Origin: Bacteriovoracaceae bacterium
Lineage (GTDB): Bacteria > Bdellovibrionota > Bacteriovoracia > Bacteriovoracales > Bacteriovoracaceae
Assembly (NCBI GenBank): GCA_018649885.1
Contig: JABIHA010000069.1
Coordinates: 1 to 64,000, forward strand
Direction of reading: 5' to 3'
DNA length: 64,000 nt
This document shows positions 1 through 64,000 of this stretch, piece by piece; the stretch's first letter is position 1, and every line of letters starts with the position of its first letter. The position numbers were made by a program, and so were the translations under genes. The notes below the pieces were generated by a model. The model searched no databases and had not been told where the DNA came from. It saw only the letters and a program-made list of their open reading frames with translations.

Positions 1-86
1 AATTAGGATTTATTGACGATATAGAATATAAATTCACATCGGGAGAAAGCCCCTTTAACTTCCGAGTAGTTAAGAAAAACACATAG
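1..86 (+). CDS. 3' end of a gene entering from the left (partial)
   Basis: From base 3 one forward frame stays open for 27 codons and ends at a TAG at 84-86. The other two forward frames are stopped within the first 15 bases. The fragment contains GFIDDIEYKF and ends in VVKKNT. It is too short to name. It could be the C-terminus of a gene whose body lies upstream of the window, or a chance open frame. No terminator hairpin is obvious after it. Confidence 0.35.
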   Translation, partial: LGFIDDIEYKFTSGESPFNFRVVKKNT

Positions 87-150
87 TGTAAAGTATGTGT
101 CGCTAATAAATAGTAAAGTATGTCTCGGAAAGTTCATGAATCAAACCAAT

Positions 151-197
151 CGGCGAGGGCGAAGGCGAGGTATAACGGCAAGGTCTACGGCAAGACG
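151..197. repeat. short GC-rich direct repeats
   Basis: Three GGCGA-type units run together at 151-170, followed by two copies of ACGGCAAG and a third partial copy at 175-197. The block is GC-rich against an AT-rich background. It overlaps the 3' end of the lipoprotein gene on the minus strand, whose last codons are read through it. I see no stem with a U-tract, so I do not call it a terminator. Confidence 0.5.
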
Positions 198-1405
198 GAA
201 ACATATTTTACTTTGATTGATTTTACATGATAGTCACTACTATCATTTTTTCTGCTCTCAGGATCTTCATATGGAAGAGCAGTAAAAATGAGATATTTAG
301 CATTTAAACCTGAAAGTTTTAAAAGGCCTTTGTCATTTGAGTGACCATAGTCGAGTGAAGAGCGGTCAATCACCCCTTTTTCAATGAGGAGACCTTGAGA
401 GTTAAGTGCGTAGTAGTAGGCCCGCTCTCCACTTCCTTCACTTTTAAATAAACGAGATATTTGTACTTCTATATCGAGAGTATTACCAGGTAACTCAAAT
501 GCGATTGCTTCAGTTTCCAAAGTGTCTGGGTGATGGTTTATTTGGTCATTGACTGGAATATTGTCGTGGGATTCAACCCCTAGGCCATCATTTTTATAGG
601 TGAGCTCTCCGGTATTAGTCGAAATATCGATTTGAGTCAGCAGTGGAGTCTTTGGAGTGATACCCAGTTCTCCAAAATTAAATGCCTTGGGTGCTATTTC
701 CGAGAAACCAAGATCTTTTGCATAGTATTCAACTTTAAACTCTGCTCGACATCCATGGTCTACATAAATACTGAGCTTGTCCTCAAGTATTCCGTATGAA
801 CTATTTTTAGTACATGAACTATGTGAGCGCTTCTTTTTAACGCTTATTTTTGTGATTTCATAATTAGGATCTGTAAGTACCCCACATTCAGCGTACTGAT
901 AATTCCAAGAGTCGCAATCGATGTAGGTCGATTTTTTCTTTTTATCTAACTCAAATTCCTTAGTCACAATATTGGTGCCAAAAGTAACTTTAAAAATTGC
1001 CCTACATCCTTTGTCTACATATATGCTGTCGCTATCGACTATACCGAATGAAACATCTTGATCACAAGAACTGTTAGATCTTTTATCAACAACTTCAACA
1101 CTTAAAATTTCTCCAGAAATCATCGAAGATAGATCACATTTTTTGTATTGGTAACGGAAGGAATCACAATCAACTTCTATACTTTGAGTTGTGATCAGCT
1201 GGACAGGATCAATATCACTGTCTTCTGTAATATCCTCAGTCTCTTCTTCACTTTCAATGGGGGCAGAAGTTGGTGCTTCAGGATCAGTAGGATTATCAGT
1301 GCTGGGGCTACTACTGGCGCCCGCTGCTGCTGAGTCAACATTGTTTTTTCCACAAGATGTTAAAATTAAAGTGAAAATGATTAAAGTGGTGATTTGTATT
1401 TTCAA
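185..1405 (-). CDS. lipoprotein with two DUF3011-like repeats
   Basis: This is a 406-residue exported lipoprotein. The N-terminus has a hydrophobic stretch and the lipobox LTSC, so the mature protein should be lipid-anchored on the periplasmic side. A linker rich in Ser, Thr, Glu and Asp follows to about residue 70. Two similar repeats come next, near residues 75-145 and 160-230, each running from a CDS(F/W)xYQYxxC start to a YVDxGCRAxFKV end. That cysteine pattern matches the DUF3011 family, known from secreted bacterial proteins of unknown function. The last 150 residues are unassigned. The start is TTG, chosen because GGAGAGG lies at the right distance upstream. Function is unknown; disulphide-bonded binding modules are a reasonable guess. 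Confidence 0.75.
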   Translation of the reverse strand: MKIQITTLIIFTLILTSCGKNNVDSAAAGASSSPSTDNPTDPEAPTSAPIESEEETEDITEDSDIDPVQLITTQSIEVDCDSFRYQYKKCDLSSMISGEILSVEVVDKRSNSSCDQDVSFGIVDSDSIYVDKGCRAIFKVTFGTNIVTKEFELDKKKKSTYIDCDSWNYQYAECGVLTDPNYEITKISVKKKRSHSSCTKNSSYGILEDKLSIYVDHGCRAEFKVEYYAKDLGFSEIAPKAFNFGELGITPKTPLLTQIDISTNTGELTYKNDGLGVESHDNIPVNDQINHHPDTLETEAIAFELPGNTLDIEVQISRLFKSEGSGERAYYYALNSQGLLIEKGVIDRSSLDYGHSNDKGLLKLSGLNAKYLIFTALPYEDPESRKNDSSDYHVKSIKVKYVSVLP

Positions 1406-1530
1406 GGCAACCTCTCCGTGGTTATGATTCCTTCATGGCACGTCACTAAAGAGCAAGTGCAGTGCCAAGTTAAATGATCTAATTTCGGGAGTTTAGCTGT
1501 GTGTTGGTGTCAGAATATTGGAGCAGATGA

Positions 1531-2370
1531 GTGGAAATAGATCAAATATTAAACAGTTTGGAAGATCAGCTTTCACTTAAAACTAAACAAATCAACTCTA
1601 TTTCAGGAGGAGATATCAATCAGGCCTTCAAGATTCAGTGTGAGGACGGCAGTAAATTCTTTGTAAAAGCTAACATACGTGGGATTAAAGGCATGTTTGA
1701 AGCTGAGGCCAAAGGCCTTGAGCTTTTGTCAGCTCAGTTTGGTGAGGTGATCACGCCTCGGGTGCTAGGTTTTAGCGACTGGTTTCTGGCATTAGAATAC
1801 TTAAATGGCGATCCTTTTAGTGATGCCTCTTGGGCCGAATTGGGAGAGAAGCTTGCTGTACTACATCTCAATTTTTCAAATCGTTTCGGATTAGAGTTTT
1901 CCAATTTCATTGGGTCCAACCCGCAACCCAATAGGTGGAGTGATAATTGGGGCGAGTTTTTTTACCTTGATAGGCTGATGTTTCAGGTCGAAAATTTAGG
2001 AAGTGATAGTCTGAAGGATCTACTGGAGTCTAAGCGGGATAAAATTATTGAGCTTTTGTCAGAGCATCACCCTAAACCCTCTCTTGTGCATGGTGATCTA
2101 TGGAGCGGGAATATACATTTGTGTTCAGGTTGCACATACCTTATTGATCCTGCAATTTACTACGCCGATAGGGAAGTTGACTTGGCAATGAGTGAGTTGT
2201 TCGGTGGATTTCCATCAATTTTCTACCAAAGTTATTTTGAGCTTTTTCCAAAGTGCTCAGGATATGAAAAGAGAAAAAATATTTACAATCTCTATCATAT
2301 CCTAAATCACGCGAGCCTTTTTGGGGGGGCCTACCAGGGGCAGTCCATCCAAATGTTGAATGATATTTAA
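1531..2370 (+). CDS. fructosamine kinase family protein (ketosamine 3-kinase)
   Basis: This cytoplasmic kinase of 279 residues has the aminoglycoside-phosphotransferase-like fold. Family members phosphorylate sugar-amine adducts (fructosamines, ribulosamines) on proteins or small molecules so that the sugar detaches, a repair reaction. Visible hallmarks are SISGGDINQAF near the N-terminus (nucleotide loop), FFVKAN (ATP-binding lysine), the catalytic loop HGDLWSGNI near residue 188, and the metal-binding LIDPAIYYADREVDLAM that is typical of this family. Length fits the bacterial members. The start is GTG, preceded by GGAG. The 3' end overlaps the convergent gene by four bases. No partner gene is evident nearby. 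Confidence 0.9.
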   Translation: MEIDQILNSLEDQLSLKTKQINSISGGDINQAFKIQCEDGSKFFVKANIRGIKGMFEAEAKGLELLSAQFGEVITPRVLGFSDWFLALEYLNGDPFSDASWAELGEKLAVLHLNFSNRFGLEFSNFIGSNPQPNRWSDNWGEFFYLDRLMFQVENLGSDSLKDLLESKRDKIIELLSEHHPKPSLVHGDLWSGNIHLCSGCTYLIDPAIYYADREVDLAMSELFGGFPSIFYQSYFELFPKCSGYEKRKNIYNLYHILNHASLFGGAYQGQSIQMLNDI

Positions 2371-3131
2371 ATAGATTTTGGCAGCGACTCCTTGAGCTGA
2401 AAAATCCCAAATTCTGCATCGGCCTTTTTATCAGAGTCTTGTGATATTTGATTTTCAAATACACTGATAACCTGATCAAAATTGTCTTGGGCCCCAGGAG
2501 TACCTTCCATTATTTCTGCAATGGCAACAAGGCCAAAACCTAAAATTACCGCGAAGCCGGCATCTACGCACAAGCTGTCAGGCTGAGATTTTGTTCTGGC
2601 ATCTTCTTTTGCATAATCAAGTGATTTTTTTAAATCTTCTTTTGCCTGGGGTACCTGTTTCAGCGATAGATAGTGCTTACCCCTTAGCCAATACGCCATG
2701 GAAAAAGGTGCAGGACCTTTATCAAGTTCTTCTCTTAATTTTATAGCACGACAGGCCAGCTCGACGCCCTTTTCAAAGAAAGTATCGTTTCTTTCGATTC
2801 CATCATCCCAACAATCACATAGATTGGCGCCAAGGTTGTAACAAAGAATATTGGCACGATCCTTGTAAGTCTTTTCAATTTCACTATCACTACTGGCAAT
2901 TTTTAGCATAGATTCTATTCCGGCTTCGCCAACGGTAATTGCTGTATTTAGATCTCGTCCACTCCAGTCTCTTTGGGCGAGGGTTTGATTTGAAAAGCGA
3001 TATAGTGACCACCTCATATTAAAGTCTTTTTCCTCTTCACAAAGGGATATTACGCTCTGGGCACCCTCCGTCTCTGCTAGTTTTTTAATTTTTGGCCAAT
3101 ATGTCTCAAGGGTTTCTCTGCTGACGCTCAT
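2367..3131 (-). CDS. TPR-like helical repeat protein of unknown function
   Basis: This is a 254-residue cytoplasmic protein without signal peptide or membrane segment. It is mostly helical. The stretch around residues 115-175 (GVELACRAIKLREEL, then AYWLRGKHYLSLKQVPQAKEDL) reads like tetratricopeptide helices. A longer open frame runs further upstream, but I place the start at the ATG preceded by GGAGATAAT, which gives a clean N-terminus (MSVSRETLETYW). It is divergent from an HTH-TPR gene, and the two start codons are about 85 bases apart. The pairing of two repeat proteins across one promoter region suggests a functional link, possibly regulator and target or partner. No enzymatic motif is visible. 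Confidence 0.65.
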   Translation of the reverse strand: MSVSRETLETYWPKIKKLAETEGAQSVISLCEEEKDFNMRWSLYRFSNQTLAQRDWSGRDLNTAITVGEAGIESMLKIASSDSEIEKTYKDRANILCYNLGANLCDCWDDGIERNDTFFEKGVELACRAIKLREELDKGPAPFSMAYWLRGKHYLSLKQVPQAKEDLKKSLDYAKEDARTKSQPDSLCVDAGFAVILGFGLVAIAEIMEGTPGAQDNFDQVISVFENQISQDSDKKADAEFGIFQLKESLPKSI

Positions 3132-3216
3132 TATTATCTCCTGGGCTGTTGTGTTTGCTAAAAACGTAACTATAATTAACACCAGGTCATATGAAAAAAA
3201 AGAGACATTACGGGAC

Positions 3217-4455
3217 ATGAAAACAGCTGAGAGCTTTCCTATAAATATTACATTCTTAGAAAATCGCATATGTGAGCTTGATCTCAAACAGTGGTGGGTG
3301 GCCGAAAATATTGGTGTGGATAGAAAAACCCTGGCGAGATGGTTGTCCGGCAAAGTTAAGAATATAAAAAGAGATAACTTACTGGCCCTGGCCCATACCC
3401 TTGAATGTGAAATTGATGATCTTATATTAAAATCAGACACCCTGGTGGTCTCTAGTAGAGCAGAACAAAGTGAAGCGGCAAAAAGGATTGTTGAGGACAA
3501 GTTGTTAGAAATCTTAACTCCCTCAGGAGACTGGCCGTTATTAGAAAGCATTGTGAAATCGACTATGGAGCCAGGTTTATCTAAGCACTTGCTAGGAAAG
3601 TTATATAATTATTTAAGCATATGTTCGTGGAGGCAAGATCGACTAGAGAAGGCCTTCGACTACGCCATGCAGGCCTTGGAAATTGGTGAGAAAATTAACT
3701 CCCCAGTAGTGGTCTATGCGGCCCGCTCAAACCTAGGAATTATTCACCATTACCGCGCCGAGCTTGAGAAGGCACGCGGTCACTACCTAGAATGCATTGA
3801 TCATGATAAATATTTTGAAAGTCCGAAAATTAAGGGTAGTTCTCTTTCCAATTTGGCCATGCTCTATTGTGATCTAGGCGAATATAAATTATCAATTGAA
3901 ACACAAAAAAAATCCATTGAAGTCTTCGAAACACTGGGTTTACCTCTCAATCTTAGTATCGCCCATTGCGCTATGGGGCTTACCTTAGAGCAGTTGGGCT
4001 CCTGGGAGCAGGCCTTAGCAGAATTTGTTCTCAGTGGTGAGCTGGCAACTAGTTGTGGGTATAAAAGAGGTGTGGCGGCGGGGTTACTCTATCGCTGTAC
4101 ATCTTTGTATCACCTTGACCTGAAAGTAGAGGCCTTAGACTATCTTGGTCAGGGGATAGCTGAATATCAAAAATTAAATATTGAAGAGGCCTTAAACTAT
4201 AGTTTTGGCATGAAAATTTATGGCCTAGAAGGCAACTCTGAGAAATTCGATGAGCTATTTGTCCGGGCCCGCCCACTGGCGGATGACTATCCCTTAGAAA
4301 GAGCAGGTCTATTTAAAATTGCAAGAATTGAATACCGTAAGAGGGGACAAAATCAGAAGGCCCGTGACTATGCTTTAAAAGAAATGGAAATTTACAAAGA
4401 AGCTGGAGCTGTGAAAAGGCAAAGGGAATTAGAGATATGGTTGTCAAAATACTAG
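3217..4455 (+). CDS. HTH (Xre-type) regulator with TPR array
   Basis: This is a cytoplasmic protein of about 412 residues. Residues 12-66 form an Xre/Cro-type helix-turn-helix: WVAENIGVDRKTLARWLSGK followed by NLLALAHTLECEIDDLI. The remainder is a string of TPR-like helical hairpins (for example LEKAFDYAMQALEIGEKINS, and SLSNLAMLYCDLGEYKLSIE). This layout matches regulators in which a TPR domain senses a peptide or protein partner and controls the HTH. Which ligand is used cannot be read here. The ATG at 3217 is preferred over an upstream in-frame start because the HTH fold begins just after it; no strong Shine-Dalgarno is seen. Its last codons overlap the start of the next gene by 19 bases, so the two are probably cotranscribed. 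Confidence 0.75.
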   Translation: MKTAESFPINITFLENRICELDLKQWWVAENIGVDRKTLARWLSGKVKNIKRDNLLALAHTLECEIDDLILKSDTLVVSSRAEQSEAAKRIVEDKLLEILTPSGDWPLLESIVKSTMEPGLSKHLLGKLYNYLSICSWRQDRLEKAFDYAMQALEIGEKINSPVVVYAARSNLGIIHHYRAELEKARGHYLECIDHDKYFESPKIKGSSLSNLAMLYCDLGEYKLSIETQKKSIEVFETLGLPLNLSIAHCAMGLTLEQLGSWEQALAEFVLSGELATSCGYKRGVAAGLLYRCTSLYHLDLKVEALDYLGQGIAEYQKLNIEEALNYSFGMKIYGLEGNSEKFDELFVRARPLADDYPLERAGLFKIARIEYRKRGQNQKARDYALKEMEIYKEAGAVKRQRELEIWLSKY

Positions 4456-4982
4456 TAGCACTTTTTTTATTTGGAAATTGTTTTGCAGCTCCCCTGAGTG
4501 AGCAAGAAAAAAAATACTATAAAAAGAAGGGCAGAGTTGTACTGGTTAAATATAGAGATGAGCTTGGGCTCGCTTTGAAACAGTCTGTTCAAAATGGATT
4601 TGTTAAAGGTGTGCGCTCTTGTCGTGCGAAGAAAACTTCGGTTGAGCAGAACTGGAGAAAACTTGGATATAAAATAGGCAGGACATCTCATAAGCTTCGA
4701 AATCCCAAAAATGTGGCCCCAAACTGGGTGGCACCGTTCATATCAAAGTACCAAGAAAGCAGCGCGAAAAAAAAGATGCCTATTTCTGTTGTGTCTCTAG
4801 ATGTCGACAGGGCAGGAGTTATTGCTCCAATATACACCAAAAAGATGTGTGTACACTGCCATGGAGTAAACATCAGTCAGGGTGTGAAGTCAGAAATAAG
4901 AAAATATTACCCCAAAGACCAGGCCACAGGTTTTACTGTGGGTGATCTTAGGGGTCTTTTTTGGCTAGAGCTAAAAAGATAG
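4437..4982 (+). CDS. exported Tll0287-like (DUF3365) haem-domain protein
   Basis: This is a 181-residue periplasmic protein with a short signal peptide ending near FAAPL. The C-terminal half carries KKMCVHCHG, a CxxCH haem-c attachment motif, followed by an Ile-Arg-Lys-Tyr-Tyr-Pro segment and a DxATGFxxGDLRGLFW end. That C-terminal signature is characteristic of the Tll0287-like/DUF3365 domain, often used as a haem or redox sensor in the periplasm. Here the domain stands alone, without a fused kinase or cyclase. The start overlaps the preceding HTH-TPR gene, so a redox-linked signalling role with that regulator is conceivable but not shown. It is convergent with the DksA-like gene, with only three bases between stop codons. 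Confidence 0.75.
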   Translation: MVVKILVALFLFGNCFAAPLSEQEKKYYKKKGRVVLVKYRDELGLALKQSVQNGFVKGVRSCRAKKTSVEQNWRKLGYKIGRTSHKLRNPKNVAPNWVAPFISKYQESSAKKKMPISVVSLDVDRAGVIAPIYTKKMCVHCHGVNISQGVKSEIRKYYPKDQATGFTVGDLRGLFWLELKR

Positions 4983-4985
4983 CTA

Positions 4986-5357
4986 TTAACCCACTCCGCG
5001 GTGTCTTTCAAAATCCTCAGCTACTGCTAGGCAGTATCTGGCCCAAGGCTTGCTTTTGAGTCTTCCCGATTCAATGGGATCACCTGACTCTTCACAAAAA
5101 CCATAAGAACCATTTTGGATTTTGTTCAACGCGTGCTCGATTTCTCTAAGCTTGTAGACTTCTCTTTCACGCATTTGGATACCGTACTGCTGGTCAATGT
5201 GACTTTGTGCCACATCTCCCTCTTCTGACATCTGATCGCTCTCTGCACGCAAATCATTCATGTCGTCATTTTGAATGTAATTCATAATCCGTGTCTTCTG
5301 TGTGAGTAACCTTTTTCGCTGCAATTCGAAAAACGTCTCGTCAAATTCCATGGTCAT
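4986..5357 (-). CDS. DksA/TraR-family protein with reduced zinc finger
   Basis: This 123-residue cytoplasmic protein has the DksA plan: a long helical coiled coil (residues about 5-80), then the finger region GSYGFCEESGDPIESGRLKSKP...ARYC. DksA binds the secondary channel of RNA polymerase and works with ppGpp. The usual four zinc ligands (CxxC, then CxxC) are reduced to two cysteines here, with Ser and Val or Ala at the other places, as in zinc-independent DksA variants. The coiled-coil tip carries acidic residues (EEGDVAQ), in line with the family. The start ATG follows GGAGGG. It is probably a cysteine-poor DksA paralogue useful under zinc limitation or oxidative stress. Confidence 0.85.
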   Translation of the reverse strand: MTMEFDETFFELQRKRLLTQKTRIMNYIQNDDMNDLRAESDQMSEEGDVAQSHIDQQYGIQMREREVYKLREIEHALNKIQNGSYGFCEESGDPIESGRLKSKPWARYCLAVAEDFERHRGVG

Positions 5358-5538
5358 AAGCCCTCCATGTGACCAAACAATTAATTGGAGTCAATTAAAA
5401 ATAAAATTAACAAATCAAACCTGTATTAAAGAGTAAAATGATTCTTACTCATGGCATGTGGCTTTTCAAGTGTTGTGAAGTTTTAAAAAAATTGGGTTGA
5501 GAGAGAAAACAAAGGAAAGCCCCTATATCAAAGGAGAT

Positions 5539-5712
5539 GGAAGGTTTTCCCCAAAACCTTTCAAATTCTATCACTTAAAATATATGGTTTTCGTTAACGG
5601 GTTCCTCTTCTATGCTTGTATATAGACATCAAAATGTCTTGGTGAGATATCTTAATAAGATCTTTCACTCATTCCTCGAATTGGGGGAACGCCTTTTCCC
5701 CCAATTTTTTAT
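5539..5712 (+). ncRNA. possible structured small RNA with terminator
   Basis: The 390 bases between the DksA-like and AI-2E genes hold no convincing ORF but several hairpins on the plus strand. One is a perfect stem AAGGTTTT/AAAACCTT around a CCCC loop (5541-5560). A second is AGACAT/ATGTCT with a CAAA loop (5624-5639). A third is a small ATCTT/AAGAT hairpin. They are followed by an 11-bp terminator stem. No plus-strand gene precedes this terminator, so an independent short transcript would explain it. I could not find a good promoter, and the same region must also hold the minus-strand promoter of the DksA-like gene. Confidence 0.35.
5679..5710 (+). terminator. strong intrinsic terminator
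   Basis: AATTGGGGGAA (5679-5689) pairs perfectly with TTCCCCCAATT (5696-5706) around a six-base loop, followed by a T-run to 5710. The orientation is plus strand, although no protein gene lies immediately upstream on that strand. Confidence 0.85.
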
Positions 5713-5748
5713 TCCCCAGAAGTGACACTCAGTATAGTATTTATAGAT

Positions 5749-6747
5749 ATGGATAATTATCAAAAAGTTAATAATATTTGCCTAATGACTATTGCAGCGA
5801 CCGCCTTTACAGCTGCTTTAATTTATACCAAGTCTGTTCTTATACCCTTTACCATTTCACTTTTTCTTTTCGCTATCCTGGCACCATTTTTTACCTTTTT
5901 ACAAAGGCGTGCAAAAGTTCCCAGGGCCTTGGCGCTCGTTGTGACATTTTTAATTTTCATAGGGGTGACATCACTTCTAAGCCTTTTAATTGTCAATTCT
6001 CTTGGAGACTTTATTGAAGGTGCCGGAGTCTATAGAGATAGGATTGTACAGGTTATGGAGTGGGGGGCAGCTCTGCTTAGTAAGTATGGGGTCACACTAG
6101 ATACGGCAACTTTAAAAAAAGAGCTAATGAATCTTCCTATTTTTACTATTGTCAAAAATTTTACAGGAGGTCTTTTTGGTATCGCCACAAATACTTTCCT
6201 TGTTGTAATCTTCACACTATTTTTACTACTTGGTGAAAGATCAAAACTAAAACAAGATTCGATTCTCATCCCAATTCAACAAAATATTTCAAGATATGTG
6301 GCCACTAAAGTTTTAACTTCCCTCGCCACTGGGCTCATTGTGGGAGTGACTCTGTTAATTTTAGATGTTGAATTGGCCTTAATGTTTGGACTGATTACTA
6401 TACTTCTTAATTTCATTCCAAGTGTGGGATCTATATTTGCGACCATTCTTCCTCTCCCCATCATTTTATTGCAGTTTGGACTGGGCTTTAAATTTTATTT
6501 AGCGATTGCTATTATGGGCGTGGTTCAAATAATTATTGGCAATATTGTTGAGCCTAAGCTTATGGGTGAGGGCCTAGGTCTTCATCCTATTACGCTTCTC
6601 GTTTTTCTCATCTTTTGGGGTCTGGTATGGGGGATTCCAGGAATGTTTTTAGCTGTTCCCATCACATCAATTTTAAAAATCATCTTGAGCAAAATGGAAA
6701 ATACAAAAGCTCTGGCCGAATTATTTGCTGGCAATATCTCGATATAA
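5749..6747 (+). CDS. AI-2E family transporter (PF01594-type permease)
   Basis: This inner-membrane permease has about 332 residues and roughly seven to eight hydrophobic segments. The family includes the autoinducer-2 exporter TqsA and Na+/H+ antiporter-like members; substrate cannot be told from sequence. Family marks are the N-terminal pair of membrane helices, a soluble stretch around residues 75-145, and the C-terminal LILLNFIPSVGSIFATILPLP region with VEPKLMGEGLGLHPITLL, which is the most conserved part of these proteins. An earlier GTG at 5722 is in frame, but the ATG at 5749 gives a usual N-terminus; neither has a clear Shine-Dalgarno. It ends six bases before the convergent next gene. 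Confidence 0.85.
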   Translation: MDNYQKVNNICLMTIAATAFTAALIYTKSVLIPFTISLFLFAILAPFFTFLQRRAKVPRALALVVTFLIFIGVTSLLSLLIVNSLGDFIEGAGVYRDRIVQVMEWGAALLSKYGVTLDTATLKKELMNLPIFTIVKNFTGGLFGIATNTFLVVIFTLFLLLGERSKLKQDSILIPIQQNISRYVATKVLTSLATGLIVGVTLLILDVELALMFGLITILLNFIPSVGSIFATILPLPIILLQFGLGFKFYLAIAIMGVVQIIIGNIVEPKLMGEGLGLHPITLLVFLIFWGLVWGIPGMFLAVPITSILKIILSKMENTKALAELFAGNISI

Positions 6748-6753
6748 GAAGTG

Positions 6754-8046
6754 CTATGCCACTTTTTTTAGATGGCCGCCCTGTCTTTTTTTACTGCCTT
6801 TGACCAAGTCATCATACTTCCCTTGTACCCGCGCCATATTTTTAAATAGGCCTGGGTAGAAGTTTTGATAACAAACATGAATGAGGCCCTTGCAACCAAT
6901 GCCTAGGATCAAATTTCTTATGGCCATGGCATCATGATTATCAATCCTATTGATGTCATTGTGAGCAATTACTCCTCTCATATTACTGACTTGATTATCT
7001 TCTAGTAATTTGGGGAGCTGGTCTGTAAAGAACTTAATAAAGAATTTGTGGCCTTGAAATGCTTTATGGAAGGCCATATTATTTGTTTTTACGCACCTTT
7101 GTACAAGGTACATCAGTTGCGTTATAGAATAATTTCTTTGAAATTGGCTGAGAGGAACCACATCTGGCTCACGGTTATCAAGGTATAGCTTTGGCGGCAT
7201 TACTGTTGGTTTTACAAAAAAGTAATCTGCCTGTCCTTCACGTTTAAGAGTGTGAATAATTAAGTCATTGATGATAATTTCAAAGGCCTTAATATAATTA
7301 AATGAAAGCTTTGCTAAGTTATGTCCTCTTTGCTCAAGGACATCAAGCTCAGCTGTTTCAAGTTCTAATTTTGCTGAATGTGGAATCTTGGCGTACATGG
7401 CCTCAGGGAAAATATATGTATTGAGCGCATTTCTAACTCTAGAAAATCCAGTATTTGTAATAGCCGGATTTGGTCTAAATAGCAGGTGAGTTGGACCATC
7501 TTCATCAATTTGGTCAAAATATTGCTCTTCAGATTTATCTTGAACAAATATAGGGAATCTAACTCCAGAAGTGAAAGGGCTGAGTCCACCTATTTTTAAA
7601 TCCATATGATCATTGTCAATATAGAGCTCTGCTAGCTTTTTAGCACACCCTTCTGAGGTATGTTCAAGCAGTGAAAAATCTGAAATCTTAAACCACATTT
7701 CTACTTTTTTATCCTTGTAAAAGGGTAGTGTTTTAAAATCATCCTCTATCTCAGCGCAAACAGATTCAACCTTACCCACCCAAATATTTTGAAAATCGGT
7801 AATAAATAGATGGGTACTGCAATTGGTTTCTTGATTTTTAGTAATGGTACTTTGAAATTTATCCAGATCAATATTGGCCTCTCTGAAGTTACCAATCATT
7901 CGTCCCCAATAGGCGTGGCCGTCGATATTTTCTTTTTTCTCTGTCTTTAGGTACTCGTAAAATTCATGACATTGGGTCATGCCTTTTTCAAGGTTATCAT
8001 TTAAGACTGGATTGAAAGTTAGATAGAAGTGAATTGGAGCAGTCAA
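6754..8046 (-). CDS. large cytoplasmic protein of unknown function
   Basis: This protein of 430 residues has no signal peptide, membrane segment or motif that I recognise. It is of mixed helix and strand composition, contains paired acidic and aromatic stretches, and ends in a basic tail (KGSKKRQGGHLKKVA) that could touch nucleic acid. Residues about 345-400 (RGVIAHNDINRIDNHDAMAIRN) look like the most structured, possibly conserved part. The start is TTG, supported by AAGGATC about eight bases upstream. The gene is followed at about 80 bases by the receiver-HD-GYP gene upstream on the same strand, so they may share a transcript. I cannot assign a function. Confidence 0.6.
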   Translation of the reverse strand: MTAPIHFYLTFNPVLNDNLEKGMTQCHEFYEYLKTEKKENIDGHAYWGRMIGNFREANIDLDKFQSTITKNQETNCSTHLFITDFQNIWVGKVESVCAEIEDDFKTLPFYKDKKVEMWFKISDFSLLEHTSEGCAKKLAELYIDNDHMDLKIGGLSPFTSGVRFPIFVQDKSEEQYFDQIDEDGPTHLLFRPNPAITNTGFSRVRNALNTYIFPEAMYAKIPHSAKLELETAELDVLEQRGHNLAKLSFNYIKAFEIIINDLIIHTLKREGQADYFFVKPTVMPPKLYLDNREPDVVPLSQFQRNYSITQLMYLVQRCVKTNNMAFHKAFQGHKFFIKFFTDQLPKLLEDNQVSNMRGVIAHNDINRIDNHDAMAIRNLILGIGCKGLIHVCYQNFYPGLFKNMARVQGKYDDLVKGSKKRQGGHLKKVA

Positions 8047-8128
8047 AATCGAGATCCTTTGTTTGAAACCATAGTATTCATCGGAGTTTAGTAAGATCTT
8101 CTTGAATATGAAAAGAAGAGGGAAAAAC

Positions 8129-9478
8129 TCAAGCTTCTAGGAGTTTTAGGATCTCTTCAGTAGGTTTTTTGTAAACGCCTACAAGGTAAATTGTGTTTAG
8201 TAACTCTATGAACTGAAGCTTAGCGGTAGCATCACTTATTTTATTTTTAGAAAGATAGTCTGATGCTACTAAGGCAATATGGAATAGGCTGCCAAGAGCG
8301 GAGACGTTTGCATGGGTCAAGGATCTAGGAAAGCCTGAGCCGTCAGGTCTTTCATGGTGCTCATGAATAATATTGGCAACACCGTCGGGTATACTAGAGT
8401 TATTATTTACTAAGTTAACAGCTTGTAAAATATGTTCTCTGATTTGTTTTTTTCGAGGTCTCTCCAGGTTTTCGAATTCATCAGAATCTAAAAATAATAC
8501 CGCTGAGAGATCGGAATCAAGTATGCAAATATCATGAAGTAGAGAGGCATAAGTGAGTTTTTCTAAAACAGATTCAGTATTAAATCCTAAGCTTCGACAG
8601 AGATATTGAGATAGATAAATTGCTGTAATGGAGTGGCGTACAAGGTAGCCCCCAACCTTGAACATATCAGAGGTCAAATCTGAAATCTTTTTATCATTCT
8701 TTAAATTTTTTAAGCAGCCTTTAACACAATTATCAATAAGTTTAATTTCCTCACTTCCAATCTGTCCCTGATTGACAATATCAGAAGAGATAAACTCTAC
8801 TGTGCTTGCAGTGGCATTAATAATATCTTCTTCAGACTTCGCCTTTTCAATGGCACTCATGAGTTGACTTATTAATTTGCTTGAAAAATCTTTGTAGTCA
8901 TCTTCAAAAAGGTAGATGAACTGAGTGCCTTTCTTTTCATATTTTGAGAATGTATTCTCCGCGAACTCAATATTCTTTTCAATGATTTTAACTAACTTTT
9001 CGTCAGATAACTTAATGAAAACATCATATTCACCTTTGTAGTACTTTTTAAAACAACTTATACGGACTCTTCTACTTGAAAAAGTTGGTTTTTGTATTTC
9101 TAGGTTGATCACTTCTTCAAGGGCCTTTAAAAAGGCTTCATCGTCGAGTGGTTTTTGAAAAAAACGATTCAGTGGTTCAGAGTTTAAAAAGCCAGCAATT
9201 TCTGGATAGTCGCTGGTGTACCCTCCAGTGATAAGAAAAAAAGGAAGGTTCAGATTTTCTTTGTTGTACTCGTATACTTTGCCACCATTTCCATCAGGCA
9301 TACTGTAATCAGACAAAATAAATCCAATCTCTGGATCTTCCCTTAAATATTTTATGGCCTCATTACCCGATTTTGCCGTTACAATTGGGTTATCAAAATG
9401 AGACTCGACGATAACTTGAAGAATTTCAACTATATCGTCTTCATCATCAATAATTAATATCTTTTTGTCTGTGCTCAT
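8129..9478 (-). CDS. response regulator with HD-GYP output domain
   Basis: This is a protein of about 449 residues. A receiver domain fills residues 1-125: ILIIDDEDDIVE (acidic pocket), FILSDYSMPDGNG (phospho-acceptor Asp), FFLITGGY and FFQKPLDD (switch Lys). A middle module near 140-190 (YDVFIKLSDEKLVKI...TQFIYLF) is shared with other HD proteins in this window. The C-terminal HD-GYP-type domain shows VRHS, LLHDI, REHI and HEHHERPDGSGFP. HD-GYP enzymes hydrolyse cyclic-di-GMP, and the metal ligands appear intact although GYP is GFP and the HD is followed by IC. The start ATG has GGAAAAG upstream; a longer frame exists but lacks support. Phosphorylation by an unlinked histidine kinase is expected, since none is encoded here. 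Confidence 0.85.
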   Translation of the reverse strand: MSTDKKILIIDDEDDIVEILQVIVESHFDNPIVTAKSGNEAIKYLREDPEIGFILSDYSMPDGNGGKVYEYNKENLNLPFFLITGGYTSDYPEIAGFLNSEPLNRFFQKPLDDEAFLKALEEVINLEIQKPTFSSRRVRISCFKKYYKGEYDVFIKLSDEKLVKIIEKNIEFAENTFSKYEKKGTQFIYLFEDDYKDFSSKLISQLMSAIEKAKSEEDIINATASTVEFISSDIVNQGQIGSEEIKLIDNCVKGCLKNLKNDKKISDLTSDMFKVGGYLVRHSITAIYLSQYLCRSLGFNTESVLEKLTYASLLHDICILDSDLSAVLFLDSDEFENLERPRKKQIREHILQAVNLVNNNSSIPDGVANIIHEHHERPDGSGFPRSLTHANVSALGSLFHIALVASDYLSKNKISDATAKLQFIELLNTIYLVGVYKKPTEEILKLLEA

Positions 9479-9600
9479 CTTTTCCAATTTAAAATAATTA
9501 TTATTTATTCTTATCGGAAAAAACAAGGGACAACTACAATACTATCTAACGGTCCAAGTTGCTGATTTATCTTAAATTTTCTTATCTTAACCTTTGTGAA

Positions 9601-9861
9601 TCAGCCGCCTCCGCCATTGTGTGATCTTGTTTTAATGAATGTCTTGTTAATAGGCACAAGCAGAAAATGAGTTCCGTCGCCCGTTTTTTTCAACTTGTAT
9701 AGTAGGCCGTCTTTGAGTTTTATCTCTCCGATTTTCTCTATTACTAGCTCTTTAAACAGTGTCGTCTTTTGAGGACTGAGGAAATCATCAACTAGTTCTT
9801 CAGCAAAGGAAGTGCTGGCAATAGTTAATAGAAAAAATAAGCAAGAAATAGACTTTTTCAT
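9601..9861 (-). CDS. small exported protein of unknown function
   Basis: This 86-residue protein has a clear signal peptide (MKKSISCLFFLLTIASTSFA, then EELVDDF). The mature part of about 66 residues contains a short beta-rich segment (IGEIKLKDGLLYKLKK) and ends in HNGGGG. No domain is recognised. Its ATG overlaps the stop of the upstream HTH gene in an ATGA arrangement, so translation is probably coupled and the two products are likely functionally connected. The glycine tail is unusual. Confidence 0.6.
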   Translation of the reverse strand: MKKSISCLFFLLTIASTSFAEELVDDFLSPQKTTLFKELVIEKIGEIKLKDGLLYKLKKTGDGTHFLLVPINKTFIKTRSHNGGGG

Positions 9862-10679
9862 TGGATGGTCTCCCCTGAGGTTGCGGTAGGTGTAGGTTTA
9901 GGTGTGGTGTGTTCGAGTGGCAGAAGGTCTGTGAAGGTATCCATAAGACCAACTGAGAAAAAAGGTATATCACCAAAGTTTTGAGGATTATTAATTAATG
10001 AAGTCATCTTTTCATGTAGGTCTCGGTGTAGCTTTACAGCTTCTCTTAAGGCCTTGAGAGTTACTCCTTGAGCACTTACATGAATATAATTTCTATTTTT
10101 TCCAGCATGTGCTGGGTTGTAGAAACGAGCGTAGTTACCAATTTGGAATTTTAAGAGTTTTAAAGTGGTGAAAAAATCAACACCGCTTGCTAGTTTGATT
10201 TTCTTGAATTTCTCGATGAGAATTTCATCTTCAAGGTAGCGATCTAAGACAGTAAGCCCTTTCTCTCCTAAAATTTTCCCAACGCTCTCTCTTGTTGTCC
10301 CTGTATCAAAAGTGGCGAGTACCAGTACAAGGTATTCATCGTAATCAAATAAATTTAGTGACTCAATTTCTTTTGAAAGCACTTTATCACTGTTATAAAG
10401 CACGCTAAAAGTGGACATCAACTCTTTTTTAAGAGGTTCCTTTTGGGAGTCAATAGCACTTTTTAAAGAAGTTTCTTTAGAAAGTCCCTTCAAGAGAATC
10501 AGTACTTTGTTTAAATCTAATTTGCTGGAGCCAGATGATTCTTCCAAAATTTTACCAAGGAAATATCTATCAACCCCTGTGTTTTTTGCAATGGCCCTAA
10601 TTGAAAGGTGTGGTCTTTGACTTCGGTATTCAACTAAAGCGTCCCTGAGAAGCGATCTAAGAGCTTCTGTTTCCATCAT
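9858..10679 (-). CDS. HTH-containing regulatory protein
   Basis: This cytoplasmic protein of about 273 residues has an N-terminal helix-turn-helix-like region: SIRAIAKNTGVDRYFLGKIL near residues 25-45. The remainder is helical and resembles the general layout of HTH proteins common in Bdellovibrio-type genomes (TIGR02147-like), but I cannot prove membership. The C-terminus is a Pro/Thr-rich tail (TTPKPTPTATSG). The start is placed at an ATG 6 bases after AAAAGG; three in-frame ATGs cluster there, and an upstream TTG is also possible. It is cotranscribed with the small exported protein downstream, which suggests a regulator plus secreted effector pair. Confidence 0.6.
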   Translation of the reverse strand: MMETEALRSLLRDALVEYRSQRPHLSIRAIAKNTGVDRYFLGKILEESSGSSKLDLNKVLILLKGLSKETSLKSAIDSQKEPLKKELMSTFSVLYNSDKVLSKEIESLNLFDYDEYLVLVLATFDTGTTRESVGKILGEKGLTVLDRYLEDEILIEKFKKIKLASGVDFFTTLKLLKFQIGNYARFYNPAHAGKNRNYIHVSAQGVTLKALREAVKLHRDLHEKMTSLINNPQNFGDIPFFSVGLMDTFTDLLPLEHTTPKPTPTATSGETIQ

Positions 10680-10917
10680 TAACATCCTTTTATGATTTAT
10701 TTCCAATACATTTATGACATTTCCCGCAATTTATCGTCAACTCATGTAAGAAGAATTTTGAGAATGTGTAATAAAGTGGTGTCACTTTTTACCACCAAGA
10801 AGTTATTGGAAAATCTTTTGCCAGAAACTTTTTAAATGCAGTTTTTTTTCTTTTTATTAAGTGCGCAATTTTGTAGAAATAAATAGTTAACCAAAACATG
10901 GAATGAAGGGGATAGAG

Positions 10918-11028
10918 ATGAGAGAAGCTGATATGTTTGCGAAATTACACCTTTCAAGTTTACTGTTTTCTGCACTCTTGATGGGAGTCGCACCGGCGCT
11001 ATTTATTGTCTTTGTAGGCCTTCTATAG
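10918..11028 (+). CDS. 36-residue predicted single-pass membrane peptide
   Basis: An ATG at 10918 follows AAGGGG with six bases between, an ideal Shine-Dalgarno. The product is 36 residues: a short charged start (MREADMFAKLH) and one hydrophobic helix from about residue 12 to the C-terminus, ending VFVGLL. The last 26 bases overlap the convergent gene that ends at 11003. No homologue is known to me. The ribosome binding site and membrane-like composition argue for a real small protein; the short length argues for caution. Confidence 0.5.
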   Translation: MREADMFAKLHLSSLLFSALLMGVAPALFIVFVGLL

Positions 11029-11482
11029 ATGGTGCCAAAAGGGCACCAGTATCTTCAATTTCTTTCAATATCAAACTAACTACTGAGTAGAAAATAACCA
11101 GATCTTTTAAAAAAGCATTAAACTGTTGATGGCCTGCAAATAATTGAACAAATTGAGTCGCTGATATTGGATTTTGGTGGAAGCTTTGGCAAAAACCTTT
11201 GAACCCTCTGATCATTTGTAGAAGAGTTAAAAAGGTCTCTGCGTCCAGTTTTTGATTTTTCTTGATATCAATATTGTAATAGCTGGTTAGTTGAGTGCAA
11301 AGGGGAGCTAAGGTCGTTAGAAGTAAATTGAATGTTCCCGATTGATAGAACTCTTCCATGCCTTCATCACCTGGCACGGTGATCCTGCATAGACAGCTCG
11401 CAAAATTATTTAAAGCATCACTCATTTCTTCAAATGACTGACTAGATAAGTTGAATATTTCACTCTGGGTATTCTCATTCAT
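11003..11482 (-). CDS. small helical protein of unknown function
   Basis: This is a 159-residue, probably cytoplasmic protein without signal peptide. It is helical, with several cysteines (SCLCRI, PLCTQL, GFCQS) and a hydrophobic helix near the C-terminus (DLVIFYSVVSLILKEI). I recognise no family. It sits 36 bases downstream of the exported protein gene at 11519-12094 on the same strand, so an operon is likely. The 3' end overlaps a predicted small membrane peptide on the other strand. Confidence 0.5.
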   Translation of the reverse strand: MNENTQSEIFNLSSQSFEEMSDALNNFASCLCRITVPGDEGMEEFYQSGTFNLLLTTLAPLCTQLTSYYNIDIKKNQKLDAETFLTLLQMIRGFKGFCQSFHQNPISATQFVQLFAGHQQFNAFLKDLVIFYSVVSLILKEIEDTGALLAPSIEGLQRQ

Positions 11483-11518
11483 TGGGGTATTTATCGAAAT
11501 TGATGAGAAAGTATTGAG

Positions 11519-12094
11519 TTATTTTCTGTTAAGTTTTTCGAGAATAAACTTTGTATGTTCTAAGTATTGGTAAGCTCGAAAGCTTGTAAAGGCAGCGAGA
11601 GTGACAATGTCGCCGGCAAGCTCCTTCTTTGTTTCCCGAGTAAGAGCATCAACTAAGTCGAGAGGTTCATTTAGATTTTTGTAAGAGGCCGGTGGAGCTG
11701 AAAGGATTGAATTTATTTTAATATAGTCATTGGTGTTAAAGGGGACGTGATTTTTCTTGGTGAGTTTTTCCACCTCTAATATAGCAAGAAATTTCAATTT
11801 AGGACTTAGGACAATGAGAAAGTGGAGAGGCAAGCAGCTGGAGCTACAGCCAGTGTTAGTGTGGATCTCTCTGCTATAGGCCAGTAGCTTTTGATCAGAA
11901 TCTAGAATCTTCTTTAAAATTTTATTGGGCCCCCCATCAGTAATGGGGTCAGGGATGACAATATTTCTATAACTATTAGCACTAGGTATGATTGATTTGA
12001 GGATTTTGATGGTATCTACGTATTTTTTTTCTGCATAGAGAAAGTTGGGAGACAAGCCTGCAACTATTAAAAATGTGGTAAGTAAATATCTCAA
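11519..12094 (-). CDS. exported protein, possibly FMN-binding-like
   Basis: This is a protein of about 191 residues with a signal peptide (RYLLTTFLIVAGLSPNFLYA). The mature part carries HFLIVLSPKLKFLAILEVEKLTK, then VDALTRETKKEL followed by a helix IVTLAAFTSFRAYQYL. The order resembles periplasmic FMN-binding (NosR/RnfG-type) domains, where a DxxSGATxx motif carries flavin on a Thr or Ser. The motif here is degenerate, so attachment is uncertain. The start TTG at 12094 follows AGGATCG and yields a proper signal peptide, unlike the longer frame, which would overlap the divergent LysR gene. It is probably cotranscribed with the small protein downstream. Confidence 0.5.
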   Translation of the reverse strand: MRYLLTTFLIVAGLSPNFLYAEKKYVDTIKILKSIIPSANSYRNIVIPDPITDGGPNKILKKILDSDQKLLAYSREIHTNTGCSSSCLPLHFLIVLSPKLKFLAILEVEKLTKKNHVPFNTNDYIKINSILSAPPASYKNLNEPLDLVDALTRETKKELAGDIVTLAAFTSFRAYQYLEHTKFILEKLNRK

Positions 12095-12200
12095 AATCGA
12101 TCCTGGTAACTTCCCTTCTCCAAATTTAGCTGGCTGCGTGAATAATGCCAAGAGGAAAAGTTTGTTATACCTAATATTATTGACGTTTGATGGATAAAAA

Positions 12201-13100
12201 ATGATTATTGTTTCCATTATGGAAACGAATCGATTAAGGCAATTTTGTGTTGTAGTGGAAACTGGAAATTTGAGAAAAGCTGCCGGGATCCTAGGCATTT
12301 CCCATAGCGGTCTTTCAAAGTCTCTCAAAACACTTGAAATTGAAGTGGGAAAAGAGCTGACTCAAATTTCTGGTCGTGGGATTGTGATCACCGATTTTGG
12401 GAAAAAATTCTATGAGAGAAGTCAGCCATTTTTTAATCAGCTTGATCATTTACTAGGAGGGAGCGAAGGCCAGGCTGAAAACAATCTGAGAATTGGCTCC
12501 TTTGAAGTTTTCACTACATATTTTTTAGGTCAAGTGATTAGTGAGTTTGATGAGCACCAAGGTATTGAGCTCAGAGAACTCGTACCTGGAAAATTAGAGC
12601 AGGCCATAGTTCGCGATGATATTGACATGGGTATAACTTATCACCCAATACCTCAAAGTGGTTTAGAGTATTTAAAGGTTGCAAAAATAAAGATGGGAAT
12701 ATTTGGAACTCACGCAATGAAATGCGAAAAAGAACTTCCTTTTGTAATTCCCACGATTCCTCTTTCTGGCTCACCTACTGGAGTCAAAGGGCTTGATAGC
12801 TGGCCTGATGAAAAAATTAAAAGAAATATCTGTTTTCAAGTGACTTTGATGGAGTCCGCCCTTGAAATAATGAGAAATGGAAGGGCCGTTGGTTTTATTC
12901 CTCACTTTATCGCCAAGCTTCACAACGAAAGAGTTAAAAAGAAATTTGAGCTCATAGAGTTCCCTCTACCCAAGGGAATGAAAAAAGTTAAACGAGACGT
13001 TTATATTGTTAAAAGAGAGTCAACTCGTGAAGATAGCAATTTCAAGAGAATGGCAAAAGTATTGAGATTGATTTCACGAATTGAAGGAGAGTCCCCATGA
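12201..13100 (+). CDS. LysR-family transcriptional regulator
   Basis: This cytoplasmic regulator has 299 residues. Residues about 8-68 form the winged HTH typical of LysR: LRQFCVVVETGNLRKAAGIL, then HSGLSKSLKTLEIEVGKEL and TDFGKKFYERSQPFF. The effector-binding domain follows, including the familiar late feature ALEIMRNGRAVGFIPHFI. LysR proteins usually control neighbouring or divergent genes and their own gene. Its stop overlaps the ATG of the oligopeptidase gene (ATGA), so the two are translationally coupled, which is unusual because LysR genes more often face their target. The start at 12201 has GATGGA upstream; an ATG at 12219 is an alternative. Confidence 0.9.
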   Translation: MIIVSIMETNRLRQFCVVVETGNLRKAAGILGISHSGLSKSLKTLEIEVGKELTQISGRGIVITDFGKKFYERSQPFFNQLDHLLGGSEGQAENNLRIGSFEVFTTYFLGQVISEFDEHQGIELRELVPGKLEQAIVRDDIDMGITYHPIPQSGLEYLKVAKIKMGIFGTHAMKCEKELPFVIPTIPLSGSPTGVKGLDSWPDEKIKRNICFQVTLMESALEIMRNGRAVGFIPHFIAKLHNERVKKKFELIEFPLPKGMKKVKRDVYIVKRESTREDSNFKRMAKVLRLISRIEGESP

Positions 13101-15130
13101 AAGCACCCGTTGCCATTCGCAAAGAACATCTACAGAAGTTTGGTGAGCACAGCTGGGTGGATCCTCTTCATTGGTTGAAAGAAAAGAAAAATCCTGAAGT
13201 AGTTAAGTTATTAAATCAAGAAAATGACTATACCAATTGGTACCTTGAAGATGTCAAAGATTTAAAGAGTCAGATTTTTAATGAGCTTAAATCGAAAATC
13301 ATTGAAAATGATAGCTCTGTTCCTCAAAAAGTTGGCGAGTACTTCTATTACGATAGGTGGGAAGAAGGCCAACAATATGAAATTTGCTGTAGAAAGAAGG
13401 GAAGTTTGGATAGTGCAGAAGAGGTAATGCTCAATTTAAACGAATTAGCTGATGGTAAGGAGTTTTTCTCTCTAGGATTTTGTCAAATTAGCCCCAACGA
13501 GAATCTTCTCGCATACGGAGTAGACTTTAAAGGGGATGAGCATTTCCATATCTTTGTTAAAGACTTGGCCTCTGGAAAAACAATTGACACCAAAATTGAG
13601 AATGCTGCCTATTCCCTTGCATGGTACAAAGATAGTGCAAATTTTTGTTATGGTGCACTTAATGAAAATGATCGTGAGTATGCAGTTTTTCGACATACAC
13701 TAGGCCGTACTAATAGTGATATTTTAATTTATGAAGAGCCCTCAAATCAATTCTTTGTTGGTTGCGGAAGTTCTGCTAGTGAGAAATATATTTTCATTAA
13801 CACTGGTGGAAAGATAACTAATGAGACTTATTTACTTTCTGCAGACGATATTGACTCAAAGCCGACCCTCGTCTTAAAAAGAAAGAAGGGCCATGAGTAT
13901 TACCTAGAACATAATCGATCTCACTTCTATATATTGACTAATGACACTCATAAAAACTTTCGTCTTGTGAAGTCTAGTATTGATGATTACTCACAGGAGA
14001 GTTGGGAGGAGTGTCTCGCTGCTAGTGATACGGTCATCCTCAATACATTTGATGTTTTTAAAGGCCATATTGTAGTGAAGGCCAAAAAAGAGGGCATTAG
14101 CTTTTTTTATATTTTTAATATCGCTAGTGGTGATCACTATATTCTAGATGCGGGAGATCAGTTAGCAAATTTGAGCTTTGGTGATAACGATGAGTACAAT
14201 ACAACCGATTTGAGATATATAATCGAAAGTCCCATTCAGCCTTATAGAGTGATTGATCACGATATGAATTCTCAAAATGAGCTGATTAAAAAAGAAAGAG
14301 ATGTAAAAGATCACCACCCCGATAATTATACCTGCTATAGAACCTTCGCCATGGCAAAAGATGGTGTAAAGATACCCATGACCATATTCCATAAAAAAGG
14401 TCTTGAAAAAAATGGGCAAGCACCGTCGTATCTTTATGCCTATGGCTCCTATGGGTATGGTCTAAACCTGAGGTTTTCTAGTGGTTATTGCCCACTGATG
14501 GAAAGAGGTTTTGTTATCGCATTGGCACACGTTAGAGGTGGTGATGAAATGGGCAATGAGTGGTATGAAAGTGGAAAGTTTTTGAAGAAAAAAAATACTT
14601 TTAATGATTTCCTTAGCTGTGCAGAGGAGTTGGTTTCCCAGAAACTCAGCTCAAGTGACAAAATGATAGCCTGTGGAGGCTCTGCTGGTGGCCTTTTAAT
14701 GGGGGCCGTCGCTAATCTCAAAGGAGAATTGTTTAAAGCAATTGTCGCTCACGTTCCCTTTGTCGATGTGGTCAATACAATGATTGATGAATCCTTGCCT
14801 CTTACCGCACTTGAATATGAAGAGTGGGGAAATCCAAGTGATGATGAATACTTTCACTATATGAAATCTTATTCCCCATATGACAATATCCACACCGAGT
14901 CTTATCCTCACATTCTCGCTACGGCCGGGCTCAATGATCCAAGGGTGACTTACTGGGAGCCCTTTAAGTGGATTCAAAAGTTAAGGGAGCTTGCAGGGGA
15001 CAGTAATGCCAAACTACTTTGGACGGATATGGAGTCGGGTCATGGAGGAGCTTCGGGGCGTTATGACTCTTTGAATGACGTGGCCTTGGAATATGCATTT
15101 ATTTTCAAAGTATTGGGAATAAAAGGGTAA
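13097..15130 (+). CDS. ptrB: oligopeptidase B-type serine peptidase (S9A)
   Basis: This peptidase of 677 residues belongs to the prolyl oligopeptidase clan. Oligopeptidase B cleaves short peptides after Arg or Lys. The N-terminal beta-propeller begins with the typical WVDPLHWLKEKKNPEVVKLL and covers most of the first 400 residues. The C-terminal alpha/beta hydrolase holds the triad: Ser in GGSAGGLLMG (about residue 530), Asp in GLNDPRVTYWEP (about 613) and His in ESGHGGASGRYD (about 650). There is no signal peptide, so it is cytoplasmic. Length matches PtrB. It is coupled to the LysR gene before it. For a predator or scavenger this would serve peptide breakdown, which is inference. Confidence 0.92.
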   Translation: MKAPVAIRKEHLQKFGEHSWVDPLHWLKEKKNPEVVKLLNQENDYTNWYLEDVKDLKSQIFNELKSKIIENDSSVPQKVGEYFYYDRWEEGQQYEICCRKKGSLDSAEEVMLNLNELADGKEFFSLGFCQISPNENLLAYGVDFKGDEHFHIFVKDLASGKTIDTKIENAAYSLAWYKDSANFCYGALNENDREYAVFRHTLGRTNSDILIYEEPSNQFFVGCGSSASEKYIFINTGGKITNETYLLSADDIDSKPTLVLKRKKGHEYYLEHNRSHFYILTNDTHKNFRLVKSSIDDYSQESWEECLAASDTVILNTFDVFKGHIVVKAKKEGISFFYIFNIASGDHYILDAGDQLANLSFGDNDEYNTTDLRYIIESPIQPYRVIDHDMNSQNELIKKERDVKDHHPDNYTCYRTFAMAKDGVKIPMTIFHKKGLEKNGQAPSYLYAYGSYGYGLNLRFSSGYCPLMERGFVIALAHVRGGDEMGNEWYESGKFLKKKNTFNDFLSCAEELVSQKLSSSDKMIACGGSAGGLLMGAVANLKGELFKAIVAHVPFVDVVNTMIDESLPLTALEYEEWGNPSDDEYFHYMKSYSPYDNIHTESYPHILATAGLNDPRVTYWEPFKWIQKLRELAGDSNAKLLWTDMESGHGGASGRYDSLNDVALEYAFIFKVLGIKG

Positions 15131-15163
15131 GAATATTTTTTAGTGAGGGTTTTTTCCTGGTTT

Positions 15164-15172
15164 TGGTATAAT
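15164..15172 (+). promoter_or_regulatory. extended -10 promoter element
   Basis: TGGTATAAT gives an extended -10 (TG plus one base, then consensus TATAAT at 15167-15172), about 20 bases before the start of the small gene at 15195. The -35 region is a T-run without a clear hexamer, as is common with extended -10 promoters. Confidence 0.6.
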
Positions 15173-15194
15173 AAATCCAAAGAGGGAGTTGGCC

Positions 15195-15407
15195 TTGGCA
15201 CTAGAATTAAATCAAGTATCAAAGAGAAGTAAAGATAGAGCATCTAAGGCCTCAGCACCTAAGAAAGCAGTCTCTCTTAGGCCTTGGCAAAATGAAAACC
15301 ATCCAAGAGATCTACTGGAATTAGTTATTGAAAGAGGGGATCAAAAGCTGGACTCCTCAAAACGACTTGACCAAAATGCAGAAAACATCTCACAACCGTT
15401 GAAATAA
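15195..15407 (+). CDS. small hydrophilic protein of unknown function
   Basis: This predicted protein has about 70 residues and no signal or membrane segment. It is rich in Lys, Ser and Ala at the N-terminus, with a central RPWQNENHPRDLLELVIERG that could fold as a short helix. The start TTG at 15195 lies six bases after AGGGAG; another TTG at 15189 is in frame but abuts the ribosome binding site. An extended -10 promoter lies just upstream, which supports a real transcript. No family is recognised. Confidence 0.5.
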   Translation: MALELNQVSKRSKDRASKASAPKKAVSLRPWQNENHPRDLLELVIERGDQKLDSSKRLDQNAENISQPLK

Positions 15408-15519
15408 CCACTATTTGTCTTGTAATCACCCCAGTAATTTTTTCAAAAAGACCCTGCGTGTCATGAGCTATGATAAGAAATTCTCTCTAGGATAAAGGTA
15501 AGAATAAAGAGAGGAATAA

Positions 15520-17394
15520 GTGAAAAATTACATCTTTTTGATGGGGATCATCCTTAGTCAAAGCATATACTCAGCGACTTTGCATCACGCTTTTATTGAT
15601 ATTAATTCCATGGAGTGGTTTGGACCCACGCTCTTAACAACTGAGAGGCTTCAAGATTTAGCTGCTGACAAGCTTCAAGGCTTAGAGGATTACAAGCTTC
15701 AAGGAGCAGTTCCTGGAAGCGGGGTCATTGACTCGAATTTAATCAATATCTCAAGTGATTTATATCGTGGGGGAAGAACAGATTTTGTTGGAAAGCTTGT
15801 GCTTCAAGATGGCTTTTTTGGGATTTCAAACTACCATTTATCAGATCTTGTTCCTGCCAATTTAATCCCTCAATTTGATAGTTTAGAATATGCATTCTTT
15901 GATAAGACTTCTTTAAGCTTCAGCCAAAAATCTGCTGCTCTAAAATCAACTCAAGGCTCTGTGCGATTTGCGGGAAAGTACTTTGAGTTTAGCAGTATTG
16001 ATTTCTTTTGTGATCCGGCTCTTGGTCTATCGCAAAAAAGGTTTTTAGAATTTTGCTTAAACCGAAGCTATTTAAAAAGCTTAGGTGAACCAGCAAGACT
16101 AATGTATCAAGACAGCGCAATTCTACTAAAGAGTAACTTCAATGCGCTAACTATTTACCCTGATAGTTTTCAAATAGATGGACGTGAAATTTTTGTGTCT
16201 AGTGCCGGTAATCGCTCAGCTATTGAAAACTTTGATATCACTTGCAAGAAGGGAGAGTGGGGAAAAGAGATAACGGGGGACACCATCTTAAAAGGGTGTC
16301 TTGATGATTCAGTCATTGATATCGATCAGATTAGTTTTGCAAATGATCAGACAGGGTTTTCAGGAACTCTTCCACTGGAAAGAATTTCAATTGATGGACC
16401 AAAGTTAGAGTTTGAGTCCAACCTTTTTACTATTGGAAACCCTGACACCAGCATTTCATTTGGAAGTATTAGTGCTTATTGCTCTAAGGGAATTGTGGGA
16501 GATAACTTTAAAGTTTCAGACATGATCAATTGGTGTCTAAGTGAAAGTGAGCTCTTTTTAGAAAAAATAAAAGTAGAAAATGAATGTTTTGATATTGATG
16601 GTGATATTGATTATATCGGTTTTAAGAAAAATCAATTATCCATTACATCTCCGACTCTCAATTATTCAACTGAAGATTTAGATATTGATGTAACAAAATT
16701 AGAAGTATCTTGTTCCAGAGGAAGCTCTGGAGAGCTAACGCTCGAGAGCATGAGTGAGGGATGTTTTGATTCATCAACTATCAATGTCCAAAAAGTAGAG
16801 TTTAAGAGCAAGGGGTATTCGGCAACTGTAGACATAGAAGAAATCTCAATTGATAAAAATCGTTTTAAATTAAAAATCCCACAAGGAAGCTATACCCTCA
16901 ATGGTGTTCAAAGTACTGTGAAGAATTTGAGTTTTGATTGTGGCATTGATGCTAAAATCACTGACTTGAAAGAATTGAATATCGAAAATATTCTTGAAAA
17001 TTGCATGAAAGATTCTGTTATTGAGATAGGCTCAATTGTCTCAGCGGGAAATAAAAAATTTAAACTACTCAAATTGCAAGCCGCTAATAAAGTAAAGCTT
17101 ATTAGTAAAGACAACCAATTTGAGCTCGTTGCCCACCCCAAACTCAAAGTCATCGGGATTCGAGGCCCTAACCTAAGGGTTGATGTCAGTGGTAGTATTT
17201 CAATGAATCGGGACGATAAATCTCTTAATATCCATATTCAAAAATCTAAAATGAGCAGAATTTTACCTCTTAAGGATTTTATCCTCTTTATGTTTAAAGC
17301 TTTTTCAAAAATGGACAATGTCACCATAAACGGGGATGATATAAACATTGAATTGGCCTTTTTAAATAAAGATAAAAACACTCCATGCAAGTGA
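15520..17394 (+). CDS. secreted protein with cysteine-pair repeats
   Basis: This is a 624-residue protein with a signal peptide (FLMGIILSQSIYSA). The mature chain is beta-rich and contains at least four, perhaps five, repeats spaced roughly 80-100 residues apart. Each has a first Cys in a (D/S)xxC(K/S)xG-like setting and a second Cys 20-25 residues later, for example ITCKKG to KGCLDDSVIDIDQI, AYCSKG to NWCLSESELFLEKI, VSCSRG to EGCFDSSTINVQKV, and SFDCG to ENCMKDSVIEIGSI. Paired cysteines suggest one disulphide per repeat in an elongated periplasmic or surface protein. The start is GTG after GAGAGG. It is followed closely by a crotonase-like gene. No known family is assigned. Confidence 0.7.
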   Translation: MKNYIFLMGIILSQSIYSATLHHAFIDINSMEWFGPTLLTTERLQDLAADKLQGLEDYKLQGAVPGSGVIDSNLINISSDLYRGGRTDFVGKLVLQDGFFGISNYHLSDLVPANLIPQFDSLEYAFFDKTSLSFSQKSAALKSTQGSVRFAGKYFEFSSIDFFCDPALGLSQKRFLEFCLNRSYLKSLGEPARLMYQDSAILLKSNFNALTIYPDSFQIDGREIFVSSAGNRSAIENFDITCKKGEWGKEITGDTILKGCLDDSVIDIDQISFANDQTGFSGTLPLERISIDGPKLEFESNLFTIGNPDTSISFGSISAYCSKGIVGDNFKVSDMINWCLSESELFLEKIKVENECFDIDGDIDYIGFKKNQLSITSPTLNYSTEDLDIDVTKLEVSCSRGSSGELTLESMSEGCFDSSTINVQKVEFKSKGYSATVDIEEISIDKNRFKLKIPQGSYTLNGVQSTVKNLSFDCGIDAKITDLKELNIENILENCMKDSVIEIGSIVSAGNKKFKLLKLQAANKVKLISKDNQFELVAHPKLKVIGIRGPNLRVDVSGSISMNRDDKSLNIHIQKSKMSRILPLKDFILFMFKAFSKMDNVTINGDDINIELAFLNKDKNTPCK

Positions 17395-17410
17395 GTTGGG
17401 AGAGGGTAAG

Positions 17411-18175
17411 ATGGTTGAGCTTGAAAGAAGTGGCAGTGTTTCCACTGTCTGGTTAGATTTTGATGATGGAAACCTGATAAATTTTGAGCGGATTCAAGAA
17501 ATCATAGAAGTTCACCAAAAAGCTGATGCAGATCCCCTTACTAAAGTGATTGTCACCAGATCAAAGCGCAAAAATGTGTTCTGTATGGGTTTTGATCCCC
17601 AATATATAGTTGATAAATCCATTGATGACAGGGCCTCTATTTTTAAAGGGATCTCCCTTTTAATATACAATCTTCTATCTCTTAAAAGACCTCATATTAG
17701 TGTTATAGAGGGCCCCGCCATGGCCGGTGGGGCGGTGCTGGCAATACTTTCGGATTACAGATTGTTTTGCAGTGAAAGAGCGAAGTTTTCCTTTAGCGAG
17801 GCCAAAGTAGGGCTGGCCCTACCCAGTGTTTTGATCGATACCATTGCCGCTCACATCTCTCCCGCATGGCTTAGAGAAGTGGCATGTTTGGGTAAGAATA
17901 TTGATGCCAAGCAGGGACAGATTTGTGGAGTGGCCAACTGGGTAAGCTCGCCTGAGGGGATTGAGGAAAAGCTAGCACTCGAGTGTTCAAAAATTGCTAG
18001 GCTTAGCCCCTATGTTTTGGAAGTTAATAAAAAAAGAATTAATAAAAAACTCATAAAAAAGGCCAAGAAATTAATTAAGTCTAAGAAAGTATTTGAGCCC
18101 TTTATGGGTGATGACCTCTTAGGTGAGGGACTTTCGGCCTTAATTGAAAGAAGAGCTCCAGAATTTAAAAAATAA
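17411..18175 (+). CDS. enoyl-CoA hydratase/isomerase (crotonase) family protein
   Basis: This is a cytoplasmic protein of about 254 residues with the crotonase fold. Family features are the N-terminal VSTVWLDFDD strand, FCMGFDPQYI (oxyanion-hole strand), and HISVIEGPAMAGGAVLAILSDYRLF, which contains the second oxyanion-hole glycine region, then FSFSEAKVGLALP. The glutamates that do hydration in enoyl-CoA hydratase are not both obvious, so it might be an isomerase or another branch of the superfamily. A basic C-terminal tract (KKRINKKLIKKAKKLIKSKK) is unusual. The start ATG follows GGGAGAGGG. It lies 9 bases before the DUF4442 gene, and both probably act on acyl-CoA thioesters. Confidence 0.8.
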   Translation: MVELERSGSVSTVWLDFDDGNLINFERIQEIIEVHQKADADPLTKVIVTRSKRKNVFCMGFDPQYIVDKSIDDRASIFKGISLLIYNLLSLKRPHISVIEGPAMAGGAVLAILSDYRLFCSERAKFSFSEAKVGLALPSVLIDTIAAHISPAWLREVACLGKNIDAKQGQICGVANWVSSPEGIEEKLALECSKIARLSPYVLEVNKKRINKKLIKKAKKLIKSKKVFEPFMGDDLLGEGLSALIERRAPEFKK

Positions 18176-18184
18176 GGACTACCA

Positions 18185-18673
18185 ATGCCAAGGCCAAATA
18201 AACTTAAGACTTCAATTGATAAAATTAATACACTTCCAGCTGGTAGTTCTCTTTTGATTACCAAAGCACTGGGAATGATGATTAAGTTTGCAGGAACTGC
18301 GGGGATCGAATTTTTAAATCTCAGTGAAAAAAAAGTTGTTGTGAGGCTTAAAAATAAAAGAAAAGTTCAAAACCACTTGGGTCAGGTCCACGCTGCAGCT
18401 ATGGCGTTAACGGTTGAAACTGCCACAGGCTTTGTAGTGGGAATGAACCTACCCGATGATAAGATACCTCTTTTAAAGTCTATGCATATTGACTACGTCA
18501 AAAGATCTACAGGTGATCTTGTGGCCACTGCTACCTTGAGTGATGAGCAAATCGAGCAAATCAAAACCCTAGATAAAGGTGAAGTTTGTGTAAATGTGGA
18601 AATGATGGATGAAGAAGGGATCGAGCCAACCTCAGCACAGCTGACGTGGGCATGGATCCCCAAAAAACGTTAA
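18185..18673 (+). CDS. DUF4442 hotdog-fold protein (thioesterase-like)
   Basis: This is a cytoplasmic protein of 162 residues. The segment KVQNHLGQVHAAAMALTVETATG is typical of DUF4442 proteins, relatives of PaaI-type thioesterases with the hotdog fold, and the following strand-rich half (MHIDYVKRSTGDLVATATLS, then VNVEMMDEEG) fits that fold. The likely activity is hydrolysis or binding of acyl-CoA, not verified. It follows the crotonase-like gene with a nine-base gap, so the two form an acyl-CoA operon. No terminator is evident before the inverted-repeat element downstream. Confidence 0.75.
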   Translation: MPRPNKLKTSIDKINTLPAGSSLLITKALGMMIKFAGTAGIEFLNLSEKKVVVRLKNKRKVQNHLGQVHAAAMALTVETATGFVVGMNLPDDKIPLLKSMHIDYVKRSTGDLVATATLSDEQIEQIKTLDKGEVCVNVEMMDEEGIEPTSAQLTWAWIPKKR

Positions 18674-18790
18674 TTATTATGGCAAGTTGTAGGGTTAACA
18701 TCAACTTTAGAACAAATTGTTTTTGAAGCTATGCCAAATCTTTTCTGTGACTAAATTACTTTCATTCCTCATCTTTTTACAATACTGAAG

Positions 18791-18796
18791 TATAAT
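18791..18796 (+). promoter_or_regulatory. -10 hexamer upstream of the IVS-like element
   Basis: A consensus TATAAT lies about 24 bases before the left inverted-repeat arm. No good -35 is visible. If used, the transcript would begin just before the left arm and could include both arms. Confidence 0.35.
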
Positions 18797-18819
18797 CACT
18801 TATTCACTTCTATCCATTT

Positions 18820-18841
18820 CCTTATACGTTGACTTGCCCGA
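18820..18841 (+). repeat. left arm of perfect 22-bp inverted repeat
   Basis: This arm is complementary to 19220-19241 without mismatch. It lies ten bases before the start codon of the enclosed gene, so pairing with the distant right arm would also affect access to its ribosome binding site. Confidence 0.95.
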
Positions 18842-18850
18842 GAGGAAAAA

Positions 18851-19195
18851 ATGAAAGTAATACACCATGAGAAAATGGATATTTATAAAAAATCTGTTCT
18901 TTTTCTGTCACATTCAGAGTCGATCATCCAAAAACTTCCAAAAGGAAGAAGAGAGTTTAAAGATCAATTGCAAAGAGCATCTTTATCTATTGTGCTCAAT
19001 TTTGCAGAGGGATATGGCAAATACAGTTCGCGAGATAAGCAAAGATTTTATTTAATTTCAAAAGGTAGTGCGCATGAATGTGCTGCTATTTTAGGTTGTA
19101 TGAATATATTAAAACTGATTGATGAAAAAGATCATTTAGTTGGAAAAAATTTACTTTATGAAATTATCTGTATTTTAGTAAAACTTTGCCAGTAA
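18851..19195 (+). CDS. four helix bundle protein (23S rRNA IVS-encoded family)
   Basis: This 114-residue helical protein shows the family signature: DIYKKSVLF at the start, then LPKGRREFKDQLQRASLSIV, NFAEGYGKYSSRDKQRFY and SKGSAHECAAIL. The family (TIGR02436/S23) is encoded in intervening sequences of 23S rRNA in several phyla and is related to the Avd accessory protein of diversity-generating retroelements. It forms pentameric barrels and binds nucleic acid in studied members. Here it lies outside any rRNA gene, between two arms of an inverted repeat. AGAGG lies before the ATG. No reverse transcriptase is nearby. Confidence 0.9.
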   Translation: MKVIHHEKMDIYKKSVLFLSHSESIIQKLPKGRREFKDQLQRASLSIVLNFAEGYGKYSSRDKQRFYLISKGSAHECAAILGCMNILKLIDEKDHLVGKNLLYEIICILVKLCQ

Positions 19196-19197
19196 TT

Positions 19198-19241
19198 CTC
19201 GGGCAAGGACAAGTGACAATCGGGCAAGTCAACGTATAAGG
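19198..19241 (+). repeat. right arm region of inverted repeat, with doubled core
   Basis: The perfect arm is 19220-19241. A second partial copy of its core, CTCGGGCAAG, lies at 19198-19207 and can also pair with the left arm. Two competing pairings could form a switch or a processed stem. Confidence 0.85.
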
Positions 19242-19316
19242 TCCCCATATAAGAACATTCATTTCTATTTTAGATTTTTCCTTGAAAGTAGTACAAATAT
19301 TATAAACATCCTCAAT

Positions 19317-20711
19317 TTAAAAGGGCCCACAGACTTGAGCATTTTTAATATTTTTAGGGTAGTTACCAGGCCCATCAATCATTCTTTCATCGCCGGTAAG
19401 AACTGAATAAATTTGAGCGGAGTAGCTCTGAGCACTTTGCCTGCTCATTCCCATCATGGGCCAACCCCAAAGAGCTGAAAAGTAAATCCCACTTCTCTTA
19501 AAATGAGGTTCAGTCAAAAAGCTGCAGGCCTTGACATCCTCAACACATGAGCGGTTTGTAGGTGAGCCTCCAACCAGGTCAATAACAACGGTCCCATTTT
19601 GAAGTATATTATTTGTATGATCCTTGGTTAATAAAAAGAGTTTCCCTCTTTCTTCCACAGGTATCTCAGCTCCATTAACAATTAAATGAGACTCCTCAAT
19701 ATAGGGAAGGATTCTATTTGGAGTCGTATTTCTGGCGCCTAGAATATTGATTTTTTTAAAACGAGAGGAGTAGATTTCATCAATCGCACCCATCCCTACA
19801 TTTCCGTAGCCTAAGATTGTGGCTATCCCCTCTGAGTTTTCCGTCAGAAGTTTTGAATCACTATTAAGTAGTTTTATTCCGTACCTCGCCCCGGCCATTC
19901 CAGTAATGTGCAGGTTTTGGATTCTTCTTAGTCCAAACTCAAAGGGAGGATGTCTTTCTCGGTACTTTTTGATCGCCTCTACGCCTCGGTCATTTTCAAA
20001 GGCCGTTAAATCAAAAATAACACAGCCCTCATTTTTTAGTCTCTCAAAAACCTCTGGCTTGCCTTTGTAGGTTTTTGAATCATAAAAATAAAGTGAGTTT
20101 GGACCTTTATGAGTAAATTCTTCGTAGCCAGCGTAGTCGTGATAAAGAGTTAATGAATTTGTGAATCTATTTCCTGCCCTTCTGATTCCCCCAACGAGTC
20201 TGCTGTCATAGCCCACAATACAGATATTAAGGTTTTCTAAGTTATGGCCTTCAATGGCGTGGGCCATGGCCTTTTTTGAGAGAATAATTTCATCACTTAG
20301 ATTGTTGGGATGCTCTAATATTTCTTCCATCGCTATAACATTTATCTTGTGAGATTTTAATAGCGCGCCTCTGTCGGGATAAGAATTCATGTGGGCCATA
20401 CAAAAAAGCGTTGAGCCCTCTTTCATTAAAGGTATTGATTCCAGTGATGGCCCTTTAAATTTGATCATGAGGTCTTTGTCTGCGTAAATTTCATCGCTTG
20501 ATTGGATCTTAGCCCCCGCAGCGATATATTCACTGTCAGCAATGCCTAGCTTTTCACCGCAACCCGCCTCAAAGAAAAATTCACTGCACTCTTGTGCTAG
20601 CAGTGCGACTTCTTTGGGAAATAGCGCCACTCTCTTTTCAAGCGCTCCCGGGTTTTCAGGGGACTCATTTTCTTTTAATAGTGCAATTTTATCAAACTTA
20701 GTATTTTTCAT
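19317..20711 (-). CDS. alanine dehydrogenase/PNT-family dehydrogenase
   Basis: This is a cytoplasmic protein of 464 residues. The N-terminal part (RVALFPKEVALL, EAGCGEKLGIADSEYIAAGA) is the AlaDh/PNT N-domain, and ATILGYGNVGMGAIDE near residue 290 is the Rossmann NAD-binding loop. It is longer than typical alanine dehydrogenase (about 370), with an insert between residues 170 and 280. It may therefore be closer to the lysine-oxoglutarate reductase/saccharopine dehydrogenase branch. Substrate cannot be fixed from sequence. It follows asnB by 24 bases on the same strand, so the two likely form an amino-acid operon. No clear Shine-Dalgarno precedes the ATG. Confidence 0.75.
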   Translation of the reverse strand: MKNTKFDKIALLKENESPENPGALEKRVALFPKEVALLAQECSEFFFEAGCGEKLGIADSEYIAAGAKIQSSDEIYADKDLMIKFKGPSLESIPLMKEGSTLFCMAHMNSYPDRGALLKSHKINVIAMEEILEHPNNLSDEIILSKKAMAHAIEGHNLENLNICIVGYDSRLVGGIRRAGNRFTNSLTLYHDYAGYEEFTHKGPNSLYFYDSKTYKGKPEVFERLKNEGCVIFDLTAFENDRGVEAIKKYRERHPPFEFGLRRIQNLHITGMAGARYGIKLLNSDSKLLTENSEGIATILGYGNVGMGAIDEIYSSRFKKINILGARNTTPNRILPYIEESHLIVNGAEIPVEERGKLFLLTKDHTNNILQNGTVVIDLVGGSPTNRSCVEDVKACSFLTEPHFKRSGIYFSALWGWPMMGMSRQSAQSYSAQIYSVLTGDERMIDGPGNYPKNIKNAQVCGPF

Positions 20712-20735
20712 GAAACTGAGTTTAACATATCTGGG

Positions 20736-22373
20736 TTAAATGGCCAAAACCTCAATCTCCTCCTCACTTTCCTCTTCTTGAGTATGATGAGATTTTTTAT
20801 GATACTTGCTAGCTCTTCCACTAGGATCCTCATCATGTTCTTGCCACTTAGGAATCCACTTTTGGGTAAGCTTTGTTGCTTCATGGTGATCAAATAGCTC
20901 TTCAAATATTTTTCTATATAAAAAGGCTTCTTTGGTTCTTGGTGTGTTGTGGGGGTAAAATAGGTGTCTTCTTTTGAATTCACCATCTGTAATGGCCTGT
21001 TCACAATACTCTTTTAGTCCATCAACCCAAGAGTAGCCTACACCGTCTTGAAATTGCTCTTTTTGCCTCCAAAGAATTGAATCGGGGAGGTATGGGGATT
21101 GTGGTGTATCAAAGGCCTTCCTAAGAACATATTTTTCAATACGCGATCCAAATTTTGATTCTTTTAAACGCGGATCAACTTCCATACTGTCTTTTAGGAA
21201 GTCTAGATCTAAAAAAGGGACTCTTGCTTCTACTCCGGCACCCATAGTCGCTCTATCTGCTCTTAGCACATCTGATTTGTGTAAGAAATCTATTCTTCTA
21301 ACACATTCTTTATGGAATTCAGCAGGGCAGGGTGCTTCATTGAAATAGAGGTAGCCACCAAAAATTTCGTCAGCTCCCTCTCCAGAGAGAACAACTTTGA
21401 CCCCTTGATCTTTTATATATTTGGACATGATAAGCATTGGGATTGAACACCTAATAGTGGTTACATCATAGGTTTCAATTTTTAAAATTGTCTCTTTGAT
21501 GTGCTCAATTCCCTGCTCAACACTGAATACTACGTCGTGGTGTTCAGTTCCAATAAAATCGGCTACCTTTCTTGCGGCAACCATGTCATGAGCATCTTTA
21601 GAGACTCCAACTGAGAAGGATTTTACTTTCGCTTCACTACCTTTCATTTCTCTGGCCACAATTGATGAGACAAGTGATGAATCAAGGCCACCTGATAGTA
21701 GAACCCCGAGTGGGACATCGCTCATCAGCCTTTTTCTAACAGAGGCCTCAAGGGAGGCCCTAATTTTATCTGCACCAGCACTTGGGATATCTTCTGGGGC
21801 TTCCTTCCACTTTGGTGTGTAATATTTTACAAAGCCACTTTCTAATGTGTAGTAGTGGCCAGGAGGAAATTCTTCGATTTTTTCACATGGACCCACAAGG
21901 GATTTGGTTTCGCTGGCAAACCAAAGGTCTCCATCCTCATCAATTCCGTAATAAAGAGGTTTAACTCCGATCGGGTCTCTGGCGACAAATACTTTTGCTC
22001 CATCTAACAAAATGAAGGCAAACACTCCATCGAGTAAGCTTACACACTGTTCACCCATCTCTTCCCAAAGGTGCAAAATAATTTCAGAATCAGATTCGGA
22101 GCAGTGGGTGTGAGTCGATTTTAATCCATCCCAAAGCTGATGATGGTTATATATCTCACCGTTGTGAATTAGGTGAGCTCCAGAGCAACCTTTTAGGGGC
22201 TGTCTACCGGTTGTTAAATCATTTATGGAAAGACGCTCATGACAAAGTGTGCGCTGGTGGACAGGGTCTGTGTAGACACCTCTTTCATCTGGACCTCTAT
22301 GTCCCATTTTGAAAGACTCTTTTTGGGCCATACTAGAATCTGATTTTCCTATAACTGCTAAAATTCCGCACAT
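20736..22373 (-). CDS. asnB: asparagine synthetase B, glutamine-hydrolysing
   Basis: This 545-residue enzyme makes asparagine from aspartate, glutamine and ATP. It starts MCGILAVIG, so Cys2 is the glutaminase nucleophile after Met removal. The glutaminase domain shows MGHRGPDERG, HERLSI and LIHNGEIYNH. The synthetase domain has the PP-loop VLLSGGLDSSLVSSIV near residue 230 and LSGEGADEIFGGY. The acidic C-terminal tail (residues about 515-545, His/Lys/Glu-rich) is longer than usual. Length matches E. coli AsnB. AAGGAG lies before the ATG. A palindromic TTTAGTAAA array about 100 bases upstream may be its operator. Confidence 0.95.
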   Translation of the reverse strand: MCGILAVIGKSDSSMAQKESFKMGHRGPDERGVYTDPVHQRTLCHERLSINDLTTGRQPLKGCSGAHLIHNGEIYNHHQLWDGLKSTHTHCSESDSEIILHLWEEMGEQCVSLLDGVFAFILLDGAKVFVARDPIGVKPLYYGIDEDGDLWFASETKSLVGPCEKIEEFPPGHYYTLESGFVKYYTPKWKEAPEDIPSAGADKIRASLEASVRKRLMSDVPLGVLLSGGLDSSLVSSIVAREMKGSEAKVKSFSVGVSKDAHDMVAARKVADFIGTEHHDVVFSVEQGIEHIKETILKIETYDVTTIRCSIPMLIMSKYIKDQGVKVVLSGEGADEIFGGYLYFNEAPCPAEFHKECVRRIDFLHKSDVLRADRATMGAGVEARVPFLDLDFLKDSMEVDPRLKESKFGSRIEKYVLRKAFDTPQSPYLPDSILWRQKEQFQDGVGYSWVDGLKEYCEQAITDGEFKRRHLFYPHNTPRTKEAFLYRKIFEELFDHHEATKLTQKWIPKWQEHDEDPSGRASKYHKKSHHTQEEESEEEIEVLAI

Positions 22374-22453
22374 GAGTCTTCTCCTTGGTGGGGGCCGCCT
22401 GGTGCGGTCAGTTTGACGAATTTACATCATTTTCGTGAAATGATTGAACAATA

Positions 22454-22490
22454 TTTAGTAAAAAGAGGCATTTTTAGTAAATTTACTAAA
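22454..22490. promoter_or_regulatory. TTTAGTAAA operator-like array
   Basis: TTTAGTAAA occurs at 22454-22462 and again at 22473-22481, where it is joined to its own complement TTTACTAAA (22482-22490) as a perfect 18-bp palindrome. The array lies 80-115 bases upstream of asnB. A dimeric regulator with an extra half-site would fit; the regulator is not known. Confidence 0.45.
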
Positions 22491-22569
22491 AAAAGGTTGT
22501 TTTAGTTGAAAAAAGGCAAGGAAGGTGATGTTTTTGCGCTATAAATTGTTAAATTTGTAATGGGAAGTT

Positions 22570-22591
22570 GGCCCCTGTGGGGGGCCTTTTT
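22570..22591 (+). terminator. hairpin with T-tract, plus orientation
   Basis: GGCCCC and GGGGCC pair around a TGTGG loop, followed by TTTTT. The T-tract is on the plus strand, yet both neighbouring genes are on the minus strand. A wider pairing GTTGG/CCAAC includes the T-tract and could serve the minus-strand acyl-CoA binding protein mRNA instead. Confidence 0.55.
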
Positions 22592-22600
22592 CCAACGGGA

Positions 22601-22861
22601 CTAGTTTTGAGCGACTAGATCATTTACTAGATCAATATATTTTTGTTTTGCTGACTCTGTCTCCGTTCCCTTTAATTCGTTCCATGCATCAAATTTTGCC
22701 CGACCTTTTATGTCTAACATTCCAGGTCTTTTTCCCGATACATCACCCGTAGATCCTTGCTTAAAGCAAGCATATAGCTTCAATAGAACTTCGTTAGATG
22801 GCTTCTGGGAAAGGCTTGTGACATCAAATGCTGCTTTCTCAAAATCTTCCTGAATACCCAT
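22601..22861 (-). CDS. acyl-CoA-binding protein (ACBP)
   Basis: This is an 86-residue cytoplasmic protein of the ACBP family, four-helix bundles that bind long-chain acyl-CoA and shuttle or buffer it. Visible family features are an N-terminal helix with FEKAAFDVTSL, then LLKLYACFKQGSTGDVSGKRP, GMLDIKGRAKFDAWNELKGT and AKQKYIDLVNDL. The Tyr and Lys residues that contact CoA are present in KLYACFKQ and KGRAKFDAW. The start is at the ATG after AAAGGAGAGCAA; a preceding ATG in the same frame overlaps that site. ACBP is universal in eukaryotes but patchy in bacteria. It is flanked by divergent transcription units and is probably monocistronic. Confidence 0.9.
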   Translation of the reverse strand: MGIQEDFEKAAFDVTSLSQKPSNEVLLKLYACFKQGSTGDVSGKRPGMLDIKGRAKFDAWNELKGTETESAKQKYIDLVNDLVAQN

Positions 22862-22903
22862 TTGCTCTCCTTTCATAAAAAAATAAATTATACCTATTAG
22901 ATA

Positions 22904-22920
22904 CTAGTTCTATCAACTAG
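22904..22920. repeat. small inverted repeat upstream of ACBP gene
   Basis: CTAGTT and AACTAG flank five bases, 45-60 bases upstream of the acyl-CoA binding protein start. It could be a regulator site; support is only its symmetry and position. Confidence 0.3.
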
Positions 22921-22996
22921 CAGGGGCAAATTTTATCGCTATATAGTGTTAAGTCATTTGAATTTAAAATATAACAAAGGGTGGTAATAAAATAAT

Positions 22997-24328
22997 ATGA
23001 GTAAAACCGTATTACTCGAAGAGTCAGAAAAAAAGAGGGAGCTATTTGCTCTCAATCTCAACATGTATGTTGGTACGGATGTTATTGCCAGAGAAAGCCA
23101 AAAAGCAGTCATCGAGCTCCTTGAAATATTACCAGAAATTGATCTCATCATTGTCAGAAATACTATTGGTGGAAAAGATGCGGCGTCTGAGCTTATTCAG
23201 TATTTGAAAGCAAAACAACTTGAGATCCCTGTGATTGTTTTGGGGGGGCCCTCAAAAAATGAAGAACACGCAGAAGTTCTGAGTGAAGATTGCGAAATGC
23301 CTGATGTTGTTAAGGCAGCCGCAAAACTTTTAGGTGTAACGGCAAAAATGATGGCCGAAAAAAACTCTCCAGAGTTTTTTCCTATAGATCTTAAGTTTTT
23401 CTATAATTTAGACAGCTCTCCATGTGACGTTTATGTCAGAATTCATAAAGGTAAAGGGGATTATCAGTTTGTTAAAAGAATTCATCAAAGTGATACTCTC
23501 GATGAAGACTCCCTTGAGAAGTATTCTACAAAGGGAGTGAAAGAGCTCTACGTGGAAAGTAAATTTAGACTTTCTTTCACAAAGTATTTCACCGAAACTC
23601 TTGTGAAAAAACTTGATGATGACACTCTTACAACAGCAGAAAGAATGAAGCTCGGAGCCACTAGCTATGATTTTGTGGCAGAAGACCTTCAAAACCTAGG
23701 ACTTACTGAAGATAACATTGCGCTCGCAAGTGCGAGTATTAAGGCCATGTCTAAGAATGTGGCGCAGACTCCTAAGCTTAGATCTATGCTGGCCTCACTT
23801 ATGAGTAATAAGGCAAGCTTTAGGTACAAGCATTGTCAGCTTTTAACATTTATCACATTTCACATTGTGGGAAATATGGAGTGGGGCTCTAAGGAGCAAA
23901 CAGAAAAATTAAGTTTTGTCGCTTATTTCCACGATATTATCCTTACTGACGATGTGGAGGCACTTGTCCATACCATTGAGGATTTTGAAAAATTTGACGG
24001 TAGCAAAGAAGTTTTAGATCGTGTGAAAAAGCACGCCATGTTGGCATCTGAGTTGACTAAAAATTATCCTAGTCTTCCCATTGGAGCTGATACCTTAATA
24101 AGACAACATCATGGAACTAAAAATGGTGTAGGTTTTACTGATCATCCTTCAGCAGGTATCTCGCCTCTTGCTGTGGTTTTTATTGTGGCAGAAGATTTTG
24201 TTCATCGGTTATTAAAAAAGGGAGTCGAGAATTTTGATAAAGAGAGTGCTCTCCATAAAATGGAAGAAAGATTCACTAGCTCTAAGTATAGGAAGGCAAT
24301 TCAAGCCTTAAGAGAAGCTAAAATTTAG
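22997..24328 (+). CDS. HD-domain signalling protein, degenerate HD-GYP
   Basis: This is a 443-residue cytoplasmic protein. Residues 1-115 look like a receiver-type fold without the full acidic pocket (VLLEESEKKRELFALNL, IDLIIVRNTIGGKD, IPVIVLGGPS), so phosphorylation is doubtful. A middle module (CDVYVRIHKGKGDYQFVKRI, then GVKELYVESKFRLSF) is shared with the other HD proteins in the window. The C-terminal domain keeps KHC, YFHDI and KKHAMLA but has RQHHGTKNGVGFTD where HD-GYP enzymes have HHExxDGxGYP. It may bind cyclic-di-GMP or act as a weak enzyme. It is the first of three such genes within 5 kb. Confidence 0.8.
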   Translation: MSKTVLLEESEKKRELFALNLNMYVGTDVIARESQKAVIELLEILPEIDLIIVRNTIGGKDAASELIQYLKAKQLEIPVIVLGGPSKNEEHAEVLSEDCEMPDVVKAAAKLLGVTAKMMAEKNSPEFFPIDLKFFYNLDSSPCDVYVRIHKGKGDYQFVKRIHQSDTLDEDSLEKYSTKGVKELYVESKFRLSFTKYFTETLVKKLDDDTLTTAERMKLGATSYDFVAEDLQNLGLTEDNIALASASIKAMSKNVAQTPKLRSMLASLMSNKASFRYKHCQLLTFITFHIVGNMEWGSKEQTEKLSFVAYFHDIILTDDVEALVHTIEDFEKFDGSKEVLDRVKKHAMLASELTKNYPSLPIGADTLIRQHHGTKNGVGFTDHPSAGISPLAVVFIVAEDFVHRLLKKGVENFDKESALHKMEERFTSSKYRKAIQALREAKI

Positions 24329-24345
24329 GTATTGGTATAAACCAG

Positions 24346-24954
24346 CTATCGCAATTTTGTTTCTTCTAATTTAACCAAATTATTCTCAATTAAATGGTCA
24401 AATAAAATGAGGCAGATCCATGCATCCGTCGCTGCGTAGACCAATTGGCGAGGGCCTAGATCTGGTGCTTGCCAGTTGGTCAGCTTGTATTTTTTTGAAA
24501 GTCTTTGTTTTAAGAAAATCCCCGTTAGGCTTTGGAGACCTTGAGTGATTATTTTTAGATTTGCTGCAACCTCCCCAAGATCTATTAGTGACTGGGGGTG
24601 AAAGTCAGCAAGTTTTTTAAGGCCTCTAATATCATCTAGAAGTGCAAGGCCTATTTTGAAAATATTTTTATCTTCAAGTATTTCAAGCAGTCCTTCCGGG
24701 AAGCCTATTTTATTAAGTCTAAATAAGTAGGCCTTGTCTTCAGTGCTGAATTGTAGCAGTGAGACGGAGTAGCTTTCCCCTTTTTTAAAGGAGGGTTTTG
24801 ATTCAGTGTCAATTCCTAGAATTCGTTGAGCCTTAAGCTCTTTGATAGCTGAGCTAACCTGGTCTTCACTATCGACGACAATAATAGGGCCAGTAAACTC
24901 AACTATAGGGAAGTGTTTGATTTCACTTTTTTCAATGCGTTTTAAATATTCCAT
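24346..24954 (-). CDS. 3'-5' exonuclease domain protein (RNase D-like)
   Basis: This 202-residue cytoplasmic protein contains only a DEDDy-type exonuclease domain. The acidic motifs are visible: ILGIDTESKPSF (ExoI), IGLALLDDIRGL (ExoII) and YAATDAWICLIL (ExoIII with the Tyr). This matches the RNase D or WRN exonuclease family, which trims RNA or DNA 3' ends. The HRDC domains of full RNase D are absent, as in many short bacterial members. It is convergent with the HD gene on its left and divergent from the one on its right. The ATG has no strong ribosome binding site. Confidence 0.88.
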   Translation of the reverse strand: MEYLKRIEKSEIKHFPIVEFTGPIIVVDSEDQVSSAIKELKAQRILGIDTESKPSFKKGESYSVSLLQFSTEDKAYLFRLNKIGFPEGLLEILEDKNIFKIGLALLDDIRGLKKLADFHPQSLIDLGEVAANLKIITQGLQSLTGIFLKQRLSKKYKLTNWQAPDLGPRQLVYAATDAWICLILFDHLIENNLVKLEETKLR

Positions 24955-25128
24955 GAGTATTCCATAGTTGACTTAAAACCAACCCTTGTAAAGTAATAAC
25001 AGAAAAAAATGGTTGCTTAGCAGAAAGGCTGGGTGATTCTATGGGTTTGAATTGAATAGCTTTTGAAAATATGGGAAACTGTCACATTATATATTTTTCG
25101 AAACCATTTCAAAGGTTAGCAGTAAAAA

Positions 25129-26109
25129 ATGTCAACTGAGCCAAAAAATGAATATTGTAGGGTCCCCATTAAACTGATCCTAGAGCACGGCGATGATTTT
25201 CCCTTTGATATTTATTTGAAGCTGGGTCCGGCAAAAATTATCAAACTTAGTCATAGAAATGAGGATATCAAGGAAACCTTTCTTCGTTATAAGGAAAAAG
25301 GGGTTGAAGATGTTTTTGTTTTGCAGCGAGAGATGAGTGCTTTTATCAAGCAGTTGAGAAAAAATATGGCCAATCGTTTCTTTGACTCTGGAACACTTCC
25401 CACCAGAGAAGCCGTTAGTATTTTGGATTCCGGTTATATGGTGACAAAAGAGGCTTTTATGAAACTGGGGGTTAATGAGACAACCCTGGCGGTTGCTAAA
25501 GAGGTCAACGAGTTCTCAGTCAAAATGCTCAAAAAAGTTCCCAATATTTTTGAATTTTTTAAGCAGTTTCGTGAGGATTGCGAAAAGTCTTTTATGAAGC
25601 AATTGATGGTTGCCTACTCAACCTCTTGCATGATTGATACATTTGATTGGAAGTCTCAACAAATTAAAGAAAAAACGGCCATGGCAGCAATGCTTTGTGA
25701 TGTTTTATTAACAGAATCACAAATCGAATTAGTGAATCAAGCCGAAAAAGTTGCTGATGGTGATTGGGATGCCCATCTTCCAAGAGAAATTTTAGAACAC
25801 CCAACTAAGCTATCGAGTATGCTGATGCCTCAAAGGCATACTATTTCGACGGAGACAATTGGGATTATTGAAGTTCACCACGAGTTGCCCAACGGAGATG
25901 GTTTTCCCAGGGGAATTACTGCTGATAGGCTAACACTTCTTCCATGCATTTATATTGTGGCCAATAAATTTATCACACTTATGATTGATTCAGGATTTGA
26001 TTACAGACAAAGAGATAGCATGTTGCAAACTCTTGAAGATAATTATAGTCGAGGCAATTTCAAAAAGGCCGTACGCTCACTTTATAAAATGCTAGGTATG
26101 GTCGTCTGA
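25129..26109 (+). CDS. HD-domain paralogue with lost HD pair
   Basis: This is a 326-residue cytoplasmic protein. It lacks a receiver and begins with the shared module (FPFDIYLKLGPAKIIKLSHR, then KGVEDVFVLQREMSAF). In the C-terminal HD-like domain the defining His-Asp is replaced: AAMLCDVLLTES has Cys where the metal-binding His belongs. The later HHELPNGDGFPRG remains. The usual metal centre is therefore probably broken, and a role as cyclic-di-GMP receptor or scaffold is more likely than hydrolysis. Its 3' end overlaps the convergent gluQ-like gene by 28 bases. The Shine-Dalgarno is weak. Confidence 0.8.
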   Translation: MSTEPKNEYCRVPIKLILEHGDDFPFDIYLKLGPAKIIKLSHRNEDIKETFLRYKEKGVEDVFVLQREMSAFIKQLRKNMANRFFDSGTLPTREAVSILDSGYMVTKEAFMKLGVNETTLAVAKEVNEFSVKMLKKVPNIFEFFKQFREDCEKSFMKQLMVAYSTSCMIDTFDWKSQQIKEKTAMAAMLCDVLLTESQIELVNQAEKVADGDWDAHLPREILEHPTKLSSMLMPQRHTISTETIGIIEVHHELPNGDGFPRGITADRLTLLPCIYIVANKFITLMIDSGFDYRQRDSMLQTLEDNYSRGNFKKAVRSLYKMLGMVV

Positions 26110-27041
26110 TCAAGTTCTATGGAGTCATTATCATAGCTAATACCATGGTAGTCTTGTAACTCAAGAGCTAGAAAATCAGAGGCACTCTTGAAGTCACCCG
26201 GATTTTCCAGCTTAAGCATATTTGCCATAAGAGCAAATACATCACAGCAAGTGAGCCCACGTTTTCTGAGCTCATTTAAACAAGTACTCTTTTTAGATTT
26301 TGCCAATTTTTGTCCAGACTCAACGACCATGGCATGATGGAAAAACAGTGTATTCAAAAATGGTCCTTGATTCAAGGCCCCTGCAAGTGCCAGTTGAGAG
26401 GCAGATGAATCTAATAAGTCATGTCCTCTTACAATGAAATTGATTCCCAACTTTACATCTTCCATCAATGAGACAAGGTGGTAGCCAGCTACGCCGTCAC
26501 TTCTTTTTAAGACAAAGTCATCACACTGGTAGTGGTACTCACTTCCCCAAATATCTTTTAAAGCAATGCGTGCATTGCCTGAATTGAATCGCCAGCTGTG
26601 TTCACCTTCTGTGATAGGAAGACTCAGCTCCTTGCATCTCCGGTCATAGATGCCACTCTCGGAGCGTGAATCGATTTGTTTTCTAGTGCATTCACAGGCG
26701 TAAAAAAAATTGGGGTAGTGTTCTTTTAAGAAATCCAAGTATGAGGCTGAGCTTGCAATTTGTGAGTAGTTTTTTTTATGGTCAGCTAAATCCTTTGGTC
26801 CTCTGTCAAAGCCAAGGCCTAGCCAATCAAGAGAATCAAAGATATCGATGATAAATGAATCTCTGACTCTTGACTGGTCGAAATCATCTATTCTTAGAGT
26901 AAGCGTACCCCCAGATTTTTTAACAAAAACCCAGGTCAGTAAGAATGAAAGGATATTGCCAAGATGGAGGTAGCCAGAAGGAGTGGGGGCGATTCTCGAG
27001 TGCAAACCCTTCAGATCTTTAAAAGATTTCTTCGGCTTCAA
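26082..27041 (-). CDS. gluQ: glutamyl-Q tRNA(Asp) synthetase-like protein
   Basis: This is a 319-residue paralogue of the catalytic core of glutamyl-tRNA synthetase, without an anticodon-binding domain. GluQ attaches glutamate to queuosine in tRNA(Asp). Visible are RIAPTPSGYLHLGN (HIGH-like motif), LRIDDFDQSR, the zinc-site segment YACECTRKQI with YDRRC, and KLAKSKKS (KMSKS-like). Length fits GluQ. The zinc ligands CxCx...YxxxC appear intact. The start is TTG with AAGGACG just before, overlapping the end of the HD-GYP gene by 23 bases, so they are translationally coupled although functionally unrelated. Confidence 0.88.
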   Translation of the reverse strand: MKPKKSFKDLKGLHSRIAPTPSGYLHLGNILSFLLTWVFVKKSGGTLTLRIDDFDQSRVRDSFIIDIFDSLDWLGLGFDRGPKDLADHKKNYSQIASSASYLDFLKEHYPNFFYACECTRKQIDSRSESGIYDRRCKELSLPITEGEHSWRFNSGNARIALKDIWGSEYHYQCDDFVLKRSDGVAGYHLVSLMEDVKLGINFIVRGHDLLDSSASQLALAGALNQGPFLNTLFFHHAMVVESGQKLAKSKKSTCLNELRKRGLTCCDVFALMANMLKLENPGDFKSASDFLALELQDYHGISYDNDSIELDQTTIPSIL

Positions 27042-28035
27042 GAACGTCCTTAAGCTTTTTCACAATGTTTAATTTATAGTGGCCCATTTCTTGCTGCAAT
27101 AGCTGTTGATAAGCTTCAACAGGATCAATTCTATATACGGAAACCTTTTTATCGTAAAGATTTATCATTGACAAAATTTGTGAGAGATCATCCATTTTTT
27201 GAAGTTTTTGTGGATAACCTTCACCTTGAAGTTTTTCATGGTGGCACTCCACAAGTTTGAGGATTTCTGGGTTAATGTAGCTTTTATTACTAAGTATTCT
27301 CACAGCATCTTTAACGTGGGGTTGATACATTCTTTTGTCATCTGGAGACATTCTTCTATCTTCTCTACCAAAAAGAAGATTTAGCTCTTCACCCCTTATT
27401 GATGAAAGGCCTATGTCGTGGACTAGGGCAGCTGCGCCAAGATGATCTAGATCTTTTCCTCTATAGCCCATGGCAAATGCGAGTCTCACACTGAGTGCAG
27501 AAACATTCTTGCAATGATTTTCGATCAGGTCTGTTTTCTTTCCTTTTTTAGAGAAGATTTTTTTCAAAGCTTTTGGATTATCTTGAATTATTTTTCGAAG
27601 ACCCTTGGCCGCTTTTTCTGTTAGCACAAATGCTTGCTTACTTTCAGGTTCTGAAAAAATGACCTCGACAGCTGTTGTGGCAATTTCTTCAATAATAGAA
27701 AATCTCTCTTCGGCCTCTAGGTCTTCACTTTCAATTGCCTCTTCAATGCTGTCATCAAAGTAGCCTTCAAAGGCCTCGGCATCTGCTTTTGGGATAAAAA
27801 GTCTTTCAACATCTTTACTTTTAAGAGATTCAATTTGTTTGATTTTATCTAGCTTTTCTTCTTCAATTCCCTGGCCTTTAGGAATGTATTTTAAATATTT
27901 GTCAGCGATTTTGACGAATAGATCAAAATCAAATGGACAGTTGGCCCTAATCATTTCAATACTGATAGGCATTAACTCATCGAGTGTTTTGTAAGCATCG
28001 GGATTTGGATCTTTTTTAGCAACTAGAAAGCTCAA
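27019..28035 (-). CDS. HD-GYP-like protein
   Basis: This 338-residue cytoplasmic protein is built like the other paralogues: a front module (CPFDFDLFVKIADKYLKYIPK, then VERLFIPKADAEAFEGYF), a helical linker, and an HD domain with IENHCKNV, AALVHDIGLSS, PHVKDAVRIL and ECHHEKLQGEGYPQKL. Metal ligands are present, and the GYP motif is kept, with Asp replaced by Gln before GEGYP. It is therefore a plausible cyclic-di-GMP phosphodiesterase. The start is TTG after AGAGG. The gluQ gene begins inside its 3' end. Confidence 0.82.
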   Translation of the reverse strand: MSFLVAKKDPNPDAYKTLDELMPISIEMIRANCPFDFDLFVKIADKYLKYIPKGQGIEEEKLDKIKQIESLKSKDVERLFIPKADAEAFEGYFDDSIEEAIESEDLEAEERFSIIEEIATTAVEVIFSEPESKQAFVLTEKAAKGLRKIIQDNPKALKKIFSKKGKKTDLIENHCKNVSALSVRLAFAMGYRGKDLDHLGAAALVHDIGLSSIRGEELNLLFGREDRRMSPDDKRMYQPHVKDAVRILSNKSYINPEILKLVECHHEKLQGEGYPQKLQKMDDLSQILSMINLYDKKVSVYRIDPVEAYQQLLQQEMGHYKLNIVKKLKDVLEAEEIF

Positions 28036-28189
28036 GTATACCTCTACCTTTAGTTTCGCACTTACATATATTATAAAAGTAGTTAAGTATAATTCAACTG
28101 ACTAGGTTCATAGGCAAAATAGGCGCATTTAAAATGGAGCAATACTTGCTTCTTTCTCACAGGCCCGAAGTTCTTTATTATATGAAAGA

Positions 28190-29128
28190 ATGGGAATACG
28201 TGTCATTTTTATCTTATTGATATCATTAATTTTATTTAGCAAAAATGCTTTTGCTGAGAGGCTGTGTGATATTTTTACTTGGATGAAATGTCCTGAAAAT
28301 GTCTCTCGATCTTATTCTAGGTCTAGCTCTGCATCCTCTCCATCAAGTGGCGGCTCTTCTGCTCTCAATCCTGCCTCGTTAAGTATGTTAAAAGGTTTTG
28401 GGTTCGAGACTTTTATTTATGACCATCTCGAAATAGGGATTGCCACTGGCAATGGAAAAGTAGGTGCATCTGTTTCTCCTCAAAATTCGGAGGAAACCTT
28501 TTTTGGAAATGTTGCCATTGAAAATATTGGAGATTACAAGGCCCGTATGGTGAATCGAAAGAGTTACCGGTCTCCTAAATTCAATTTGGCCATGGGAATA
28601 AAGCTAGCTGGTAAAAGAGGCTCGAAAAAGAAAACTCCCTTTTCACTTAATTTGGGAGTACTGGGAAAGTATAACCAAACCACAGACAGAATTAAGGGAG
28701 GACTTGGAATTACGGCCCAAGGAGGAATTTTTAGTATTGGAATCTCTAGCTTTTATGACGATTACATTGATGAATATGAAAATAAGAAGAAAAACTATAG
28801 AGTTGCCAGTTACACTGCTGGAGTAAAGTGGGGCGGATTTATATTTGATTATAATTATACCGAATCCTTTTCAAAACGAAGAAGCCGAATCCACCTTATT
28901 TCGGGTGCTATGTTTATTCATAAATTTATTTTTTCTGGAGGAAGAAGGTTTGAATCTTCTTATCGCCCAAAATATCGTTATAAAGAGCGCCGCTTTATGG
29001 ATGAAAAAGATAGGAAAGATTCATTTTATGGTGTTCAGTATTCCTTCAATGGCCACTTTCTAATTGGTGCGTATTTCAATTATTATCTAGTGAGAGATCT
29101 TACCTTGGGTTTAACATTTTTACTTTAA
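28190..29128 (+). CDS. exported protein, probable outer-membrane barrel
   Basis: This is a 312-residue protein with a signal peptide (VIFILLISLILFSKNAFA). A Ser-rich linker follows (residues about 40-65). The remainder has alternating strands with aromatic girdles (FNLAMGIKLAGKRG, GGIFSIGISSFYDDY, AGVKWGGFIFDYNYTESF) and ends in a hydrophobic strand LTLGLTFLL, as expected for an outer-membrane beta-barrel. No named family is recognised. GAAAGA precedes the ATG. It is convergent with the porin-like gene and overlaps it by four bases. Confidence 0.6.
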   Translation: MGIRVIFILLISLILFSKNAFAERLCDIFTWMKCPENVSRSYSRSSSASSPSSGGSSALNPASLSMLKGFGFETFIYDHLEIGIATGNGKVGASVSPQNSEETFFGNVAIENIGDYKARMVNRKSYRSPKFNLAMGIKLAGKRGSKKKTPFSLNLGVLGKYNQTTDRIKGGLGITAQGGIFSIGISSFYDDYIDEYENKKKNYRVASYTAGVKWGGFIFDYNYTESFSKRRSRIHLISGAMFIHKFIFSGGRRFESSYRPKYRYKERRFMDEKDRKDSFYGVQYSFNGHFLIGAYFNYYLVRDLTLGLTFLL

Positions 29129-30135
29129 AAATAGGCCTGGTAAAGTAAGTGAGTGGCATGATCTCTAAAGCCCCCATTGCCTGTCCATCTCTTGCGATCT
29201 TTTCCCGAAATAGTGTGGGATAGCTGCATTTTGTGTTTGCTCTCAAACCAAATATTTAACCCCAAATTTGTATTTGAAAGAGTCGTTTTGGCAGGGCCAT
29301 TTTTGTGAATGCCCTGTCCATGACGAATCGCTATCTCGATTCTCTCAACAGGCCGATATGAAATTTGAGAGGAAAGTGAAGCCTCGGACTTTGCTTTAAG
29401 ACCAAAAAGGTTCTTACCCAAAAGATACTCTGTCTTTAATCTAAAAAACCAAAAATCTAAATCAAATCCTAGGTTGTAATTTTCAAGGCCAGGACCATGT
29501 GACGGATCGGCTCCAGCGTGCTCAGAAAAACCGTAAGCCCCATAAAGATCGAGCTCACCATAGTGATATATGAAAGTCGAGGAGTAACAATAATTTTTCC
29601 CTTTTTGGCCTGTACTTACAACCACTGATTTACCGCAGGCCTCAGAGAGGTGAAAGTAGTATTCAAAATCTTTTATGGGCGCACCTGATATTTCAAGGCC
29701 GGTTGAATTTCCCAGTGAGATTGAAGACGCCGGAGCTTTTGGATAAAATACTCTCTCAAAATAGGGAGTGTAGTGTTCCCTTGAGATCAAATGAGGGAAG
29801 AGACCGAGCTTAATTTGAAAGTGGTCGTTGAAGCGATGTCCCATATAGGCCTGGTCGACTTCAGCTTTTCCTGTGCTGGAATTTGATAAAATATCTCCAA
29901 AATTGATAGTTGCTAGTGAAAAGGTATCAACCTGGCCTAGCTCAAAGCCTAGCATTACTTTAGGGATACTAAACTTGGGGCCCCTTCCTCTCGTGGGGTC
30001 ATTGTAAGCAGAACCTCCACCAGAATCGATTAGGCTTTGTACAAGACCCGTGGGCCTGGCCTTCCAATTCTCGGCAATGACAGTAGAACCAGCTATTGAA
30101 TGTAGAAGTAATAAAATGAAGGAGGTGATGATCAC
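29125..30135 (-). CDS. exported porin-like protein
   Basis: This protein of 336 residues has a short signal peptide (FILLLLHSIAGSTVIA). Strand-rich segments with regular aromatic residues and a C-terminal Phe (LLYQAYF), the usual sorting mark of outer-membrane barrels, suggest a porin. Examples are QIKLGLFPHLISREHY and LDLYGAYGFSEHAG. No specific channel family is identified. The start is GTG, sharing a GTGA overlap with the stop of rlmN, so the two are translationally coupled without an evident functional link. Confidence 0.65.
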   Translation of the reverse strand: MIITSFILLLLHSIAGSTVIAENWKARPTGLVQSLIDSGGGSAYNDPTRGRGPKFSIPKVMLGFELGQVDTFSLATINFGDILSNSSTGKAEVDQAYMGHRFNDHFQIKLGLFPHLISREHYTPYFERVFYPKAPASSISLGNSTGLEISGAPIKDFEYYFHLSEACGKSVVVSTGQKGKNYCYSSTFIYHYGELDLYGAYGFSEHAGADPSHGPGLENYNLGFDLDFWFFRLKTEYLLGKNLFGLKAKSEASLSSQISYRPVERIEIAIRHGQGIHKNGPAKTTLSNTNLGLNIWFESKHKMQLSHTISGKDRKRWTGNGGFRDHATHLLYQAYF

Positions 30136-31184
30136 TTTAATCCCATTTTAGAGTTAAGCTGACCGCAAGCTGCCATTATATCTCTTCCTTTAGTCTCTCT
30201 CAGTGTGGTGACAAGACCCCTATCTGATAGTGAGTTTTGAAAGTCTCTCATTTTTTCCATTGAAGGGCATTTGTACTGAGAGCCAGTATGCGGATTAAAT
30301 GGAATTAAATTAATTTTTCCAATTGAGGGTTTGATGATCTGGGCAAGCCTTTCGATATCTTGCTGAGAATCATTAATCCCCGCAAGCATTACATATTCAA
30401 AAAGGATTTTTCCATTTCTAATTTTTACATATCTCTCACAAGCTTCTAGAAGTTCTTCAATTGGGTATTGAATGTTAATAGGAGCAATGATGTCTCTTAC
30501 TTCGTTAAATCCTGAATGGAGTGAAACGGCGAGGTTCACTTTTGAGCTTAGCGCAAGTTTGTCAATCATGGGGACGATTCCCACTGTGGATACAGAAATT
30601 GAGTTTTTACCAAGTCCTATGCCAAAATCAGAGCTGAGGATATCAATGGCCGCGCTCAGGTTTTTAAAATTATGAAGAGGTTCCCCTTGTCCCATAAAAA
30701 CAATATTTGTAATTTTCTGGCCTTCTCTCAAAAGGGTGCGGGCATTTATGTACTGAGATAAAATTTCGGCCACAGTTAAATTTTTGGAAAGTCCTTGCTT
30801 GGCAGTATGACAGAAACTGCACTCCATGGCGCACCCTACTTGAGAAGACAGGCACAGTGTCCATCTTTGTTTGCTGGGAATCAAAACAGATTCCACGCTT
30901 GAGTGAGGGCCCACAGCTGTTAAGAATTTGTGGCTTCCATCAACAGATTTGTGCTGCTTAATAATAGGGCAGGGAGTGAAGCTAAAATTTTGCTGAAAAT
31001 GCTTATAAGTAGTTTTAGAAATATCTTTTTCTGCGTCCACAAGGTTGCCATTTTCTCTATATATGGTTTTGAACAAGGATTTGGCGCCGGCAGGCCTTCC
31101 ACCCATGAGGGCAATATTTTGCTCGAGATCACTGAGAGTGAGGTTAAAAAATGACGTTTTATGACTCATAGTGTTCTTTACCAT
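30132..31184 (-). CDS. rlmN: 23S rRNA (A2503-C2)/tRNA methyltransferase RlmN
   Basis: This is a cytoplasmic radical-SAM enzyme of about 350 residues that methylates C2 of A2503 in 23S rRNA and A37 of some tRNAs. Diagnostic are the Fe-S motif CAMECSFCHTAKQG, the SAM region FMGQGEPLHNF, LAVSLHSGFNEVRD, the pattern EYVMLAGINDS and the C-terminal DIMAACGQL, whose Cys carries the intermediate. The longer open frame upstream is not needed; starts at 31184 (MVKNTMSHK) or 31169 are both reasonable, and neither has a strong ribosome binding site. The gene is divergent from the LptF/G-type permease gene. Confidence 0.93.
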   Translation of the reverse strand: MVKNTMSHKTSFFNLTLSDLEQNIALMGGRPAGAKSLFKTIYRENGNLVDAEKDISKTTYKHFQQNFSFTPCPIIKQHKSVDGSHKFLTAVGPHSSVESVLIPSKQRWTLCLSSQVGCAMECSFCHTAKQGLSKNLTVAEILSQYINARTLLREGQKITNIVFMGQGEPLHNFKNLSAAIDILSSDFGIGLGKNSISVSTVGIVPMIDKLALSSKVNLAVSLHSGFNEVRDIIAPINIQYPIEELLEACERYVKIRNGKILFEYVMLAGINDSQQDIERLAQIIKPSIGKINLIPFNPHTGSQYKCPSMEKMRDFQNSLSDRGLVTTLRETKGRDIMAACGQLNSKMGLK

Positions 31185-31252
31185 AAGCACCAGATATTGG
31201 AAGTTGAAAATTAGCTGTTTTAGTAAACGTGTGCCCAAGGTATAATCCCAAA

Positions 31253-32359
31253 ATGGGGATTTTGCGTAAATTGATTTTTTACAACTGGCTAAAGGTATTT
31301 TTTTACGCGGCACTAAGCTTTTTACTTCTTTTGACCATTGCTACACTGGTCTCAGGTTTTACGCGAGATAGCGTAACTTCATCTCAGGTTTTAATAAACT
31401 ATCTATTTGAGCTGCCAAAATGGTTTAAAAACCTCCTTCCTTTCGCCTGTTTGATGGCGACATTATTTAGTCTTAATTTTCTAAAGGCCAGAAATGAGCT
31501 GATTGCTATATTTTCACTTGGAATGTCTCACCGCGCTTTTATTCAGGTTGTAGTACAGGCAGCGACTATTGTCATGGCCGTTCAGCTGCTGGTAAGTGCC
31601 TATATTTTACCTAGTGTGACAAAAAAGAGATATGAATGGCTGATAGAAACGGGGGCCAATTTTAAATCAAATCTTCCCGCCAGTTTTAATTTAAGTAAAA
31701 AAACGGGGAAGAAAATTTGGTACAAAATGGAAAATGGATTTTTTAATTTTGTGGCCCTCGACCAAGTGGCAAATGAACTCAAAGAGGTGGAAATCTTCTT
31801 TATCAGTAAAAATCATCTAGTGGAAAGATTCGTCAAAGCAAAATCGGCCATTTTTAAAAAAGATAATCTTTGGGAATTTCACGATGTTCTTTTCTTATAC
31901 AACTTAGAAGGAGAAGAATTTCCTATTATTGAAATGAAAAATATTTCAAGCTATGCACTTTTAGAAAACCCTGAAAATATTAGAAAAGTTTTTTCCGAGG
32001 TGGAAACACTGCCTATCGAAGGCCTTTATTCTTATATCAAAAATATTAAGAGAACAGGTATTAATACATCTGAGTTTGAAGTCTTACTATTAGAAAAAAT
32101 CAATTCGGCCCTCATTTGTATTGTCTTTGCACTGATACCTATATTTTCCATTTACTCACCAAGTAGAAGGCACAGCTCTTTTGGCAAAATAGTCTTTTTT
32201 ACACTTGTGTTTGGAGTGGTGTATTGGCTTATAAGCTCAAGCATGTTGGCCTTGGGGAAAAATGGAAGCCTGCCTCCGGTAATAGCAGTTTTTTCCGTCC
32301 CTTTTATTTTCATCTTACTTATTTCTTCAATTATCTATAAAAACAGAAAACTGGGCTAA
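31253..32359 (+). CDS. LptF/LptG-family lipopolysaccharide export permease
   Basis: This inner-membrane protein of about 368 residues shows the YjgP/YjgQ plan: three N-terminal membrane helices (residues about 12-110), a large periplasmic domain, and three C-terminal helices (from about 285). LptF and LptG pair with the ATPase LptB to lift lipopolysaccharide out of the inner membrane. Which of the two it is cannot be told, and no second lpt gene lies in the window. A TATAAT lies 11 bases before the ATG, so the leader may be very short. An earlier in-frame start at 31229 is less likely for that reason. Confidence 0.88.
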   Translation: MGILRKLIFYNWLKVFFYAALSFLLLLTIATLVSGFTRDSVTSSQVLINYLFELPKWFKNLLPFACLMATLFSLNFLKARNELIAIFSLGMSHRAFIQVVVQAATIVMAVQLLVSAYILPSVTKKRYEWLIETGANFKSNLPASFNLSKKTGKKIWYKMENGFFNFVALDQVANELKEVEIFFISKNHLVERFVKAKSAIFKKDNLWEFHDVLFLYNLEGEEFPIIEMKNISSYALLENPENIRKVFSEVETLPIEGLYSYIKNIKRTGINTSEFEVLLLEKINSALICIVFALIPIFSIYSPSRRHSSFGKIVFFTLVFGVVYWLISSSMLALGKNGSLPPVIAVFSVPFIFILLISSIIYKNRKLG

Positions 32360-32367
32360 GGCCAATT

Positions 32368-33360
32368 TTAAGTTTCATCAAAATTTGTTTTCACAACTTT
32401 TTGGTAAATAGTTCCAAATAGGTTTTCTCCCGTTTCTGAGAGCATTTCGATTTTTATGGTAGAGCCGTTTTGCATAAAAGGTGTTGAGGCCTTGCCATCA
32501 TTAATCATCTCTATATATCTTCTCTCGGCCAGACACGAACTCCCCACATTGGGGTCTTCATTGGAAACTGTACCACTTCCAATAATAGTTCCTGCCTTGA
32601 GGTTTCTAGTCCTGGCAGCATGTTCGATTAGTTTTCCAAAAGAAAAATGCATCTGTCCTGCATTGGGGTGGCCAAACCATTCACCGTTGTATTCAGAGTT
32701 TAGTGGCAGGTGAATTCTTCCATCTTTCCACGAGCTTCCGAGCTCATCAGGTGTGATACAAAAGGGAGCAAAGGCCGAAGATGGTTTACCTTGAAGGAAG
32801 CCAAAGCCTCTGACTATTTCATCTTTTATAATTCCTCTCAAAGAGACATCATTGATAATGGTGATTAGTTTTATATATTGATGGGCGTCTTTTTCTTTTA
32901 CTCCCATGGGAACGTCTCCCACGATAACTCCTACTTCGCCTTCAAAATCTACTCCGTGAGAGGGGTCTACCATGGGGATATTATCTCTTGGAGCAAGAAA
33001 GTCATCTGATCCACCTTGATACATCAAAGGGATCTCTCTAAGTGTGGCAGGAGGCTCGGCATTTCGGGCCTTTCTCACTAGGATTACATGTTGGATAAAA
33101 GCTGAGCCATCAAGCCATCCATAACAACGTGGAAGAGGGGAGTGAAATTCATCTTGATCTACTGCCATCGCCACCGAAAGTTTCCCTTCATTGAGATCAT
33201 TGTAAATTTTTTCTAAGGCCGTGTGATGCTGTTGCCAGTTTTCGAGCAGCTGCCCCATATTGGCAGCGATTTGAGGTACTGCCACACATTTTTGATTATC
33301 TCTACTTACAACCACAAGTTGGCCATCAGCTTCATTGCTTTTTAATGTTCCAAGTTTCAT
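32368..33360 (-). CDS. fumarylacetoacetate hydrolase family protein
   Basis: This is a cytoplasmic enzyme of about 330 residues. The FAH C-domain is clear: DPSHGVDFEGEVGVIVGDV with the metal-binding glutamates, NDVSLRGI, and AGTIIGSGTVSNEDPNVG with the C-terminal IKIEMLSETGENLFGTI. The family cleaves carbon-carbon bonds of beta-diketo acids, and in tyrosine breakdown fumarylacetoacetase yields fumarate and acetoacetate. The divergent neighbour is a maleylacetoacetate isomerase, the preceding pathway step, which strongly supports that role. The start ATG follows AAGGTGGT; the longer frame upstream would run into the shared promoter. Confidence 0.88.
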   Translation of the reverse strand: MKLGTLKSNEADGQLVVVSRDNQKCVAVPQIAANMGQLLENWQQHHTALEKIYNDLNEGKLSVAMAVDQDEFHSPLPRCYGWLDGSAFIQHVILVRKARNAEPPATLREIPLMYQGGSDDFLAPRDNIPMVDPSHGVDFEGEVGVIVGDVPMGVKEKDAHQYIKLITIINDVSLRGIIKDEIVRGFGFLQGKPSSAFAPFCITPDELGSSWKDGRIHLPLNSEYNGEWFGHPNAGQMHFSFGKLIEHAARTRNLKAGTIIGSGTVSNEDPNVGSSCLAERRYIEMINDGKASTPFMQNGSTIKIEMLSETGENLFGTIYQKVVKTNFDET

Positions 33361-33450
33361 TTTTACCACCTTTACTTCTGCGCAGCCAAAATATAAGTGG
33401 CCACACCAATGCTGCTTTTCTAAAATGCTCACTATAGCAAGGGGATATAA

Positions 33451-34098
33451 ATGAGGCCAATACTCTACGGATACTTTAGAAGTTCATGCTCCTACCGGGT
33501 TAGGATGGCCCTCCATTATAAAAAAATTGATTTTGAATATCGCGCCGTTAATTTAAAAGATGGTAGTGAGCAGCTTAAGGACGGTTTTATTTCCCTTAAT
33601 CCGCGGGGAGAAGTTCCCTATTTTAGTCATGGGGGAATTGGCCTTTCACAGTCCATGGCCATCATTCAGTATATTGATCGTCTCTGGTCAAAGTCTCCAC
33701 TTTTTCCCAAAAATGATGTGGACTACTGTAAGTGCATGGAGCTGTGTGAAATGATTAATACTGGGATTCAGCCCATTCAAAATCTTGCTGTGATTAAATA
33801 TGTTATCAGTACATTTAATAGGACACCAGAAGAGAGGGGTCACTGGTCCAAGCATTGGATTGAAAAAGGATTCCAGGCATTAGAAGCTAAGCTTTCAGTC
33901 TGTGCTGGAACTTACGCGGTAGGTGATGAAATATCTGCTTGTGATTTGTTTTTAGTTCCTCAGGTCTATAATGCTCTTCGATTTAAAATGGATATGACCC
34001 AGTTTCCAGTCATTAATCGAGTCTACACAAACTGTATGAAGCTCGATTGGGTAGAGGCCTCCGCTCCTGAAAATCAACCGGACTGTACAGGTGTGTAA
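33451..34098 (+). CDS. maiA: maleylacetoacetate isomerase (zeta-class GST)
   Basis: This 215-residue cytoplasmic enzyme isomerises maleylacetoacetate to fumarylacetoacetate using glutathione. It has the zeta-class glutathione transferase motif SSCSYRVRMAL at residues about 10-20, the glutathione-binding NPRGEVPYF and LSQSMAIIQYID, and the C-terminal helical domain with EISACDLFLVPQVYNA. Length is normal. It is divergent from the fumarylacetoacetate hydrolase-type gene with about 90 bases between starts, so both steps of tyrosine catabolism are probably controlled together. It is convergent with the ferredoxin gene, with one base between stops. Confidence 0.92.
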   Translation: MRPILYGYFRSSCSYRVRMALHYKKIDFEYRAVNLKDGSEQLKDGFISLNPRGEVPYFSHGGIGLSQSMAIIQYIDRLWSKSPLFPKNDVDYCKCMELCEMINTGIQPIQNLAVIKYVISTFNRTPEERGHWSKHWIEKGFQALEAKLSVCAGTYAVGDEISACDLFLVPQVYNALRFKMDMTQFPVINRVYTNCMKLDWVEASAPENQPDCTGV

Positions 34099-34099
34099 A

Positions 34100-34375
34100 T
34101 TAACTGTGGAAATGGACAACGGCCGTCTCTGATTTGACGATGGCCTGACATGTGAGTACTTCTCCCGCCTCAAAGTCGGGCTCGGGCAAAACGCCTAGGT
34201 CATCTTGATCAAGCTCACCACTAATCACTTTTGCTTGGCACTTTCTACACTTACCAGCTTTACAGGCAAAGGGCGGTTTAAGACCACTTTCAAGAGCAGC
34301 CTCTAGTACAGTTACCCCTTCTTTCACTTCTATAGATTCAACATTACCGCCAAACTTAATCGTCACATAGGCCAT
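34100..34375 (-). CDS. plant-type [2Fe-2S] ferredoxin
   Basis: This is a 91-residue electron carrier. The cluster cysteines follow the plant-type spacing: CKAGKCRKC, then a distant Cys in EVLTCQA about 29 residues later. The N-terminal strands (MAYVTIKFGGNVESIEV) and LEAALESGLKPPF are typical of the beta-grasp fold. It lacks a signal peptide, so it is cytoplasmic. Its partner reductase or oxygenase is not evident. Its start overlaps the 3' end of the thiamine pyrophosphokinase-like gene by 13 bases, so the pair is probably cotranscribed. Confidence 0.93.
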   Translation of the reverse strand: MAYVTIKFGGNVESIEVKEGVTVLEAALESGLKPPFACKAGKCRKCQAKVISGELDQDDLGVLPEPDFEAGEVLTCQAIVKSETAVVHFHS

Positions 34376-34971
34376 TTCATTTCTCCTTTCGCTAGTATCA
34401 TGGGTCCACTAGTAGTGATTTGAAAAGCCCCAAAGGAGACATTACTTACACCATGGCTGGACATAGGCATCAATTCCACTTCCTCTGAAAGAGGGTATTT
34501 AACATTACCTGTGAGAGAAATTTTTTGTTTTTCAAGACAAAAAACTCCAAATTGCTCAGCAAAGCAAAAATTGAAACTACCCGCTGAAAATATGTGAATT
34601 TTGTCTTCAAAATTCATAAGCGTATTGTCTTTGTGTTTTAAAAAACTCAAGGCTTCAAAGAAATTTCCCAGTTGGTGATCCCATCTCCCTCCCATAAAAC
34701 CTACAAGTTTAATTTCCTCAATTTGGGTAGGGACAAGTGAGAGTGCATGGGCCAAGTCGGAGTAGTTTTTTTCACATGGGATAGAAATATCGGTGGGACC
34801 CTTTAGTGAATCTCCATCACCTACGCTGGCCCCAGTATGCTTCCCCCTTTTATCTGCACCACCATCAACAAATAAAAAGGGGCCATCCCCAGTGAGGGGC
34901 TCACAGGGCATAGGCCCTACCATGGTTAACTTTGTAGACTTATTTAGGTATGATAATATTTGGGGATCCAT
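34363..34971 (-). CDS. thiamine pyrophosphokinase-like protein
   Basis: This is a cytoplasmic protein of about 202 residues. The pattern FLFVDGGADKR, SVGDGDSL, KNYSDLAHAL and VGFMGGRWDHQLGN fits the catalytic domain of thiamine pyrophosphokinase, which transfers pyrophosphate from ATP to thiamine; Asp and Arg/Asp-His residues in these motifs line the active site. The usual DKDxTD is KNYSD here, so substrate use might differ. The C-terminal beta domain is short. The start ATG follows AAGGATAGG. The gene is 42 bases from the divergent glycerate kinase. Confidence 0.75.
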   Translation of the reverse strand: MDPQILSYLNKSTKLTMVGPMPCEPLTGDGPFLFVDGGADKRGKHTGASVGDGDSLKGPTDISIPCEKNYSDLAHALSLVPTQIEEIKLVGFMGGRWDHQLGNFFEALSFLKHKDNTLMNFEDKIHIFSAGSFNFCFAEQFGVFCLEKQKISLTGNVKYPLSEEVELMPMSSHGVSNVSFGAFQITTSGPMILAKGEMKWPM

Positions 34972-35013
34972 AAACCTATCCTTGTTGAAATCCAAATTGG
35001 GGCTTGAGTATAT

Positions 35014-36129
35014 ATGAAGTTAACCACAGCAGAATTTAATAGGGAAGTTAAGAGTATATACTCTCAACTCTTAGCTTGTGATTTTCCCTCAAAAATGGAT
35101 AAGTGGATTGATAAAAGTGATCAACTATATTTTTTGGCCCTTGGTAAATCTTCGGCCCACCACAGCTTAAAATTTTATCAGCAATTTGAAGGCCAAATTA
35201 AAAAGGGCCTGGCCATCTCACTATCCTCGTTTGAGGCACCTGATAATTTAAATGTTTTTATCTCCTCTCATCCTCAGCTCACAAGTCTTTCTCTAGAGGC
35301 CGGGGAAATAGTGGTCAATTTTTTACAAAAGATTCCACCTAACGCAAAGTTGGTAGTTTTTATATCTGGTGGGACCTCTGCGATGGTTGAAAAACTAAAA
35401 AACGGCTTCGACCAATCTCAGGCCCAAAAGTTAAATGCTAGGCTTTTGAACAGTGGCCTTCCCATAGAAGAGATTAATAAAAAAAGAGTAGAGTATTCAG
35501 ATCTTAAGGCGGGAGGGGCCTTAAAGTATTGCCAAACTGGCCAGCTCACGGTTTTTGTTTCAAGTGATATTCCCTCAGAGCAATATGAAATTGTGGGTTC
35601 ATCCCCATTTTTCAAACAAGGACAGTCCTTTCCCTCAAGGGAATTAATCTTTGATGCGGGGAGGGCCTTAGATTTACTTCGCCTTGATGCCACGTCTCTT
35701 GGAGTGCTCAGTGGCCCATTAGATCAGTACATCAGTCAATTTTTAACTCCACTTAGAAATGGTCTCTCAGTCGTGGCAATGGGTGAGCTGGGAAATAAAA
35801 TTGAAGGCACTGGGGTGGGGGGAAGATGTTCTCACTTTGTGCTGGTGATGGCCTATCATTTATTTGAAAAAAATTGCCTTCAGCTTGAGTTGACTAGCTT
35901 ACAGAAAATTGTCATATCCTCAATTGCTACAGATGGAATGGATGGAGGAGAAAAGGTCAACGCTATTTTGTGGGATTGGTTTGATCATCAAAGTCTTGAA
36001 ATCGGAGAGTGCGCCCAGGCCATTATGGAGTTTAACTCACATCAATTTTTCCGAGATCACGGACGATTGATTGATGGAGAGTGCTCGGGTGTCAATTTTT
36101 GTGATTTATATAGAATTAACTTTTTATAG
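35014..36129 (+). CDS. glycerate kinase, MOFRL/DUF4147 type
   Basis: This 371-residue cytoplasmic kinase has the DUF4147 N-domain (LYFLALGKSSAHHSL, KLVVFISGGTSAMVEKL, and NKKRVEYSDLKAGGAL) and the C-terminal MOFRL domain (VVAMGELGNKIEGTGVGGRCSH, SIATDGMDG). This class phosphorylates glycerate to 2-phosphoglycerate. Motifs look complete, with the family's GGTSAM and ATDGxDG loops in place. The length is somewhat shorter than the usual 420. The gene is preceded by GGGG about 12 bases before the ATG, and followed by nearly 190 bases without a gene, which hold no evident hairpin. Confidence 0.88.
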   Translation: MKLTTAEFNREVKSIYSQLLACDFPSKMDKWIDKSDQLYFLALGKSSAHHSLKFYQQFEGQIKKGLAISLSSFEAPDNLNVFISSHPQLTSLSLEAGEIVVNFLQKIPPNAKLVVFISGGTSAMVEKLKNGFDQSQAQKLNARLLNSGLPIEEINKKRVEYSDLKAGGALKYCQTGQLTVFVSSDIPSEQYEIVGSSPFFKQGQSFPSRELIFDAGRALDLLRLDATSLGVLSGPLDQYISQFLTPLRNGLSVVAMGELGNKIEGTGVGGRCSHFVLVMAYHLFEKNCLQLELTSLQKIVISSIATDGMDGGEKVNAILWDWFDHQSLEIGECAQAIMEFNSHQFFRDHGRLIDGECSGVNFCDLYRINFL

Positions 36130-36316
36130 TAAAAAGTTGGCAAGTTTTAGAAAAAATAAAAAAAGTTTAAGTCTCAGTGGTGAATTTGGCCCCTAGACAA
36201 TGGCAATACTTCCAAACGTTTATGCCAATAATCCAGAAATTTCTATTTTCAAGCTAGTAATTTTAATTTCTTTGATATGATTTTGGTAGTTTCTAGACAA
36301 AACTTTTGGAGGGGTT

Positions 36317-36970
36317 GTGAAAAATCTAAAATTTAGAGTGCCGTTTATCATTGTCTTAGTTTTAACTTTTTGGGCGAGTTCTGCCCTTTCCTTTCTGATT
36401 CCAACACGGGTTCTTGCTGAACAATCTTGTGAAGATTCAGATAACCAAGAAAAGTGCGTAAAAAAATACATGAAAAAAAGTGATAAACGCTACAAAAAAC
36501 AAAAAAGGGCACAAAGAAAAAGAGATAGAAAATCTGGTCGGGCCTATCGAAAAAGACAGAGAGCAAATGCCAAGAGTGATATCTCTGAAATTAATAATTC
36601 TGACATGAGCAGAAAAGATAAAAGACAAGCGAGAAAGGTCCTCAGAAAAGAAACTCGCACTGGCAACAGTAATCATAGAAGCGGTACAAGATATAGCCGC
36701 AGGCATGCTAAAAAAGGTGAGAAAGGCCGAAGTAGAATGGAGTCCAGGTGGAAGAAGAAGTACGAAAGAGGTCAAGCAAGAGATAAAAGAAAAGAGAAAA
36801 GGGCTTCTCAGAAAAGTACCAATGGTGTTGAACGTTCAATGAGTAGTGCTCTTAGATCTGCAAAAAAAGATTACAGAAAAGACAAAAGAGCTGAAAAAAA
36901 GGCCAATAGACCCAAGAGAAAATTTTTGGGAGGATTTTTCAAGAAGAAAGATAAAAGTGCAGCCGAGTAA
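36317..36970 (+). CDS. very basic exported protein of unknown function
   Basis: This is a 217-residue protein with an N-terminal hydrophobic signal (FIIVLVLTFWASSALSFLIP). After the likely cleavage near VLAEQS, about 38% of the 183 remaining residues are Lys or Arg by my count. They come in repeated short RKxxR and KKxxK clusters, with two Cys near the mature N-terminus. Such composition could bind nucleic acid, lipopolysaccharide or anionic polymer outside the inner membrane. No family is recognised. The start is GTG after TTTTGGAGGGG, a very strong ribosome binding site. It is followed by a hairpin. Confidence 0.7.
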   Translation: MKNLKFRVPFIIVLVLTFWASSALSFLIPTRVLAEQSCEDSDNQEKCVKKYMKKSDKRYKKQKRAQRKRDRKSGRAYRKRQRANAKSDISEINNSDMSRKDKRQARKVLRKETRTGNSNHRSGTRYSRRHAKKGEKGRSRMESRWKKKYERGQARDKRKEKRASQKSTNGVERSMSSALRSAKKDYRKDKRAEKKANRPKRKFLGGFFKKKDKSAAE

Positions 36971-36987
36971 TATATCATAAAATACAA

Positions 36988-37014
36988 CTCAGGTGGAGTA
37001 CAACTCTGCCTGAG
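36988..37014. terminator. hairpin between convergent genes
   Basis: CTCAGGTGGAGT and ACTCTGCCTGAG form a 12-bp stem (two wobble pairs) with a three-base loop. The minus-strand side is followed by a T-rich stretch and the plus-strand side by CTTTAT, so it may end transcripts from both sides. Confidence 0.6.
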
Positions 37015-37016
37015 CT

Positions 37017-37994
37017 TTATGGAATATAGAGTTTTTGACCGCGGTAAATTCGACTTCCAGACAATTGATTTCTGACCCTTAGCTGAGAGGGAGTTGTCCT
37101 AAAAATTCCGGCAATCTTAATAAGGTTATCACCTCGTTTTACAAGATATGTTTTACCTCTTTTCTTAGGAGATTTTCTTTTAAGATAAATTTTTTGACCC
37201 TTATAAATTTTGGCGCCCTTTAACTTATTGATACTCATTAAGTTTTTGACTGAAACTCCAAATCTTCTGGAAATACGATTTAGGTGATCCCCAGTTCTTG
37301 CCACATAATAATTTTGGAAAGTAGTAGTGTTCGCTTTCAAACGACGTTTTGAAAGAGGGGTTGCACGGGGAAGGGAAAAACCGTATCTACTAGGGTTGCT
37401 ATAGATTCGTCTCGCCGCAATGACTTTTGGCACATAGTACTGGGTTTCTTTTGGCAGCAGACGTCTTCTTGAAAGAAGTGGTATGCTCCTGGTATTTCCT
37501 CTTCTGATGGCCGACAGAAGTCTATTTTCCCCAGCGTTGTAAGCTGATATGGCCAAATCCCAGCTACCAAACATATTGTAAAGGTCTTTGAGATAGTGGG
37601 CGGCTGCCGTGGTTGCTTTATAAATATTTTTTCTTTCATCCCTGTAGCGATTGATTTTAAGACCATAGTCTTTGGCCGTGCCCTTGAGAAACTGCCAAGG
37701 TCCAATTGCAGAGGCCCTGCTTCTGATGCCGAGATTGTATCCACTTTCTATGAGGCCCACGTAGAATAAATCTTTGGGAACTCCCATTTTTTTGAAAATT
37801 TTCTCTACAATTCTTTGATATTTTTTGCCATTTAGCATATGCCTTTTAAATCTAGGTTTATCTCTTTTGGTGAAGTAGTGAATCCAAAAAGAAATTTTCT
37901 TTTCCATTCCTTTTTCACTGAGAAAGCTCGAAGACTTTGCGTGTGCATTTGTAAGAAGGAGTCCAAAAACGATAAGTGTGGTCAAAAATTTCAT
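37017..37994 (-). CDS. MltD-like lytic transglycosylase with two LysM domains
   Basis: This is an exported murein lyase of about 325 residues. A signal peptide (KFLTTLIVFGLLLTNAHA) precedes an SLT domain: GVPKDLFYVGLIESGYN with the catalytic Glu, then SAIGPWQFLKGTAKDYGL and ISAYNAGENR. Two LysM peptidoglycan-binding domains follow (YVARTGDHLNRISRRFGV and YLVKRGDNLIKIAGIF). It cleaves peptidoglycan to anhydro-muropeptides. In a predatory lineage it could also serve prey wall remodelling, but that is inference. Start choice is between 37994 and an ATG four codons earlier; neither has a clear ribosome binding site. Confidence 0.92.
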   Translation of the reverse strand: MKFLTTLIVFGLLLTNAHAKSSSFLSEKGMEKKISFWIHYFTKRDKPRFKRHMLNGKKYQRIVEKIFKKMGVPKDLFYVGLIESGYNLGIRSRASAIGPWQFLKGTAKDYGLKINRYRDERKNIYKATTAAAHYLKDLYNMFGSWDLAISAYNAGENRLLSAIRRGNTRSIPLLSRRRLLPKETQYYVPKVIAARRIYSNPSRYGFSLPRATPLSKRRLKANTTTFQNYYVARTGDHLNRISRRFGVSVKNLMSINKLKGAKIYKGQKIYLKRKSPKKRGKTYLVKRGDNLIKIAGIFRTTPSQLRVRNQLSGSRIYRGQKLYIP

Positions 37995-38089
37995 AGAATC
38001 TCGCATATTAAAGGCTTACCTAGCATTTTAGTACAATTTGACCTTTCTCCAAGCAGATTTTTTTTGCAGGGGTTGTAATTTAAATAAAT

Positions 38090-39439
38090 TTACTGGATAG
38101 GTACTTGAGGGGGAACTTGATCAAAGGAGTTTAGTAACTTTGTCAGTTCCACATCTGGATTTCTTATGATTTCTGAGTTGATTTGTATTGTATCAATAGA
38201 TGATGAGGGAAGCTCGTACTTATATTCTCGTAAAATTTTCTCCATCACTGTCATTAGACCTCTAGCTCCCGTTTTTTCACCGAAGGCCAATTTGGCAATT
38301 TCACTGATGGCACACGTTGTGAATCTGACATCAATACCGTGGCCTTTGAAAGAGTCTACATATTGTAAAATAAGGGACTCTTCACTTTCGCCCAAAACTT
38401 TTGTTAAATCCTCTGCGCTGAGCTCGTCACAACTTACTCTTACCGGCAGTCTGCCAATAAATTCTGCTTCAAGGCCATAGCTAATAAAGTCCCCCGTTGT
38501 GGCATTTTTATAGATTTTTGAAAGGACACTCTTATCCTCAGTCCCTTTTGTAAGTCCAATAGTTCTCATCTTTAGTCTTTTACTGACTATATCTTCAAGC
38601 CCTGTGAAGGCGCCGCTGACAATAAAGAGTACATGCTTAGTATTTAAAAGTTTGGGTTCAACCTTGCCATTTTTTTGAAATTCCATCAAAGATTGAATTT
38701 GCGAGGCCATATCATGGGGGGAAGTGAGGTTGACTTCTGTATCTTCCATCAACTTGAGAAGCCCAAATTGAACTCCGCGTGAGCCCACTTCTTTGCCATT
38801 AGCGCCACCGGTACCTGAGGCCAACTTATCTGCTTCATCTAAAAAAATGATTCCATACTGGGCCAGCGAAATGTCACCACCAGCTTTTGTCACTAAGTCT
38901 TTGCAAAGATCATCAACATTAGAGCCCACGTAACCTATTTCGGTGAATCTTGTAGCATCCGCCTTGACGTAGGGAACTCCTAAGAGCTCGCTAATAAGTT
39001 TAATTAAGTAGGTTTTGCCTACTCCTGTAGGACCCATCAGCAAAATATTTTGTTTGTAGTAGTGCATGTCATCAGCTTCGGGATCTTCCAGGCATCTTCT
39101 GACATGATTATAGTGGTCACAAATAGCGATGCTTAGTGCCTTTTTTGCTTCATCTTGCTTGATGACAAAACGGTCGAGGTAGCTCTTTACTTCCTTGGGA
39201 GACATTTTAAATTGTCTCAGGTTTTCCATTTTTATTTCTTTTTGACTTTCATTGTCTTGCTCTGTTTCACCAAGTTGTTCACCAGCATCCATTTTTTCAA
39301 GAAGATCAATGCCCGCGGGATCGTCCCCAATAACCATATTTATATTGGCGCCATACTTATCGCGGAATAGCTCTTCTAGATCTTTTTTTATTTCGTCTGG
39401 TGATGGGGGATTGACTCCACCTTCTTCATTTTCGCTCAT
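38090..39439 (-). CDS. ClpX-like AAA+ unfoldase without zinc-binding domain
   Basis: This is a cytoplasmic ATPase of about 449 residues. Walker A is GPTGVGKTYLIKL, the pore loop GYVGSNVDDLCKDL, Walker B GIIFLDEADK, and sensor-2 GARGLMTVMEKIL, with the ClpX hallmark EFIGRLPVRV. All match ClpX over residues about 85-420. The Cys4 zinc-binding N-domain of true ClpX is absent, replaced by an acidic stretch of about 80 residues. The ClpP-docking IGF loop appears as TIGLT. It is thus probably a paralogue with a different adaptor or without ClpP. No clpP is present nearby. Confidence 0.88.
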   Translation of the reverse strand: MSENEEGGVNPPSPDEIKKDLEELFRDKYGANINMVIGDDPAGIDLLEKMDAGEQLGETEQDNESQKEIKMENLRQFKMSPKEVKSYLDRFVIKQDEAKKALSIAICDHYNHVRRCLEDPEADDMHYYKQNILLMGPTGVGKTYLIKLISELLGVPYVKADATRFTEIGYVGSNVDDLCKDLVTKAGGDISLAQYGIIFLDEADKLASGTGGANGKEVGSRGVQFGLLKLMEDTEVNLTSPHDMASQIQSLMEFQKNGKVEPKLLNTKHVLFIVSGAFTGLEDIVSKRLKMRTIGLTKGTEDKSVLSKIYKNATTGDFISYGLEAEFIGRLPVRVSCDELSAEDLTKVLGESEESLILQYVDSFKGHGIDVRFTTCAISEIAKLAFGEKTGARGLMTVMEKILREYKYELPSSSIDTIQINSEIIRNPDVELTKLLNSFDQVPPQVPIQ

Positions 39440-39537
39440 AGTGAGGTTTTGCACGAGCTGGGTTTATTTGACAAGAAATTAAGCGGAAGTTGTGTCATAT
39501 TTATAGCTTAACGCGGAGGGCTGTTTCACCATTTTTT

Positions 39538-39873
39538 TCACTTACTTAAAGAAGCTTTGACGAAATCAAGGTAATCCTGCGAAGCGTCAGTGGTAGGGAG
39601 TGCATATATACATGGTGTTTCATAGCTGTGATTTTCGACAATGGCCTTCTCTACCTGGGAGTAAAGATTCCCCGTGCTCTTACAAAGCATGAAGCATTCC
39701 TGTTCATTACACAGCTTACCTTCCCACATATAAAGTGAGCTACCACCAGGGATGATATTGGCATAGGCAATGAGCTTTTTTTCCAGTAGAAGTGAGGCCA
39801 TTTTCTGGGCACTTTTTTCACAGCTGTAGGTGGAGTAAATAACGATCAATTCACAATTTTTCATAGTTTTCAT
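39538..39873 (-). CDS. cutA: CutA1-family protein
   Basis: This is a small cytoplasmic protein of about 111 residues. Family features are VIYSTYSCEKSAQKMASLLLEKKLIAYANI at the start, SLYMWEGKLCNEQECFMLCKS in the middle and YETPCIYALP near the end. CutA1 forms trimers related to PII proteins and is linked to divalent cation tolerance, although its precise role is debated. The start is set at the ATG at 39873, or the ATG three codons later, because the conserved fold begins there. The longer frame lacks support. There is no clear operon partner. Confidence 0.88.
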   Translation of the reverse strand: MKTMKNCELIVIYSTYSCEKSAQKMASLLLEKKLIAYANIIPGGSSLYMWEGKLCNEQECFMLCKSTGNLYSQVEKAIVENHSYETPCIYALPTTDASQDYLDFVKASLSK

Positions 39874-39910
39874 GTGATTAATAATATCTAAAAATCTTAT
39901 GAAATCAAAG

Positions 39911-40114
39911 CTAGATGTCACAATTCTCAGCGAATGAAAAATATGAGAAAGCAGTGCCCTTAGAGGCCAGCCTTGTGGGCGTGCAACCCCACTCCTCCCT
40001 TAGTTCAAACAACCACAGGCTAACATAATCTGCTTTCCATAATAGCTCCTTGCTACCACCAAAAATACAATTAGCAAGAACTGTTAAGAATTTACGCTTC
40101 TTTAATTTCGTCAT
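39911..40114 (-). CDS. doubtful small ORF or gene remnant
   Basis: This frame of about 67 codons lies in a 450-base stretch (39874-40321) that otherwise holds no gene. The product starts MTKLKKRKFLTVLANCIFGG and contains FELREEWGCTPTRLASKG. It has no recognisable domain, and the ribosome binding site is weak. It may be a fragment or not coding. The region also contains a bulged plus-strand stem around 39973-40022 (GCCTTGTGG with CCACAGGC). Confidence 0.25.
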   Translation of the reverse strand: MTKLKKRKFLTVLANCIFGGSKELLWKADYVSLWLFELREEWGCTPTRLASKGTAFSYFSFAENCDI

Positions 40115-40321
40115 TTTAATAAAAACCAAACCTTTGAACGTTCAGCTAATCTCCCGTCATGTGCCAAAAAAACTTCCGATAAAATAAAATACAGCTGTCC
40201 AAACTTTTGACGGCCCAATTGCCTAGGCCCCTTACATTCCATAGAACATCCCCAAATAATTGGCACTCATCTTGAAATATAAAAAGGGATAAATTTTTAT
40301 ATAATATGGAGAAGACCAATT

Positions 40322-40897
40322 TTGAAAAGAGTTTTTGCACTCTATTTACTTCTGGGGTTACTGCTTACTGGCTGTTTAAAAGACCGGGAAAATCCTTTTT
40401 CTAAAGATGGTGTTACCGTCGATGAAAACAAGTGCGCAGATGGGCTCAAAATGGAAGCGCGCCTAATTTTTATCCAAAAAATTGACCACCCTTCTCAAAC
40501 AGAAATCATCTCAGTGGATGATAGTTTTACTCTTGATTACTATCAGGCCCAAATCTTTGATGAAGGTGTGCCTATAGAAACTCTTACCACCTATAGTGCT
40601 GCAAGCACCAATAAAACATATATTGAAACCTATAAAAGCTCACTTGAAGTGACTAGGGAAAGTGATGTTTTTGAATATTCTTTTTTTACTTTTGCAGAAG
40701 ATGGTGGAAATATCGAGTTTCATGTCAAAAACTATGAAAAGGCTGTGATCTCAGAACTTGCTGAACAAGGTTTTACAGTTTGTAGAGCTGGGGGCAGTAG
40801 TTATAAGATTGAGTACGACGCCTTGAGAGCAGAAATCATTCACGATAAACAGGTAAATATTGAATACATCTTCTCTGAAGATGTACCAGCCCTGTGA
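40322..40897 (+). CDS. lipoprotein of unknown function
   Basis: This 191-residue protein has a lipobox (LLLTGCLKDR), so it is exported and lipid-anchored. The rest is acidic with strands (ARLIFIQKIDHP, QAQIFDEGVPIETL), two further Cys, and no known domain. The start is TTG with GGAGA upstream. It is followed 14 bases later by the large secreted protein at 40912, and the pair is probably an operon encoding interacting envelope components. Confidence 0.6.
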   Translation: MKRVFALYLLLGLLLTGCLKDRENPFSKDGVTVDENKCADGLKMEARLIFIQKIDHPSQTEIISVDDSFTLDYYQAQIFDEGVPIETLTTYSAASTNKTYIETYKSSLEVTRESDVFEYSFFTFAEDGGNIEFHVKNYEKAVISELAEQGFTVCRAGGSSYKIEYDALRAEIIHDKQVNIEYIFSEDVPAL

Positions 40898-40911
40898 TAA
40901 AGGATTAACCA

Positions 40912-43062
40912 ATGCAAGCTTTAAAACAACTAGGGATTCTTTTTTTAACACTAAATCTTTCTGGACTGGCACCTGCCTTGGCATCAGGAATAGATTATAG
41001 AGGACCAAAGGATTACTACCTCCAATCAGAGATCCAGGTTTTGGAATCGGATGAAAGTCAAATTGCCCGGGCCAAAATAAGTATGGAGTTATTTGATCTT
41101 GCACTCAAAGATAATCCAGCTCTTTTTAAAAGACCGAAAAAATGTGCTCTTCACAGTGAAGAGACCAAGATCACTGAAATCGCAAACGGCCTTATTACCG
41201 TTTTAAATTCTATCAAAAAAGAATGTAGCTCTAATGTTGAGGAGCTTAATACAATTGTGAGCTCACTTTCTGAATTTTCAACTTCAGTTGATAGCGCAGA
41301 AGTTGAAAGCACTGATGAAGAGAGCGTGGATGTAGTTGAAATAGATGAGACAGTGGAAACGAGCAGTGATAGCACAGCAATGACTTCGGAAGAAAAAGAG
41401 CAATTTTACGGAAATATTGATAGTGCCCTTGGGACCTTAACTAATTTGGCCGCTAAAGAAAAATGTGAATACTCAATAAAAGAGCAGGGCCTTTTACCGG
41501 TTATTGCAGACGTTATATTAAATGTCTCACAACTCGGACTGATTACTCCTGTTTCTATGGGAATGAACGACCAGGCGTCTGCTTCTTGGACAAGTGGAGG
41601 CCTTATGATTGCAGCCGGTGGTGCACTTTTAAGTTCTACTTTAAATGTTATTCATCTTTTATTTAAAAATAGATTTGACTGGGACAAAGCAGAGGACCGC
41701 GATTCATTTGTACAACTAAACTGCTCATACCATGATTTGAGAAACCAACTCATCACTTCTGGTGCCATCCATATCGGAACCAAAAAAGTGGAAGAGGAAA
41801 AAGCAAAATACTTGGCCTATATTGCCGAAATCGAGCTATACCTTGAAGCTTTTGAAAAAGAGAAAGTGGATATTGAAGAATTTGTGGCAAAAAATAGAAA
41901 ATTAAAACTTGAAAGTAAAATGAACCCGGTCCAATTTGCGACCAATGGTCTACTCAAAGAATTTAAAACTGAATATATGGAAGCTAGTGATTTCGACATT
42001 AAAGACCCTGGCATTGATCCTGGACATAAGATTCATTTTTTAAGAGGCTACTATGAAATGCAAAGGATTATGAAAAGAAACCTTGGGGATTTAGTTTTAG
42101 ATGCCAGACATGATCAACACTTAAATGCCAATGCCATGGCCTTTTTGGAAGAAAACTTTCCTGAAGATAGGAGCAAAGATGAGAGCGTGGCATTTTTCAT
42201 AGAAAATGCTGACCATTTTAGCGCTATTATTGATGGATATAAAGAGTTTCTGACCCCTATTTTTGAAAACCTGAGTGGAATAGAAAAAGAAATTATGGAA
42301 GAATACGATAGTTGGAGGCCAAGTGGTGACAAGTCTACAGTTGAGGAACTCGAAGAAATTATGGCCTCTTATACTGAGCAGGCTGCTAAGCTTGAAGAGT
42401 ACAAGTTAGGCTTTAATTCAAGGCTTGATGTGTACAATTATATTTTAGGTAAAGAAGAGTTTAGCTCATCAGATGATGGAGCAAGTCCTCTTCATACAGC
42501 TCTATTAATTTCTGAAGAAATAAAAAAAGAAATTACTGGCGATCAGGGAGAATCTTTTCTGGATTATCTTGTAAAGGATGGACGAAAAGAGATTAAAAGT
42601 GTGAGAAAGAAAATGGGTCACCACCTGGTTGATATCAGAATGCTGGAAAAACTAAAAGACAGAGATATGGTTAGTTATAATATTGAAAAGGATATGGCAT
42701 GCCAAGATGCAGAGTCTTTCATCCTAGATAAGTACAATACTGCATCTTCATTTGCAGAACTTGGGTATGATTTTACTTCAACCATCTTTTCCTTCATTCA
42801 CTCACAGGGAAGAAAAAGAAATCGATTTCTTTTGATTCCCTCTGGTAAATCAGAGCAAAGAAAAGTTTACGAGCATGCATGGTCAGCTAAAATTTATACC
42901 AAGATCAAATCTAAGGAGAAAGTTTCCTACAAATATATCAAAGAGTTTCTTGGGAAGAATCATCAAAAGAAAAACTTAGGACGACTGATGAAAGAGGTTG
43001 ATGAGATGAAAGACCAAGTCTCAGAAGTACAAACTTTCGTACACAATAGTTGTCATCTCTAA
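40912..43062 (+). CDS. large exported helical protein of unknown function
   Basis: This protein of 716 residues has an N-terminal signal (LGILFLTLNLSGLAPALA). Residues about 120-150 are a very acidic Ser/Glu/Asp-rich linker. A glycine-rich hydrophobic stretch near 225-250 (GGLMIAAGGALLSSTLNVIHLLF) may span or insert into a membrane. The rest is charged and helical, with probable coiled coils (EEEKAKYLAYIAEIELYLEAFE). Several Cys are spread through the mature part. I recognise no family. It lies directly behind a lipoprotein gene, and a hairpin follows at 43083. Confidence 0.6.
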   Translation: MQALKQLGILFLTLNLSGLAPALASGIDYRGPKDYYLQSEIQVLESDESQIARAKISMELFDLALKDNPALFKRPKKCALHSEETKITEIANGLITVLNSIKKECSSNVEELNTIVSSLSEFSTSVDSAEVESTDEESVDVVEIDETVETSSDSTAMTSEEKEQFYGNIDSALGTLTNLAAKEKCEYSIKEQGLLPVIADVILNVSQLGLITPVSMGMNDQASASWTSGGLMIAAGGALLSSTLNVIHLLFKNRFDWDKAEDRDSFVQLNCSYHDLRNQLITSGAIHIGTKKVEEEKAKYLAYIAEIELYLEAFEKEKVDIEEFVAKNRKLKLESKMNPVQFATNGLLKEFKTEYMEASDFDIKDPGIDPGHKIHFLRGYYEMQRIMKRNLGDLVLDARHDQHLNANAMAFLEENFPEDRSKDESVAFFIENADHFSAIIDGYKEFLTPIFENLSGIEKEIMEEYDSWRPSGDKSTVEELEEIMASYTEQAAKLEEYKLGFNSRLDVYNYILGKEEFSSSDDGASPLHTALLISEEIKKEITGDQGESFLDYLVKDGRKEIKSVRKKMGHHLVDIRMLEKLKDRDMVSYNIEKDMACQDAESFILDKYNTASSFAELGYDFTSTIFSFIHSQGRKRNRFLLIPSGKSEQRKVYEHAWSAKIYTKIKSKEKVSYKYIKEFLGKNHQKKNLGRLMKEVDEMKDQVSEVQTFVHNSCHL

Positions 43063-43082
43063 TCACCTATTGATTTCACTAG

Positions 43083-43110
43083 CTCTCCCTTCTCGGGGAG
43101 AGTATATTTA
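43083..43110 (+). terminator. probable intrinsic terminator
   Basis: CTCTCCC pairs with GGGAGAG around a six-base loop, followed by TATATTTA. It lies 20 bases after the stop of the large secreted protein. Confidence 0.6.
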
Positions 43111-43287
43111 CCCGAATTTATCTGAAGAAATTACAATTTTTTTGCTACTAAATAGGCATTATTGACACCCCAGTTCTAATGCAGTAAGTCTTTTGATAAG
43201 ATTTTAGCAATTTTTACCTTTTCCTATTAATTTTGGGGGGAATCGGTCGAAAAGTTTAGTGATATACTTTGATCAACAGGTTGATAG

Positions 43288-44223
43288 GTGAAAAAGACTT
43301 TCAGTATTTTTATTTTCATTATGGCCTTCTCGCTTAATGCTAGTGAAATAGATAGTTATACCCAGCGCTTTGATCCCATCGCAGATTCAACAAATTATTT
43401 AAATGGACTAGTTAATAACAAGCTTAGAGCAGCAGGCGAGTGGGCCAACTCCATTGAAGGCTGTAGTAAGAATAGGCTCTACAACGCAGTTAAATTTCAA
43501 TTCACAGGATCAATATTAGGTGAGCTAGAAAAATATATCAATGCCAGTGAAGAGGTAGATAAGAGAGTGATTGCTAGGAAAAACTCTATTTATCAAGACT
43601 TTGGTGTCCTTGAGGGCTCGGCCCTCTACTTTTATGGATTAGGAAGTATTGTTAAGCTTGGGGATAATATAGTGGGCGCCGATAAATTTGGTCATTTCTT
43701 CTCTGAGGGATGGACCTATTTTGATAAGAGCGTTCTCCAAAAAGAAGATCTCATTTCTGTTTTAAAGTTTGGTGATCATTCTGAAAGAGGATTTTTTGGC
43801 TGGATGATGACTGGGGTTTATAGCTACGCAGATCTCGCGGTTAACTTCAACGGCCTTCGTTTTTGGGTCCATTTGGCAGATGATCAAAGGGTGTTTACCA
43901 GAAATTACGGGCTTCGCTCCCAGGAGTCATATTTTTCTTGCAAAGGAGGCCTTTGGGTCCAATCGCGCTCATTTGACTGGAGTGATTACGTAGATGCTTC
44001 TTGGGATGAGGGGATTAATTGCAATATGTACCCAAAATTGTCCATGGAAGATGACGTCAATAGAAGGATCGCCTCGGCCATGCCCTACGCCAGTGGTATC
44101 TCTAAATCATGCCCTATTATTACTCAGAGGTGTGATGAGCTTAAAAGCAAATATGGGCCTTTAGGTCGCTATTTTCTGCACCCTAGGTGCCTAGAATCTT
44201 ATAAACGATTGACTTCTCGCTAA
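43288..44223 (+). CDS. exported protein of unknown function
   Basis: This 311-residue protein has a short signal peptide (FSIFIFIMAFSLNASE). Residues about 130-145 contain GADKFGHFFSEGWTYF, which resembles the DKxxHF motif of YfiM/DUF2279-type envelope proteins but is not proof of membership. A hydrophobic patch GFFGWMMTGVYSYADLAVNF follows, and the C-terminus is Cys-rich (KSCPIITQRCDELK and PRCLE). The start is GTG with AGG about ten bases before. Function is unknown. It precedes the lipase-like gene, which has its own promoter. Confidence 0.55.
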   Translation: MKKTFSIFIFIMAFSLNASEIDSYTQRFDPIADSTNYLNGLVNNKLRAAGEWANSIEGCSKNRLYNAVKFQFTGSILGELEKYINASEEVDKRVIARKNSIYQDFGVLEGSALYFYGLGSIVKLGDNIVGADKFGHFFSEGWTYFDKSVLQKEDLISVLKFGDHSERGFFGWMMTGVYSYADLAVNFNGLRFWVHLADDQRVFTRNYGLRSQESYFSCKGGLWVQSRSFDWSDYVDASWDEGINCNMYPKLSMEDDVNRRIASAMPYASGISKSCPIITQRCDELKSKYGPLGRYFLHPRCLESYKRLTSR

Positions 44224-44305
44224 CATAAAATCAAATAGTTAGCAAAACCACCTCATAAATATTACAATTACGGCATTGGATTTAAGTGCGCAGGCCCTTG
44301 CGGGT

Positions 44306-44311
44306 TATAAT
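44306..44311 (+). promoter_or_regulatory. -10 hexamer (TATAAT)
   Basis: The consensus TATAAT lies 34 bases before the start codon of the hydrolase gene. The -35 region is poor (a TTTAAG-like hexamer at about 17 bases). It supports the ATG at 44346 over upstream in-frame starts. Confidence 0.5.
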
Positions 44312-44345
44312 ATTAGGGCAACAAAATAACCAGGTATCGTACTCT

Positions 44346-45401
44346 ATGACAGAATTAGCAGCCGGATTCAAGAAATTCTCTGACCCAAAAGCTCCAGTAA
44401 CTGGCGGAATTTTTGACTTGTGGAAAAAAGTCGATAAGGAAGGCATGAGATGGGATACCAACTTTTTAAGTGCACTCAATGGATTTTTTGGTGATGAGCT
44501 AAAAAATCAAAACTCTGATTTACAAATTCAGATGGGTTTTTATTTAGAAAATAAGAAGATCGAATTATCGAAGAGATCTCTTTTGGCCCAATATGACGCC
44601 GGCTCTAAAAAGCTTGTAATTTTTCTGCACGGGCTTATGGACAATGAGTTGATGTGGGACTTTTCTGGCATTAGGGGAACAAACTACGGCAGCCTTTTAA
44701 AGGAAGACCAAGGTATGACCCCATTTTTTGTGAGGTATAACTCAGGTCTTCATATTTCAGATAATGGAAAAAGCTTTAGCCGTATGATGGATGAGCTTCT
44801 CAGAAACTATCATAGCGATGTCGATCAGATTATTTTAGTTGGACACTCTATGGGTGGTCTGATTGCCAGGTCAGCTTGTTATCAGGCCGATAAACTTGGC
44901 CATTACTGGGTTGATAAAGTCAAAAAAGTCTTTCTTTTGGGAAGTCCAAGTTTGGGTGCCCCACTTGAGAAACTAGTTAATATTATTTCATGGGGCTCAA
45001 GGAAAACTTTTAATCCTCTTGGTAAAAGTGTTTCGGACTTACTTAATTGTAGGTCTGATGGAATTAAAGATCTTCGCTTTGGCTATCTTCTTGAAGAAGA
45101 TTGGCTGGGAAAAGATCCAGATGCACTGATGGAAAATAACCGTACTAACATCCCTCTTTTGTCACATGCTGAGCACTTTATTATCGTGGGCACATTATTT
45201 ACTCACTCACAAAAAAAGCTCTCAGCTTATATTGGCGACGCCATAGTCACCAAAAAGAGTGCTCAAGGTAGCCATAGGAAAAAATGTCAGAGCATTCCTT
45301 TTAAAGAGGAAAATATAAAGATATTCAACCGAATTGGTCACACCAAGCTGGCCTACCACCCACTTGTCTATAGGCAACTTGAATTATGGTGCCGTTCTTA
45401 G
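44346..45401 (+). CDS. alpha/beta hydrolase, lipase-like
   Basis: This is a protein of about 351 residues, probably cytoplasmic because no signal peptide is seen. KKLVIFLHGLMDNELMW gives the HG oxyanion segment, and ILVGHSMGGLIARSACYQ near residue 180 is the nucleophile elbow GHSMGG typical of lipases and PGAP1-like esterases. LGSPSLGAPLEKL fits the following strand-loop. A catalytic His is plausible near the C-terminus (RIGHTKLAYHP). The substrate is unknown, probably an ester or lipid. It starts downstream of a consensus -10 element. A 254-base gap with a hairpin follows. Confidence 0.8.
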   Translation: MTELAAGFKKFSDPKAPVTGGIFDLWKKVDKEGMRWDTNFLSALNGFFGDELKNQNSDLQIQMGFYLENKKIELSKRSLLAQYDAGSKKLVIFLHGLMDNELMWDFSGIRGTNYGSLLKEDQGMTPFFVRYNSGLHISDNGKSFSRMMDELLRNYHSDVDQIILVGHSMGGLIARSACYQADKLGHYWVDKVKKVFLLGSPSLGAPLEKLVNIISWGSRKTFNPLGKSVSDLLNCRSDGIKDLRFGYLLEEDWLGKDPDALMENNRTNIPLLSHAEHFIIVGTLFTHSQKKLSAYIGDAIVTKKSAQGSHRKKCQSIPFKEENIKIFNRIGHTKLAYHPLVYRQLELWCRS

Positions 45402-45431
45402 AGAAATAACAAATTGAATTCCAAATGAGAG

Positions 45432-45467
45432 GGGCAAGAGATCGACCTTGATCATGGTATCTTGCCC
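45432..45467. repeat. inverted repeat after the hydrolase gene
   Basis: GGGCAAGA and TCTTGCCC pair across 20 bases that also contain two GATC copies. It lies 30 bases after the stop. No T-run follows on either strand, so it is a stable mRNA end or a protein site more than an intrinsic terminator. Confidence 0.4.
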
Positions 45468-45572
45468 AACTCAGTATGGGATGTAGACTCAATTCGTGCC
45501 TACAAGCTTTTCTAGTAAATACATCTGGTATAAAATATTTCGTTTAATAAATGGATAAACTTTAGAGAAAAA

Positions 45573-45600
45573 TTGTTTTTTTTTGGGGCAAAAATATAAT
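45573..45600 (+). promoter_or_regulatory. sigma-70-type promoter
   Basis: TTGTTT and TATAAT are separated by 16 bases, ending 55 bases before the start of the amidotransferase gene. Confidence 0.5.
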
Positions 45601-45655
45601 AGCTGACTATTTCAGGGGCAATTTGCTAGAATCTGTATAAAAGGATTTTGGTTAA

Positions 45656-46312
45656 ATGAAAAATATTGCAGTAGTCGATGGTGCCATTAAAACCCTGGCA
45701 ATACCGTGTTTTAATAAATTAGTTGAGAGCTACCCTCAGTATTCTTTTACCTACCACGCCACCGGCTTTAGCGGAACAGACTCTCTCAGTTACCTGAATA
45801 GTGTTGATGCCCTTGTGATCTTAGGCAGTGCCTCTCATGTTCATCAAGAGCACTCCTGGCATGGGGAGCTGGCCGATTGGGCCTGTACTCTTCTTTATAA
45901 TAATATTCCAGTTCTTGGAATCTGCTTTGGGCATCAATTGATGGCCTGTGCTTTTGGGGCAGAGGTTGATTATTTCCGTGATGCCGATTTTAAAATATAT
46001 GGGGCAAGACAAAGTGTTATTACAAGTGAGATCATGGGTTTTGAAAAGGGTGATTCGCTTAAGATGGCCGTTAGTCATAGACAAGTGGTCACAGGCATAT
46101 CTGATCAGTTCGATGTGTGGTTGAGTGCCCCAGAGCAGGTTTGCGATGGTTTGATTCATAAGTCTCTACCACTTGTAACAGTTCAGGCCCATCCTGAGGC
46201 AAGTAATCAGTTTTTAGGACTAGAGGTTTCAGTCCTGAAACCGGATCAATATACTCGGGTCCAGCGTGATGGCGGAGAACTTATTACGGGTTTTTTCAAT
46301 ACCTTTTTATAA
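45656..46312 (+). CDS. class I glutamine amidotransferase-like protein
   Basis: This is a 218-residue cytoplasmic protein with the triad-type GATase-1 fold. The nucleophile elbow is VLGICFGHQLMA (Cys near residue 94), and the His-Glu pair lies in VQAHPEASNQF. VILGSASHVHQ fits the oxyanion strand. It is a free-standing amidotransferase, like GMP synthase-related or peptidase C26-type enzymes that hydrolyse glutamine or gamma-glutamyl compounds. No synthetase partner is adjacent. A sigma-70-like promoter lies upstream. Confidence 0.85.
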   Translation: MKNIAVVDGAIKTLAIPCFNKLVESYPQYSFTYHATGFSGTDSLSYLNSVDALVILGSASHVHQEHSWHGELADWACTLLYNNIPVLGICFGHQLMACAFGAEVDYFRDADFKIYGARQSVITSEIMGFEKGDSLKMAVSHRQVVTGISDQFDVWLSAPEQVCDGLIHKSLPLVTVQAHPEASNQFLGLEVSVLKPDQYTRVQRDGGELITGFFNTFL

Positions 46313-46408
46313 AGGGCATACACTGCCATGCATGGGATCTTTTACGTATTTGCCTGTATAATATACAATGCTAAGTCATTAGAAAAAGATCCACATAGGT
46401 AGAGTGAA

Positions 46409-48550
46409 ATGATCCAAAAATTGAAAAGTTTCTTTGTAATTTTCTTTATTTTTTCAGCACAGGTGGCCCTGGCCAAAGGCACAAATTATCGAGATTTGTT
46501 TCTGGGTCAAATAATCAAAAACCGATTAGAGCTGTTGCACATCAGTCAGAAAAAAATTGATGATGAGCTTTCTCAAAAGTCTTTTAAGGTCTTTTTAGAA
46601 AAGTTTGATTTTGGAAAACAGTATTTTCTTGTCAGCGATATTGATAAAATCAAAAAATATGAGTTTAAAATAGATGATGCTATTAAAAGTGGAAACTTTG
46701 AGATTGTTAAAGAAACTTCGGAGATTTACTTTAAAAGGGTCAAGCAGATTCAAGCCTTTGCTAAAGAAATCTTGAAAAAGCCATTTGATTTCTCCAAAAA
46801 AGAAACTTTAGAAACTGACCCTGAAAAGAGACAATTTCTTCGAAGTGAAAAAGAGTTGAAGGACTTATGGAGAAAAACCCTAAAACTTTCTGCGCTGTCT
46901 CGCTATGTGGCTTTTGAAGAAGAGGAAAATGGCACAGGCAAAAAAGATCCTAAAAAGAAGAAAGCTAAGGCCAAAAAACCAGTTAAGAAAAAGAAAAAAT
47001 TGACCCATAAACAGCTAGAAAAAAAGGCGAGAGAAGGGGTAGAAAAAAGCTACACCGCAATTTTTTCTAGGCTTCTTCAAGAAGAGCGGGACGATCAGCT
47101 TGAAAAGTTTTTTAATGCCGTTACATCAATTTTTGATCCTCACACTACCTATATGCCACCTCAGAAAAAAGAAGATTTTGATATTGATATGAGTGGCAAG
47201 CTAGAGGGGATTGGAGCTCTTCTGAGAGAAGATGGCCCCTATATCAAAGTGGTTAGAATTATTCCTGGATCAGCTTCTTGGAGGCAAAAGGGGCTCAAAG
47301 CTGAAGATGTCATTTTAAAAGTTGGGCAAGGAGAGGGTGAAGCCGTTGATATCGTCAATATGAGAGTAGGGGACGCTGTCAAAAAGATCAGAGGAGAAAA
47401 AGGTACTGAAGTTAGGCTAACGGTTAAAAAACCAGATGGCAGTATCGCTGTTATTCCTATTATAAGAGATGTAGTTCAAGTAGAGGAGTCTTACGCTAAA
47501 GGGGTTAATATAAAGCTTCCAAAAGCAGTGGACTACAAGGTTGGCTATATAAATTTACCAAAATTTTATAGAGATTTTCAGGCCGTTGGATCAGATAAAG
47601 AGATCAAAAATTGTACTGAAGACGTAAGAGTCGAGCTTGAACGTCTCAAGAAAACTGGTGCTAAGGGGATGATTCTCGATCTTAGAAATAATGGAGGAGG
47701 GGCCTTAGAAGACGCTAAGAAAATGAGTGGTCTCTTTATTAAGAAAGGCCCCATAGTTCAAGTCAAAGGCCATGACGGCAGTATCAACGTCCTTGCAGAT
47801 GATGACCCATCAGTAACTTGGACAGGGCCAACAATTATTTTAACAAATCGATTTAGTGCTTCTGCTTCAGAAATTTTAGCTGCTGCGCTAAAGGATTATA
47901 ATAGAGCAGTGATCGTAGGAACGGAATATACCCACGGTAAGGGCACTGTTCAGGCAGTAGTAAGTTTAGATCAAGGTCTTAATCCTTTTATGAAGAAGCT
48001 CGATCCCATGGGGGCCTTGAAGGTCACCATTCAAAAATTTTACCGGATCAATGGAAGCTCTACCCAATATAAAGGGGTGACACCAGATATTATCCTTCCA
48101 GATCCCTATGACTATGTGGAAAGTGGTGAGCAATTTCTAGATTATTCTCTACCATGGAGCAAGGTAAATGCCCTCTCTTACAATAAGTGGCAACCTGAGA
48201 ACAAAAAGCTTCCAAGTCTTCTTAAGAAAAGCCAGAAAAGGATAAAGACCAATAAGAATTTTAAAAAAATTGTTGATAAAGTGAAAATCCTTAAAACCAG
48301 AAGGGAAAGAACTAAGCAAGAATTGAGCCTTAGAGACTTTAAACAGAAGATAAAGCTACAAAAAAAGCAGCTTGATGGCTTCGAAATCAAAAAGCTTAAT
48401 TACAGTATGTTATTTTCTGACTATAGTAAGAACAAAAAAAAGTTGGATGAAGTCGGCAAGGAAGAACGCAAGACTTTCGAAGAAGGACTTTCGAAGGACC
48501 CCTTTCTTGAAGAATCTCTTCTAATTATCAATGATATGATCAAAGGGTAG
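46409..48550 (+). CDS. C-terminal processing peptidase (S41, Prc/Tsp type)
   Basis: This is a 713-residue exported protease with a signal peptide (FFVIFFIFSAQVALA). A long helical N-domain contains a Lys-rich insert near residues 172-198. The PDZ domain follows (GIGALLREDGPYIKVVRIIP). The S41 catalytic region has ILTNRFSASASEILAAAL (Ser near residue 487) and EYTHGKGTVQ (Lys near 510), the Ser-Lys dyad. Such proteases trim or degrade periplasmic proteins from the C-terminus. A TATAAT at 46357-46362 lies about 47 bases upstream. It is four bases from the acyl-CoA dehydrogenase gene, so they are cotranscribed. Confidence 0.92.
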   Translation: MIQKLKSFFVIFFIFSAQVALAKGTNYRDLFLGQIIKNRLELLHISQKKIDDELSQKSFKVFLEKFDFGKQYFLVSDIDKIKKYEFKIDDAIKSGNFEIVKETSEIYFKRVKQIQAFAKEILKKPFDFSKKETLETDPEKRQFLRSEKELKDLWRKTLKLSALSRYVAFEEEENGTGKKDPKKKKAKAKKPVKKKKKLTHKQLEKKAREGVEKSYTAIFSRLLQEERDDQLEKFFNAVTSIFDPHTTYMPPQKKEDFDIDMSGKLEGIGALLREDGPYIKVVRIIPGSASWRQKGLKAEDVILKVGQGEGEAVDIVNMRVGDAVKKIRGEKGTEVRLTVKKPDGSIAVIPIIRDVVQVEESYAKGVNIKLPKAVDYKVGYINLPKFYRDFQAVGSDKEIKNCTEDVRVELERLKKTGAKGMILDLRNNGGGALEDAKKMSGLFIKKGPIVQVKGHDGSINVLADDDPSVTWTGPTIILTNRFSASASEILAAALKDYNRAVIVGTEYTHGKGTVQAVVSLDQGLNPFMKKLDPMGALKVTIQKFYRINGSSTQYKGVTPDIILPDPYDYVESGEQFLDYSLPWSKVNALSYNKWQPENKKLPSLLKKSQKRIKTNKNFKKIVDKVKILKTRRERTKQELSLRDFKQKIKLQKKQLDGFEIKKLNYSMLFSDYSKNKKKLDEVGKEERKTFEEGLSKDPFLEESLLIINDMIKG

Positions 48551-48553
48551 GTC

Positions 48554-50323
48554 ATGAATTATTTTACTGATGAAAAAGAATGGCAATGGCTTTTCGACAA
48601 CGCCATAGATTGGGATAAAATTATCCCGCTTTATTATCCTGAATACCCCACACAAGATGGAATTCAAAATAAAGAAGAGCTTTTGGGCTTTTTTAAAGAA
48701 CTCCTGACTTCTACGGGAGAGTGGGCAGCGGGAAGTGTTGCGGGGAGGGCCAGAAAGCTTGATGAAGATGGCGGTGGTGAAGTTGTAGACGGCTCAGTCA
48801 TTTGTAGTGAGACCCTTCTTGAAAATTACAGAGAAGCAAAAGAGCTGGCCTTTTTTGGGGTTGGTGTTGATCAAAAATATGGCGGGATGGGTCTTCCAGC
48901 TGCAGTGAGCCTGATGGGCTTCACACAAGTAAACCGAGCGTGTATTTCCACGGCCACACAAATAGGCTTTTTTACATCTATCGCCGATATGGTTGAAAGA
49001 TTTTGTGAACCTGAAGATCGTGAACGTCTGCTGCCGATGATTATAAACGGCGACATCAGCGGCTCAATGTGTCTGACAGAACCAGATGCTGGCTCAGATG
49101 TGGGAAGTCTTAGAACTTCTGCAAAACATCTAAATGATAAATGGTATTCACTTAATGGAACCAAAATATTCATCACCAATGGTGGCGGGGGCTTAGGATT
49201 TGTTCTCGGTAGAATTGATGGGGCTCCTGAAGGATTAAAGGGGATTTCACTATTTCTCGTTGAAGAATTTCTCGAAGAGGGTGGTGAGAAGAAAAGAAAT
49301 TACACTGTAGCAAAAAATGAAGAAAAAATGGGCCTTCATGGCTCTCATACTTGTGAAATTCTCTATGAAAATTCTAAGGGTAAATTGATTGGTGAGCCCA
49401 ATCAAGGAATGAAGATGATGTTTCATCTGATGAATGAAGCCCGAATTGCAGTGGGGCTACAAGGCCTTGGTGGTATTGAGGCTTCACTGGCCTATGCCAG
49501 AAAGTATGCTGAAGAAAGAGAGCAATTTGGCATGTGTCTCATGAAGCTTCCACTATTTCGAAGAAATTTTGAAGATTGGGAAGCTGAAAGAGATGGCTTT
49601 AGAGCATTGATGGTCGACACCATCTCCTTTTTTGATCAGTACCAAAGACTAGATCTGAAAAAACGTCATCACGGGTTAAGTGATGAGGAAAGAGAGAGAT
49701 TTTCTTTTGTACAAAAGGTTGTAAGAAGAAGAACTCCACTGGTTAAACTCTACGGTGCGGAAACTTTCACTACACTATCCCAAAAGGCAATTCAGGCCCT
49801 TGGGGGACATGGGTTTATGAAAGATCATGATGTGGAAAGACTTCACCGAGATAGCTTTGCTCCTCTTCTATATGAAGGCACAACTCAGATTCAATCTCTA
49901 ATGGCGATGAAAGATTTGCTCAAATATACTATGAGCCAACCCACTAAGTTTTTACAAACGATGGTAGGTGGTCACCCCATAGGAAATATTTTTTCAGGTG
50001 AAGGCGAGTACCACAAAAGATTTTCAGGTGTTCTCTATGAGTTCAGAAAAAATCTAATGGGTCTTCTCATGAGATGTTTTAAGCCAGATGATGGTGATAT
50101 TACCCAGGTTTTCTCTCCCAAATATTGGAGAAATCCTAAGCAGTACGAGAAAATTATGGAGCATGCAGAAACCATGGCCTTTTCCATTTCTTACCTGGAA
50201 ACACTTAAGGTTTTGGCCGTCCATGCAGATATGGATGAGAGCAGGAAGGAGCTATACGATCGCTATTACCGACTTGTACTACCAAGATTTGCTTCCATTT
50301 ACTGTGATTGGAAGAATCACTAA
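48554..50323 (+). CDS. acyl-CoA dehydrogenase with C-terminal extension
   Basis: This is a 589-residue cytoplasmic FAD enzyme that introduces the alpha-beta double bond in acyl-CoA. Signatures include SMCLTEPDAGSDVGSL (FAD/substrate loop), KIFITNGGG, EARIAVGLQGLGGIEASLAYA and QALGGHGFMKDHDVERLHRD. The catalytic Glu lies in LLYEGTTQIQSLM. Length and C-terminal extension match the FadE5/12-like group. It is cotranscribed with the S41 protease upstream, and AAAGGG precedes its ATG. A strong terminator follows at 50352. With ACBP and the crotonase-like gene elsewhere in the window it supports fatty-acid use. Confidence 0.93.
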   Translation: MNYFTDEKEWQWLFDNAIDWDKIIPLYYPEYPTQDGIQNKEELLGFFKELLTSTGEWAAGSVAGRARKLDEDGGGEVVDGSVICSETLLENYREAKELAFFGVGVDQKYGGMGLPAAVSLMGFTQVNRACISTATQIGFFTSIADMVERFCEPEDRERLLPMIINGDISGSMCLTEPDAGSDVGSLRTSAKHLNDKWYSLNGTKIFITNGGGGLGFVLGRIDGAPEGLKGISLFLVEEFLEEGGEKKRNYTVAKNEEKMGLHGSHTCEILYENSKGKLIGEPNQGMKMMFHLMNEARIAVGLQGLGGIEASLAYARKYAEEREQFGMCLMKLPLFRRNFEDWEAERDGFRALMVDTISFFDQYQRLDLKKRHHGLSDEERERFSFVQKVVRRRTPLVKLYGAETFTTLSQKAIQALGGHGFMKDHDVERLHRDSFAPLLYEGTTQIQSLMAMKDLLKYTMSQPTKFLQTMVGGHPIGNIFSGEGEYHKRFSGVLYEFRKNLMGLLMRCFKPDDGDITQVFSPKYWRNPKQYEKIMEHAETMAFSISYLETLKVLAVHADMDESRKELYDRYYRLVLPRFASIYCDWKNH

Positions 50324-50351
50324 ACCAATTTTATGTAAATTCAGTGTATTA

Positions 50352-50382
50352 GGGCCAGCAATTGCTGGCCCTTTCATTTTTT
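50352..50382 (+). terminator. strong intrinsic terminator
   Basis: A perfect 20-base palindrome (GGGCCAGCAATTGCTGGCCC) is followed by TTTCATTTTTT. It ends the protease and acyl-CoA dehydrogenase transcript. Confidence 0.9.
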
Positions 50383-50398
50383 AGAGCAATCAGCCGAT

Positions 50399-50435
50399 AT
50401 ATTGTTTGGTATGGCAAACAATATTATGGTATACT
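50399..50435 (+). promoter_or_regulatory. bfd-bfr promoter with overlapping palindromic operator
   Basis: Perfect 10-bp arms ATATTGTTTG (50399-50408) and CAAACAATAT (50415-50424) flank six bases. A promoter reads TTGGTA (50407-50412), 17 bases, then TATACT (50430-50435) with an upstream TGG that makes it an extended -10. The operator covers the -35 hexamer, so repression by a dimer is likely. The site does not match the classical Fur box. Confidence 0.7.
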
Positions 50436-50485
50436 AAATAAAAATCTGGGTATATAAACGTCGTCTCAGAACTCAAAGGAAGCTT

Positions 50486-50671
50486 ATGTATATCTGCCTT
50501 TGCAGAGGAATTACTGACAAGGATCTTCTTGAGCTCAAAAAGAAAATGAGTAAGAAGCAGATCTATAAAAACCTTGAACTCGGTTCAAGCTGTGGTAGTT
50601 GCATTGGTAAAGCTTTAAATATCCTAGAAAATCCAACTCATCAAAAAAAAGACCCCTCTCCTAAAAGCTGA
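50486..50671 (+). CDS. bfd: bacterioferritin-associated ferredoxin
   Basis: This is a 61-residue [2Fe-2S] protein. The four cluster cysteines are in MYICLCRG (CxC) and GSSCGSCIG (CxxC), the BFD-like fold arrangement. Bfd docks on bacterioferritin and donates electrons to release stored iron. The gene precedes bfr by about 80 bases, and the pair shares an operator-bearing promoter. AAAGGAAGC precedes the ATG. The C-terminal tail (NPTHQKKDPSPKS) is basic and probably disordered. Confidence 0.93.
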   Translation: MYICLCRGITDKDLLELKKKMSKKQIYKNLELGSSCGSCIGKALNILENPTHQKKDPSPKS

Positions 50672-50754
50672 TCATCCCCATTTTTTTCTGCACTTAAATT
50701 TCTAGCTGTGCTACAAACTTTTGTATCAAATTTTTGAATTATAAAGGAATACTA

Positions 50755-51219
50755 ATGAAAGGTAATAAAGAAGTCATACAAGTTCTTAATGAGTCACTAA
50801 CCCGTGAGCTTACTGCCATCAACCAATATTTTCTTCACGCTAGGATCCTAGAAGATTGGGGACTGGGGAAAATGGGAAAGCTTGAATATGATGCTTCGAT
50901 CGATGAGATGAAACATGCAGATGAGCTAATAAAAAGGATTCTTTTACTAGAAGGACTCCCTAATGTTCAAAGAATGGGCAATGTAAATATTGGCCAAAAT
51001 GTAAAAGAAATAATGGAAGCTGATCTTACAGTTGAAAGAGATGCCATACCAGCACTAAAAGCCGGAATTATATTGTGCGAGGAAAAACAAGATTTTGTCT
51101 CACGTACTCTTTTGACTTCTATTCTGGCCAGCGAAGAAGATCATTGCGACTGGCTTGAAACACTTCTAGACCTATACGATAAAGTAGGGGAGCAGAATTT
51201 TCTTCAGTCTCAAATGTAG
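50755..51219 (+). CDS. bfr: bacterioferritin, haem-competent
   Basis: This is a 154-residue iron-storage subunit. All ferroxidase ligands are at canonical positions: Glu18, Glu51, His54, Glu94, Glu127 and His130, and Tyr25 is present. The haem-ligating Met52 is also kept (DEMKHADELIKRILLLEG). Twenty-four subunits should form a cage that oxidises and stores iron. The start is set at MKGNKEV, six bases after AAAGGA; a longer frame upstream is unneeded. A second, diverged copy lies at 59839-60306 and lacks Met52. Confidence 0.96.
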   Translation: MKGNKEVIQVLNESLTRELTAINQYFLHARILEDWGLGKMGKLEYDASIDEMKHADELIKRILLLEGLPNVQRMGNVNIGQNVKEIMEADLTVERDAIPALKAGIILCEEKQDFVSRTLLTSILASEEDHCDWLETLLDLYDKVGEQNFLQSQM

Positions 51220-51238
51220 GGCCTGTTGCCATTTCAAA

Positions 51239-52507
51239 TTAGTAAGTAAATTGGGCCCTGATACCAACAACTCGGGGCCGATCTCTTGCTCCGGATCTTT
51301 CTGAATTAACCTGGATAAAATTTGCCGCCAATTTGAAGTTGTTGTTGAGATACCAATTAAATCCAAAAGTGTAGTTTTCTTCCTCACCACCTTTGAGGTC
51401 AACATCATTAAGATCGATAAAATCAAATCTAATGGCGAGCTCCATGGCCCCAAAACCTGCCATTTCGCTACTCTTATCAATACTGATTCCTCCAAAGCTT
51501 CCGCTTTTTGGATCGTACTTTCTGGATTGCCCTGTGAGAGCGTAGCTGACGAGAAGAAAGCCACCATCAAAGTTTCTTCTTCTGATACCTGCTGCGGCAT
51601 TTTTTAGGGGAGTAACTTGTACCAGAGTGTATTCAGCTAAAAATAAAAACGAGTGTAAGCTAAGTCCCCATTCAAGTGCTCCTGCTTGGACATAGTCTGT
51701 GTATTTTATGTCATCAGTATCCACAAGCTTTACATCAGTGACATGAACTCCTGGTCTTGATGAGAATTTGGCCTCTCTTTGAGAGCCTTCACCGCCTCTA
51801 TGGATGTGTTCATAGGCCGAAATACCAGCGTGCATGCCATAAGACTTCGCTAGTAGAGGGGCAACACTGGCCCTAAAATTATATGATCTTGTTCTATTTT
51901 CCACCTCACCATTTTGGGATTCAGTATCATCAAGGCCACCTAGCTCAACCATAAATCTCTTTGAGGCATAATTGATTGTCACTCCAAGCCTGTCGTCACC
52001 GCCAAAGGCACCAGTTTGAAGAGATCTCTCCATTAATGGATGCTTGGCGGTTGAGATATTGTCATCGAGACCAAAATTTTCTGAAAGAAGACCAGCTGAG
52101 AGCTTGAGCCCCTTTATGGGAGAGTAGGAGGCCGATGCCGATTTGATATCAGCAGATCCCCCTGCATAGTCTAGTTTGAGGGCCCACTCCCAGTTGTTGT
52201 ATAGCTTGCCGCTTATGCCGAGCCTTGCACTTCTAACTTCAGCAGCCGATATAAATTCTGATCTTCGCAAATCTTGATTGAAAGAGGCCCAGTCGGCCAT
52301 GACTCTACCGCTTACTTTGTATTCTTTTTCACTATCAGAGTCTTTGAACTTTAGGCCTGAACTCAAGTCTAGCTTGGGCCTGGGAGACTTCCCTCCCTCT
52401 TTTTGTTTGAGTGTCTTGCCCTTTTTTTTGGCATCTTTGTCTTTCTTTTTTGCAAGTAGGCTAGGCGCAGCGAAAACCAGTGCGATGATAATTAACAACT
52501 TCTCCAT
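51239..52507 (-). CDS. phosphate-selective porin O/P-type outer-membrane protein
   Basis: This protein of 422 residues has a signal peptide (IIIALVFAAPSLLA), followed by a Lys-rich linker and a beta-barrel. Segments GRVMADWASFNQD, ARLGISGKLYNNWEWALKLDYAG and LKLSAGLLSENFGLDD are characteristic of OprO/OprP-like porins. The C-terminus ends in QFTY, with terminal aromatic residues as in barrel proteins. It is expected to be a trimeric anion channel in the outer membrane. Substrate preference for phosphate cannot be read here, and no pho genes lie nearby. GAGG lies before the ATG. Confidence 0.85.
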   Translation of the reverse strand: MEKLLIIIALVFAAPSLLAKKKDKDAKKKGKTLKQKEGGKSPRPKLDLSSGLKFKDSDSEKEYKVSGRVMADWASFNQDLRRSEFISAAEVRSARLGISGKLYNNWEWALKLDYAGGSADIKSASASYSPIKGLKLSAGLLSENFGLDDNISTAKHPLMERSLQTGAFGGDDRLGVTINYASKRFMVELGGLDDTESQNGEVENRTRSYNFRASVAPLLAKSYGMHAGISAYEHIHRGGEGSQREAKFSSRPGVHVTDVKLVDTDDIKYTDYVQAGALEWGLSLHSFLFLAEYTLVQVTPLKNAAAGIRRRNFDGGFLLVSYALTGQSRKYDPKSGSFGGISIDKSSEMAGFGAMELAIRFDFIDLNDVDLKGGEEENYTFGFNWYLNNNFKLAANFIQVNSERSGARDRPRVVGIRAQFTY

Positions 52508-52587
52508 AGAAAACCTCAGTAGAATACTTTTAAAATAAAGTTTATCTTGTTACTTTACTGGTCCACAACTTTTTTATGGAGAATTAC

Positions 52588-53391
52588 ATGGGGAAAAAAG
52601 CACCCTCGCGTTTGCCAACTAATACTAAGTACAAACTATACGAGTCAGCTGTTCAAAATCCAGAAAATGATGTCGAGTTTATGGTGGAATGGTATGAGAA
52701 ATTCAATGGTAAATCTCCAAAGGTTCTAAGAGAAGATTTTTGCGGCACAGGGATGATTTCCTGTGAATGGGCAAAATCCAGTGACGATAGATCTGCAATT
52801 GGGATTGATCTTGACCCAGAGCCAGTAGAAATCGGCAAGGAAAGACATTACTCAAAATTGTCAGAAGATGCCCAAAAAAGAGTGGAATATAAATTAGAAA
52901 ATGTTTTGAGTGCAGAAAATTGTAAAGCTGATTGCATAGCTGCTTTTAATTTTTCATATTTTATCTTTAAAAAAAGAAGTCAGCTGGTTGAGTATTTTAC
53001 TTCTGCAAGAAAATCTCTCAACCCTGGTGGTGTCTTTTTCATCGACCTTTTTGGAGGCACTGAGTGTCACCAGGAATTAGAGGAAGAAACAGAGCACGAC
53101 AAGTTTAGCTACTATTGGGATTGTGATAAATTTAATGCCATCACAGGAGAAGCTAAATACGCGATTCATTTTGAACACAAAGGTCGAAAGTATAAGAATG
53201 TTTTTACTTATGACTGGAGACATTGGTCACTTCCTGAGTTGATGGACATCCTAGAAGATGCTGGCTTTACCGAGCGCACGCCTTTTTGGGAAGGTGATGA
53301 CGATGATGGTACTGGAGACGGCGAATTCTACATTGCAAGTGATGAGGAAAACTGTGAGTCTTGGGTAACCTATATAGCAGCTCGCCCTTAG
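52588..53391 (+). CDS. SAM-dependent methyltransferase, class I
   Basis: This is a cytoplasmic protein of about 267 residues. The SAM-binding motif I is VLREDFCGTGMISCEWA, the acidic end of strand two is AIGIDLDPEPVEIG, and ARKSLNPGGVFFIDLFGG fits motif post-II/III. The substrate is unknown; the C-terminal half with LMDILEDAGF is typical of small-molecule methyltransferases. The start is at the ATG after GGAGAATTAC; an ATG 12 bases earlier is in frame but has no ribosome binding site. It overlaps the convergent HD-GYP gene by four bases. Confidence 0.85.
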   Translation: MGKKAPSRLPTNTKYKLYESAVQNPENDVEFMVEWYEKFNGKSPKVLREDFCGTGMISCEWAKSSDDRSAIGIDLDPEPVEIGKERHYSKLSEDAQKRVEYKLENVLSAENCKADCIAAFNFSYFIFKKRSQLVEYFTSARKSLNPGGVFFIDLFGGTECHQELEEETEHDKFSYYWDCDKFNAITGEAKYAIHFEHKGRKYKNVFTYDWRHWSLPELMDILEDAGFTERTPFWEGDDDDGTGDGEFYIASDEENCESWVTYIAARP

Positions 53392-54746
53392 GCCGCTTGA
53401 TCTTTCTCAATACATCTGGCAAAAAATTTATCTAAAAGATCTATAATCTCGGGGCGGAACCTTTCTTTTAAAGGCCCCATCTGGTGAAATTCTTTGATTT
53501 TTTCCCAAGCTTCAAGTAAAGAGAGTCTGTGCTTATTTTTAAAATCATTGAGAATATGGTCATACACATCACACAGAGCAAATAGGCTATACTCCTGTTG
53601 CACTTCCTTACCTGAAATACCTCGAGGGTAACCGGTTCCATCGAAATATTCGTGATGAAACTCAATGGCCTTTTTGGTGGCCTCTGTCATGATAAATCGT
53701 TTTTTCTCGAGAAGATCGAGAGTGTATTTAACATGAATCTGAAATTTAATCTGGTCAGTGACTGATTTGTTTGTCATCGAATGGGCCCCCTGGATTTTGA
53801 GTGGAAGTCCAATTGAGCCCGCGTCGTGGACAAGGGCAGCAATAGCAAGATCAGAAGAGTGATCGGTAAAAGTTGATTTCGAAAAAATTATTGAAAAAAT
53901 GGCCGTGTTGAGCCCGTGTGATATTCTGCTGTGCTTTCTATAAGGGATCTCTTTTAGGCACTCATACATGTCAGGGTAACGGTTAATTAGCTGTCTCAAT
54001 TTTTTGACAATGGATCCGGCCACTTCCTTCAATTGTTTCCCATGATTAAAACGACCTGCATTTGAGTGATCAAAGAGTTCTGAGAGAAAAAATTTATATT
54101 GTTTTCTGATGTGGTTTAAATCATCAGATAGTGGAAGAATATTTTCTAGTAAGAGCTTAGAAAGCTCTGGTCCTCTAACATAGATGTGACCATGACCACT
54201 TTCTCTCAGAGTCACATATTTTTGTTCGCCAAATTCCTCACCCTTTCTACAAATAAGGCTGTAGCCTTTATTGTCACTGTCATAGTAATAGAAATCAACA
54301 GAGTATTTTTTCATTGGATGAATATCTTTTGTCACTATTGTTCTGTATTCTTGCTTTTTAAAAAGGCTATAAATAAAGAGAAGGTGAGATGGAGTCATAG
54401 ACTTTTTAGGAAGCATGATAGTGGTGAAGTTTTTCTTTTTTAGTTCACGGTATTCCTCAGAGAGCTTACCAAACAAAATTATAAAAACGACCTTAGGATT
54501 TTGATGAAGAGCACTTTCATAGAGTTCTTTTAAATGTACTTTTTGTGATAAGAATCTTTCATTATGAAGTAAGTCACAATCAAAAATGACAAAGTCTTGT
54601 CTCTCGGCCTGCATTACTTCCACGGCCTTTTTTGTATTTCTTATTCCAAGGTATTTGCAGTCAAAGTCAAAGGTAGGCGCTAGTTTTTCTTCCAAATGAA
54701 GATCTTGGCCTATGAATAAAAACTTCGGTGGAGGTAGTATTCTCAC
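53388..54746 (-). CDS. HD-GYP protein with N-terminal receiver-like domain
   Basis: This is a 452-residue cytoplasmic protein. Residues 1-120 resemble a receiver fold (DFVIFDCDLLHN, KVVFIILFGKL, TIMLPKKSM) with incomplete acidic pocket. The shared front module lies around 145-195 (YSVDFYYYDSDNKGYSLICR, then GHIYVRGPELSKLL). The HD-GYP domain is canonical: SRISHGLNTA, ALVHDAGSIGLP, IHVKYTLDLL, EFHHEYFDGTGYPRG. Cyclic-di-GMP hydrolysis is likely. The start is GTG preceded by GGAAAT. It is the most orthodox of the five HD-type proteins in the window. Confidence 0.88.
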   Translation of the reverse strand: MRILPPPKFLFIGQDLHLEEKLAPTFDFDCKYLGIRNTKKAVEVMQAERQDFVIFDCDLLHNERFLSQKVHLKELYESALHQNPKVVFIILFGKLSEEYRELKKKNFTTIMLPKKSMTPSHLLFIYSLFKKQEYRTIVTKDIHPMKKYSVDFYYYDSDNKGYSLICRKGEEFGEQKYVTLRESGHGHIYVRGPELSKLLLENILPLSDDLNHIRKQYKFFLSELFDHSNAGRFNHGKQLKEVAGSIVKKLRQLINRYPDMYECLKEIPYRKHSRISHGLNTAIFSIIFSKSTFTDHSSDLAIAALVHDAGSIGLPLKIQGAHSMTNKSVTDQIKFQIHVKYTLDLLEKKRFIMTEATKKAIEFHHEYFDGTGYPRGISGKEVQQEYSLFALCDVYDHILNDFKNKHRLSLLEAWEKIKEFHQMGPLKERFRPEIIDLLDKFFARCIEKDQAA

Positions 54747-54836
54747 TTTTATTTCCTATGGATGGTTCGCATCTATAAGATCTTTTCGGTTTATAGAAAG
54801 AAAAATTGACTACAAATTAACTAGTACCCGCGTGAA

Positions 54837-56615
54837 TTAGACAACCTTTAAGACTTCATCGATATCCGTGATTCCTTCAATAACTCTTCGGGCAGCGTTA
54901 ACATTCATTCGAGTAAAAGAGTTAGCTGTTTTTGCTTCAAGAGTACTAAGCTCAATATCAGGAGTAATCAGTTTTCTTGTTTCCTGATTTATCACAAGAA
55001 GCTCATAAATACAGAGACGACCCAAGTATCCGGTGTTCTTGCACTTTGTACATCCAACGTGTTTATAGACGTATTCTGGAACTATCCCCTCTAGGTCATC
55101 ACCGACCAGTAGATTCCACAGCTCTTGTGGTGTCTTCTCTTTTTTCTTGCAATGAGGGCATAGTTTTCTAACAAGTCTTTGGGCCAGAATTCCCCTAAGA
55201 GTAGCGTTTAGCAGATAGGGGGCAATCCCCAAATCTAAAAGCCTTGTGATGGTAGAAAGTGCACCGTTAGTATGAAGTGTAGAGAAAACTAAGTGACCCG
55301 TAAGAGAAGCTTGCGCTGCCATTTCTCCCGTTTCTGTATCTCTAATTTCACCTACCATTATAATATCTGGGTCTTGTCTTAAAAAGGCCCTAATGGCACC
55401 TGAAAAATTTAAGTTAATATTCTTGTTAATTTGTAATTGATTAAACTTATCATTAATCATTTCCACTGGATCTTCGATGGTACAAATATTGACATCATCT
55501 GTGGCCCGGGCCTCAAGAGAGGTATATAGGGTAGTAGTTTTTCCCGATCCAGTAGGGCCTGTGACTAAAATAATTCCATTATTTGCATTTATCAATTTAG
55601 TCCAAATATTTTTATCTTGTGGATAAAATCCAAGTTGTAAAAAATCTCTTTTGGCAACTTCTGGGTTGAATACTCTTATCACTAGCTTTTCACCAAAGAG
55701 AGTAGGGACACTTGAAAGTCTTAAATCTAAATCATTAACATCAAAGTGATGTCCCTTTATCCTTCCATCTTGTGGCTTTCTTTTTTCATCCACTTTCATT
55801 CCGCACAATATTTTTAATCTACTGACTACTGGGACAAAAATTTTAGGATCCATTTTGTAGACAGTTAGAAGGATTCCATCAATACGAAACCTAATTTTGC
55901 ATAGGCCTTTCTTGGGTTCAAAGTGGATATCTGAGGCCCTTTCGGTATAGGCATATTGTACAATCCAGGTGACAATTTTTACTGTTGCTGAATCTTCTGT
56001 TCCAAGGGATCTATTTTTACTATGCTCAACGAGCTTTTCAAGCTCATTAATATTTCCTGACCTCATCATTCTGGTGGATTTTTTGTGAGAGAAATCGCTT
56101 CCCTTTAAAAATCTGTGAACAGAGAAAAATTCAACTATAAATTTATTTATTGCTATGGGATTTGCAAAAACAACTTTTACTTTACGCTTGAGGATCGACT
56201 CCATTTCACCAATCCAATGATCTGTATGTGGACTGCATGTGGCGAATGTTACTTCAGACTTTCCTACTAAAATGGGAAGGATTCTGAGTCGTTTTGCGTA
56301 GGCCTCTGAAACAATTGTAGTGACCGATTGAACTTCGATTTTCAGGGGATCAAGTTTCACGTAGGGAATTTCAAAGTATCCTGCAAAGAATTCGCTCAGT
56401 CCTTCATGTGTCAGTACATGATTTTCTATAAGAGGATGCTTCAATTGATAGCGGGCCAGTATGCTGATGGGGTTGTCTCTTAGATCACGGTCATCTTTTA
56501 GAATTTGGATTGCTCTTTTTTTAGGCAGCATTTTAAGCTCTACTAAAATCTTCAAAGCATGTGAAAGTTCAAATTTTTTTTCTCGAATTTTATTCCGTGT
56601 TTTTCTCTCAAACAT
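54837..56615 (-). CDS. GspE/PilB-type secretion or pilus ATPase
   Basis: This is a hexameric cytoplasmic ATPase of 592 residues. The N-terminal MshEN-like region (residues about 1-150) has been linked to cyclic-di-GMP binding in relatives. The C-terminal motor has Walker A ILVTGPTGSGKTTTLYT, the Asp box ICTIEDPVEMI, Walker B RQDPDIIMVGEIRD, the His box TGHLVFSTLHTN and the zinc cysteines CPHCKK and CTKCKNTGYLGR. It could drive type IV pili or type II secretion; no pilin or secretin gene is adjacent. The start ATG follows AAGGGG. HD-GYP genes nearby make cyclic-di-GMP control conceivable. Confidence 0.93.
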   Translation of the reverse strand: MFERKTRNKIREKKFELSHALKILVELKMLPKKRAIQILKDDRDLRDNPISILARYQLKHPLIENHVLTHEGLSEFFAGYFEIPYVKLDPLKIEVQSVTTIVSEAYAKRLRILPILVGKSEVTFATCSPHTDHWIGEMESILKRKVKVVFANPIAINKFIVEFFSVHRFLKGSDFSHKKSTRMMRSGNINELEKLVEHSKNRSLGTEDSATVKIVTWIVQYAYTERASDIHFEPKKGLCKIRFRIDGILLTVYKMDPKIFVPVVSRLKILCGMKVDEKRKPQDGRIKGHHFDVNDLDLRLSSVPTLFGEKLVIRVFNPEVAKRDFLQLGFYPQDKNIWTKLINANNGIILVTGPTGSGKTTTLYTSLEARATDDVNICTIEDPVEMINDKFNQLQINKNINLNFSGAIRAFLRQDPDIIMVGEIRDTETGEMAAQASLTGHLVFSTLHTNGALSTITRLLDLGIAPYLLNATLRGILAQRLVRKLCPHCKKKEKTPQELWNLLVGDDLEGIVPEYVYKHVGCTKCKNTGYLGRLCIYELLVINQETRKLITPDIELSTLEAKTANSFTRMNVNAARRVIEGITDIDEVLKVV

Positions 56616-56749
56616 TTTACAACCCCTTCTCATAGGGCTTTTCGGCATTTTTGCAAATTTCAGTAGAAGCAAAGTGTTATGATCGGGTACTGTTATAAAA
56701 CTATCACTTTATGAGTATAATAATCTAATTTCTATTTATTGGAGAAGAT

Positions 56750-57214
56750 ATGTTGGGCCCAGAAGATCTGAAGTTGAGTGCTATTGACTGTAAAAATGGT
56801 GAAGAGGTTGATTTCCTATATCAATTTATTTTTGATCACCATTCGACACCCAAAAACTTATTGCCCACGAAAGAAGAGCTTAACTCACCCTCACTTTTCT
56901 TTTTTAGGGCAGTACTTGATGAGAAGCTCATTGGCATGTCTAGCTACTACAAGGTCACTCCATTTTTGGCGGAAACCCAAAAGACCATAGTCCTTCCCGA
57001 GTTCAGGGGGAAAGGCTTTGGTAAGAAAATCTCCTCACTTATGGAAGATCTTATTAAAAATAGAGGATTCAAGAAAATTCGTTCTGCTATCTATATCCAA
57101 AATCTCAAGATGCTCAAAATCAAATTAGACCAAAGCTATATTATTGAGGGACTTCTAAGGGATCACGATGCTCCTGGGCTTCATGAATATAGTTTGGGAA
57201 AAATCCTCGGCTAA
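56750..57214 (+). CDS. GNAT-family N-acetyltransferase
   Basis: This is a 154-residue cytoplasmic protein. The acetyl-CoA-binding pattern is IVLPEFRGKGFGKKISSLME (Q/RxxGxG/A type), preceded by LDEKLIGMSSYYKV and followed by IRSAIYIQNLKMLKI, as expected of the GNAT fold. The substrate is unknown. A good ribosome binding site (TTGGAGAAG) precedes the ATG. Two tandem small RNA genes begin about 55 bases after its stop. Confidence 0.8.
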   Translation: MLGPEDLKLSAIDCKNGEEVDFLYQFIFDHHSTPKNLLPTKEELNSPSLFFFRAVLDEKLIGMSSYYKVTPFLAETQKTIVLPEFRGKGFGKKISSLMEDLIKNRGFKKIRSAIYIQNLKMLKIKLDQSYIIEGLLRDHDAPGLHEYSLGKILG

Positions 57215-57266
57215 GTATTTGAAAAGATAAGGGTTTCAAGAAAAGATGAGATTCTTTTGGGTATTA

Positions 57267-57292
57267 TGAAACCTTTTTCCATAAGCCGCGTA
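57267..57292 (+). promoter_or_regulatory. ECF-sigma-type promoter of sRNA copy 1
   Basis: TGAAAC (57267-57272), 16 bases, CGTA (57289-57292). This matches the TGAAAC-N16-CGTA pattern described for ECF sigma factors such as SigW. The same arrangement is conserved in the second copy. Confidence 0.65.
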
Positions 57293-57298
57293 TTACCT

Positions 57299-57432
57299 AT
57301 GACATAACATCCTTATGCTTTTAATTTGCCCCCCCAAGGCAATTTTGATTGTGAAGGATCTAAAGATGGATTCTTCACATAAAGGCTTACCAGAGACTCA
57401 CGGAGTAGTTACTGGTAGGCCTTTTTATTTTT
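57299..57432 (+). ncRNA. small RNA, tandem copy 1
   Basis: This is a predicted RNA of about 134 bases, not translated in any evident frame. It shows three ordered stems. First is TTGCC/GGCAA with a C-rich loop CCCCCAA (57326-57342). Second is a 10-bp stem GTGAAGGATC/GATTCTTCAC (57351-57378). Third is a terminator stem (57381-57421, AAAGGC...GCCTTT with TACCAG/CTGGTA inside) followed by a T-rich tail. It is homologous over its full length to a second copy 265 bases downstream. The middle stem shows compensatory changes between copies. The unpaired C-run could base-pair with Shine-Dalgarno sequences, which is inference. Confidence 0.7.
57381..57432 (+). terminator. terminator of sRNA copy 1
   Basis: AAAGGC pairs with GCCTTT and TACCAG with CTGGTA, with an inner ACTC/GAGT stem, followed by TTTTTATTTTT. 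Confidence 0.8.
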
Positions 57433-57531
57433 CCCCCTACTTCATTTCTAATTTAAATCTGAAATTAAAACACTCCTTAACTAGTTGAATTTACTTGATT
57501 ATTTAAAAGGTTTATTTTATTTCGATTTTTT

Positions 57532-57557
57532 TGAAACCTTTTTCCCTAAGCTTCGTA
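57532..57557 (+). promoter_or_regulatory. ECF-sigma-type promoter of sRNA copy 2
   Basis: TGAAAC (57532-57537), 16 bases, CGTA (57554-57557), identical in hexamers and spacing to copy 1. A TTGAAA/TATTAT reading with 19-base spacing is possible here but not in copy 1. Confidence 0.65.
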
Positions 57558-57563
57558 TTATCC

Positions 57564-57694
57564 ATAACACAACATCCTTCTGCTTTCATTTGCCCCCCAA
57601 GGCAATTTAGAATGTGATGGAACTTATGATGGATCCACCACAGAAATGGCCCTCAGAGACTCAAGGAGAGTCCTGATTGGCCCTTTCATATTTC
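57564..57694 (+). ncRNA. small RNA, tandem copy 2
   Basis: This predicted RNA of about 131 bases is aligned with copy 1 from the promoter to the terminator. It has the same order of elements: TTGCC/GGCAA with loop CCCCAA (57590-57605), a stem GTG.TGGA/TCCA.CAC (57614-57641), and a terminator with GGCC and CTCAG/CTGAT pairing ending in CCCTTTCATATTT. Stem sequences differ from copy 1 while pairing is kept at several places (for example an A-T pair becomes T-A). That argues for selection on structure. No ribosome binding site or ORF is evident. Confidence 0.7.
57646..57694 (+). terminator. terminator of sRNA copy 2
   Basis: GGCC-CTCAG pairs with CTGAT-TGGCC, with GACTC/GAGTC inside, followed by CTTTCATATTT. 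The T-tail is weaker than that of copy 1. Confidence 0.65.
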
Positions 57695-57848
57695 CCGCAC
57701 TGAAAGTCATGGTAACCTCTTAAATTTACAAGTATTAAAATCCTTAATTTCAAGATAGGCCCTGCGTATTAATTTTTCTGGTCCAGTAGACCAACTCTAC
57801 CAATAAATGTAAGCTGAACGCCTTCAATCTTTGAACTAGGAACTATAA

Positions 57849-58238
57849 ATGGGGAAAGCTCTTCTGTGCTTTGCGGTCGGTGTTGCTCTTACTACTAATC
57901 TCTACGCTTTAGAATCGGGTATAACCGGAAAAATAAAGCTCACTAAGGCACTTGCAAAGAAGATAGGCAAAAACTCAACTCTCTTTGTTATGGCGAAAAG
58001 AGTAGGTCGCTCAGGTCCTCCTGTTGCTGTAGTAAAAATAAAGTCTCCTGTCTTTCCACAAAAATTTAAAATTTCCCAAAATGATGTGATGATGAAAGGT
58101 CTTCCATTTGAAGGACCATTTATTATTGCTGCCAAATTGTCTCCCAGCGGAGACGCAATGGATGGGATGGCGCGCGGGTCTCACAGAAACCCTGTTCCTA
58201 TTGGAAGTCAGAATATAGAAGTCATTCTTAAAAGGTAA
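57849..58238 (+). CDS. exported CcmI/CycH C-terminal-like domain protein
   Basis: This 129-residue protein has a signal peptide (LLCFAVGVALTTNLYA). The mature part (GITGKIKLTKALAKKIGKNS, LFVMAKRVGRSGPPVAVVKI, FKISQNDVMMKGLPFEGP, IIAAKLSPSGDAM) follows the pattern of the periplasmic C-terminal domain of the cytochrome c biogenesis protein CcmI/CycH: strand, TLFVxAR, PLAV, DDxMMxG, VxxRISxSG. In CcmI this part binds apocytochrome c; here it stands alone without membrane helices or TPRs. AGGAACT precedes the ATG. The role is unknown; a chaperone-like binding role is inference. Confidence 0.75.
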   Translation: MGKALLCFAVGVALTTNLYALESGITGKIKLTKALAKKIGKNSTLFVMAKRVGRSGPPVAVVKIKSPVFPQKFKISQNDVMMKGLPFEGPFIIAAKLSPSGDAMDGMARGSHRNPVPIGSQNIEVILKR

Positions 58239-58285
58239 CTTGCCTCATTTTTTTGAGAGATACCATCTGGAGCCTATCAAATCGA

Positions 58286-58717
58286 TTAAGTGCAGTGACC
58301 TAAGAGTTGTGATTTCCCTATAGCTCCAATATTACAACCTTTTTCAAAAACAACTTTATAATTAAATGGCATGTTGTGAATCACTTCATTGGCCCCAATC
58401 ATAGCTCCAGGGCCTAGCTCGGTGATTTTTTTATTGGAATGAAAAATTCGAGCTTTTCCTTGCACTATAAGATACGCCACAAGTGGAATCTGCCCCTTAT
58501 CAATTGATACATAATCACTTTTTAACTTGTGGAAATAAGCGAGGTGCTTTTTTGAAAGATAAAAATGAGTGCTTGAATTTATGGCCGCGAACTTGATTCC
58601 CAAAATTCTAGTCAACAAAGAACATTGAATACATACTTTCTCAACTACAAATGCAATTGAAAATAAACTAAAAATAATAATCCCTCCAACAAACAAGTAA
58701 CTCGGTATAAGAAACAT
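58286..58717 (-). CDS. membrane-anchored cyclic-nucleotide-binding-fold protein without HTH
   Basis: This is a 143-residue protein. One membrane helix is present near residues 4-27 (LFVGGIIIFSLFSIAFVV). The C-terminal part (LVAYLIVQGKARIFHS, ITELGPGAMIGANEVI, VVFEKGCNIGAIGKSQL) matches the beta-roll of Crp/cNMP-binding domains, including the glycine-rich ELGPGAMIG turn. There is no DNA-binding domain. The Arg that contacts cAMP phosphate is not evident, so the ligand is uncertain. GGAGGGGGG precedes the ATG. It follows a related gene at 58747-59205 by 29 bases in one operon. Confidence 0.7.
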   Translation of the reverse strand: MFLIPSYLFVGGIIIFSLFSIAFVVEKVCIQCSLLTRILGIKFAAINSSTHFYLSKKHLAYFHKLKSDYVSIDKGQIPLVAYLIVQGKARIFHSNKKITELGPGAMIGANEVIHNMPFNYKVVFEKGCNIGAIGKSQLLGHCT

Positions 58718-58746
58718 ATTCCCCCCTCCAGGTACGTTACTACTTT

Positions 58747-59205
58747 TTAAAAATGAGATTTATTAGCGTATTGATCTTTTAAACTCTTTTCGTTTTCCAT
58801 GATTTCTTTCACATATTTCTTGTCAAAAAAACAGGCCACAGTGTCGGTCAAAGCCTCGGCTTTAAAGTCAGTATATTCTTCTTCTAAATGACACATGCCT
58901 ATTGTACTACCAGGTCCTAATTCTTTACTGGTGATGGTCCCATCTTTATTTTTTGTGGAAAAATTAATAAGCCCAGATTTTATACAAAAAATTCCATAAT
59001 AAGGGGTCTTAAAATCAATAAGTGCTTGTCCCTTTTTATAAAAGTTAAATATTTTCATCTTGCTATTCAAATCTAATTGGTCCTGGTTAAAACCACAGAA
59101 TATTGATTTCATTAAAACATTGCATTTTGAACACTGTGGAGGAGCATTTTTTTTGATAACAACCCCCTTGCTACTTATACATTGATAAAGATTTTGCTGT
59201 AACAT
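58747..59205 (-). CDS. Crp/Fnr-type sensor domain without HTH
   Basis: This is a 152-residue soluble protein. The N-terminus has CSKCNVLMKSIFCGFNQDQL, resembling the Cys-containing start of Crp/Fnr-family regulators. It is followed by the beta-roll (KKGQALIDFKTPYYGIFCIK, INFSTKNKDG, ELGPGSTIGMCHLEEEYTDF) and one helix (KYVKEIMENEKSL). The chain stops where the HTH domain should begin. It is therefore a sensory domain alone, perhaps acting by protein contact. It lies 29 bases upstream of the membrane-anchored relative on the same strand. The ribosome binding site is weak. Confidence 0.75.
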   Translation of the reverse strand: MLQQNLYQCISSKGVVIKKNAPPQCSKCNVLMKSIFCGFNQDQLDLNSKMKIFNFYKKGQALIDFKTPYYGIFCIKSGLINFSTKNKDGTITSKELGPGSTIGMCHLEEEYTDFKAEALTDTVACFFDKKYVKEIMENEKSLKDQYANKSHF

Positions 59206-59428
59206 TTTGAGATCGGAAAGTCTTTACGTCACATCTGAAACTGATTATTGTCAAAGTGATTTTTTAAACTATTAAAAATCAGAGGGAATAATTTTCCACA
59301 AATAATACTAAGAAAACTTAATGACAAACTCTGAGTACATTTTTGCTAAGTGGCACAGATCCCTCGCAATTGGCAAATAAAAATTACAGCAGTAGCGGAA
59401 CTCTATTTTGATGCTAATTATAAAATAT

Positions 59429-59839
59429 TTATTTTTTAGAAAGGGTCATAGCAACGAGGCATACTTCAATATTGGGGTCTGCTTTGGATTGGAGTACTTC
59501 AAATTCGCCTCCGATTTTTTTAAGAATATGTCTGTCGTATTCCATTAAGCGATGGCAGGCGGACAAATCTCCACTTGCTGTCACGGGGCACTTACCTAGA
59601 ATTTGGGCATATACCTTATTTTCATCATGGTGAGTGATCGGGACAAATTTCTTGGAAGGAAACATTCTTTGCCACTCATTACCCAATTGTTCTAAATCAT
59701 TTGCTCTTCGAGCTCTTTTTACCAGCATTGTTAAATTGGCAAATGCACGCATAGTATACTTTGAGACAAGCTGAAGCCTGGGATTTTTGGAGAGGGCCCC
59801 AAGGAGGTTTAAAAATAAATTAAAGGTAAATTTACTCAT
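59429..59839 (-). CDS. conserved-looking small protein next to bacterioferritin
   Basis: This is a 136-residue cytoplasmic protein. An amphipathic, helical N-terminal half (FNLFLNLLGALSKN) is followed by a compact part with GKCPVTASGDLSACHRLMEYDRHI and EVCLVAMTLSKK. Three Cys and two His could bind metal or haem. I do not recognise the family with certainty. Its ATG overlaps the stop of the bacterioferritin gene by one base (TAATG), so it is translated together with it and is probably tied to iron handling. Confidence 0.6.
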   Translation of the reverse strand: MSKFTFNLFLNLLGALSKNPRLQLVSKYTMRAFANLTMLVKRARRANDLEQLGNEWQRMFPSKKFVPITHHDENKVYAQILGKCPVTASGDLSACHRLMEYDRHILKKIGGEFEVLQSKADPNIEVCLVAMTLSKK

Positions 59840-60306
59840 TACATTTGTGATTGTTGGTAATTCTGAATACCAATCTTTTCCATCAGCTCAAGATTTGTTT
59901 CAAGCCAATTAATATGATCTTCTTCTGTTTCTTTTAAAAGAGTAAGAAGTATTTCTCTAGTAACAAAATCGCCCTCTTTTTCACAAATTTGAATGCCACT
60001 TTCGAGCTTTTTGGCCACTACAAGCTCAAAATCGAGACCCTGTGAAAACATGCTCTTGACATCAGTAGCGATCTCAATAGGGACTCTTTTTGAAAGAATC
60101 GGAGTTCCTTCTAGTAGTAAAATCCTTTCAATTAATTTGGTGGCATGGATATTTTCATCATCTTTTTCATGGTCAAATTGTTGGTAGAGCTTAGTTAGAC
60201 CCCAGTCTTTGTACATTCTGGAGTGAACAAAGTAGACATCAATGGCTGTCAGCTCAAGGCTTAATAGCTCATTTAAGTGGTTTATGATATTTTGATTTCC
60301 CTTCAC
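59839..60306 (-). CDS. bacterioferritin paralogue lacking the haem methionine
   Basis: This is a 155-residue ferritin-like subunit. Ferroxidase ligands Glu18, Glu51, His54, Glu94 and, after a one-residue insertion, Glu128 and His131 are present, as is Tyr25. The haem-ligating Met52 of bacterioferritin is Asn here (DDENIHATKLIERILLLEG). It may form non-haem cages or mixed cages with the haem-competent Bfr at 50755-51219. The start is GTG after TAGGAG. It is coupled to the small Cys/His protein downstream. Its upstream region does not contain the palindrome found before bfd. Confidence 0.9.
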   Translation of the reverse strand: MKGNQNIINHLNELLSLELTAIDVYFVHSRMYKDWGLTKLYQQFDHEKDDENIHATKLIERILLLEGTPILSKRVPIEIATDVKSMFSQGLDFELVVAKKLESGIQICEKEGDFVTREILLTLLKETEEDHINWLETNLELMEKIGIQNYQQSQM

Positions 60307-60424
60307 TTTAACTCCTAGATATTATTTGCCTAACCTTTTTACCGCAATTGATATAAATTTTCTACCAAATCTGCAAATAAAACCAACAGAAAATCAAAGG
60401 GACATTTAAGCAATCTGTTCTTTT

Positions 60425-60655
60425 TTAGGATAGCTCTTCTTTCATCTTATTAAATTGACTTAAGGAGATATCACCTTTTGCATATCGCTTTTTAAGAATT
60501 TCAAGATGCGATTCAGAGTCACTCTTTGAACTCGCAATTTGCTTGATAAATAGAACTACTCCTACAATAACAGCAATAATAACCACCCACCAAATGATCA
60601 TAAATCCCCCGTGTCCTAAGAAGCTCCAATTGCCCATATCATACGTCATCATCAT
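60425..60655 (-). CDS. small membrane protein with SHOCT domain
   Basis: This 76-residue protein has one membrane helix (IIWWVVIIAVIVGVVLFI, residues about 20-38). The C-terminal SHOCT motif follows: HLEILKKRYAKGDISLSQFNKMKEEL, an oligomerising short domain. Such proteins are common in metal-resistance and stress clusters. The N-terminus is Met- and Trp/His-rich. AGGAG precedes the first of three ATGs. Confidence 0.85.
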   Translation of the reverse strand: MMMTYDMGNWSFLGHGGFMIIWWVVIIAVIVGVVLFIKQIASSKSDSESHLEILKKRYAKGDISLSQFNKMKEELS

Positions 60656-60857
60656 CTACTCCTATATGGCCCAAACGCCAACCCCGTGGTCATTATCGCT
60701 AAAATAAGGAACAACATCGATGATAAAAATCACTAATAAAGAAGATCAATTCGAGCTTCACGATTGATAGGATCAAGCTGCTCATCAGAGGGTTAAGCTA
60801 GAGCTCACACTAATGAATACTGGGGAAATCCTCTCCCTTAGTGTCCTAATATTCGCT

Positions 60858-60863
60858 TATAAT
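60858..60863 (+). promoter_or_regulatory. -10 hexamer (TATAAT)
   Basis: TATAAT lies about 80 bases before the barrel-like gene at 60942. The 285-base intergenic stretch 60656-60941 otherwise holds only a 7-bp inverted repeat (ACACTAA/TTAGTGT, near 60809-60848) overlapping the upstream promoter region. Confidence 0.4.
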
Positions 60864-60941
60864 GGAGCATTGTACTCCCATTGAAAAAACTACAGTTTAG
60901 ATTAAACTTAGCAAGTGACGGCTTTTCTCTGGAGGATAATT

Positions 60942-61280
60942 ATGAATCTTTTGGTTCTTTTTATTACCACCTTCTTACTTACCCTAAATGTGTTTGCTGC
61001 TGGAAAAGATAGAGCAGGAGTCTATGCAACTGGCCTGTACGCTATAGGCCCTACCTCCAGCTCTGCGGCTGCTTGGGACGGAATGGACTCGGGAGGTTTT
61101 GGCGCTGAAGTAGGGTACAGAGGCGAAAGTGGCCTTAGTGGCGAGGTCTTTGTCAGAAATCATGACTTTGATGAAAAGACCACAGCTTCAGGAGTCGCAG
61201 GAATTTCTTTTAAAACCAAACTCAAAGTTACAAGTCTTGGTGTTGGGGGAAAGTATTTTAGATCTGGCTGGAGGGCTTAG
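60942..61280 (+). CDS. short outer-membrane-barrel-like protein, perhaps truncated
   Basis: This 112-residue protein has a signal peptide (LFITTFLLTLNVFA). The mature part starts like small OmpA/OmpW-like barrels (RAGVYATGLYAIGPT, GFGAEVGYRGESGLSGEVFV, ISFKTKLKVTSLGVGGKYF), with alternating strand pattern. It stops after four or five strands, too few for a closed barrel. The reading frame after the stop stays open only briefly in another phase (GLGSTSNTG-like), so a simple frameshift does not restore a long barrel. It may be a remnant, or an oligomeric protein. GGAGG precedes the ATG. Confidence 0.6.
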   Translation: MNLLVLFITTFLLTLNVFAAGKDRAGVYATGLYAIGPTSSSAAAWDGMDSGGFGAEVGYRGESGLSGEVFVRNHDFDEKTTASGVAGISFKTKLKVTSLGVGGKYFRSGWRA

Positions 61281-61355
61281 GTTCTACTTCTAACACTGGC
61301 TCCTGTTTTGAAAAAAGGTGAAGCCCTTATGGACTCCACCTAATTATTAGGCTAA

Positions 61356-61967
61356 CTAACATCTTCTCCATTGAATTTTGTAAATGATACCTGCATGAAA
61401 ATCTGCTGAGTCCACAGTGGCCAGTGCATCATCTTTATTTCTATTTGACCTAACTAGCATACTGGCGTTGACACGCAAATTGACATCATCCCCACAACGA
61501 GACCATGACAGTGCTGCTATCCCGATTGGATTGTTTAAGAAATAATCATTGTCAAATCCACCTCTGAAAGTTCTTCTAAAACGAGGGCCTCTTGTTCCCG
61601 CAAAAAAGTATTCAGTACTAAATCGGGCCATGCCGCCAGGAGGAACCGAAACGAAACCACGATAATCCACTTGGATGATAGAAATGCTAAGTCCTTGGGG
61701 AACATGAACTGGTACTGCAATATTACAGCCTTTTCTTGCGATTCGTCTTGCTCGTGGGCCACCACCTGCTTCAACAACAAACGAGTCAAAAAGAAGACTC
61801 AGCTCTTTTCTGTCTGGGCTTAGTGTTGCTGATACCGATCCTCCAGGGCAACCTGTTCCGCCGTAACCTGGCAGACCTAGTTGAATATCATTGGGGTCAG
61901 CAAAAGCAGATGTGCCAAAAGCACCAGCAAATACAAATAGTATTAATTTTTTAACAAAACTTTTCAT
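61356..61967 (-). CDS. secreted DUF4360 protein
   Basis: This 203-residue protein has a signal peptide (KLILFVFAGAFGTSAFA). The mature chain has the DUF4360 marks: GYGGTGCPGGSVSATLSPDR, LSLLFDSFVVEAGG, KGCNIAVPVHVPQGLSISI and YRGFVSVPPG, with a late SRCGDDVNLRVNASM and a C-terminal WRRC. The family is secreted, with conserved Cys, and of unknown function; it is found in fungi and various bacteria. A strong ribosome binding site (AAGGGAG) precedes the ATG. A diverged relative is encoded in the opposite direction 186 bases away. Confidence 0.88.
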   Translation of the reverse strand: MKSFVKKLILFVFAGAFGTSAFADPNDIQLGLPGYGGTGCPGGSVSATLSPDRKELSLLFDSFVVEAGGGPRARRIARKGCNIAVPVHVPQGLSISIIQVDYRGFVSVPPGGMARFSTEYFFAGTRGPRFRRTFRGGFDNDYFLNNPIGIAALSWSRCGDDVNLRVNASMLVRSNRNKDDALATVDSADFHAGIIYKIQWRRC

Positions 61968-62153
61968 ACAAACACTCCCTTAAATTTAAAGGCAATATTG
62001 CCTAACAATTATTTCCTGTATTGATCAATTTCCTAAGTGCTATCAATCATAAATTTTTATCTACATTTTTTTTAAATCCTTTGCTATCAATTGCAAGTCG
62101 TATCGAGAGAATACAAAACAGAAAAGATATATTTAAAAAACTAGGAGTTGCAA

Positions 62154-62897
62154 ATGATAAATGGCATAAAAAATTATAATCGTGGTACAAAAATAAAATG
62201 TATTCTATTAATTTTAACTTTATGTATTCCTGGGATTTCATATGCTCAGAATAAATTTACTTTTGATCAACCAGTATTGAGAGGGACTGGTTGTCCCCGG
62301 GGAACCACATCAGTGATTATGAGTCCAGACAATCAGGAAATTACTTTGCTATTCGATAGATTTTCAGCAGAGGTTCCACAAGTAGATGGTGACAATGATA
62401 ATGACTTAGTTACATCTGAAAATCCAGGTAGAGGCAATCGTCGAAATAAGAATCGTTCACATAAAGTATGTAATATGATTGTCTCTGCCAGTCTTCCTGA
62501 AATGAGGAGAATCGTGGGACTAGGTATATCCATTGATTTTCGCGGTAGTACAATTATTGAAAACAATGCACGTGCAGTTTTTCGTGCAGTTTTACTTAAA
62601 TGGAAAGGTCCCAGAGGAAAGCGTGGCAAACGTCATGAAGTTCATCGCCGCGCCTGGCGTGGCCAATTTGTTAATGACAATTGGTTTATTAATCTGCATA
62701 AATTGACCAAGCTACGCAGTGGCTGTTCAAAAAAACGTGAACGAAAGGTAGTCTTTAAGCTGAGAAATATCATTATGGCGTCTATACCTAAGCGAGTTGA
62801 TGCAACTAACGCATCCGCTTTAATTACACTAGACTCTCAGGATATTTCTGGAAAAATGAAATTTAGGGTGAGGACAGCTCCATGTCGAAATCTCTAG
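62154..62897 (+). CDS. secreted DUF4360 protein, basic variant
   Basis: This 247-residue protein has an N-terminal signal (CILLILTLCIPGISYA). DUF4360 features are LRGTGCPRGTTSVIMSPDNQ, ITLLFDRFSAEVP, HKVCNMIVSASLPEMRR, GISIDFRGSTII and a late LRSGCSKKRERKVVFKL. Compared with the divergent neighbour it carries an insert of about 25 charged residues (near 75-100) and is much more basic. The start ATG is six bases after AGGAG; an upstream TTG is in frame. Both copies face away from a shared promoter region, so coordinated secretion is likely. Confidence 0.85.
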   Translation: MINGIKNYNRGTKIKCILLILTLCIPGISYAQNKFTFDQPVLRGTGCPRGTTSVIMSPDNQEITLLFDRFSAEVPQVDGDNDNDLVTSENPGRGNRRNKNRSHKVCNMIVSASLPEMRRIVGLGISIDFRGSTIIENNARAVFRAVLLKWKGPRGKRGKRHEVHRRAWRGQFVNDNWFINLHKLTKLRSGCSKKRERKVVFKLRNIIMASIPKRVDATNASALITLDSQDISGKMKFRVRTAPCRNL

Positions 62898-63015
62898 TAC
62901 GAAACGCTACAAATTTTCTGAAAATCATAGATAGAATTGATTAAAGTCCAAGTAAATATTTACAACTTGATGATACATTACTCCAATCTATTTTAATACA
63001 GCTAAGGAGTTGTAC

Positions 63016-63516
63016 ATGACACTTAAAAATGTAATTCGAACCGATGTAGAAGCAATTGTAACGACAGGAACAGTCAAAGAGGCTGCAGCACTTATGTACC
63101 AAAATCATGTAGGTTCAGTGGTCGTTATTGCAAAATTAAATGGCGTAAGAAAAACCCCTGTAGGTATTATCACTGACCGTGATATTGCACTATCACTTGG
63201 TAAAAATAAGCGCTTTGACTCAAATTTTTCTGTGCTGGACGTAATGACACCCAATGTAGTTGTGTGCACTCCTGAGGATAGCATTCACCAGACAATTCAA
63301 AAAATGTGTCAAAATGGCATCAGACGTATTCCTGTAGTGAACAATAGGGATGACCTTGTTGGCATTGTTACTTCTGATGATCTTCTTAAGCATGTTGGAG
63401 AAGAGCTGAAGGACTTGTCTCGAATCATTTCGAGTGAAATAGGTAAAGAAAATCACATGAAGCAAACGTTTGAGAAAGAAGTGCAGCTTAAATCTTATTC
63501 CCGAGCTACCCTTTAA
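63016..63516 (+). CDS. CBS-domain pair protein
   Basis: This 166-residue cytoplasmic protein has two CBS motifs. The first covers about residues 10-70 (TVKEAAALMYQNHVGSVVVI, VGIITDRDIAL) and the second about 78-135 (VLDVMTPNVVVCTPEDSI, NGIRRIPVVNNRDDLVGIVT, DDLLKHVG). CBS pairs bind adenosine nucleotides and often sense energy state. No enzyme domain is fused. AAGGAG precedes the ATG. It is followed 18 bases later by a zinc-ribbon protein, then by a phosphoribosyltransferase gene, in one probable stress operon. Confidence 0.9.
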   Translation: MTLKNVIRTDVEAIVTTGTVKEAAALMYQNHVGSVVVIAKLNGVRKTPVGIITDRDIALSLGKNKRFDSNFSVLDVMTPNVVVCTPEDSIHQTIQKMCQNGIRRIPVVNNRDDLVGIVTSDDLLKHVGEELKDLSRIISSEIGKENHMKQTFEKEVQLKSYSRATL

Positions 63517-63534
63517 CACTGTGGAGGTTTTGAT

Positions 63535-63786
63535 ATGAGAAATTGTGAAGTTTGTCAAAACGAATATAGAAATACTTTTGAGGTCATTATGAGAGGCAGG
63601 TCTCATATTTTTGACTCCTTTGAATGCGCCATCCATGCTCTCGCCCCACGATGCCGACATTGTGGATGTCGAGTTGTAGGTCATGGGGTTGAAGCAGACG
63701 GCATAGCTTTTTGTTGCGCTCATTGTGCTCGTCAGGAGGGCTATCAAAGCATGAAAGATCAGCTGTCAATATCATTTCTTGAATAA
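63535..63786 (+). CDS. small Cys/His-rich putative metal-binding protein
   Basis: This 83-residue protein has two cysteine centres: MRNCEVCQNEY at the N-terminus, then RCRHCGCRVVGHG with FCCAHCAR. HIFDSFECAIHAL lies between them. The arrangement is like TRASH or zinc-ribbon proteins and matches small conserved proteins that occur in stress-gene clusters. Metal binding (zinc or another thiophilic ion) is likely. GGAGG precedes the ATG. It sits between the CBS-pair gene and a phosphoribosyltransferase gene. Confidence 0.75.
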   Translation: MRNCEVCQNEYRNTFEVIMRGRSHIFDSFECAIHALAPRCRHCGCRVVGHGVEADGIAFCCAHCARQEGYQSMKDQLSISFLE

Positions 63787-63825
63787 CCTCCTCGGAGAAT
63801 ACGTTAATGTGGAAATGGGGGGGCC

Positions 63826-64000
63826 ATGTTCAAAAATAGAGAGGAAGCTGGTAGGTCTTTAGCACAAGAGTTTGGAGAAAAGATTAAAAAGCTTAGAGAC
63901 CTTGTTGTTGTTGCTCTACCTAGAGGTGGAGTCCCTGTGGCCTTTGAGATAGCACAAAGACTTAAACTTCCTTTAGACGTTTTTTCAGTGAAAAAGATTG
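63826..64000 (+). CDS. phosphoribosyltransferase-type protein (5' part)
   Basis: The gene starts at an ATG after a G-run and runs off the window, giving 58 codons. The product starts MFKNREEAGRSLAQEF and contains VVVALPRGGVPVAFEIAQRL and LPLDVFSVKKI. This is the standard start of stand-alone phosphoribosyltransferase-domain proteins, which are common in stress clusters with CBS or universal stress genes. The PRPP loop itself lies beyond the end of the window, so the call rests on the N-terminal pattern. Confidence 0.85.
   Translation, partial: MFKNREEAGRSLAQEFGEKIKKLRDLVVVALPRGGVPVAFEIAQRLKLPLDVFSVKKI

Follow-up and report, generated by a model that had tools for sequence, protein, structure and literature searches.

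Tandem small RNA genes behind an ECF-type promoter in a Bacteriovoracaceae genome: putative non-coding arm of an ECF sigma regulon

A gene-free stretch of a Bacteriovoracaceae genome carries two paralogous units, each comprising an ECF-type promoter, a predicted small RNA with an exposed C-rich loop, and a terminator or terminator-like hairpin. On balance, we favour the view, with moderate confidence, that these are twin trans-acting small RNAs which would constitute the non-coding arm of an ECF regulon, their C-loop repressing the translation of envelope proteins. This reading is supported at the sequence level by promoter identity, ECF autoregulation, the RNA fold and the enrichment of seed-matched target sites.

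Two paralogous units and their fold

The window, i.e., the whole 64,000-nucleotide stretch of DNA that was analysed, corresponds to contig C82 of a 5.45-Mb genome (151 contigs, 38.7% G+C), which we compared with 128 other genomes of the same family, none of them from the source's own genus. Both units are flanked by a GNAT gene (ending at 57214) and an Ig_CycH-domain gene (starting at 57849). As described in the first-pass annotation, the two segments can be aligned from promoter to terminator (approximately 78% identity from the -35 element to the terminator) in a region devoid of protein genes: an ORF scan of this ~630-bp stretch found no frame of at least 60 aa between 57215 and 57848. Moreover, the copies differ by 1- and 2-nt indels, which argues against protein coding. 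A third copy is absent from the source genome according to both sequence and covariance-model searches. The features of the locus are as follows.

57267-57434 (+): unit 1, promoter to terminator
57267-57295 (+): ECF promoter of copy 1; -35 TGAAAC at 57267-57272, 16-nt spacer, -10 CGTA(TTA) from 57289; exact match to the extended promoter
57299-57432 (+): predicted small RNA copy 1, ~133 nt; 5' end placed by the usual ECF spacing
57326-57342 (+): C-loop hairpin of copy 1, TTGCC-CCCCCAA-GGCAA, with seven consecutive C's
57350-57379 (+): middle stem of copy 1, 12 pairs
57381-57434 (+): terminator hairpin and U-tract of copy 1, with an ANGGA motif within the apical segment AGACTCACGGAG
57532-57694 (+): unit 2, promoter to terminator
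57532-57560 (+): ECF promoter of copy 2, TGAAAC-N16-CGTATTA; exact match to the extended promoter
57564-57694 (+): predicted small RNA copy 2, ~130 nt, with a presumed 5' end
57590-57605 (+): C-loop hairpin of copy 2, TTGCC-CCCCAA-GGCAA, with six consecutive C's
57613-57642 (+): middle stem of copy 2; relative to copy 1, two pairs lost and one compensated
57644-57694 (+): terminator-like hairpin of copy 2, with an imperfect U-tract and the apical loop AAGGA

Conservation between the copies is highest in the promoter, in the leader AACATCCTTNTGCTTT, in the C-hairpin (TTTGCC, the C-rich loop with its AA end, and GGCAATTT) and in the apical terminator segment AGACTCANGGAG; in the alignment, the leader and the C-hairpin are nearly invariant. 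The proposed succession of C-loop hairpin, middle stem and terminator was recovered for copy 1 and, close to its optimum, for copy 2. Copy 1 folds into these three elements at -45.2 kcal/mol (z -5.6 vs shuffles), while copy 2 reaches -39.6 kcal/mol (z -3.2). In the global optimum of copy 2 the leader is paired differently, with the three-hairpin form lying within ~2 kcal/mol; without its leader, copy 2 adopts the same three hairpins as copy 1 (-37.8 kcal/mol). In both copies, a C-rich loop is predicted to be exposed on a stable hairpin. The U-tract behind the copy 2 terminator hairpin is poor.

The first-pass annotation had read selection on RNA structure from substitutions in the middle stem that keep pairing. 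The quoted changes from copy 1 to copy 2 (one A-U to U-A, one G-U to G-C) are real, but two other pairs are broken, and random placement of the substitutions equals this covariation ~10% of the time (P ~0.1). Hence, middle-stem covariation alone is not significant, which counts against our reading, and it lends selection weak support. Selection on folding is supported instead by the retained fold energy: among random mutants of copy 1 made at equal divergence to copy 2, only 0.15% matched the energy of copy 2 in the part after the C-hairpin (P ~0.0015).

The promoter and the ECF sigma factor

Each copy is preceded by TGAAAC, 16 bases and CGTA, exactly as noted earlier (57267-57292 and 57532-57557), and these two matches in the window compare with 0.07 expected. 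The bare pattern is, however, not enriched genome-wide (8 matches vs 16 in the control), and we rejected it as evidence, only its extended form being informative. Among the six exact matches outside the two units, three share a T-rich stretch after the -35 element together with CGTATTA. The resulting extended promoter, TGAAAC-N-TT-N13-CGTATTA, has exactly five matches in the source genome (~5.4 Mb), no one-mismatch versions there, and no matches in the 128 other family genomes. The five sites lie at an ECF sigma gene (C43:18572), both small RNAs, and two TIGR02147 genes (C109:14307 and C134:47971). A sixth, looser match (C71) was discarded, as it lies inside a coding frame beside a cytochrome-like motif. 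The extended promoter was refined on the very matches it describes, and its independent support comes from its footprint in ECF relatives. Taken together, there is strong support for the claim of a pair of small RNA genes with ECF promoters, since elsewhere in the genome the extended promoter is found only at the ECF gene and the two regulator genes, and ECF relatives keep it. The ECF promoter is likewise common to the two TIGR02147 genes, which encode TIGR02147/DUF4423 HTH proteins.

The small RNAs therefore share their promoter type with a named ECF sigma gene of the same genome, whose product matches the ECF superfamily model TIGR02937 and stays below the cut-offs of the NCBIfam SigW models (111 bits vs 209, and 105 vs 243). 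Behind the ECF gene lie genes for a 129-aa single-TM protein, for a 68-aa protein that looks secreted and for a DUF3106 protein; the 129-aa protein has no Pfam match and, by its position, is probably the anti-sigma factor. Relatives of the ECF protein (31-53% identity) are present in 20 other genomes, and the 5' ends of their genes carry nGAAAC-TTT-CGT(A/C) with 16-base, rarely 17-base, spacing. This promoter was seen by eye at 18 of 22 loci, the source genome included, and at a scoring cut-off at 19 of 22 vs 8% of shuffled or flanking stretches, these loci being not fully independent since several genomes come from one genus. At all 18 loci the site lies within an open frame. The codon before GTA/GTC ends in C in each of the 15 in-phase cases (background 16%, P ~1e-12), and the motif is kept in a different frame at three loci, which argues that the ECF promoter is conserved as DNA and not as protein. 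Given that the ORF includes the autoregulatory promoter at its 5' end (C43:18572-19500 and 17 further loci), the promoter bases may double as N-terminal codons, or the true start may be located further downstream.

In the relatives, the same promoter also stands ahead of genes for lipoproteins and secreted proteins, including orthologues shared between genomes, which points to an envelope-type ECF sigma factor and suggests a wider direct envelope regulon in these bacteria. Orthologous small lipoprotein or secreted-protein genes with an ECF-type promoter were observed in G032 (C12:15756) and G107 (C94:21341), and in G105 (C38) and G106 (C88). Where other genomes of the family carry this promoter, we recognised mostly protein genes behind it and no small RNAs of this kind.

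Predicted targets and alternative readings

Given the loop CCCCC(C)AA, its targets are predicted to carry TTGGGGG at their ribosome-binding sites. We examined an unbiased sample of 1.26 Mb (1,078 gene starts) alongside 0.8 Mb from relatives without the RNA, with gene starts and signal peptides called by simple custom rules. GGGGG occurs 46 times at starts vs 8.5 expected in the source genome and 10 times vs 3.5 in the relatives (Fisher test for the difference, 4e-4); TTGGGGG occurs 7 times vs 1.2 expected and not at all in the relatives. Signal peptides are encoded by five of the seven TTGGGGG genes (P=0.03) and by 9/11 once four TTGGGGGG genes from the whole-genome G6 list are added (P=0.0006), a figure that pools two samples, as the added genes come from a separate scan. 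For all starts of the unbiased sample with G-runs of at least 5, the signal-peptide enrichment is mild (18/45); we rejected such a general enrichment as weak, and the targeting claim rests on the loop-matched subset. Compared with the sampled relatives of the same G+C, the source genome shows a roughly threefold frequency of G-runs of at least 5 at its ribosome-binding sites.

The best candidate site, TGCCTTGGGGGG, which precedes the gene for a secreted pectate-lyase-like protein (C21:38586), offers 12 contiguous bases complementary to the hairpin; CCTTGGGGGG is present at two more candidate target sites, and a secreted POTRA (BamA-like) protein gene (C21:50954) carries the candidate site AAGGGGGG. 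The gene starts at C21:40332 and C101:382 are further candidate targets. Hence, the earlier suggestion that the C-loop suits pairing with Shine-Dalgarno sequences and that the RNAs may regulate translation in envelope stress gains statistical support for predicted sites of envelope genes. Two points weigh against it: G-rich ribosome-binding sites could by themselves serve translation, and the mRNAs of the co-regulated TIGR02147 and ECF genes do not stand out as targets of the C-loop; they reached middling ranks and were rejected as such.

Several neighbouring genes in the window deserve mention. Two adjacent small genes (58286-58717 and 58747-59205, both on the minus strand) encode a cNMP-binding domain with no visible DNA-binding domain; the Shine-Dalgarno region of the former, GGAGGGGGGAATATG, is a possible C-loop target adjoining the RNAs. 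The ribosome-binding region of a phosphoribosyltransferase gene at 63826, TGGGGGGGCCATG (63817-63828, +), contains eight G/C bases complementary to the C-loop. Two divergent genes for similar secreted proteins (61356-61967, -, and 62148-62897, +) look like a duplicated pair, their products sharing GTGCP and LSPD/MSPDxxELxLLFDxF stretches.

RybB and MicA act with Hfq. The source genome gave no PF17209 match, while each of five control genomes gave one; with an assembly 92% complete, this absence is not proof of lack, but an encoded Hfq, as in the Hfq-dependent RybB/MicA type, was not found. CsrA, on the other hand, is encoded. Given this, the ECF-controlled RNAs might titrate CsrA, relieving its repression like RsmX/Y/Z or McaS, instead of or besides pairing through the C-loop. 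Each copy has three conserved A-N-GGA motifs, one of them in the apical loop of the terminator (CUCA[A/C]GGAG), where the GGA segment was kept though the stem beneath it changed. Nevertheless, there are only three motifs, two of which lie in or near the paired middle stem; the terminator-loop motif alone is clearly exposed, and classical CsrA-titrating RNAs usually carry more exposed motifs. Titration also leaves the invariant C-hairpin and leader unexplained, and we consider it unlikely. The leader itself, as conserved as the C-hairpin, could be the main seed, its unpaired stretch AACAUCCUUNUGCUUU matching AAGGAU-type Shine-Dalgarno sites, with the C-hairpin serving mainly as a stabiliser or second seed. 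Its complement ATAAGGA is indeed enriched at gene starts (17 vs 1.9 expected), but relatives that lack the RNA show the same excess (14), as for ordinary Shine-Dalgarno sites, and is thus no evidence of targeting; a leader seed seems distinctly improbable.

The search for homologues with conserved stems, whose absence the first-pass annotation had named as a refutation, went partly against the proposal of twin trans-acting RNAs: none were found in 124 family genomes by the covariance model or in a GTDB-wide pattern scan. The covariance model was built from two sequences, with one C dropped from the C-run of copy 1 for register, and may miss distant homologues; it gave two weak matches (E 0.03 and 0.07), which we rejected as they lack the promoter and C-hairpin anatomy. 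A DNA search of 59 relatives returned two weak matches without promoter or hairpin, one of them coding-like, and these were likewise dismissed, as were 22 scattered matches of the GTDB-wide scan, none of them backed by the covariance model. Viral contigs showed no match to the small RNA, and no Rfam 15 family exceeded its gathering cut-off; the best sub-threshold match, a PyrR leader (copy 1 only, 29.6 bits vs a cut-off of 54), was rejected. The lack of homologues outside the source genome speaks against our reading and would be expected if the units were duplicates in decay or without function, lying in an intergenic region specific to this lineage, as would the poor U-tract and the two lost middle-stem pairs of copy 2. 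However, the two copies hardly differ in promoter, leader, C-hairpin and apical loop, and the fold energy is retained (P ~0.0015), which renders decay very improbable. Least credible is the possibility that the RNAs act in cis, as leaders or attenuators of the gene at 57849: they do lie upstream on the same strand, and copy 1 has the PyrR-leader match, but both copies possess a promoter and a terminator-like hairpin of their own, that match is far below the cut-off with none for copy 2, and the Ig_CycH gene has no pyrimidine or amino-acid role.

Known small RNAs and the proposed regulatory arm

The putative RNAs resemble several described systems. GsrN of Caulobacter (PMC5869019) is transcribed by an ECF-type stress sigma factor (sigma-T), and its exposed C-rich loop, its most conserved part, pairs with a G-rich 5' mRNA site; unlike the present RNAs, with two copies and predicted envelope targets, it is a single gene that activates katG as part of the general stress response of alphaproteobacteria, and the likeness is one of description; no sequence relation was seen. 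LhrC1-5 of Listeria (PMC4132741) are multicopy RNAs of ~110-130 nt, induced by envelope stress and not requiring Hfq, whose C-rich loops block the Shine-Dalgarno sites of surface-protein mRNA, but they are unrelated in sequence, are controlled by the LisRK two-component system rather than an ECF sigma factor, and use UCCC motifs at three sites where the present RNAs have a single C6-7 loop. Similarly, sX13 of Xanthomonas (PMC3771888) acts independently of Hfq through apical C-rich loops on G-rich motifs of ribosome-binding sites, yet it is a single gene with three C-loops and is not known as a member of an ECF regulon. RybB/MicA of enterics (PMC1804206) and FoxI/FoxJ of Fusobacterium (PMC11005410) each form a repressive small-RNA arm through which an ECF envelope-stress sigma factor lowers envelope-protein synthesis, but with different seeds and no sequence relation.

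We infer that the RNAs are produced, that the stress concerns the envelope, that the 129-aa protein is the anti-sigma factor, and that pairing occurs and is repressive. According to this model, the anti-sigma factor (probably this single-TM protein) would release the sigma factor, which, once freed, would transcribe its own operon, both small RNAs and the two TIGR02147/DUF4423 HTH-protein genes. Each RNA would expose its CCCC(C)AA loop and pair, without Hfq, to UUGGGGG-type Shine-Dalgarno sites, thereby blocking the translation mainly of secreted and envelope proteins, and the surface-protein load would fall under stress. More tentatively, we speculate that the RNAs represent an undescribed family and belong, as its non-coding arm, to a very small ECF regulon in which every detectable output besides the sigma operon is a regulator, namely two small RNAs plus two HTH proteins of the TIGR02147/DUF4423 type, with a C6-7 loop silencing envelope mRNAs without Hfq and Shine-Dalgarno sites having gained matching G-runs; we regard this fuller picture as possible rather than probable. 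Each single feature has a precedent, while the RNA itself is without an Rfam family or a found homologue. If our proposal is true, a repressive small-RNA arm of an ECF sigma factor would have been gained independently in yet another lineage, this time apparently without Hfq, with duplicated RNAs and with a concrete predicted target set. With the extended promoter, the autoregulated ECF gene and the predicted TTGGGGG targets in hand, this proposal is directly testable.
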